Positions 1-36,597 of a DNA stretch of 36,597 bases are shown here, piece by piece. The notes beneath the pieces were generated by a model. That model saw only the letters and a program-made list of their open reading frames with translations. It did no database searches and was not told the origin of the DNA. A program made the translations under genes and the position numbers. This stretch comes from Deltaproteobacteria bacterium (lineage in GTDB: Bacteria > Desulfobacterota > WTBG01 > JAGOGO01). The stretch lies in assembly GCA_016935335.1 (NCBI GenBank), contig JAFGRE010000221.1:1-36597 (forward strand). Reading direction: 5' to 3'. Within the stretch, counting starts at the first letter, position 1. Each line of letters begins with the position of its first letter.

Positions 1-360
1 GATCCACCCCCCCAAAAATTGAGACAGCCGGGGCACCGAGAATCCATCCCATTCAACCCGCTCCGCTGAAAATTCGCGCCGGATCTCTTCATAAAGCTCA
101 GGGGAGATCCTCTCATCCGCTTCAATGTAAAGGATCCATGGGTTCCGGGCAGCAGCAACCACGAAGCTTACCTGGTCATAAAACCCCGTCCATTCCCGTT
201 CAAAAACGCGGTCGGTATATTCCTTACAGATGGAAACGGTCCCGTCTTCACTAAAAGCGTCCACTACCACAATCTCATCCGCCCATTTGACCGATTCCAG
301 GCAATCACGGATGTTCTTTTCCTCATTGCGCACTATGATGCATGCTGATATCCGCTCCAT
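1..360 (-). CDS. Glycosyltransferase family 2 (3'-truncated at window edge)
   Basis: Own reverse-strand translation from ATG at 360: MERISACIIVRNEEKNIRDCLESVKWADEIVVVDAFSEDGTVSICKEYTDRVFEREWTGFYDQVSFVVAARNPWILYIEADERISPELYEEI...; open to position 1. GT2 hallmarks: NEE.NI..CL.S, DEIVVVD..S.D.T, (I)EADE. Not in the ORF track because it has no stop inside the window. Confidence 0.9.
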   Translation of the reverse strand, partial: MERISACIIVRNEEKNIRDCLESVKWADEIVVVDAFSEDGTVSICKEYTDRVFEREWTGFYDQVSFVVAAARNPWILYIEADERISPELYEEIRREFSAERVEWDGFSVPRLSQFLGGWI

Positions 361-459
361 ATCGAAAAAAACCTCAAAAAAATTGATTACGGTTCCAACA
401 GGCTCTTACTCAGGGCGGCAGGGGGCGAAAACCATTCCCCCCGATGGGAGACACGGCCC

Positions 460-1581
460 CTAACCTCTTCCGCCACCCCGCTTCTCAGCAATCAAACGTC
501 GATAGACCGCAAGGTTGCCCTCCACCATAGCAGTATCACTGAACTTTTCCTCAACCTTCAAGCGGCCTTGTTTCCCCATGGCCTTTGCCTGATCCTGATG
601 ATCCAGCATATGGATAATACCTGTTGCTAACGATTCAGCATCTTCCCGGGGAACAAGATACCCGTTTTTCTCGTGCGTTATAATTTCAGGAATGCCGCCC
701 GCGGTGGTTGCCACAACCGGAAGTTCCAATGCCAAGGCATCCAGGATGCTGGAGTTAAGGCCCTCTTCCACGCTGGGGGCCACCACCAGATCAAAAACAT
801 TGAAAAAAGAGCCTGCGTCATTTCGATAGCCCGTAAAAATAACCGTGCGCTCCAGATCCAATTCCTTTACCAGGGCCCGAAGCTGCGATTCCAGCCTTCC
901 CGTGCCCAGGATAAAGAGCCGAATTTCGGGGTAGCGTTTTACCACCGTCGCCATGGCCTGGATCAACCACTTCTGCCCCTTATTTTCCTCCAAGAAGCCA
1001 ACATTACCGAGAACAGGGGCACCAGAAGGCACAGAGAATTCCCGGAGAACATAATCACCACTCATCCCCCGGAACCGGTGCATATCCACCCCACTATAAA
1101 CCACGGCGATCTTCTCCGAGGGGAAGCCATCTTCAACCAATACTCCCTTCACTCTCTCAGATATGGCGATGATCTGATCCGTCCCTTTCATATACTTGTA
1201 ACGATTCATACCCAAAAAATTGTGCCGAAAGATACTGAACTCGACCCGTCGGGTAAGAACACTGATCGGCCGCTGCCTCATAAGGCAGAATGCCGCCATG
1301 ACCAGGGAAAGGGCGTGGGCGCTATGGGAATGAATGATCTCGTACTTTTCCCGGCGCATGAGGCGAGCGATTTTAACGGCCGCCACCACGTCGACCTCAC
1401 CCCTCATGCGGAGAGGAAATATATCGATCCCTTGTTGAACGGCGCGATCATGAAGACCGCCGGAGGATTGGCAGATCAGATGAGCAGTATGTCCGCGTTT
1501 CTTTAACCCTGCAATAAGATAGAGCAGTTGTTGCTCACCGCCTCGCCATGTCGATTCGGTGCTGAGGTGGACGATTTTCAT
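460..1581 (-). CDS. Glycosyltransferase family 4 (GT-B)
   Basis: ORF 460..1611; likely start at the internal Met (MKIVHLSTESTWRGGEQQLLYLIAGL). C-terminal GT4 motif VAPSVEEGLNSSILDALALELPVVATTAGGIPEII. Confidence 0.9.
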   Translation of the reverse strand: MKIVHLSTESTWRGGEQQLLYLIAGLKKRGHTAHLICQSSGGLHDRAVQQGIDIFPLRMRGEVDVVAAVKIARLMRREKYEIIHSHSAHALSLVMAAFCLMRQRPISVLTRRVEFSIFRHNFLGMNRYKYMKGTDQIIAISERVKGVLVEDGFPSEKIAVVYSGVDMHRFRGMSGDYVLREFSVPSGAPVLGNVGFLEENKGQKWLIQAMATVVKRYPEIRLFILGTGRLESQLRALVKELDLERTVIFTGYRNDAGSFFNVFDLVVAPSVEEGLNSSILDALALELPVVATTAGGIPEIITHEKNGYLVPREDAESLATGIIHMLDHQDQAKAMGKQGRLKVEEKFSDTAMVEGNLAVYRRLIAEKRGGGRG

Positions 1582-1630
1582 TCCCATTTTCACTCTCGCA
1601 TCCGGGCACAATTCCCGGGCAACGCCCGCT

Positions 1631-2788
1631 TCACTTCCTCACCATTCTCCGTTTCATCGAGATCACCTGATGGTACACTTCCAGGGTCCGGCGCGTATTC
1701 CCCTCTATGGTGAATGGACGCACCGATTCAACCGCTTTCATTCTCACTGCTTCCCGGCGCTCGGCGGAAAGGAAAACGAAAATCCCTTCCACCAACTCTT
1801 TACTGTTGGAAGGATCGGAAACGACAACGCCCGTTTCCCCTGGTTTTATAATCTCCGCAGCCCCGTTTTCCGAGGTGGTGATCACAGGGATACCACAGGC
1901 CAATGCTTCCAGACAAACATTTGAAAACGGGTCATAGGCGGTGGGAAGCACCAACAAATCTCCCATACCGTAAAAGTGAGCGATGATATCAGTTTCGCCG
2001 CTGAAAAGCAACCGCTCACCAACGCCGAGCTGATCGGCACGGCGGCGGTAACGGGAGCTATTTCCCCTCCCCACCACCACCAGCTTTATATCTTCCCGTT
2101 TCTCCCGTAGGAACGGCAAGGCCTCTATCAGGCGACCGAGTCCCTTGCGACGAAAATTTCCGGCCACAAAAAGAATCACCACTGCATTTTCCGCAATCCG
2201 CAATTTCTGGCGAAGAGCGAGATTGTGCTTCCGGCGCAGGCCGGGATGAAAGGCAGCATGATCGACACCATTATAGATGACGGATATTTTCTCCTCCGGC
2301 ACCTTGAAGTACTGAGAAGCCTGGCGTCTGCAAAGATGAGAATTGCAGATGATCATCCGATAATTGGCGGGACTAAACGTCTGTTTTTCAAGATATAAAA
2401 TCACCTGTTGCCGCGGAGTAACTGTTTTGCACCAGCGAGACAACGGATGGGGCGACTGAATCCTCAACCAATGGCGGTGAATCCCGTCTCCCATACGGTA
2501 GACATCCTGGGGATATGTCTGAGACAGACTATGCGTGATGTCGAACCGTTGCCGGGAGAGCAGCTTTCGACACATATGGGCGAAGGACAGATTTTTAAGG
2601 GAAGAAAAAAGAGTAAGAGCCGGGACGTTGTGGAAGATGATACCCGGATGAGCATTTTTTTCCCACCGATGAGCAAATACATGGACATCATGTCCCAGAT
2701 TTGCCAGTCCTTCGCTCAGGTTAACGGCATAGCGCTCCCCTCCTCCCCGGGATGTAAAAAAGTCCTTGCGAATTATAGCGATTTTCAT
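1631..2788 (-). CDS. Glycosyltransferase family 4, WaaG/RfaG-like (LPS core type)
   Basis: MKIAIIRKDFFTSRGGGERYAVNLSEGLANLGHDVHVFAHRW...; EALACGIPVITTSENGAAEII. WaaG-like N-terminus is from recognition only. Confidence 0.85.
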   Translation of the reverse strand: MKIAIIRKDFFTSRGGGERYAVNLSEGLANLGHDVHVFAHRWEKNAHPGIIFHNVPALTLFSSLKNLSFAHMCRKLLSRQRFDITHSLSQTYPQDVYRMGDGIHRHWLRIQSPHPLSRWCKTVTPRQQVILYLEKQTFSPANYRMIICNSHLCRRQASQYFKVPEEKISVIYNGVDHAAFHPGLRRKHNLALRQKLRIAENAVVILFVAGNFRRKGLGRLIEALPFLREKREDIKLVVVGRGNSSRYRRRADQLGVGERLLFSGETDIIAHFYGMGDLLVLPTAYDPFSNVCLEALACGIPVITTSENGAAEIIKPGETGVVVSDPSNSKELVEGIFVFLSAERREAVRMKAVESVRPFTIEGNTRRTLEVYHQVISMKRRMVRK

Positions 2789-3139
2789 CTGTCAATTCCC
2801 TGAGCCCCGAACTGTTGGCCGAAGAATCAAAGGACCTGAAAGTTTTTTACGATACCACATCAGGGGAAATTTCTCTATTGTTTTGCCCTTCCCGATACAA
2901 TCGCCCCCATGATAAGGAAGCCCGCACCCGGCGCGGAAGCAGTATCCGGTTTTTGCCGGCGGATCACTGCCGCGACGAGCCCTCAATCGGTCATAATCAT
3001 GGGTCTACCGGTCTTGCGCCGGTCAAGCCACCCTTTGATGCTGGGCGAGCAGAGAAACCCTCTTGCAACAAAGCCGCACGGTTGCCGGTGCTCCTGACAC
3101 CGCCATCGGAATCCCATCATCCCTAACCTCTTCATATAG

Positions 3140-3168
3140 TTGCAGAATTTTTAAAACTCTGATATAGT
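3140..3168 (+). promoter_or_regulatory. Putative sigma-70 promoter upstream of FAH-family gene
   Basis: TTGCAG (3140-3145), 17-nt spacer, TATAGT (3163-3168). Confidence 0.5.
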
Positions 3169-3306
3169 GCAACCTGTTCTCTTATATAATCACCCTCGTG
3201 TCAATGATACTCTGTTAATAATATCAGGAATTGCACGTGGGTAAGGCCTGCGGCGTCCGGATCGTCGTCTTTTTCTGCACGCGCTGCTCCCTCGCAAGGA
3301 ACTTGT

Positions 3307-4023
3307 ATGATAACGCTTCCCATCAAAAACCGAAACACGTCGTACGTGATCCAGCCCTCTAAAGTCATTGCCCTGGGGCTCAACTATCGGGATCATATTG
3401 CCGAAAGCGGCTCGTTGGATATAAAAGGTCTTTCTGCGGACATCCCTACGGAACCCATCCTCTTTACCAAAACCCCCAACTGTCTGATCGGACCGGACGA
3501 GCCGATTGTCTTGCCTCAATTCGTCCACACCTACGGTTTTACCGAGATACGAAATGACTATGAGGCTGAACTGGCCTTTATCGTCAAAGACCGCTGCAAA
3601 CATATCTCCGCAACGGCCGCCATGGATCACATCCTGGGCTTTACCTGCTTTAATGACGTAAGCCAACGCAACATTCAGAGGCTGGATACCTCAGGATGGT
3701 TCCGGGCAAAGTCGTTTGATACCTTTGGCCCCATCGGCCCGAGCATTACCTTGCCGGAAGATCTCGGTGATCCTCAAAATCTGACTATTCGGTGCCGCCT
3801 TAATGGAACCGTGGTACAAGAGTCCAATACCCGGTACATGATCTTCGGCGTCCCTCAAATCCTTTCCTTTATCTCAAAACAGTTTACATTGCTGTCCGGT
3901 GATGTCATTGTAACCGGGACCCCCAGCGGCGTCGGTCCCTTGGAACACGGAGACGTCGTGGAGGTTGAAATTGAAAACATCGGGGTGTTGCGTAATCCTG
4001 TAATCGATGAATCGCTCCGGTAA
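3307..4023 (+). CDS. Fumarylacetoacetate hydrolase (FAH) family protein
   Basis: ALGLNYRDHIAESG, EPILFTKTPNCLIGPDEPIVLP, NDYEAELAFIVKD, GDVIVTGTPSGVGPL are classic FAH-superfamily motifs; SD AAGGA upstream. Confidence 0.92.
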   Translation: MITLPIKNRNTSYVIQPSKVIALGLNYRDHIAESGSLDIKGLSADIPTEPILFTKTPNCLIGPDEPIVLPQFVHTYGFTEIRNDYEAELAFIVKDRCKHISATAAMDHILGFTCFNDVSQRNIQRLDTSGWFRAKSFDTFGPIGPSITLPEDLGDPQNLTIRCRLNGTVVQESNTRYMIFGVPQILSFISKQFTLLSGDVIVTGTPSGVGPLEHGDVVEVEIENIGVLRNPVIDESLR

Positions 4024-4119
4024 ACATTCTTTGGTTCCAATCATTATGTTGAATGGATGCCCATCCACGGTTGTCCCTGGAAATGATGACCCGATAGAGC
4101 ATTACAAGGGAGACTACCC

Positions 4120-6039
4120 ATGAAAGTACGGTACGATATCAGCCTCTTCACTGACTATGATATCTTCCTGTTCAAGCAGGGAAATCATTCCCGGTTCTAC
4201 GAAAAGTGCGGATCCCATCCTATGACCACGGACGGCGGTAAAGGAACTTTCTTTGCCGTCTGGGCGCCCAACGCCAAGCAGGTGGCGGTTGTGGGCGATT
4301 TCAACGCCTGGACTCCGGAATCTCACACGCTACGACCACGGGATGACGAGTCAGGTGTTTGGGAAGGATTCATCCCCGGCATTGCCGAAGGCACTGTCTA
4401 CAAGTATCATATCATCTCATCGCATCATGATTATCGGGTCATGAAGGGAGATCCCTTCGCCTTCTACTGGGAGACCCCGCCCAAAACCGCGTCGGTCGTC
4501 TGGAACCATGACTATGAATGGTCGGACAGCGAATGGATGACGAACCGACACCAGTCCAACGCTCTGGATGCGCCGATGTCAATTTATGAGGTTCACCTCG
4601 GTTCTTGGAGACGCGTGGCGGAGGATACGGGAAACCGGCCTCTCTCGTATCGCGAATTGGCGCAGCAACTGTCTGAGTACGTTTCCGAGATGGGATTTAC
4701 CCATGTAGAATTCTTACCGATCATGGAGCATCCCTTTTACGGGTCCTGGGGCTATCAAACGGTAGGATATTTTGCGCCTACCAGTCGCTACGGGACCCCG
4801 CAGGACTTTATGTATCTTATCGATCGGCTGCATCAACACGGCATCGGGGTGATTTTGGACTGGGTACCTTCCCACTTCCCCAGTGACGAACATGGCCTTA
4901 GCTATTTTGACGGAACCTACCTTTACGAACATGCTGATCCCCAGAAAGGCTTCCACCCCGAATGGCAAAGCTACATCTTTAATCATGGCAGGCATGAGGT
5001 GCAGACATTTCTCATAAGCAGTGCCCTGTTCTGGCTTGAGCGATACCATGCCGATGGTCTGAGAGTCGACGCGGTAGCATCGATGCTTTACCTTGATTAT
5101 GCCCGAAAAGATGGTGAGTGGATTCCGAACAAGTACGGAGGGAACGAAAACATTGAGGCAATAAATTTCATAAGATCGTTGAATGAAGCGGTTTACGCCC
5201 ACCATCCTCACACCCAGACATTTGCGGAAGAGTCTACGGCATGGCCAATGGTTTCACGCCCGACCTATGTCGGCGGACTCGGGTTCGGCATGAAATGGAA
5301 CATGGGATGGATGCACGATACGCTCGATTATTTCTCTAAAGAGCCCATTCATCGAAAGTACCATCACAACCAGTTGACTTTCAGCATCTGGTACGCCTTT
5401 TTCGAAAACTTTCTCCTCCCGCTTTCTCACGACGAAGTCGTTCATGGAAAGAGGTCGCTTATCGCTAAAATGCCCGGGGATGACTGGCAAAAATTCGCCA
5501 CCGTGAGACTTCTGTTTGGATATCTTTATGCTCATCCGGGAAAGAAGCTCTTATTTATGGGCGGTGAGTTTGCCCAGTGGGGAGAATGGTATCATGAAGA
5601 AAGTCTGGATTGGCACCTCCTCGAATACGCTCCTCATCAGGGCGTACGGAAATGGGTCAGGGATTTGAATCATCTCTATAAAAACGAACGAGCTCTGTAT
5701 CGATTCGATTTCGAAAACAGAGGGTTCGAATGGGTAGATTGCCATGATTGGGAAGGAAGTATTATCAGCTTTCTGAGAGAGGGTGATGATCATGACGATA
5801 CGATGCTGGTTGTGTGCAACTTTACACCGGTTCCCCGATACCGTTACCGAATCGGCGTTCCCCGGGAAGGGACGTGGTGGGAAGTGCTCAATAGCGACGC
5901 AGCAGAATATGGCGGCAGCGGCTGTGGTAATGGGGGAAGGGCGGAGGCGGAGACAATCCCCTCATACGGCAGACCATTTTCGCTTTCTATAACCCTTCCG
6001 CCACTGGGAATTCTCTTGTTCAGACACGAGAACCCCTGA
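4120..6039 (+). CDS. glgB: 1,4-alpha-glucan branching enzyme (GH13)
   Basis: AVWAPNAKQVAVVGDFNAW, DWVPSHFPSDEHGL, DGLRVDAVASMLYLDY, FAEESTAWP, SHDEVVHGKRSL. Confidence 0.97.
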   Translation: MKVRYDISLFTDYDIFLFKQGNHSRFYEKCGSHPMTTDGGKGTFFAVWAPNAKQVAVVGDFNAWTPESHTLRPRDDESGVWEGFIPGIAEGTVYKYHIISSHHDYRVMKGDPFAFYWETPPKTASVVWNHDYEWSDSEWMTNRHQSNALDAPMSIYEVHLGSWRRVAEDTGNRPLSYRELAQQLSEYVSEMGFTHVEFLPIMEHPFYGSWGYQTVGYFAPTSRYGTPQDFMYLIDRLHQHGIGVILDWVPSHFPSDEHGLSYFDGTYLYEHADPQKGFHPEWQSYIFNHGRHEVQTFLISSALFWLERYHADGLRVDAVASMLYLDYARKDGEWIPNKYGGNENIEAINFIRSLNEAVYAHHPHTQTFAEESTAWPMVSRPTYVGGLGFGMKWNMGWMHDTLDYFSKEPIHRKYHHNQLTFSIWYAFFENFLLPLSHDEVVHGKRSLIAKMPGDDWQKFATVRLLFGYLYAHPGKKLLFMGGEFAQWGEWYHEESLDWHLLEYAPHQGVRKWVRDLNHLYKNERALYRFDFENRGFEWVDCHDWEGSIISFLREGDDHDDTMLVVCNFTPVPRYRYRIGVPREGTWWEVLNSDAAEYGGSGCGNGGRAEAETIPSYGRPFSLSITLPPLGILLFRHENP

Positions 6040-6069
6040 CTTTATTCGTCATTATTTTTTTCTTATTTT

Positions 6070-7146
6070 TTGACATCGCCGGTGAAAAAGAAGAATACCC
6101 CCCTTATCACATCAAAACCAAATGCCCGCAAGGTTGTTCAATACCTTACGAAGAAAAAGGAAGTCTTGTCTCCCTTACTAATCCTTACTCATGACTACCC
6201 GGACCCCGATGCACTGGCAAGCTCCTTTGCCCTCTATTATCTGGCGGGGCATCACTTCAACATCACCTGCCGGATCGTTTACGGCGGTGTCATCGGACGA
6301 ACCGAGAACAGGGAGATGGTCAGAATTCTTCGGATGCCCCTTCACAAGTTTAAAGCTGCTGATCTAAAGCGCTATGCCAATATAGCCCTTGTCGATACCC
6401 AGCCCGCCTTCGAAAACAACCCTTTCCCTAAGGAGCGGCGGGCTACAATCGTCATTGACCAACACATGTCCCTTGACAACCCTGATGCGGAACTGGCCAT
6501 TATCGACAACGAATGCGGAGCCACGTCGGTCATTCTCGCGCAAGCCCTCTTGTCGCTCAGGATTCAAATCCCGCAAAGAGTTGCAACGGCGCTCGCCTAT
6601 GGGATTATTACAGATACCCTTAACCTTGGTCGCGCAAAACGACCGGACATTATTAAAACCTATCTGAACATCCTCTCTTTTTGCGACATGCGGGCTTTAT
6701 CCCGCATTCAGAACCCCTCCCGGTCGCTCAACTTTTTTGCCACCCTCAAACAGGCCATAAAGAACGCCATGATTTGTAACAAACTCGTCATCTCCCATCT
6801 CGGAGATGTCGAATACACTGATTTGGTCTCTCAAACCGCGGATTTCTTGTTGACCTATGACAGCATGCGGTGGTCCCTTTGCACCGGGAGGTACTACGGG
6901 AAACTACACGTTTCCCTGCGGGGCAGAGACCCCTCGACCGTGGCGTCTCCTATTCTACGGAGTGTATTTGACAATCCCCAGGATGCCGGCGGTCATGATA
7001 ATATCGCCGGAGGGAGCTTTGACGTTGGGAAGGAAGCCCCTGAAGCACGGTGGCGAGAGGCTGAAAATGCCGTCGTCCAGCGGCTCATCGAACGGTTAGC
7101 CATTTCTTCACGACGCAAGTTTCTTTTCCCATTTCAAGACCATTGA
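6070..7146 (+). CDS. DHH/DHHA1 family phosphoesterase (NrnA/RecJ-like)
   Basis: LTHDYPDPDALASSFAL, VIDQHMS (DHH-type motif), C-terminal GGHDNIAGGSF (DHHA1). TTG start at 6070. Confidence 0.85.
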   Translation: MTSPVKKKNTPLITSKPNARKVVQYLTKKKEVLSPLLILTHDYPDPDALASSFALYYLAGHHFNITCRIVYGGVIGRTENREMVRILRMPLHKFKAADLKRYANIALVDTQPAFENNPFPKERRATIVIDQHMSLDNPDAELAIIDNECGATSVILAQALLSLRIQIPQRVATALAYGIITDTLNLGRAKRPDIIKTYLNILSFCDMRALSRIQNPSRSLNFFATLKQAIKNAMICNKLVISHLGDVEYTDLVSQTADFLLTYDSMRWSLCTGRYYGKLHVSLRGRDPSTVASPILRSVFDNPQDAGGHDNIAGGSFDVGKEAPEARWREAENAVVQRLIERLAISSRRKFLFPFQDH

Positions 7147-7290
7147 GGAATGATGCGCCGTTCGCATCGTTGCGGCGGTGGGAACGTGCCGGTACCAGGG
7201 CCGGAACCACTATTCCATGAGGTCAAAAAAAGACGCCCGCCTGGAATCATCCGGGGCAGTCTGCGAAGCACCACCAATCAGGACAACGCG

Positions 7291-7794
7291 ATGAAAAACC
7301 TTGAGTTCACTATCAGGATTGCAGAAACAGAAGATGCCGAGAAAATTTATCACCTTCTCTATGACGTTGGAGATGAAGATGTCTACATTATGACCGAACC
7401 GGGAGAGAGAACCATCGAGGACATTAGGACGTTGATTCGCGAGCAGTCGACAAATCGAAACCTGATTTTAGTGGTCGAGAGCTATGGTGACGTTGTTGGT
7501 GTTGCTGGTTTTGTAGGCGGCCGGTTCAGCAAAATCTGTCATGTCGTTGAAATCGGTATGGCGATCGACAAAGATTTCAGGGATTCCGGGTTGGGATCCA
7601 TCCTTCTGAGAGAAGGCATCGCCTGGGCCCGCAAAAAAGGATTCCGCCGGTTGGAACTGGGCGTTTTCTCGACAAATCAGCGGGCCTTGTCCCTGTATAA
7701 AAAATTCGGCTTTCAGGAAGAAGGGGTGCGAAGAAACCGTTACCGGGTTGAGGGAACATGGGTTGACGAAATCCTCATGGCGAAATTTCTGTAA
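7291..7794 (+). CDS. GNAT family N-acetyltransferase
   Basis: ORF 7150..7794; start at 7291 (MKNLEFTIRIAETEDAEKIYHLLYDV) is more likely. VVEIGMAIDKDFRDSGLGSILLREGIAWARKKGFRRLELGVFSTNQRALSLYKKFGFQEEGV. Confidence 0.9.
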   Translation: MKNLEFTIRIAETEDAEKIYHLLYDVGDEDVYIMTEPGERTIEDIRTLIREQSTNRNLILVVESYGDVVGVAGFVGGRFSKICHVVEIGMAIDKDFRDSGLGSILLREGIAWARKKGFRRLELGVFSTNQRALSLYKKFGFQEEGVRRNRYRVEGTWVDEILMAKFL

Positions 7795-8092
7795 GGCCCC
7801 TCAGATTTCGGTAGTTCCAGGGCGGATCAGAATTGTGCTTTTCCTCAGCCTCAGCCGGCTCTTCCCGCTTGTGTTCCTGACAATGTTTATCGCACGTTAA
7901 TGACGACTTTCATCGGCCACCCCGTGGTTTTTGCGGTTACCCTTCATCTTCCACCACCGAAAGCCTGACAGTCTCTTCTACCATCCCATCGAACCGCTGG
8001 TGCTCCGGGAACCGCGTTGCCTCGGTCAGATTCGTTCTCTTCGGGGAACTCGAAGAGAGTCCGCCCTCCGGAATGGCTTCGTCCTGAGTAAA

Positions 8093-8121
8093 TTGACCGG
8101 AATAGTAATCTGTGATACGCT
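8093..8121 (+). promoter_or_regulatory. Putative sigma-70 promoter for the hem genes
   Basis: TTGACC (8093-8098), 17-nt spacer, TACGCT (8116-8121). Confidence 0.35.
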
Positions 8122-8226
8122 GTCAGGACAAAAGTCTAATAATTTCAGGGCAAAAATTTATTACCCCCTGTCTGAATACCGCTGATGCGGAACATCGCAT
8201 CGCCGCACCAAAAGAGAGAGAAGATC

Positions 8227-9258
8227 ATGATCGAGAACTCGGTTTTTTTGAAAGCCTGCCGAAAAGAAGTCACCGAATACACACCCATATGGCTTATGCG
8301 GCAGGCCGGCCGTTATATGAAGGAATATCGCGCCATCAGAAAAAAGGTGGATTTTCTCACCATGTGCAAGACTCCCGAATTAGCCGCCGAAGTTACCTTG
8401 CAACCCATTGAGAAACTGGGAGTCGACGCCGCCATCATTTTTGCCGATATTTTGCTTCCTCTCGAGCCGATGGGAATAACATTGGAATTTACCAAAGGGG
8501 AGGGTCCGGTTATTCATAACCCAATCAGGAATGAAAGCGATATCAATCAGCTACGATCTATCGAACCGGAGGAAGACGTGCCCTTTGTTCTGGAAACCGT
8601 GGAAAAAGTTCGCAAAGAGCTGGATGGTAAAATTCCGCTCATCGGATTTTCGGGAAGCCCCTTTACTCTCGCCAGCTATATGATTGAGGGCGGCCACTCC
8701 CGCAATTTCGTTAAGACCAAGCAATTAATGTATCATTATAGCCGCTCTTGGCATCACCTTATGGAGAAACTGGCTGAGACGGTCACCGCTTATCTTAATG
8801 CTCAAATCAAGGCGGGAGTTCAGGCGGTTCAACTCTTCGACACCTGGGTCGGCTGTCTGAGTCCGCAGGATTATGCGGAGTTTGTCTTACCCCACTCTCG
8901 ATCTATTTTCAAACAACTGGAAAAGGGAATTCCGGCGATACACTTCGCTGCCGACTCATCGTCGCTGCTTGGGCTCATGCAAAAAGCGGGGGGTGATGTC
9001 ATCGGCATTGATTGGCGCATTGATCTGGCGGTTGCCTGGGAGCGTCTGGGATCCGCTGTCGGAATCCAGGGTAACCTGGATCCGGCGATGCTCTTCGCCC
9101 CCCTCCCGGTCATGAAAGACAGGGTGAGAGGCATTCTTGAATCCGCAGCCAATCGTCCCGGGCATATATTCAATTTAGGTCACGGCATCCTGCCCCAAAC
9201 GCCAGTGGAACATGCAAAAGCACTGGTTGAAACTGTCCATGAACTCAGTAGACGATAA
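8227..9258 (+). CDS. hemE: Uroporphyrinogen decarboxylase
   Basis: ORF 8185..9258; start at 8227 (MIENSVFLKACRKEVTEYTPIWLMRQAGRYMKEYR) after an AAGAGAGAGAAG SD. GFSGSPFTLASYMIEGG; FNLGHGILPQTPVEHAK. Confidence 0.97.
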   Translation: MIENSVFLKACRKEVTEYTPIWLMRQAGRYMKEYRAIRKKVDFLTMCKTPELAAEVTLQPIEKLGVDAAIIFADILLPLEPMGITLEFTKGEGPVIHNPIRNESDINQLRSIEPEEDVPFVLETVEKVRKELDGKIPLIGFSGSPFTLASYMIEGGHSRNFVKTKQLMYHYSRSWHHLMEKLAETVTAYLNAQIKAGVQAVQLFDTWVGCLSPQDYAEFVLPHSRSIFKQLEKGIPAIHFAADSSSLLGLMQKAGGDVIGIDWRIDLAVAWERLGSAVGIQGNLDPAMLFAPLPVMKDRVRGILESAANRPGHIFNLGHGILPQTPVEHAKALVETVHELSRR

Positions 9259-10215
9259 ATGCAGCGCATCTCCTTCTCAGATCGCCATAGTGGAATTCTG
9301 CTTCTCGCTTTTGGAGGTCCTTCCTGCTTAGACGATGTCGAACCTTTCCTGAGACATATATTTGCCGATCGGGTGCTCCCTTCATCATTTATTGATGCAA
9401 TACGCCAACGGTATCGGCGAATCGGAGGAAGGTCACCGCTTCCCGAGATTACGCGCAGGCAGGCTCTTGCGCTTCAAGAGAGCCTCTTTGAAGCGGGCAG
9501 AAGAATAAACGTCTTCATCGGCATGAGACACTGGAAACCGTCAATTGAGGCCGCGTTCCGGTTACTGGAGGCGAACGATATTCAAAGAGTCTTTTGCCTC
9601 ATCATGGCCCCCTTTTCATCAGCAGCCGCAGTTGGGGCTTATCATGATGCCGTCCACGAAGCGAAAAGGAATCTGAAGAAAAAGATGGATATCTCTTTTG
9701 TGACCGGCTGGTACACCACCCCCTATTATCTGGACGCCGTGGCCGAGCGGATAAGGGAAGGGCTGGTGAACTTCCCCTCCCCTCGGCACCCAAACGTCCG
9801 GCTTCTCTTTACCGCGCACAGTCTCCCTTTGTCCGCTCTCACAGAAGATCCGTACACTACCCAAATTACGTCCACAATCGCCGGAGTAACGGACCGGCTA
9901 AAAGACTACTCATGGCACCTTGCCTTTCAAAGCCAAGGCAAAGGGTGCGGACCGTGGCTTTCCCCCCGCCCGGAAGAGGTCCTTGCCGATCTTGCCCGCG
10001 AGGGAGTAAAGGAGATCTTGGCAGTTCCCCTCGGATTCGTCGCCGACCATCTGGAAACCTTGTATGACCTTGATATTTCTCTCAAGGAGAGGGCTGCCGA
10101 ACTCGGTCTGCAGCTGCAACGATCTCCGGCCTTAAACGAAAGCCCAAAATTCATCACGGCCCTTACGGATGCTGTTTTACGGTCTTTAGCCGAGGAGGAG
10201 CAAACAGCGTCATGA
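9259..10215 (+). CDS. hemH: Ferrochelatase
   Basis: ILLLAFGGPSCLDDVEPFL, YRRIGGRSPLPEITRRQA, FTAHSLP, VPLGFVADHLETLYDLDI. Start abuts the hemE stop (TAA|ATG). Confidence 0.94.
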   Translation: MQRISFSDRHSGILLLAFGGPSCLDDVEPFLRHIFADRVLPSSFIDAIRQRYRRIGGRSPLPEITRRQALALQESLFEAGRRINVFIGMRHWKPSIEAAFRLLEANDIQRVFCLIMAPFSSAAAVGAYHDAVHEAKRNLKKKMDISFVTGWYTTPYYLDAVAERIREGLVNFPSPRHPNVRLLFTAHSLPLSALTEDPYTTQITSTIAGVTDRLKDYSWHLAFQSQGKGCGPWLSPRPEEVLADLAREGVKEILAVPLGFVADHLETLYDLDISLKERAAELGLQLQRSPALNESPKFITALTDAVLRSLAEEEQTAS

Positions 10216-11663
10216 AAGAACGGACGACGGCAATAGCCATAATCGGCGGCGGTATTGCCGGCCTCGCCGCAGCCTACCATCTCCGGTCCAAGGCGAAAGA
10301 GACCGGACAGGAAACGGACTGCCTGTTGCTGGAGGCACAAAACCGTCTGGGGGGGAAGATTTTAACCGAAAAGGTCGACGGCTTTATTATCGAAGGAGGA
10401 CCGGATTGCTTTATTTCCGAAAAGCCGGCTGCTCTTCAGCTCTGTCATAAACTGGAAATACAGAATCACCTGATGAAGACGGACGAGAGTCACCAGGGTA
10501 CCTTCATCCTCTGGAAAGGAAAGCTTCACAAGCTTCCCGAAGGCTTTATGCTGTTGGCTCCTTCCGACATCCCTTCCTTCCTCAAAGATCCCTTGATTAC
10601 GCCGTTGGGAAAACTCCGCATGGCTATGGATCTCATCTTGCCGGGCAAGAAATCTCCTGCCGAAGAAACGCTGGCTCAGTTCGTACAGCGACGTTTGGGG
10701 AAAGAAGTGCTTGATAAAATCGCCGACCCTCTGGTGGCGGGCATCCATGCCAGCGATCCGGCAACGATGAGCCTCAGAAGCACCTTCCCTCGGTTTATAG
10801 AATTGGAGCACCATTATAGAAGTATAATCCGCGGAATGATGAAAAGGAAAAAGCAATATCTGAAGTACAAGAAAAAATCTGGCTATATCCCGCAATATAG
10901 TCTGTTTATGACCCTCAAAGACGGCCTCTCCGAACTTCCCCACGCCGTGGCCTCGACACTCAACCGCCGGGCGATTCTCACCGGAAAAAAAGTCATCGCC
11001 ATTGAACGAATTACCGGGAATGTAACGTCTCCTCCCAGACACTACGCCCTGAGACTCTCCGATGGGACAACCGTGACCGCCCAAGCAGTCATCGCGGCGA
11101 CTCCATCGTTTATTGCCGGAGATCTGGTGAAAGACCTTGACCAGTCGTTGGCCGGCAATCTCAACGCAATCCGCTATGTCTCCACTGCCACGGTGTCACT
11201 GGCATATCGCGATGAAGATAGTGCCGCGCGGTGGAACGGCTTCGGATTTGTAATCCCCCACAAGGAAAAAAGAAAGATTATGGCGTCTACCTGGAGTTCC
11301 AACAAATTCTTTAACCGGGCGCCCCACGGTAACTTTCTGATCCGTTGTTTTGTGGGGGGCGCGAGAAACGAAGATTTGGCCTTGTTAGCCGAGCGGCAGT
11401 TAATTGCTCTTGTTCGTGAGGAACTTGCCGATATTATGGGTATCACGGCGGAACCGCTCTTAGCGAGAGCCTATCGCTGGGAGAAATCCATGCCCCAGTA
11501 TGTTGTCGGACATAGTGATACCCTGAAACGCATTGATGAACGGCTGCAGGCGCATCCCGGCCTTTTCCTCGCCGGAAGCGCTTACCGGGGCATCGGAATC
11601 AGCGACTGTATAAAAAGCGGCGACCGAGCAGCAATGAAAGCGTTGGAATATATAAACACATGA
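10212..11663 (+). CDS. hemG: Protoporphyrinogen/coproporphyrinogen oxidase (HemY-type FAD enzyme)
   Basis: N-terminal FAD motif IAIIGGGIAGLAAAYHL; VDGFIIEGGPDCFISEKP; C-terminal GLFLAGSAYRGIGISDCIKSG. ATGA overlap with hemH. Confidence 0.93.
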   Translation: MKERTTAIAIIGGGIAGLAAAYHLRSKAKETGQETDCLLLEAQNRLGGKILTEKVDGFIIEGGPDCFISEKPAALQLCHKLEIQNHLMKTDESHQGTFILWKGKLHKLPEGFMLLAPSDIPSFLKDPLITPLGKLRMAMDLILPGKKSPAEETLAQFVQRRLGKEVLDKIADPLVAGIHASDPATMSLRSTFPRFIELEHHYRSIIRGMMKRKKQYLKYKKKSGYIPQYSLFMTLKDGLSELPHAVASTLNRRAILTGKKVIAIERITGNVTSPPRHYALRLSDGTTVTAQAVIAATPSFIAGDLVKDLDQSLAGNLNAIRYVSTATVSLAYRDEDSAARWNGFGFVIPHKEKRKIMASTWSSNKFFNRAPHGNFLIRCFVGGARNEDLALLAERQLIALVREELADIMGITAEPLLARAYRWEKSMPQYVVGHSDTLKRIDERLQAHPGLFLAGSAYRGIGISDCIKSGDRAAMKALEYINT

Positions 11664-14098
11664 TCGAACGATATCTCTGTATTCACGGACATTTTTATCA
11701 GCCACCGCGAGAAAATCCCTGGCTCGAAGAGACTGAGATCCAAGATTCAGCCCGGCCGTATCACGACTGGAACGCCAGAATAACAGCAGAATGTTATGAG
11801 CCCAACGCACTTTCCCGAATCCTCGACGAAAAGAATCGAATACTGTCCATGGTCAATAATTACGCAAAAATGAGCTTCGATTTCGGACCGACTCTCCTGA
11901 TGTGGCTGGAGAAGAAGGCACCGAAAGTTTATCAGGCGATACAGGAGGCGGATCGTGAAAGCAGAAATACCTTCTCGGGCCACGGTTCAGCCCTGGCCCA
12001 GGCCTACAATCACATGATCCTTCCTTTGGCGACGTCTCGCGACAAATACACCCAGATCTTGTGGGGAATCCGAGACTTCGAATATCGATTTGGACGCGCC
12101 CCTGAAGGCATGTGGCTCCCGGAAACCGCGGTCGACAGGGAAACACTCGGCATCCTGGCCGACATGGGGATCAAATTCACGATTCTCGCCCCCCACCAAG
12201 CCGAAAGGATCCGCCTGAAAGGGACCGAAACCTGGAGCACGGTGAAGGCTGGCGATCTTGATACAACGCAGCCCTACCTCCTTCATCTTGGTTCGGGCAA
12301 AGAGATAGCGCTCTTTTTTTACAGTGGCCCTATTTCCCGGGCGGTGGCATTCGAGCATTTGTTGAATCGAGGAGAAGAGTTCGCCCAGCGTCTCATGAGT
12401 GGATTTTCTCAGGATCGAACCGATCCCCAGCTCGTTCATATTGCTACCGATGGAGAATCGTACGGTCACCATCACCAGTTCGGAAATATGGCGCTAACCT
12501 ATGCCCTTCACTACCTCGAATCAAACAACTTCGTCCGGATAACCAACTATGGTGAGTATCTGGAAAAAGCACCCCCCCTTTATGAGGTCGAGATAGTCGA
12601 GAATACCTCCTGGAGCTGCGCTCACGGAATTGAACGGTGGAGAAACGACTGCGGATGCAACTCGGGAGCGCATCCGGAATGGAATCAATCGTGGCGAGCA
12701 CCTCTGCGGGAAGCTTTGGACTGGCTTCGAGACATGCTCGTCCCGCTTTTTGAAACAAAAGCTGCTGAGCTTCTGAAAGACCCTTGGTCAGCCCGTAACG
12801 ATTACATAGCCGTCGTATTGAATCGGTCAGCAGATACTGTAGAGGATTTCCTCACTACCCACTCGCTTCGTCCCTTGAATGAACGGGAAAAGGTCAACGC
12901 ATTGAAATTACTGGAGCTTCAGCGTCACACCATGCTTATGTACACTAGTTGCGGATGGTTCTTCGACGAATTATCCGGCATCGAGACTATTCAGATAATC
13001 CAGTACGCAAGCCGAGCCCTTCAATTGGCCGAGGAGTTCCTTGAGGACAATCACCTGGAAACCGGTTTTCTTACATCCCTCGAACTCGCAAAGGGCAATA
13101 GCCCCCAGCACCCTGACGGACGTATCCTTTACGATGAGCGGGTGCGGCCTGCGGTTGCAGACATGAAAAAAATCGCCGCCCATTATGCTGTTTATTCACT
13201 CTTTGCCGCCCCATCTCAAAACGCTACCCTTTACTGTTACCAACTAGTGCCTAAAAAAGACTACCATTCTTTCGAGCGCCAAAAAGCAAGGGGGGCGGTA
13301 GGAAACGTCGAGGTGATTTCATTGCTTACCCGAGAATCCGCTACGCTGGTTTTTGGAGTTGTTTATTCCGGAGACCTTAAGGCTGTCTGTGGTGTCAAGG
13401 AGTCTCCCGCGGTACTCAATTATCAAGAAATTATCCTGAGGCTACAAAATAGTCTCAGCCACGGTGAAGCGACTGAACCGGAACACGTGCTTCAGGAGTG
13501 TTTTGACGGCTCCGTCTATTCTTTTAAATCGCTGTATCGAGACGATCAAAAGCGTATTTTAGGTTTCATCGTTGATGCCGTTCTCTCCGGTCCGGATGGT
13601 CTGCACAGCCGGCTCCAAGAAACCTGCATTCCCCTGGCACAGCATTATTCATCCCTTAACCTGTCGTTACCTCTGGCTTTGAAACCAGGTTTGAAATGTG
13701 TTTTGGAAAATCAGCTCCGTCAGACGTTGAGGGACGAGACGTTTGAGGTACAGCGGGTGCATGCCGTTTTTGAGCAAGCGGCCTTGATGAAGATCTCATT
13801 CGATAGAGACTTCCTTGAAGAGGTCTTTACCCCACCCATCGAAAGACTATCTCACTCGCTCCCGAGTCTTTCCCACGACCTCCTTACGCTGGAAAGGCTC
13901 GACTCGACGGTAGACATCCTCCGCACCTACTCTCTTACCGCCGGCATCTGGAAACTGCAAAATGCCTTCCATGAGATCCTTCACGGCATCTACCCAAAAT
14001 GGCGGGTTGAGGCACGGCAAGGTAATCAGGATGCTCAGGAATGGCTCCGTAAAATATCTTCGTTAAGCGAAAAACTCTCTTTCCGGGTTCCCCTTTGA
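11660..14098 (+). CDS. Glycoside hydrolase family 57-like / DUF3536-type protein
   Basis: LCIHGHFYQPPRENPWLE, GMWLPETAVDRETLGILADMGIKFTILAPHQA, HIATDGESYGHHHQFGNMAL (GH57-type core). ATGA overlap with hemG. Confidence 0.88.
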   Translation: MIERYLCIHGHFYQPPRENPWLEETEIQDSARPYHDWNARITAECYEPNALSRILDEKNRILSMVNNYAKMSFDFGPTLLMWLEKKAPKVYQAIQEADRESRNTFSGHGSALAQAYNHMILPLATSRDKYTQILWGIRDFEYRFGRAPEGMWLPETAVDRETLGILADMGIKFTILAPHQAERIRLKGTETWSTVKAGDLDTTQPYLLHLGSGKEIALFFYSGPISRAVAFEHLLNRGEEFAQRLMSGFSQDRTDPQLVHIATDGESYGHHHQFGNMALTYALHYLESNNFVRITNYGEYLEKAPPLYEVEIVENTSWSCAHGIERWRNDCGCNSGAHPEWNQSWRAPLREALDWLRDMLVPLFETKAAELLKDPWSARNDYIAVVLNRSADTVEDFLTTHSLRPLNEREKVNALKLLELQRHTMLMYTSCGWFFDELSGIETIQIIQYASRALQLAEEFLEDNHLETGFLTSLELAKGNSPQHPDGRILYDERVRPAVADMKKIAAHYAVYSLFAAPSQNATLYCYQLVPKKDYHSFERQKARGAVGNVEVISLLTRESATLVFGVVYSGDLKAVCGVKESPAVLNYQEIILRLQNSLSHGEATEPEHVLQECFDGSVYSFKSLYRDDQKRILGFIVDAVLSGPDGLHSRLQETCIPLAQHYSSLNLSLPLALKPGLKCVLENQLRQTLRDETFEVQRVHAVFEQAALMKISFDRDFLEEVFTPPIERLSHSLPSLSHDLLTLERLDSTVDILRTYSLTAGIWKLQNAFHEILHGIYPKWRVEARQGNQDAQEWLRKISSLSEKLSFRVPL

Positions 14099-14199
14099 CC
14101 GGCACGCCGTCCGTGCACTCCCCCGTTTACATCCCACTGGCTCGATCTGCGGCCCTTCAGTGCCGGCGTCGTTCGCCGCAAAAACCAATAAAAACCCAA

Positions 14200-14215
14200 T
14201 GGCATAAAAATTGCT
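14200..14215 (+). promoter_or_regulatory. Putative sigma-54 (RpoN) promoter
   Basis: TGGCATAAAAATTGCT: -24 GG and -12 GC separated by 10 nt; compare consensus TGGCACNNNNNTTGCW. Confidence 0.65.
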
Positions 14216-14353
14216 CTAGCCATTACCACAAATAGTGGTGAGTTCCCCGCTGGATGTTGAACTTGCCCATTTCCCTCTTATTACCAAGGGCAGCCTTAGT
14301 GCTGAATTATGCCGTTGTGGCAAAATCTTCCCTTCAAGGGGAGCTAATTTCCC

Positions 14354-15421
14354 ATGGATGCTCGTAGCGCCCTTTCAATTAACGCTCTCCACAGCAAAGC
14401 ACGGCCGCAGCCTGAACCGGTATCCTCCCAAGGAAATACCCTTTCTCACGGATCGGAATTTAGAAGAATCCTTGCTGATGCGGCACGCATTCCTGTTCCT
14501 CCTGGTGGGTTAACTGAAACCGGGCAGGCCTTCTGCCCCATGGGAACAGGGACTCCTCCACGGGTCTCCACGGGACCGGCATCTTCACATCCCCCCCCGA
14601 CCTTCATGGAGCAAATTCGTCGTTACCAGGAGGATCAACTCCTGAGCCATCCGGGAGGTGATTCCGTCGATCTAAAGGCCGAGTCTCCGACAGACCCCCT
14701 CAATGCGCCCGCCAATTTCCTTCAAAGGATCGGCAACAACCTCAGCGACGCCGCAGCCAATGCGGTTAATCTCTTCAATGATCTCCTGTGGGGCTCCGAG
14801 TACCACTATCGGGATAACGATGGCCGGATTCAGCCGTCACGGAGAAAAGGAATCTTGCAGCTGATGACTTCCTTTTTCAAGAATACCCTCAGCGGGCTGA
14901 GTCTTGGACACTATCGTCCCGACGGCGATCCTGAGCCATCCGGAACAATCGAGCGACTTCGCTTCGCCGGTCAAAAGCTGATCGGCAAGGCGGTGATGGA
15001 TGACATTGTTTTCGGCTTCCCTTCAGGCGCCATCAATCTTCTGGACGATAACCTTCTCTGTTTATGGAATCTTTTGGAGGTTGTTCCCGACGCCACCGTA
15101 GGAAACCTCCCGCCAGCCCGACAACTCGTTACTACTCTTTTCGACAACGGCCAAGTAGTCATCGATTATATTACCGATTGCCTGCCCGCCGGAGGCGCAT
15201 GGATGAGGGTTCACGCCTACGGGTATGATGAGGGCCAATTCACACCCCCTCTTTTATACAACCTTACCCTCCCTGAACAATACGAAGGGGATTCTCGTTG
15301 GAGCACTATACGCAATACGCCTTTCCGGAAAGTAATCGAAACCATTGGAAGCCTGCTGGCTGATGCGGGGGTAGCAACCGCAACCCTTCATGCGATCCGA
15401 GCAAGTAAAAAGAGAGAGTAG
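14354..15421 (+). CDS. Uncharacterised protein (355 aa)
   Basis: Long ORF in a region with no competing gene; AAGGGGAG SD upstream of ATG at 14354; low-complexity Pro/Ser-rich N-terminus then a denser domain (ANAVNLFNDLLWGSEYHYRDNDG... FDNGQVVIDYITDCLPAGGAWMRVHAYGYDEG). No family recognised. Confidence 0.8.
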   Translation: MDARSALSINALHSKARPQPEPVSSQGNTLSHGSEFRRILADAARIPVPPGGLTETGQAFCPMGTGTPPRVSTGPASSHPPPTFMEQIRRYQEDQLLSHPGGDSVDLKAESPTDPLNAPANFLQRIGNNLSDAAANAVNLFNDLLWGSEYHYRDNDGRIQPSRRKGILQLMTSFFKNTLSGLSLGHYRPDGDPEPSGTIERLRFAGQKLIGKAVMDDIVFGFPSGAINLLDDNLLCLWNLLEVVPDATVGNLPPARQLVTTLFDNGQVVIDYITDCLPAGGAWMRVHAYGYDEGQFTPPLLYNLTLPEQYEGDSRWSTIRNTPFRKVIETIGSLLADAGVATATLHAIRASKKRE

Positions 15422-15575
15422 CGGAACAAGCGCTTTGCGCGGGAAGCGTAACGCCTCTTTGGAATCACGAAACGGAACCGTCCCGCGATGGGGAAAAAAG
15501 GAGAAGGGGCATAAAGTCGCGACAACATTGTGCCGATAGAAGAGATAAAGCATCATCTCCAGGAGGCACTGCACA

Positions 15576-15767
15576 ATGGAAAGATTCCTTCTCGGCATTC
15601 AACACTTCTTTAACCCGCTTCACGTTTATTGTCGTCTTGTGGAAAGCGGGATTAACCGGCGGACGTCGATTCGTCTGAGCTCGTACTACGAAATAATAAT
15701 CTTTCCGTGGCTGGCCCGGCTGACCGTAAATTCTCTTTCCCTGCTTAGACACGCAAAAAAGACGTAA
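15576..15767 (+). CDS. Small protein (63 aa), candidate
   Basis: MERFLLGIQHFFNPLHVYCRLVESGINRRTSIRLSSYYEIIIFPWLARLTVNSLSLLRHAKKT; perfect SD AGGAGG (15561-15566) 9 nt before ATG. Confidence 0.65.
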   Translation: MERFLLGIQHFFNPLHVYCRLVESGINRRTSIRLSSYYEIIIFPWLARLTVNSLSLLRHAKKT

Positions 15768-15812
15768 CAATCAGGAAAAGCGGAAGCATCTCATCTATCG
15801 TTATGCCGTGAC

Positions 15813-16844
15813 TCACGCCTGTCGGGCATAATACCCTTTATACCACTCAACAAACAAGGCAACCCCTTTTTCAATAGGCGTGTCGGGCTTAAAGTCCACA
15901 TCTTTGACCAGATCATCAACGTCCGCATACGTGGCGGGAACATCGCCCGGCTGGATCGGAAGCAGTGTTTTCCCCGCCGTTTTTCCCAAACAAGATTCCA
16001 ACACCTCAATAAGCCTCATAAGCTCTACCGGGTTATTGTTTCCGATATTGTACAGCCTATAGGCCGCACAACTCGTTGCCGGGTCGGGTTGATCTCCCGA
16101 CCACTCGCGGTTCGGCTCGGGGACGTGAGGGATTAACCTGAAAACGCCTTCAATAATGTCGTCGATATAGGTGAAATCCCTCTTCATCTTCCCAAAATTA
16201 TAGATATTGATCGGCCGATTGTTCAAAATTGCTTCCGTAAACAAAAACAGGGCCATATCAGGCCTCCCCCACGGCCCGTAAACTGTGAAAAATCGCAGGC
16301 CGGTAACGGGGATGCCAAACAGATAGCTGTAAGTATGGGCCATAAGCTCACCTGCTTTTTTGGTAGCCGCATACAGTGAGACCGGATGATCCACATTCTG
16401 ATGGACTGAAAACGGCATTTTCGTATTGAGGCCGTAAACCGAGCTGGAAGATGCAAAGACAAGGTGTTTTGGAATGGCACGCCTGCACCCTTCAAGAATA
16501 TTGAGAAATCCATAAATATTGCTGTCTATATAGGCGGACGGCTTTTCGAGCGAATACCTGACGCCGGCTTGCGCGGCAAGGTGGACCACGTAGTCAAACC
16601 GCTCCTCTTCAAAAAGTTTTATAATCCCTCCCTGGTCCTCCAAAGACAATTTAATGAATCTAAAATCACGAATTGGTTCCAGTTGGGCCACCCGAGCCTT
16701 CTTGAGGCCGACATCATAATAACTGTTCAGGTTGTCGATTCCCACCACCGCCTCACCTTCTTCGAGTAGACGTCTGCAAAGATGGTACCCGATAAAACCC
16801 GCCGCTCCGGTGACCAGTGTCTTTCTTTTCAAGGACATTTCCAA
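15813..16844 (-). CDS. NAD-dependent nucleotide-sugar epimerase (UDP-glucuronate 4-epimerase-like SDR)
   Basis: TLVTGAAGFIGYHLCRRLLEEGEAVVGIDNLNSYYDVGLKKAR; VHLAAQAGVRYSLEKPSAYIDSNI; SLYAATKKAGELMAHTYSYLFGIPVTGLRFFTVYGPWGRPDMA. Confidence 0.93.
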   Translation of the reverse strand: MEMSLKRKTLVTGAAGFIGYHLCRRLLEEGEAVVGIDNLNSYYDVGLKKARVAQLEPIRDFRFIKLSLEDQGGIIKLFEEERFDYVVHLAAQAGVRYSLEKPSAYIDSNIYGFLNILEGCRRAIPKHLVFASSSSVYGLNTKMPFSVHQNVDHPVSLYAATKKAGELMAHTYSYLFGIPVTGLRFFTVYGPWGRPDMALFLFTEAILNNRPINIYNFGKMKRDFTYIDDIIEGVFRLIPHVPEPNREWSGDQPDPATSCAAYRLYNIGNNNPVELMRLIEVLESCLGKTAGKTLLPIQPGDVPATYADVDDLVKDVDFKPDTPIEKGVALFVEWYKGYYARQA

Positions 16845-17114
16845 CTGTCTCCTGTATAGTAAGAAACCACCGCCCTGATTCCTGTCGGCCCCAAATGGTC
16901 CGGCCGTACCCCCATCCTCCCCACCCGAACCGTTATCCTTGCTTTCCCGTTACGGTGCACCTAACGGGAAGGGAAAATTCTTATTGCATTCATTATCAAA
17001 AAGAATACAATTTTACCATTAAAATCGTATTATTACATTTTTCCGCCTCGGTTAAGAAATTATCAGAGTAACGCCCCGTAAATGGCGGGTGGAGGTACCA
17101 GAAAAGTCTGCGAG

Positions 17115-17136
17115 CCTCTTCGTAACCACGAGGAGG
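17115..17136. repeat. Inverted repeat (9-bp stem, 4-nt loop)
   Basis: CCTCTTCGT-AACC-ACGAGGAGG; 8 Watson-Crick pairs plus one G-T pair. Confidence 0.6.
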
Positions 17137-17147
17137 AAAACCGGTAG

Positions 17148-17176
17148 TTGACAATTTCGGCAAATTGCAATAAACA
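17148..17176 (+). promoter_or_regulatory. Putative sigma-70 promoter for the GAF-ATPase gene
   Basis: TTGACA (17148-17153), 17-nt spacer, TAAACA (17171-17176). Confidence 0.4.
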
Positions 17177-17251
17177 ATATTCGATAAACCCACTGTGTTC
17201 CGATGCTGTTATCCGCATTGTATTACCACATAACCCTCCTGGAGAAGAGTA

Positions 17252-19630
17252 ATGACTACTAAGAGTACCAAAGAGGAATTGGAGAAACTCAGGAATCTCG
17301 TCGCGTATAACGAAAATTTAAAAAACATTACTCATCAAATCCATGCGGCCGAAAACACTGATGACATTTTACTTAATCTAAAAGATAAGATTCTCTCCCT
17401 CTTCGATGCCGAACGAATCACGATTTATGCGGTTGATCATGCAAAAAAAGAGATCTATTCAAAAATGAAGGAAGGAAACGAAGCCGCGGAAATCCGAGTA
17501 CCCATAAGTCGAAAAAGTATCGCCGGTTACTGCGCCACCACCGGTAAAATCATGAGTGTAAAAAACGCTTATGATTCCGTAGAGTTGTCCACGACCACCC
17601 CGGAAATCGAATTTGATAAAAGCTGGGACACGAAAACCGGTTTCCAAACCCGGCAGGTATTATCCGCTCCCATTGTATATAACAAATACCTGATGGGTGT
17701 TATCCAGTTGCTTAATAAGAAGAGCGCCGAGGCATTTAATATGGAGGACAAGCAGAATGTCGCTGAAATAGCAGAAGTATTGGGACTCGCATTTTTCAAC
17801 CAGATCAAACGATCCAAGAAGAAACCCTCAAAATTCGAATATCTCCTCACCAACAACATCATCACCCAGAAAGAGCTGGAAGACGCTACCATTGAAGCTC
17901 GTGAGAAAAAAAGCGATGTCATAAAAGTATTAATGACCTCCTACCGCGTCTCCAAGGAAAATATCGGAAAGTCCCTCAGCAGTTACTACGACCTCAAGTA
18001 TCAGCCGTTTGATCAAAAAATAACCATTGATCAAAACGTCACTCGAAGGCTACGACCTGATTTTATTAAAAAGAGCCTCTGGCTTCCGTTGAAGGAAGAA
18101 GGGTACACCTTCATTGTCCTGGTGGATGAACCTCATGATCTCCAAAAGAAAGATGCCATCGAACAATGGGTAAAGTTCAACTATCCCAAGGTACGCAAGA
18201 TCGAATACTGGGTATCCTTACCGGAGGATATTGTCCAGTTTATCGACGCCGCCGTCCAAACAGGATTGAAAGCAGGAAGGGGAAGCCCCTCCGCACCTGA
18301 AATAGAGACCCCCGAGAGGGAAATCGATATTCAGGAAATCCTCGGTGGCATGGATAGCATGGATGCGGAGATAGCTGAAGTGCCGGATTCAGTCGAAAAC
18401 GAAGTGGCGGAATCAGACAGCAAGGTCGTCCAGTTGGCAAATAAGGTTATCATGGACGCTTACAATATGGGTGTGTCGGATATCCATATAGAACCATATC
18501 TGGGCAGAGGAAATACCGTAATCAGATTTCGCCGGGACGGTTCGTGTTTCAACTACTTAGCAATTCCCATGACCCACACCAACGCTCTCATTTCCCGATT
18601 AAAAATCATGTCAAGACTTCGAATCGAGGAAAAGCGGCTCCCTCAGGACGGCAAAATTAAACTGCGGTATCGGGGCCGTGATGTTGAACTCCGGGTCGCC
18701 ACCGTTCCGACCGCTGGAGGCAATGAAGATGTTGTCATGAGAATTTTGGCCGCCGGCGAACCGTTGCCGCTTGATAAGATGAATTTCTCCGAGCGTAACA
18801 TAACAGTCTTTAAAAAGATCGCTGAACGACCCTATGGGCTCATTCTGTGCGTCGGTCCTACCGGATCGGGAAAGACGACCACCCTCCATTCCGTCCTCGG
18901 ATACATCAACACCGAGGACCGAAAGATATGGACCGCCGAAGACCCTGTAGAAATCACCCAGTATGGTTTACGCCAGGTGCAGATCAACCCTAATATCAAA
19001 ACGCCGGACGGACATAGATACGATTTTGCAACCGCCATGCGCGCCTTTCTCCGGGCAGATCCTGACGTAATCATGGTGGGGGAAATGCGGGACGCGGAAA
19101 CGGCCGGCATGGGCATCGAAGCCTCCCTTACGGGACATCTGGTTTTTAGCACGCTTCATACCAACAGCGCCCCCGAGACCATCACCCGGCTCATCGACAT
19201 CGGGCTTGATCCCTTCAATTTTGCCGATGCGCTTTTGGGAATCCTCGCCCAGCGCCTCGTGAAAACACTGTGCCCCAACTGCAAGGAACCGCACCATCCT
19301 TCGCGAGACGAGTTCGATCAGATGGTAAGAGAATACGGAGAAAATGAGTTTGAGAAGACCGGTATCACTTACAACGAAGACTTTGTCCTCTATGGCGGGA
19401 AGGGTTGCGAGGCCTGCAAAAACACCGGGCTTAAAGGTCGAACCGGTCTCCACGAACTACTCGAAGGGACCGATGAGATAAAAAGACTTATCGTGCAAGG
19501 TGCTTCCGTCGAAGAAATCCGGAAAAAAGCCATCGAGGAGGGAATGACCACTCTCTTCCAGGATGGAATCATGAAGGCCATCAAAGGAGATACGACCTTG
19601 GAACAAGTGCGCCGGGTCTGTATCAAGTAA
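17252..19630 (+). CDS. GAF domain-containing type II/IV pilus-type secretion ATPase (PilB/GspE family)
   Basis: N-terminal GAF-like region (LFDAERITIYAVDHAKKEIYSK...VPISRKSIAGYCATTGKIMSVKNAYD), central PilB/GspE N-terminal-like domain, Walker A GPTGSGKTTTLHSVL, Asp box, RADPDVIMVGEMRDAETAGMGIEASLTGHLVFSTLHTN, Cys motif CPNC...CEAC. Confidence 0.95.
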   Translation: MTTKSTKEELEKLRNLVAYNENLKNITHQIHAAENTDDILLNLKDKILSLFDAERITIYAVDHAKKEIYSKMKEGNEAAEIRVPISRKSIAGYCATTGKIMSVKNAYDSVELSTTTPEIEFDKSWDTKTGFQTRQVLSAPIVYNKYLMGVIQLLNKKSAEAFNMEDKQNVAEIAEVLGLAFFNQIKRSKKKPSKFEYLLTNNIITQKELEDATIEAREKKSDVIKVLMTSYRVSKENIGKSLSSYYDLKYQPFDQKITIDQNVTRRLRPDFIKKSLWLPLKEEGYTFIVLVDEPHDLQKKDAIEQWVKFNYPKVRKIEYWVSLPEDIVQFIDAAVQTGLKAGRGSPSAPEIETPEREIDIQEILGGMDSMDAEIAEVPDSVENEVAESDSKVVQLANKVIMDAYNMGVSDIHIEPYLGRGNTVIRFRRDGSCFNYLAIPMTHTNALISRLKIMSRLRIEEKRLPQDGKIKLRYRGRDVELRVATVPTAGGNEDVVMRILAAGEPLPLDKMNFSERNITVFKKIAERPYGLILCVGPTGSGKTTTLHSVLGYINTEDRKIWTAEDPVEITQYGLRQVQINPNIKTPDGHRYDFATAMRAFLRADPDVIMVGEMRDAETAGMGIEASLTGHLVFSTLHTNSAPETITRLIDIGLDPFNFADALLGILAQRLVKTLCPNCKEPHHPSRDEFDQMVREYGENEFEKTGITYNEDFVLYGGKGCEACKNTGLKGRTGLHELLEGTDEIKRLIVQGASVEEIRKKAIEEGMTTLFQDGIMKAIKGDTTLEQVRRVCIK

Positions 19631-19633
19631 GGT

Positions 19634-20101
19634 TTACGGCATCCCCGTGCCCGGCATGGTGTCCCTCCTTTTTTCTTTATTTTTGTTCCTTCTTTGTTCC
19701 GTAGGCGGCTCGACCCGTTGGTTTCGCGCATCCATGGAATAGCTCGGATCATCCCACGCAAGTTGAATCTTTTGAACCTCTCCTTGGCCAATCTTCACCG
19801 TAAGATCGAATTTGTGATTGATGATTTTTTTGCTGTCCGCTAACACCGTTTCAACATTGTACACTTTGAGCGTGTGCTTGCCGGGAGCCACTTCAATCTC
19901 CAGCCGTTCTTTGAGAAAACCAGCCTCCTTCTTGTCCAACTCCACGTAAAACCCCGGATCATAAATGGGGTTCACAAGAACGATGGTACCACCGCTTCCC
20001 TTATCAGGAGGAACATATGCCTTGTTCCGACCACATCCTCCGCATATCAGAACCACTACCATCCCTATCGACACCCAGCCAAATGCATATTTCTTTTTCA
20101 T
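19634..20101 (-). CDS. Putative lipoprotein / small secreted protein (155 aa)
   Basis: MKKKYAFGWVSIGMVVVLICGGCGRNK: signal peptide with Cys, imperfect lipobox; body GTIVLVNPIYDPGFYVELDKKEAGFLKERLEIEVAPGKHTLKVYN. Confidence 0.7.
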   Translation of the reverse strand: MKKKYAFGWVSIGMVVVLICGGCGRNKAYVPPDKGSGGTIVLVNPIYDPGFYVELDKKEAGFLKERLEIEVAPGKHTLKVYNVETVLADSKKIINHKFDLTVKIGQGEVQKIQLAWDDPSYSMDARNQRVEPPTEQRRNKNKEKRRDTMPGTGMP

Positions 20102-20186
20102 GTCACACCACCATCCAGGATCATTGGTTTACTATTATTCCACAGCCCGTTTTCCTTTTCCTCCAAGGACATTCCCCGAATCCCCA

Positions 20187-20969
20187 TTACTCGGCAACAA
20201 CAAAATTGTCACCATATCCTCGCGCATTCAATTCCTTCTGAGCCTCAACGGTTTCCTGCAAGGTACGGAATTTGCCGGCGCGAACCCGGTAAAGCATTCT
20301 CCCGTGGAGATCAAAGGTGCTTATTTCTACCGGCTTGAAATACCGAGAGACGTTACCTTTTAGACGCAAAGCGTTATTGAACTCCTCAAACGCCCCCAGT
20401 TGGATACTAAATTCACCCGTCCAATACGGAATTTTCGTTCCGGTATACGCCGCCCCCTCCCGGACCAAATGTTCATCATCCGCCCCCACTACCCTTATTT
20501 CCACCGGAGCGGTGCCCGGACCGACCAGACCAATATCTCGCGCACCCGCATAAGAGAGATCAATGACGCGGTTCTTCACAAACGGTCCCCGATCATTGAT
20601 TCTCAGTACGGTCTTTTTTCCATCGGTTAAATTCGCAACTTCGACACGGGTTCCAAAGGGAAGAATTCTGTGGGCCGCCGTCTTGGCATACATATCGTAG
20701 ACTTCTCCATTGGAGGTCTTCTTCCCGTGAAAGTCTTCCCCGTACCAGGAAGCAATGCCCCGTTCCACATATCCCTTGGCGTCGGAGAGCGGATAATAGA
20801 CCTTCCCCCCCACGGTATAGGGAGGCGGCATATTGTCTTCTCGCGGCGGCGTAACCGGCGTTCGGGCACAACCGACCGCTCCCGCCGCCAGCACGATCGC
20901 TGAGGCAAGGAGGATGTATCCTCTTAGCCTTCCCCCTGCCCGCAACCAGAGTAAAGAGTGTCTTTTCAT
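20187..20969 (-). CDS. rlpA: Septal ring lytic transglycosylase RlpA-family (DPBB + SPOR)
   Basis: GIASWYGEDFHGKKTSNGEVYDMYAKTAAHRILPFGTRVEVANLTDGKKTVLRINDRGPFVKNRVIDLSYAGARDIGLVGPG; C-terminal SPOR-like domain. Confidence 0.93.
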   Translation of the reverse strand: MKRHSLLWLRAGGRLRGYILLASAIVLAAGAVGCARTPVTPPREDNMPPPYTVGGKVYYPLSDAKGYVERGIASWYGEDFHGKKTSNGEVYDMYAKTAAHRILPFGTRVEVANLTDGKKTVLRINDRGPFVKNRVIDLSYAGARDIGLVGPGTAPVEIRVVGADDEHLVREGAAYTGTKIPYWTGEFSIQLGAFEEFNNALRLKGNVSRYFKPVEISTFDLHGRMLYRVRAGKFRTLQETVEAQKELNARGYGDNFVVAE

Positions 20970-21042
20970 TTTTCTCTAACCGCCAACGCACGATTCACCA
21001 CATCGAGAGGGCAAAAACGGCGCCGTAATCGTCAGCATAGGA

Positions 21043-22401
21043 TTACAGTATGTATCGACTCAAGTCCTCGTCAGTTATAACATCCTGTAACTTCTTTTTG
21101 ACATAGTCCCTGCTGATAACAACTTCTTTTCCCTCCATTTCGGGCGCATCGAAAGAAATCTCGTCGAGAAGCCGCTCCATGATCGTGTACAGGCGACGGG
21201 CACCGATGTTTTCAGTCCGCTCATTGACTATTTCAGCGATTTTGGCTATCTCCTCGACAGCCTCTCCGTCAAAGACCAATATCAACCCTTCCGTTTCCAT
21301 CAGCGCGCGATATTGTTTAACCAGGGCGTTGCGGGGCTCCTGCAGGATGCGGATAAACTCCTCCTTTCCCAACGAATCGAGTTCTACCCGGATCGGAAAC
21401 CTCCCCTGAAGCTCCGGAATAAGATCCGACGGCTTAGAGGCATGAAACGCCCCGGCCGCTATAAAAAGAATGTGGTCAGTCTTGACCATTCCGTACTTTG
21501 TGGTAACAGTCGTTCCCTCAACGATAGGCAGCAGATCTCTTTGAACACCCTCCCGAGAAACGTCAGGCCCGGAATAACTTTCCCGCCCGGTAATCTTGTC
21601 TATTTCGTCAAGGAATATTATCCCGGACTCTTCCACCCGCTCCTTTGCCAGCCGCGTTACTCGATCCATATCAATCAGTCGCTGTGATTCTTCCTGGGCT
21701 AAAATTTCCAGAGCCTGGGGTATTTTGAGCCGCTGTTTCTTTGTTTTCTGGGGAAACAAATTACCGAACATCTCCTTTAAGTTGAATTCCATTTCCTCCA
21801 TTCCACTGGCCGAAAGCACCTCTATAACCGGCATCGTCCGAAACGATGTCTCCAGTTCAACCTCCCGGTCGTCAAGTTTACCCGCCTTCAACAACTGCCG
21901 CAGTTTTTCTCGGGTCGAGGGGGAAATTTGCAGATCTTCCTGGTGCCCATCTGCGACCGTGACCGGTGGAGAAACGTCATCTCTTCGCGACGGAAGTAGT
22001 AAGTCAAGGATTCTTTCTTCGGCATTCTTCTGAGCTTTCTCGTGGACTTTATCGGATTCTTCGGCTTTCACCATGTTGACAGCAATTTCAGTCAGATCCC
22101 TGACCATCGATTCCACATCTCTGCCTACGTATCCGACTTCAGTAAATTTAGATGCCTCAACCTTCAAAAAGGGTGACTGGGCCAGTCTCGAGAGACGACG
22201 AGCGATCTCGGTCTTTCCCACTCCGGTGGGACCCATCATAATAATATTCTTAGGGGCTATTTCGTCACGAAGATCATCGGGTACCTGCCGCCGTCGCCAG
22301 CGATTCCGGAGAGCGACCGCAACAGCGCGTTTAGCTTTGTTTTGACCTATTATGTACTTGTTCAGTTCGGAAACGATATCTTTGGGAGTTAAGTTCGCCA
22401 T
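21043..22401 (-). CDS. hslU: ATP-dependent protease ATPase subunit HslU
   Basis: [87 protein letters not shown]-terminal LSRYIL. Confidence 0.98.
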
Positions 22402-22419
22402 TATGATTCCTCAGAAGTG

Positions 22420-22971
22420 TTATTGTCCAATTTCTTCGATAAGGATCTGCTCATTGGTATAGATACAGATACCGGCTGCAATCTTCATGGCTTCTCGAGC
22501 AATCTCGGAAGCGTCCATAGTGGTGTGGTCCAGAAGACCTTTCGCGGCTGCTTGAGCATAGGGGCCGCCAGAGCCGATGGCGATAACTTCATCATCAGGC
22601 TCGATAACATCCCCCGTCCCGGAGATGATAAACATATGCTCCTTGTCGGCAATAATCAATAATGCCTCCAAACGACGCAGTATCTTATCGGTTCGCCAGT
22701 CCTTAGCCAGTTCTACGGCTGATCGAGTAATATTGCCGTGATAGAGTTCCAACTTGTTTTCGAATTTTTCAAAGAGGGTAAAGGCGTCAGCGGTTGCACC
22801 GGAAAAACCCGCAATGATTTTGTCATGATAGAGTCGGCGAATTTTTTTCGCCTTGTGTTTTAAAACAGTATTGTTCATGGTAACTTGGCCGTCACCGGCC
22901 ACGGCGACCACTCCATTCTTTCGCACGGCGAGAATGGTCGTGCCTCGGATAAGGTAATTTGTTTCCGTCAT
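22420..22971 (-). CDS. hslV: ATP-dependent protease peptidase subunit HslV
   Basis: [61 protein letters not shown]...[21 protein letters not shown] upstream. Confidence 0.98.
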
Positions 22972-22991
22972 GGTTTTCCTTTACAGTGAAA

Positions 22992-23906
22992 TTATGTCTT
23001 GGCTCGGGGATGGCTCTTGTCATATACCTCCATGAGCCGGTCGATGCTTATATGGGTATATCGCTGGGTTGTCGAAAGGCTGCTATGGCCGAGGAGTTCC
23101 TGGATAGCTCGCAGATCAGCCCCCGCATCCAGCAAATGGGTGGCGAAGGTATGCCGTATGGCATGGGGATGAACCGGCCGGAAAAAAGACGCGCGACCCG
23201 CGTACTTGTGTATCATGCGAGCTACGCTTCGAGTCGTCAGTCTTCCTCCTCGCCTGTTGACAAAGAGGGCGCGGTCCCGTTCCGTTTCCTTCGTCTCTAA
23301 GGAGTTCCGCGTGCGGAGGTAATTTTCGATAGCTTCCCGTGCTTTCGTCCCTATGGGAAGGAGCCGTTCTTTTCCTCCTTTACCGGTGACTTTTATCATC
23401 CCTTCTTCCAGGGCCAGATTATCTTCGTTCAAACCAACCACTTCACTTACCCGCAGACCGCAGGAATACATAAGCTCCAAAATCGCGCGATCCCGCCGGC
23501 TTAGAATATCATCCTTATCAGGCTGTTCGATCAATGAGAATATTTCGTCGATCGATAAAAACGTTGGTACGTGTTTTGCCGGTTTCGGTGAAGAAACGGT
23601 CTGAGTCGGGTTTGATGAAATAACCCCCTCCTTCGCCAAGAACCGAAAAAAAGCCCGTAAAGATGCTAATTTCCGGGCTATAGTGGTCTTGGCGTTCTTC
23701 TTGTGCAAGTATGCCAAAAACTCCCGGACAATCAAAGGAGAAATTCCGTCAATCCCACTGTCGCCTTCGGCCCCGGTGTTATTCTGATTTTCCCGTAGGA
23801 ACGCTATAAACTCCTCGATATCAGATCGATATGCCTTCCTAGTATGTACGGAAGCATTTTTTACCGCAAAAAGATACGCATCAAATCTTTCGAGAAGGCT
23901 CTTCAT
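22992..23906 (-). CDS. xerC: Tyrosine recombinase XerC
   Basis: ELMYSCGLRVSEVVGLN, HPHAIRHTFATHLLDAGADLRAIQELLGHSSLSTTQRYTHI; directly upstream of hslVU. Confidence 0.93.
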   Translation of the reverse strand: MKSLLERFDAYLFAVKNASVHTRKAYRSDIEEFIAFLRENQNNTGAEGDSGIDGISPLIVREFLAYLHKKNAKTTIARKLASLRAFFRFLAKEGVISSNPTQTVSSPKPAKHVPTFLSIDEIFSLIEQPDKDDILSRRDRAILELMYSCGLRVSEVVGLNEDNLALEEGMIKVTGKGGKERLLPIGTKAREAIENYLRTRNSLETKETERDRALFVNRRGGRLTTRSVARMIHKYAGRASFFRPVHPHAIRHTFATHLLDAGADLRAIQELLGHSSLSTTQRYTHISIDRLMEVYDKSHPRAKT

Positions 23907-24060
23907 GGATGTATCTATATGACAAAATATTGAGGCAATAGCAATAGAAATAACATCTCATTCACTCGATTTCATCTCTCCTCCAAAGCGCCGAGCCACA
24001 CGATCAGAATACCACAGATCCCTGTTGCTGGTAACTATAATACTGTGAGATCACCATTTG

Positions 24061-25014
24061 TTAGCCATCATCGGCATTCAGAGTCCGCGCTCGACGGAAT
24101 CTGCGATGGACCCACCACCACTGATCCGGATGCTGCACGATCCATTTTTCATAGAGCGCATTGATAACTCTGAGATTATCAATAATATCACGGTCCAGAT
24201 CCGGGGATCGTTTGAGGGCAAGCTCCGGCAGGATAGTAATGACCTCGCGGTTATCCCTATTCCGATGGATGAACAGAGGAACAATCGCCGCGCCGGCCCT
24301 TACCGCCATTACTACCGGCCCACGATAGGTGGGAACCGCCTGCCCAAAGAACTCCACGTAAACCCCGTCTTTTTTCCGAGGGTTCTGATCAATGAGAAGG
24401 ATGATAATCCCGTTATTTTTCAGTTCCTTGATTATTTCAAGTGCGCACCGCCGCCGGGGTTTATAGGGGATGACTCCGATTCCTACTTGATCCATCCATT
24501 GCTTAGCCCTCCCCACCAGGTATATATTCTTAGGCTCTTTATAAATTAATCGCGGGGAATAGCCAAGAGAAGCCAGCTTAACTCCGATGATGGGAAAATT
24601 ACCGAGGTGGGCGCTTACGAGGATAACCCCTTTTCCCTTTGCCAACGCTTTGTCAAGATGCTCTTTCCCGTGAACGAGGATACTGTTTGCAAGGGCAACT
24701 TGGTGATCAGTATCACAACAGGCCACCATCTCAATAAAGTCCCGAGCAGTATTCTGGAAATTTTTCTTAACTAAAGCCCGCGCTTCCTTTCTCGACATGG
24801 TTTCCCCGAAAGCAGTTCTCACATTATCGACTCCGATCCTTTGTCGACCGACCAAGAGATAAAAGCCGCATAATCCTAAGACCGTGCCGAGAGGCGGGAA
24901 CAAGCAAGCCGGACATATCCCAATAAGAAAAATAAAGCCTCTGACTGCCTGGGCGCTAAGCCACCAGAGCAGTTTTGCCCCCGTGGAATACCTCTTCCTT
25001 GGCCGTTGATTCAT
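24061..25014 (-). CDS. LpxL/HtrB-family lysophospholipid (lipid A) acyltransferase
   Basis: GVILVSAHLGNFPIIGVKLASLGY, LLIDQNPRKKDGVYVEFFGQAVPTYRGPVVMAVRAGAAIVPLFIHR. Confidence 0.88.
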   Translation of the reverse strand: MNQRPRKRYSTGAKLLWWLSAQAVRGFIFLIGICPACLFPPLGTVLGLCGFYLLVGRQRIGVDNVRTAFGETMSRKEARALVKKNFQNTARDFIEMVACCDTDHQVALANSILVHGKEHLDKALAKGKGVILVSAHLGNFPIIGVKLASLGYSPRLIYKEPKNIYLVGRAKQWMDQVGIGVIPYKPRRRCALEIIKELKNNGIIILLIDQNPRKKDGVYVEFFGQAVPTYRGPVVMAVRAGAAIVPLFIHRNRDNREVITILPELALKRSPDLDRDIIDNLRVINALYEKWIVQHPDQWWWVHRRFRRARTLNADDG

Positions 25015-25018
25015 TCCG

Positions 25019-25156
25019 TTACCTGTACCGCAAAAAACGCCCCTCTATGAATGGGATGAAGGGGGAAAATGAGATCGCGGCAAAAAGCCTTCGGGCCCCA
25101 ATGAGATCAAACCGCTGTTTCCTCCCGCTTGTCAATGTACCGGCTATCGACTCCAT
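25019..25156 (-). CDS. Candidate small ORF (45 aa) upstream of the acyltransferase
   Basis: Own reverse translation: MESIAGTLTSGRKQRFDLIGARRLFAAISFSPFIPFIEGRFLRYR*; SD AAAGGGAGA followed by CAAGCC then ATG; stop lies 4 nt from the acyltransferase ATG. Below the ORF-track length cutoff. Confidence 0.4.
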   Translation of the reverse strand: MESIAGTLTSGRKQRFDLIGARRLFAAISFSPFIPFIEGRFLRYR

Positions 25157-25189
25157 GGCTTGTCTCCCTTTCTCGATCCGTCAATCTCG

Positions 25190-26317
25190 TTACGAAAGCC
25201 TCTCTTTGTAGTCTTCATAGCCGAACTCACGAACGATATCGATTTTCCGATCCGTTCTTTGAACTGCAATCGCCGGCAACGGGACTCCGTTAAACGTATT
25301 GTTCTTTACCATGGTGCTGTGCGCCTGATCCAAAAAGACCACCTTTGATCCGACGGTTAAAGGATAGGGAAAGGAATAGTCTCCGATAATATCCCCCGCC
25401 ATACACGTCAGACCTCCCAAGCGATAGGTATGTTCAAACTCACCGGGCTTTCCTGCGCCTGCTATCTCGGGCCGGTAGGGAGCCTCCAAAATATCGGGCA
25501 TGTGCGTCACCGCCGACGTATCTAAGATGGCGATTTCCATTTCATTGGAGATAACATCCAAAACGGAAGCAACCAAGACTGCGGTATTCAAGACAACCGC
25601 CTCTCCCGGCTCGAGATACACGTCAACATGGTAACGATTCTTAACCTCATGGATGAGATCGCAGAGCCGGTCAATGTCATAGTCTTTCCGCGTGATATGG
25701 TGCCCGCCCCCGAAATTGACCCACTCCATCTCGCGCAGAAACGCACCGAACTTTCTCTCAAAAGCGGCAAGAGTTCGTGCCAAAGCATCTGAATTCAATT
25801 CGCAGAGGGTATGAAAATGCAGTCCGGTTATGCCCGTAAGGTCCTTCTCCTGAAAGTTGGTCCTGGTTACCCCGAGGCGTGAGTACCTAACACAGGGATT
25901 ATAACGGTCAATGGCAACTTCGGAATGTTCTGGATTGACGCGGATACCGCACTTAACCTTTTTCGAAACGCAAGGTTTGAAGCGATTCCATTGGGGAAAG
26001 GAATTGAAAACGATGTAGTCACAATAATGAAGCACCTTCTTGAACTCGGACTCTTTATAGGCGGGCGAATAGAGATGGACTTCCTTGCCGAATTCCTCAT
26101 ATCCCAGTCTGGCTTCGTTATAGGAACTCGCTGTTACTCCGCACAAGAACTGCCGGATTATGGGGAACGTACTGAACATGGAAAACACCTTGAGCGCCAG
26201 CAGTATCTTACACTCCGTCCGCTTCTGAACCGCATCAAGGACTTCCATATTCCGTCGCAAGGCGTTTTCATCAAGGATGTAACAGGGAGTAGTGTGAACG
26301 GCATCAATAGTAATCAT
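25190..26317 (-). CDS. nspC: Carboxynorspermidine decarboxylase (PLP, alanine-racemase fold type III)
   Basis: TPCYILDENALRRNMEVLDAVQKRTECKILLALKVFSMFSTFP, GLHFHTLCELNSD, WVNFGGGHHITRKDYD, YLEPGEAVVLN. Confidence 0.93.
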   Translation of the reverse strand: MITIDAVHTTPCYILDENALRRNMEVLDAVQKRTECKILLALKVFSMFSTFPIIRQFLCGVTASSYNEARLGYEEFGKEVHLYSPAYKESEFKKVLHYCDYIVFNSFPQWNRFKPCVSKKVKCGIRVNPEHSEVAIDRYNPCVRYSRLGVTRTNFQEKDLTGITGLHFHTLCELNSDALARTLAAFERKFGAFLREMEWVNFGGGHHITRKDYDIDRLCDLIHEVKNRYHVDVYLEPGEAVVLNTAVLVASVLDVISNEMEIAILDTSAVTHMPDILEAPYRPEIAGAGKPGEFEHTYRLGGLTCMAGDIIGDYSFPYPLTVGSKVVFLDQAHSTMVKNNTFNGVPLPAIAVQRTDRKIDIVREFGYEDYKERLS

Positions 26318-26335
26318 GATCGTGCGGACCCGTCC

Positions 26336-27532
26336 TTACGCAAGTACGTTACCAGGGAGGTGCAATTGCTCCTTCCATGGCAAGCCGTATCGATTTAAAC
26401 ACGCCATAAAAGAATTGGGATCGAATTCTTCTACGTTAAAAACTCCTTTACCTCTCCAGGTCTTGTTGAGCATCAGTAGCGCCCCGATCATAGCAGGAAC
26501 TCCGGTTGTATACGACACTGCCTGCGCTTTAACCTCCTTGTAGCACTGAGCATGGTCACAGATGTTGTACACAAAGTATTCTCTCGGCTTTGCGTCTTTG
26601 ATCCCGCGGATCATACAGCCGATACAAGTCCTCCCTTTATAAGTAGGGGCAAGTGAAGATGGATCAGGTAACAGCCTCTTCAGGAACTGAAGCGGAACAA
26701 TCTTATGCCCCTCAAAGTCAACGGGGTCAATACCGGTCATGCCTACATTTTGCAGGACTCGAAGATGGGTAAGATACTCATTAGAAAAGGACATCCAGAA
26801 TCGCATGCGCTTAATATGGGGAATATTCTTAACAAGGGATTCCATTTCTTCATGATACAACAGGTACATCTCGGTCGTACCGACCGCCGGAAGATCAAAT
26901 GGTCGGTGGATACTTAAAGGTTCAGTTTCAAGCCACCGGCCATTCTCATAATATTTACCCTTGCCGGTGACTTCTCTGATATTGATTTCCGGATTAAAGT
27001 TGGTGGCGAAGGGATGCCCGTGCTCTCCGGCGTTACAATCAACAATATCGACATAATGAATTTCATCGAAATGATTTTTCTGAGCATAGGCGCAGAAGAC
27101 GTTCGTCACTCCCGGATCGAACCCACACCCCAATAACGCCATAATTCCCTGATCTTTGAATTTTTCATGAAACGCCCACTGCTGCTTATAGCAAAAAACA
27201 GCCGCTTCCGGGGATTCGTAATTAGCAGTATCCAGGTAGTCGGTTTTCGTTCTGAGGCAGGCTTCCATAATCGTAAGGTCTTGATACGGCAGTGCGGTAT
27301 TGATAACCAAATCCGGCTCGACGTTTCGAATTAAAGCAACCACCTGTTCAACCTCATCCGCATCAACCCGCGCCGTCCTGATGGGCTTATTAAGTTGATT
27401 CTTGATCGTTTCACATTTTTCAATGGTCCGGCTCGCCAGAATGATCTCCGAAAAAACCTCTGGAACCTGAGCACATTTGTGTGTTACCACGCCCCCCACA
27501 CCGCCGGCTCCGATTATCAAAACTGTGCTCAT
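26336..27532 (-). CDS. Saccharopine dehydrogenase-family carboxynorspermidine synthase
   Basis: MSTVLIIGAGGVGGVVTHKCAQVPEVFSEIILASRTIEKCETI; LLGCGFDPGVTNVFCAYAQKNHFDEIHYVDIVDCNAGEHGHPFATNFNPEINIREV. ATG at 27532 follows an AGGGAG SD (ORF opens at GTG 27544). Confidence 0.92.
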   Translation of the reverse strand: MSTVLIIGAGGVGGVVTHKCAQVPEVFSEIILASRTIEKCETIKNQLNKPIRTARVDADEVEQVVALIRNVEPDLVINTALPYQDLTIMEACLRTKTDYLDTANYESPEAAVFCYKQQWAFHEKFKDQGIMALLGCGFDPGVTNVFCAYAQKNHFDEIHYVDIVDCNAGEHGHPFATNFNPEINIREVTGKGKYYENGRWLETEPLSIHRPFDLPAVGTTEMYLLYHEEMESLVKNIPHIKRMRFWMSFSNEYLTHLRVLQNVGMTGIDPVDFEGHKIVPLQFLKRLLPDPSSLAPTYKGRTCIGCMIRGIKDAKPREYFVYNICDHAQCYKEVKAQAVSYTTGVPAMIGALLMLNKTWRGKGVFNVEEFDPNSFMACLNRYGLPWKEQLHLPGNVLA

Positions 27533-27684
27533 ATTCTCCCTCACTAACTTTTTAAGGATTGACTAATTATGCAGGATCGCCTTTTTCGAAGTGCCCTTGC
27601 GTCTCTCGGCGAAACGATGATCCTTCCAGGAACCCGCTCCCCGCCTCTCCCGATCGTCAGGATATGCACACGGCGCTGAGTGTC

Positions 27685-29244
27685 CTATCGTTGTGCCGGT
27701 TTTCGATAATCGCTGATCTCTTTGCCGATATAACACCGGTTAGGAGCATACATCAGATAATTGTCTTCTTCAAGTCGAAGGTGGTATTTTGCTGCTATCC
27801 GTTTTAACTCTTGACTTTGTTTCTTTGAAATTATCTTCTTCTTTTGAATCGTATGCGCTGTCAAAAGATCTGAAAACGTATCAATGACGTTCCAGAATAT
27901 ATTTTCAACCACCCTATGAATTTCCACATCGAGTTTTAAAAGGAGTTGAACTTTCTTTATGAAGAGCGCATAGCTTCCTTCGCTTTCAATAGTCCCCGTC
28001 AAGCTCTTTACATCAACCTCGACGTCATCTAAGTGATACGCCACAATATCTTCAACCAATGTACCAAGGGATTTTAAAACGAGTTGCGCTTCACCATACC
28101 TCTTCAACCGCTTGCCGGTGCCGTCTGATACGGTTAACGCGGACATAACCGACGCGGCTTTTGTGAAAATCTTGTATTCTTCTCTATTCATAATTGACTG
28201 ATGCAACGCATCCAAAAGAGGCTCAGCCTTTCCCACCGGCAAGCTGAGACCCCCCTCCCAAAACATCCTGAATAATTCCCCGGCATCACCTTCCCCTAAT
28301 TCGAACGTCTTGCGATCATGGCCCAGAGCGAGGGTCGCGATCACGCTTCCAAAAAGACGTTCCAACGCAACATGTCCGCCGGTGAGGGTCTCGAAAAGAT
28401 ATCCCCATTCCCTCCGGTGAAGTCGGAAGAAGTTTCTGATCAACCACAAACTGGCCTGCCCCTCCGCAATAATGTTACCGGCTTTCATCATTGTGGAAAC
28501 GCTGGCGGCAAAGGTCTCTTCCAAGAAGTCAAACCCTCGTTGCAAGCCCAATTTAGATGATAACGATTCCCCAATCCAGACCTCCTGAGTATGGGTAACC
28601 ATGTTTATTTTTGTTTCCGTGAAAGTCATGTGTTCGTCCAGATGAAGCGAAGTCACAAAAAACCGGCTCTGCTGATCGTCGATCTTCTCCGCCACCGCCA
28701 TCATGTCCCGCTTACGCCTTATTCCGTTTCTGAACAGGCTAACCCAGAAAGCATCCGCCACATCTTGTCTGGGTTCTTCTCTTAATTCAAATCTGCTTAC
28801 CGGATTATTTTTCTGGCGTAGAGAGCGATGATCGATCCATTGGGCATCCCCTTTTCTCTTAATATCGTGCCAAAGCCCCATCAATGTTCCCACGCCGCTC
28901 CTCCAATCAGCATGCACTGCCATTTCGAAACCCCGGTTAACGTGTGCCAATACTTTAAAAAATTCATCCTGGAGCCTGTGATAATTTTTGCTCGTATTGA
29001 TCGTCGGATCAATGCCCTTTCTCTTTAACCACGCCTCACACATGAGGGAAAGCGAGTTCTTAAAATAGGCCAGAAACTCCAGATCAACCATCTTGGCGAA
29101 GACGGCTTTTTTCAGTATCTGCACAAGAAAAGGCTTGTGGGGGTCCGGTTCCCATTCTTTACGGAGGGGAACCCATTTCACTATCGAGTTCATAGTCTCA
29201 ACAGGGCCTTGCATGCCCTCACGGCGCACCGTTTCAGATATCAA
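27685..29244 (-). CDS. Uncharacterised protein (519 aa)
   Basis: Long ORF; probable TTG start at 29244 with SD AAGGAG; overlaps the end of the preceding gene by 11 nt. Predominantly helical-looking sequence; no motif recognised. Confidence 0.8.
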   Translation of the reverse strand: MISETVRREGMQGPVETMNSIVKWVPLRKEWEPDPHKPFLVQILKKAVFAKMVDLEFLAYFKNSLSLMCEAWLKRKGIDPTINTSKNYHRLQDEFFKVLAHVNRGFEMAVHADWRSGVGTLMGLWHDIKRKGDAQWIDHRSLRQKNNPVSRFELREEPRQDVADAFWVSLFRNGIRRKRDMMAVAEKIDDQQSRFFVTSLHLDEHMTFTETKINMVTHTQEVWIGESLSSKLGLQRGFDFLEETFAASVSTMMKAGNIIAEGQASLWLIRNFFRLHRREWGYLFETLTGGHVALERLFGSVIATLALGHDRKTFELGEGDAGELFRMFWEGGLSLPVGKAEPLLDALHQSIMNREEYKIFTKAASVMSALTVSDGTGKRLKRYGEAQLVLKSLGTLVEDIVAYHLDDVEVDVKSLTGTIESEGSYALFIKKVQLLLKLDVEIHRVVENIFWNVIDTFSDLLTAHTIQKKKIISKKQSQELKRIAAKYHLRLEEDNYLMYAPNRCYIGKEISDYRKPAQR

Positions 29245-29845
29245 ACATCTCCTTTTCGATTTTTTTCGCCCTTTCTTTTATCGCCCGCTGAATCATGCGG
29301 AGTTCCTCTCGGGCCTGTTCTCGAATTTCCTGCGTGATCATCGTTAGGGTTTCTTCATCGTACCGAAGCAGGTCTTCCACCTCCGGTTCAAAATTGCTGA
29401 GCCAGTGACCTGAGAGCCATTCCTCGATTTCGTCACCATCATCCAAAGGAATCTCAACCGGCAGTTCAACCAAAAATGCCAAGTTTACAATGTTTCTCAT
29501 CAGGCCTTCGTCATGGTAAAGAACTGAAGCGTCATTTCTATCCGCAAGAGAAAACGCCACCGCCACTGCTTGTATTGGAAACAATTGCCCCTTCTCGTCA
29601 ATCAACTCCGGGTCGTGAGCAAGAGCCCGGAGAAGCTCTCCTCGAGGCAATTCACATATTACCCAGCCGGTATCACCCCGTGATGTCAACAATCCCAACT
29701 CCTGCGGAGACATCTCCCGATAGAGGCGAACCCGGGTTTCATCAGCGCATTGTGATAAAACAGCCTCCGCTTCCCGAATATCCTTGGCTTTAAGAAACGC
29801 AGCGATGTCGTTTTTGGCCTTCTTATACGCGATTATTTGTCCCAC
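29234..29845 (-). CDS. Uncharacterised protein (203 aa)
   Basis: ORF 29234..29908 but best start is GTG at 29845 behind SD GGAAGGA: (M)GQIIAYKKAKNDIAAFLKAKDIREAEAVLSQCADETRVRLYREMSPQELGLL...; charged helical C-terminus. Confidence 0.78.
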   Translation of the reverse strand: MGQIIAYKKAKNDIAAFLKAKDIREAEAVLSQCADETRVRLYREMSPQELGLLTSRGDTGWVICELPRGELLRALAHDPELIDEKGQLFPIQAVAVAFSLADRNDASVLYHDEGLMRNIVNLAFLVELPVEIPLDDGDEIEEWLSGHWLSNFEPEVEDLLRYDEETLTMITQEIREQAREELRMIQRAIKERAKKIEKEMFDI

Positions 29846-30245
29846 GTATGGGTTCCTTCCGATATCTCCACAGAATTGCCAACACCTGAAGAAATTTTTC
29901 CGGATCATTCCTTTTAAGATTTTTCAGGACAATTGCCGTATCTCCGGCAGCACGCACCAAACTGTCGGTCTGCCTGCACGCCGCCCCAAGTGAAATACTG
30001 TTGCTCCAAAGCTTTTTTAACAATTGGTTTGCTTCCGACTTTATGTGGAATTCCCCGACTGTCAGAGCGCAGGCGACATCCTGAGGAAGCATGAATTCCC
30101 CGATCCTTTCCCCGCATTGAACACACCCGCGCAGAAGTTGCCTTCTGAAGTCAAGGACATCCCGCCGACCCTGAACAATTACGTTCGCCGAGACCGATGA
30201 TTCAAATTCTTCAAAAAACTCCGCGATTCTGTTATTGATTCTCAT
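29823..30245 (-). CDS. Uncharacterised protein (140 aa) with a CxxC motif
   Basis: MRINNRIAEFFEEFESSVSANVIVQGRRDVLDFRRQLLRGCVQCGERIGEFMLPQDVACALTVGEFHIKSEANQLLKKLW...; overlaps the downstream gene start by 23 nt. Confidence 0.7.
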   Translation of the reverse strand: MRINNRIAEFFEEFESSVSANVIVQGRRDVLDFRRQLLRGCVQCGERIGEFMLPQDVACALTVGEFHIKSEANQLLKKLWSNSISLGAACRQTDSLVRAAGDTAIVLKNLKRNDPEKFLQVLAILWRYRKEPIRGTNNRV

Positions 30246-30661
30246 TCGTCGTGGGCCGCCACATCCCCTCTTCGTTTTACCACAATTATTGCTGCTTGTT
30301 GCATTAAATGAGGACGGAATACTGCTTCTTGGTGCTTGGATTTGCTTTGATCATTCTTTTCCTGAGTACACCATGATATGCCCGATGCTAACTTCCGCTT
30401 TCATGGTTGCCAGGACGAAGACACGGCGGAGAAGTAAAAAAGTTCAATAATTATAAAGAAGTAAAAAGCTCAAGCCATGAAATGAACGGTCGGCTGAAAC
30501 CATATCTAGAGGTGCAAGATTACGGATTTTAAACCCTGTTGTCAAGTCGTTTCGACCCATCCCTCGCGCATCCCTCCAGGAATTTCGCTGAGGGTGCTGC
30601 AAAAAAACAACAAAGCACAATCCTCACCGAAGGCCCCTGAAATCAGATATTCCCTTCGGGT

Positions 30662-30688
30662 AAACCCTTTAGTATTACCAACGTCTAA
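30662..30688 (+). promoter_or_regulatory. Putative ECF-sigma promoter upstream of the FecR/DUF6600 gene
   Basis: AAACCC (30662-30667), N16, TCTAA (30684-30688) within CGTCTAAT; spacing matches the RpoE-type pattern GAACTT-N16-TCTRA; 30 nt to the ATG. Confidence 0.45.
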
Positions 30689-30718
30689 TTCAAGGGAAGA
30701 AAAAAAGGAGCGGACGCC

Positions 30719-32773
30719 ATGAACATCATCATTAAGTTTTTTGCAGCAATCATTACTGGGGCCTGTTCTCTGATTCCCCTGCTCATCTGGCCGGCTTCTT
30801 CGTATGCCTACGACGACGGGGCAATTCTCGTTGGCAAGATAGCCTGCGTTGAAGGGCAGGTGCTCCGCTATGTGCCGGAGGAGAACGACTGGGTCACCAC
30901 CGTCGAAGACACTCCCTTTGGCGTGGAAGATGTACTCTATTCTTCCTATGACGGAAAAGCGGAGATCATTTTGCCCAACAATACCTGGATAAGGGTAGAC
31001 GGCGACACCCAGATCGAGCTTAATGCCCTTACAAACGATCTGACCGAGATTTACCTCGATTCAGCCACAGCTCGCCTCTACAACAAAAGTCCCGGCACCG
31101 TCATCAAGGCGGTTAGTGCCTTCGGCTCCCTTGAGGCTTCCGGGGGCGTCATCGTTGATCTTTACGTGGCCGATGGTGCAATAGAAGTAATCGCCCTTAA
31201 GGGAACGGCCATATTTTCCCACAGTATCGACAACACCCGCCATGAAGTGATCGCCGGCTCGTCTTCCATTATTGCGGATAAGGGTTCAGTGACCGCCGGC
31301 GGGGCATATGTTGCCTCGGGGTGGGATAGCTGGAACAGAGAGAGGGACCGGCTGTGGGCGGAGAGGATGAGGGAAAGCCGGGAATCCTCCGTGAATCTGC
31401 CCCCGAGCCTGCGGGATGAAGCCTATGTGCTGGATACGTACGGCAGATGGGAAGATGTTTATTATGATGACGCTTATTACCGTCTCTGGCGTCCCGTCCG
31501 GGTCGACATCGGATGGGCACCCTTCACGATGGGCAGATGGACGCTATGGTGCGGCGACCATACCTGGATCCCCTGCGAGCCGTTCGGATACGTTACTCAC
31601 CACTACGGCAATTGGATATGCACCGATGGTTTGTGGTACTGGGCTCCCCCGGTTAACCGAGTATCGCTGAAGACCGGCCATCACTTCCTTAATATCGGAT
31701 ACGGATGGTATCCGGGAAGAGTGGCCTGGCTTCACTCCGGGGTCCATGTCGGCTGGGTTCCTCTGGCACCTTCTGAGCCTTATTACTGCCACCGCCGCTG
31801 GGGGAGGCACTCGGTAGTAATCAATGACGTCGCCATACGTCACTTTGACAATCATCCGGAACGATACAGAAACCACCGTCGTGCGACAATAATTGACCGG
31901 GATAATTTATACCGCCTCAGAAGCTATGAAAAGGCGAGGGTTAAAAATGTCCGACCCGCCACGTTGACTAAAACGTACCGAGCGACGCCGGTCCTTCAAA
32001 ACGCACACCTGACGAATCAAAGCTGGAACGTAAAACAGTTCTCTTTTACCACTGATCCTCCCCGGCGGAAGCCGGATCGAGCAGTGACTGAAAGAATCAC
32101 CCACGGCCGGACAGTGCAACCGAACACTGGGCTTGGCAACACCGGTAATTATCGAAAAAACGGAACCGATGCCGCACTCGTTAAACCCGTAGCGAAGGGT
32201 CGAAAGTACGGCAACCGGCAAGATCCCGAAACGATTAAGTTTTCTGCGGTTAAAACAAGCAATGCCGACGGCAGGATGAGGGTGGAGAGCCGGGATTTAT
32301 CACACAGCACCACGATAAACCGGAAAGAACCGCCCGCCCCGAAAGTCTCAAACCGGACAACGATCGTACCCGGCGACCGCCGGCAAAGCGGGAGTAAAAC
32401 GGAAATGACTAAAAAATCTGTTCCTCCGGTGGCGGAGCGCCGGAAAATAGAGAACGTCTACAAAATGCAAACCGCAAAACAAACCTATCGCCGTTCGGGC
32501 CAAAAGCCGCCACCGCAAGAGGGCAAGGCTTCGTCTGTCTTCCAAACGTATCAATCGTACGGGAATACGGGGGCAAGTCCGCTGCTACGGAATGAGCAAA
32601 CCCGTGATCGTCAATCGGAACAGAAACCACCCTCCGCGACCTCTCGGACAATGAAAACCGATAACCATCGAAAGACCAACATCGGCGCATCGAGACGGGT
32701 CGGTACCGGCTTTAAATCCGGAGTCGGTTTCATAACGGAAGGGGGCAACGGCAACCGTCTTGGCCGACGGTAA
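30719..32773 (+). CDS. FecR-like / DUF6600-type exported protein with basic C-terminal tail (684 aa)
   Basis: Signal peptide; FecR-like GKAEIILPNNTWIRVDGDTQIELNAL; W/Y/G-rich repeats YGRWEDVYYDDAYYRLWRPVRVDIGWAPFTMGRWTLWCGDHTWIPCEPFGYVTHHYGNWICTDGLWYWAPP; SD AAAGGAG. Confidence 0.85.
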   Translation: MNIIIKFFAAIITGACSLIPLLIWPASSYAYDDGAILVGKIACVEGQVLRYVPEENDWVTTVEDTPFGVEDVLYSSYDGKAEIILPNNTWIRVDGDTQIELNALTNDLTEIYLDSATARLYNKSPGTVIKAVSAFGSLEASGGVIVDLYVADGAIEVIALKGTAIFSHSIDNTRHEVIAGSSSIIADKGSVTAGGAYVASGWDSWNRERDRLWAERMRESRESSVNLPPSLRDEAYVLDTYGRWEDVYYDDAYYRLWRPVRVDIGWAPFTMGRWTLWCGDHTWIPCEPFGYVTHHYGNWICTDGLWYWAPPVNRVSLKTGHHFLNIGYGWYPGRVAWLHSGVHVGWVPLAPSEPYYCHRRWGRHSVVINDVAIRHFDNHPERYRNHRRATIIDRDNLYRLRSYEKARVKNVRPATLTKTYRATPVLQNAHLTNQSWNVKQFSFTTDPPRRKPDRAVTERITHGRTVQPNTGLGNTGNYRKNGTDAALVKPVAKGRKYGNRQDPETIKFSAVKTSNADGRMRVESRDLSHSTTINRKEPPAPKVSNRTTIVPGDRRQSGSKTEMTKKSVPPVAERRKIENVYKMQTAKQTYRRSGQKPPPQEGKASSVFQTYQSYGNTGASPLLRNEQTRDRQSEQKPPSATSRTMKTDNHRKTNIGASRRVGTGFKSGVGFITEGGNGNRLGRR

Positions 32774-32861
32774 CGGAAAACGCACAACCGCAGCCGTCCC
32801 AGGAATAAAGAAATCGACTTACATGGCATCGTATGCGCCCGTTACGGGGAGGTGTGGTTTG

Positions 32862-33095
32862 ATGAGAGTATTGTGCGTAACCGGTTCATATAAAGGTTTT
32901 GGAGACGATTTTTACGAGTACCGATTAAACGTGGCGCTTCCCGATTGTAAATTATTTTTCCCTTATGCTATAAATGATCAAGACTTTTATACTTGTCTGC
33001 GGAATTCTTGCACCCCGGAGAGCATGCAGCCGGAAGCAGATATATTTCGACTGAAAAGCACCCATCGAACCTCATATGCCAGCATCGATCGTTGA
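32862..33095 (+). CDS. Candidate small ORF (77 aa)
   Basis: Internal Met of ORF 32760..33095: MRVLCVTGSYKGFGDDFYEYRLNVALPDCKLFFPYAINDQDFYTCLRNSCTPESMQPEADIFRLKSTHRTSYASIDR; strong SD GGGGAGG (32846-32852) 9 nt upstream. Confidence 0.4.
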   Translation: MRVLCVTGSYKGFGDDFYEYRLNVALPDCKLFFPYAINDQDFYTCLRNSCTPESMQPEADIFRLKSTHRTSYASIDR

Positions 33096-33138
33096 CCAGG
33101 AAGAGCAGGAACGTGACGCCCCGGGGGGAAGACTCACT

Positions 33139-33735
33139 ATGGTCCAAAAAGATGAGGCACTGGTCGCCCGCGCACAAAAACACGATCAACAAGCGATTGA
33201 AGAACTGATCAACCGTTACCAGGACAGGGCATATGCCATAGCCTATCACATGTGTTCCGGAGACAGCGAAGAGGCACAGGATATGACCCAGGAAGCCTTC
33301 TTAAAGATGTTCGGGAGTATTGGCAAGTTTCGCGGAACCTCCTCATTCTACACGTGGTTTTATAGGATTGTAGTGAACACCTGCCTCGACGAAAGAAGAC
33401 GCCGCCGGAGAAAGGAACGAATCTTCTCGTTCCGGCGACCTGATCGAGGGAATGATGACCCCGCTAAAGACGTGTTTGAAGAGGAACCTGATCGAAGGGG
33501 AGATGCGAATCCTCTCGATGTACTAAGCGGGGAGGAGTTGGGCCGGGAGATCCGAAAAGCCGTGCAGTCCCTGCCCGAAAAGCAGCGAACTGCCTTTCAA
33601 CTTAAAGTATTTCATGGCCTGAGCATCCGTGAAATCGCTCTGGTGATGAATTTAGCTGAAGGGACCATAAAAAACCATCTTTTCCGGGCAACCCATTTTA
33701 TGCAAAAAGCCCTCGGGCAATGGATGACGCCGTAA
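33139..33735 (+). CDS. ECF-family RNA polymerase sigma factor (RpoE-like)
   Basis: ORF 33076..33735; start at 33139 behind GGGGGGAAG. LVARAQKHDQQAIEELINRYQDRAYAIAYHMCSGDSEEAQDMTQEAFLKMFGSIGKFRGTSSFYTWFYRIVVNTCLDERRR; LPEKQRTAFQLKVFHGLSIREIALVMNLAEGTIKNHLFRA. Confidence 0.95.
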   Translation: MVQKDEALVARAQKHDQQAIEELINRYQDRAYAIAYHMCSGDSEEAQDMTQEAFLKMFGSIGKFRGTSSFYTWFYRIVVNTCLDERRRRRRKERIFSFRRPDRGNDDPAKDVFEEEPDRRGDANPLDVLSGEELGREIRKAVQSLPEKQRTAFQLKVFHGLSIREIALVMNLAEGTIKNHLFRATHFMQKALGQWMTP

Positions 33736-33748
33736 AGGAGATGATATC

Positions 33749-34297
33749 ATGAAACCGTGTCCTGCTTTTAAAGAAACATTGCTCCTTGACATCTATGGGG
33801 AATTAGATCACGACCATCTGTCGGATTGGGAAAGGCATCTGGAATCGTGTGAAGCCTGCCGCCGGGAAAAAGACCGGCTTTTAAGCATGCTCCATACAGT
33901 GAAAACCGGCCTGCCGACGCCGTCTCTGTCCTTCGTAGCGGCTGAGAAAATTTCCGGTTCCGTTATGCGTAAACTGGTTGAAGGACGCACTGATGCACGG
34001 TGGTGGCAACTTTTCGCAGGGCAACACCGGCTGGTTCCCGCTCTGGCAACCACATTCTTGGTCATTGCAGTTTCGACGTGGTTCTTCTTGAGAGAATTCC
34101 AACCTTCACATCCGTTTTTTCAAAATGCCGCCCATATCACGGCTAATGAACAGATGCCTATCGATGACCTGGAAGTGATCAAAAACATGGACCTTCTCAA
34201 GGAAATGGATACTATCGAAAAACTTGTTACGTTCGTTGAGGAACCGGAATATGGAAGCCTTAATGACTATGAACGGCAATGCATCTCCTATGGTTAA
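33749..34297 (+). CDS. Anti-sigma factor with zinc-finger (zf-HC2-like) domain and one TM segment
   Basis: DIYGELDHDHLSDWERHLESCEACRREKDRLL (H...CxxC); TM VPALATTFLVIAVSTWFFL; adjacent to the ECF sigma gene. Confidence 0.88.
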   Translation: MKPCPAFKETLLLDIYGELDHDHLSDWERHLESCEACRREKDRLLSMLHTVKTGLPTPSLSFVAAEKISGSVMRKLVEGRTDARWWQLFAGQHRLVPALATTFLVIAVSTWFFLREFQPSHPFFQNAAHITANEQMPIDDLEVIKNMDLLKEMDTIEKLVTFVEEPEYGSLNDYERQCISYG

Positions 34298-34787
34298 TCA
34301 TAGGTACGGGACGATTAAATCCTTGCGCCGATGGAGTTTCGCTATGATCTGCGGGGTGGGGGTGCTGCTGTGCTCTTCCCCCTCGGCACTCTGCACCCCG
34401 ATGGGATTTTTTAAAGGCAATAGCGACCAAGCCGATCAGGCATACAGGGGAGCGAGGATCCACCCCCCCCTGCTCGTAGCAGGCGGTGCATCTTCCGGAA
34501 AGAGAGGGAAAAACCAGACTCTCTGGCCGTCGGATGAAGGTAATCTGGATAAGAAAATTCAGGAGTGGGAGTCGCTGCCGCCGGAGCAGAAAAATATCCT
34601 CCGCCACAGGATGAACCGCTGGAAAGAGCTTCCCCCTGCGGAGCGAAAGTTGTACCGGAAACGGTACGATCAGTTACAGACCCTTCCCCCTCATGAGCGC
34701 CAAAGGATCCACAAAAAGCTCGACAACTGGAATAACCTGACCCCCGAGGAAAAAGAAGAAATACTTCGAAGATTCCGCACCCCCTGA
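34251..34787 (+). CDS. DUF3106-type protein
   Basis: Signal-like N-terminus then tandem LPPEQKNILRHRMNRWKE/LPPAERKLYRKRYDQLQT/LPPHERQRIHKKLDNWNN/LTPEEKEEILRRF. Start 34251 (SD GAGGAA) or 34290. Confidence 0.83.
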   Translation: MEALMTMNGNASPMVNHRYGTIKSLRRWSFAMICGVGVLLCSSPSALCTPMGFFKGNSDQADQAYRGARIHPPLLVAGGASSGKRGKNQTLWPSDEGNLDKKIQEWESLPPEQKNILRHRMNRWKELPPAERKLYRKRYDQLQTLPPHERQRIHKKLDNWNNLTPEEKEEILRRFRTP

Positions 34788-34849
34788 GGCACTCGGCGTT
34801 GGTTCCAGGCACTTCTTTCTGCAGGCAGGTTCCGGGCGAACATCTCCCT

Positions 34850-35215
34850 TCAATAACCGTAGCCACCGGTTTCGATTTCCACCAGCCTGCCATTTTCAAA
34901 TCTCAGAATCTGGATAAAACGGCGCGGGCCGAAATTATACATCCACTCCTCGATCTCCACGGGAACAACAACCGTCGATGATCTGCCGCCGTAATACTTA
35001 TGGAAATACGGTCGATCATGAAGTTTCTCAATCCGTGTCACCGTCCGCTTTTCCACCCAGACGGGCTCTCCACATTTTACGATGACATCGAATTTCGTAT
35101 CTCCTTCGGAAACAAGCCTCCCCTTGCACCGAAGTGCAAAAGAGGTCCCGCCGGCAGCCAGTACCAGAACGATGACTATAGGGAGTACAAAAGGAAGCGT
35201 CCGCCTGGCATTCAT
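34850..35215 (-). CDS. DUF2845-type small exported protein (121 aa)
   Basis: LRCKGRLVSEGDTKFDVIVKCGEPVWVEKRTVTRIEK...EEWMYNFGPRRFIQILRFENGRLVEIETGGYGY; ATG at 35215 after SD GAGGAG. Confidence 0.85.
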   Translation of the reverse strand: MNARRTLPFVLPIVIVLVLAAGGTSFALRCKGRLVSEGDTKFDVIVKCGEPVWVEKRTVTRIEKLHDRPYFHKYYGGRSSTVVVPVEIEEWMYNFGPRRFIQILRFENGRLVEIETGGYGY

Positions 35216-35263
35216 CGTGTTGCTCCTCACGGATCATGTGGTATAGTCGTTATGATGTTAATC

Positions 35264-35269
35264 ATTATA
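35264..35269 (-). promoter_or_regulatory. Putative extended -10 element for the DUF2845 gene
   Basis: Reverse strand reads TGTGCTATAATG; exact TATAAT with upstream TG. Confidence 0.5.
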
Positions 35270-35312
35270 GCACAAATTCCGCTGAGCGATAAATAAGCGC
35301 CGATAGGTTGGT

Positions 35313-35337
35313 GGAGCGATCGATTCGGATCGCTTCC
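35313..35337. repeat. Inverted repeat / hairpin
   Basis: GGAGCGATC-GATTCG-GATCGCTTCC (one-nt bulge; AGCGATC/GATCGCT perfect 7 bp). Confidence 0.6.
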
Positions 35338-35382
35338 CGGGTGTTTTGAATAATCAAGAGGACTGAAACCGTGCAGGTCCTT

Positions 35383-35402
35383 GTGAAGGCGCCTGCCTTC
35401 AC
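35383..35402. repeat. Perfect 8-bp inverted repeat with 4-nt loop
   Basis: GTGAAGGC-GCCT-GCCTTCAC. Confidence 0.7.
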
Positions 35403-35538
35403 CCGGATCCCCGTGCGATGCGCAGAGATCCGCGCTGCCGGGCATGCCGCGAAAAATAGTTTGATTTTAATGAGGTTAGGGTTAGAATCTCCATAGCTCC
35501 CGTAACTGACCGCTCAAAAGGGAACGGATTTCTTACGT

Positions 35539-36597
35539 ATGCCCGACACCATAACCATAAAAAACGCCCGCATAAGCGTCCGCGGTGTCGTCCAAGGAGT
35601 AGGCTTCAGGCCCTTTGTCTATCAACTTGCCGCCCAACATGACCTGAAAGGGTGGGTCTGCAACACGTCGGGGGATGTCACCATCGAGGTGGAAGGAATG
35701 GGGCAGGCGATCACTTCTTTTTTTGACCAGCTTACCACTGAGGCGCCACCTCTTGCCCAGATTGATCATATCAACGTCGATTACGGAGAGCCGGCGGGGT
35801 ATCGGCGTTTCGAAATCAAGGGAAGCAGATCCGAAAAGGGACGCTATCAGCGCGTTTCGCCTGATAGTGCTACCTGTCCCCTCTGTTTGACCGAGCTTTT
35901 TAACGAAAAAGATCGCCGTTTCCGCCACCCCTTTATAAACTGCACGCACTGCGGCCCTCGCTTTACTATCATAAGAGACATACCATATGACCGGCCGCAG
36001 ACAACGATGCAGAACTTTATCATGTGCCCTGACTGTCAACGCGAGTATGATGATCCCGCTGATCGGCGTTTCCATGCCCAACCTACCTGTTGTCCCCGAT
36101 GCGGCCCCCAGCTTAAGCTTACGGATAAAGAGGGAACGATTCGCTCGTCACAGGATCCCCTTGCTGATGCGGCAGCGCTCCTTAAAGCCGGAATGATCTT
36201 GGCCGTAAAGGGAATCGGCGGTTTCCTGCTGGCCTGTGACGCCACGAATGAGGACGCAGTGCAGCGTCTCCGCCGCCGAAAGCAGAGGCCCTGTAAACCC
36301 TTTGCCGTTATGATGACCTCGCTGCAGGAGGCGGAGGAGTACTGCACTATCTCGCCCGAAGAGACAGGCCTTCTTACTTCACCACTATCCCCGATTGTTT
36401 TAGTGCCCCTTAAAGATCATCACCGCCTTGCTCCCGGCATCGCCCCGAAGCTTACCTGCCTGGGCGTGATGCTCCCGTACACGCCGCTCCATCATCTCCT
36501 GTTATATGAAGCCCAACTGCCCCTGGTTATGACCAGCGGCAATCTCAGCGAAGAGCCCATCGTCAAAGACAACGACGAAGCGCTCCTGAAACTCGCA
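35539..36597 (+). CDS. hypF: Carbamoyltransferase HypF (3'-truncated at window edge)
   Basis: Own translation from ATG 35539: MPDTITIKNARISVRGVVQGVGFRPFVYQLAAQHDLKGWVCNTSGDVTIEVEG (acylphosphatase domain), CPLCLTELF...CTHCGPRFTI...CPDCQREY...CCPRCGP (zinc fingers), LAVKGIGGFLLACDATN. Open to the end of the window; not in the ORF track. Confidence 0.97.
   Translation, partial: MPDTITIKNARISVRGVVQGVGFRPFVYQLAAQHDLKGWVCNTSGDVTIEVEGMGQAITSFFDQLTTEAPPLAQIDHINVDYGEPAGYRRFEIKGSRSEKGRYQRVSPDSATCPLCLTELFNEKDRRFRHPFINCTHCGPRFTIIRDIPYDRPQTTMQNFIMCPDCQREYDDPADRRFHAQPTCCPRCGPQLKLTDKEGTIRSSQDPLADAAALLKAGMILAVKGIGGFLLACDATNEDAVQRLRRRKQRPCKPFAVMMTSLQEAEEYCTISPEETGLLTSPLSPIVLVPLKDHHRLAPGIAPKLTCLGVMLPYTPLHHLLLYEAQLPLVMTSGNLSEEPIVKDNDEALLKLA

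Follow-up and report, generated by a model that had tools for sequence, protein, structure and literature searches.

Gene pairs that overlap by the single nucleotide of TAATG are a standard configuration for termination-reinitiation (PMC10666635; PMC6728339). In E. coli, pairs that overlap or are separated by a very short gap encode subunits of heteromeric complexes in 30.4% of cases, against 6.8% for more distant pairs, an enrichment of 4.5 times that was measured for spacings of −8 to +10 (PMC10666635). We examine here a locus that resembles such pairs at one of its two junctions. It lies on a contig of 36,597 nucleotides (C246, hereafter the window) of a draft genome (G000; 2.8 Mb, 91.5% complete), where a sequence-only reading had described an overlapping cassette of three unrecognised genes. 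All three minus-strand open reading frames that it listed (27685–29244, 29234–29845 and 29823–30245) are present. An operon is well supported by our comparison, and the three genes are probably a real functional unit; the features, with revised boundaries for the third gene, are collected in Table 1.

Table 1. Features of the three-gene locus and its flanks, in window coordinates.
Feature	Position	Strand	Basis or comparison
Gene 1, 140-aa soluble protein, unclassified	29823..30245	-	Orthologues of 140 and 143 aa (G001, G002), 64% identical
Gene 1/gene 2 overlap, 23 nt, GTG start inside gene 1	29823..29845	-	Identical in G001, TAATG in G002
Gene 2, unclassified acidic protein of 203 aa (pI 4.6), modelled as all-helical with a long helix at its C terminus	29234..29845	-	Orthologues 72% and 64% identical, gap-free
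Gene 3 from the ATG that the relatives support; C-terminally truncated, 509 aa	27685..29214	-	Alignment to G001 and G002 (610 aa each)
Gene 3 extension to TTG, probably not the native start	29215..29244	-	TTG out of frame in G001 and G002
Stretch where the relatives' C-terminal domain is expected, 140 nt	27545..27684	-	No similarity by tblastn or blastn
Conserved block TTGACA-N17-TAATCT, candidate sigma-70 promoter	30517..30553 (-35 30545-30540, -10 30522-30517)	-	Aligned with G001

The comparison covers three genomes from three genera, all draft MAGs: G000 and the two further members of its family, G001 and G002, which the GTDB contig set labels Proteobacteria and Deltaproteobacteria. Co-location in other genomes had been set as a test of the cassette, and profile and contig searches find the trio as a unit in all three family genomes (on a contig numbered C258 in both relatives), with gene order and strand identical. 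Identities to the window proteins, in G001 and G002, respectively, are 64% and 64% for protein 1, 72% and 64% for protein 2, and 58% and 50% for protein 3. Across the trio, 13–28% of second codon positions differ and 55–65% of third positions; for gene 1 alone, dN is about 0.23–0.28 and third positions differ by 58–64%. All three genes evidently evolve under purifying selection, and, judged by the identities, the trio appears to have been inherited vertically. Searches with three-row profiles found no match in the 392 other genomes sampled from the phylum; protein 3 alone gave no match in 14 other genomes of the class, and a search of another class (29 genomes) with protein 2 was equally empty. 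Phyla beyond that of the host were covered by a seed-based GTDB contig scan alone, which with protein 3 returned only G001 and G002, its seeds being strict enough for distant homologues to escape. As far as could be searched, then, the trio seems limited to one uncultured family.

The three proteins had been described as lacking any recognisable motif or family, and this stands: in the window and relative versions, Pfam, NCBIfam, PHROGs and PADLOC gave only chance-level matches, the best being phrog_2435, annotated without a function (E 0.0016, covering 35 residues in protein 1). A PDB sequence search with the three profiles was topped by a viral nucleoprotein (E 0.02 over 88 positions), which we take as chance. 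DUF6178 (PF19676), close to protein 3 in size and common in the same class, was rejected as a relative of proteins 2 or 3, with no hmmscan match and an hhalign probability of 0.7% or lower. It occurs in most of the class and is a separate gene in G000 (C174:263-1876); we did not find it in G001 or G002. The window proteins contain no transmembrane-like stretches (maximum 19-residue Kyte-Doolittle mean of 1.2 or less), and by hydropathy all three products are predicted to be soluble.

The junction between genes 1 and 2 agrees with the first description. The 23-nt overlap, with its GTG start preceded by GGAAGGA, a Shine-Dalgarno sequence internal to gene 1, was correctly read in the window and is common to two genera, recurring unchanged in G001; in G002, the overlap is 1 nt with an ATG start (TAATG) and a Shine-Dalgarno sequence, so that some overlap is found in all three genomes. 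Because the overlap is exact in G001 and takes the TAATG form in G002, it looks as though the two genes are indeed translationally coupled. The CVQCGERI motif noted earlier in the smallest protein is confirmed, and CVQCG (Cys41, Cys44) and Cys59 are invariant in the three orthologues. Protein 1 is basic in the window only, with a pI of 9.5 compared with 7.6 and 6.7 in the relatives.

For gene 2, the 203-aa frame from GTG, as first proposed, is to be preferred over the 224-aa frame from ATG in the mechanical list of open reading frames, because G001 has a stop within the additional stretch. The protein carries a net charge of −13 to −19 in all three genomes. Its AlphaFold model, built from a three-row alignment, is all-helical (mean pLDDT 78.8), and the long terminal helix that had been anticipated spans residues 164–201, where confidence is low. 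Foldseek searches of this model against the PDB and viral models gave no significant match. The top match, the cytosolic N domain of MgtE (PDB 2oux; E 0.6–0.8, TM-score 0.22–0.29), was rejected: both structures are helical, but such values, with no Pfam match at E 10 and no sequence match, are not evidence of membership.

The junction between genes 2 and 3 is less constrained. An 11-nt overlap from a TTG start had been proposed, and this TTG is in frame in neither relative. The ATG at 29214, 19 nt after the gene 2 stop, instead aligns residue for residue with the start in G001 (MQGPVETMNSIVKW in the window against MQKQKDVIEHIAKW), and the native gap in the window is thus probably 19 nt, the corresponding gaps being 17 nt in G001 and 150 nt in G002. 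The strong AAGGAG reported ahead of the TTG is indeed there, but the codons in which it sits encode conserved protein 2 residues, which explains its presence without a TTG start; the TTG may possibly serve as a species-specific start. With gaps of 19, 17 and 150 nt, we reject genes 2 and 3 as a coupled pair with a conserved overlap or very short gap, and the 150-nt gap argues against coupling in G002. Of the overlaps that had been read as signs of translational coupling and expected to recur in relatives, that of genes 1 and 2 does so (23, 23 and 1 nt), whereas that of genes 2 and 3 does not. Since the latter overlap is not conserved, a fixed stoichiometry across the trio, which had also been suggested, is unsupported.

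Upstream of gene 1, the divergent intergenic region has a single conserved block in common with G001, GAAACGACTTGACA...TAATCT. It reads TTGACA-N17-TAATCT in the window and TTGACA-N17-TAACCT in G001, pointing at the trio in both, and the local alignment score of the two blocks was reached in none of 1000 shuffles. A generic promoter scanner found no excess of sites in the intergenic region, so the argument for a promoter rests on conservation. The block lies 271 nt from gene 1 in the window and 137 nt in G001, and 166 and 155 nt from the divergent DUF6600 gene; this steadier distance means that it may also have a role for the DUF6600 gene. In G002, uvrA lies upstream of the trio, and the block was not seen there. 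We infer a common transcript of the three genes. On the plus strand, GGTAAACC-N15-CGTCTAA (30659–30688) stands upstream of the DUF6600/FecR-like gene (30719–32773), with boxes and spacing that recur in G001. This element looks like an ECF-sigma promoter; just downstream of the DUF6600/FecR-like gene are an ECF sigma factor gene (33076–33735) and a probable anti-sigma gene (33749–34297).

The surroundings of the trio bear on two alternative accounts of its origin and state. The length of 519 aa originally assigned to the third protein describes a product truncated at its C terminus. Protein 3 has 610 residues in both G001 and G002, with a conserved basic C-terminal domain (pI about 10) that ends in AEPRKPRE-K/R-WE, and similarity to the window protein stops no more than about 10 residues before the TAG at 27685. 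In G000, protein 3 has evidently lost its basic C-terminal ~100 residues, the last sixth of the protein. Downstream of the trio each genome has a different gene: nspS-like in G000, one for HU in G001 and one for an NtrC-type regulator in G002. These differences fit a rearrangement at the 3′ border of gene 3. It could be asked whether the operon of G000 is decaying, gene 3 being a pseudogene by 3′ loss, or whether the contig was mis-joined there. We consider this rather unlikely, although no remnant of the missing residues was found past 27685 or elsewhere in the assembly (an empty result of limited weight; the assembly is 91.5% complete) and each genome has its own downstream gene: the 509 codons that are left form an open frame, conserved to the same degree as its counterparts in the relatives, gene 1 and gene 2 are both intact, and GC content is continuous over the junction. 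Decay in G000 would in any case be compatible with either functional reading of the relatives. Starting 140 nt past the gene 3 stop in the window, a carboxynorspermidine synthase-like gene forms a pair with a carboxynorspermidine decarboxylase gene (nspC); the pair (25190–27544, minus strand) corresponds to the carboxy-(nor)spermidine polyamine pathway. In G002 the trio adjoins a gene (2971–8436 of locus L027, minus strand) for a double-length UvrA-like protein of 1821 aa with two UvrA units in tandem. Varying downstream neighbours, together with unrecognised genes of restricted distribution, might also suggest a mobile cassette or a defence cassette, derived from a phage or carried on a plasmid, but we regard this as very unlikely. 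PADLOC, which we also used to reject an anti-phage defence system, gave no match to the window and G001 versions of the three proteins, and PHROGs none that was significant; no relative was found in viral contigs scanned with all three proteins, in phage records searched by tblastn with protein 3, or in a plasmid collection searched by tblastn with proteins 1 and 2. Moreover, each of the three genera carries the trio, its identities fall within the range of neighbouring genes (59% for the DUF6600 protein, 46% for the NspS-like protein), and it has no adjoining integrase save a housekeeping-type XerC at 22992–23906. The latter belongs to an ordinary housekeeping cluster (20187–23906, minus strand) in which genes for a XerC-type recombinase, an HslV-like protein and an HslU-like protein are consecutive and an RlpA-like gene comes next.

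We propose a vertically inherited, lineage-restricted three-gene operon that would be transcribed from one sigma-70-type promoter, with termination-reinitiation at the overlap coupling genes 1 and 2 and gene 3 most likely using its own ATG shortly past gene 2. The soluble products would most likely enter a cytosolic heteromeric complex in which protein 3, basic and of 610 aa in the relatives, acts as scaffold, protein 2, acidic and helical with its long C-terminal helix, is the subunit that binds it, and protein 1, small and with its CxxCG, is the coupled partner of protein 2 and possibly a metal- or redox-binding subunit. Such a complex, including the contacts named here, is our tentative preference, at a little under an even chance. 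The multi-subunit complex first suggested from the window alone is made plausible by the conserved coupling configuration of genes 1 and 2 and by charge, protein 2 being acidic and protein 3 basic (net +5 to +19) in each genome; the junction of genes 2 and 3 lacks such a constraint. The AlphaFold model of protein 3, mostly helical and of low confidence (pLDDT 39), was left out of the fold search. It is also quite possible, though we do not lean to it, that the operon is functional and its products form no stable complex, the three proteins being only co-expressed and working in a shared pathway or regulatory circuit, say as an adaptor, an effector and a CxxC-bearing sensor or regulator. Co-location is all that has been demonstrated, the distance between genes 2 and 3 is not conserved, and about 70% of close E. 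coli gene pairs encode no complex subunits (PMC10666635), whereas the overlap kept between genes 1 and 2 speaks for the complex, as does the contrast in charge between proteins 2 and 3. A bolder version of the preferred complex, in which three new families make up a machine that defines an uncultured deltaproteobacterial family, a large helical scaffold carrying an acidic helical adaptor to which the CxxCG subunit is tied through translation, we would rate as a long shot.

The trio adds three protein families without a classification, found together in a single uncultured family, and it offers a defined unit for expression and structural work. It also illustrates that start-codon and length calls made from one genome can mislead, since two relatives corrected both. 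In comparison with known systems, the stop/start overlap of genes 1 and 2 is like that of described termination-reinitiation pairs (PMC10666635; PMC6728339), although its 23 nt in two of the three genomes exceeds the −4, −1 and −8 spacings common among known coupled pairs; as such an overlap lies outside the −8 to +10 range, the prior for a complex is weaker than 4.5 times. Like the FESNov families (PMC10849945), the three proteins gave no homologues outside one uncultured clade in the collections searched, evolve under purifying selection and keep a conserved gene context. Unlike those single families, however, three of this kind stand here in one operon.
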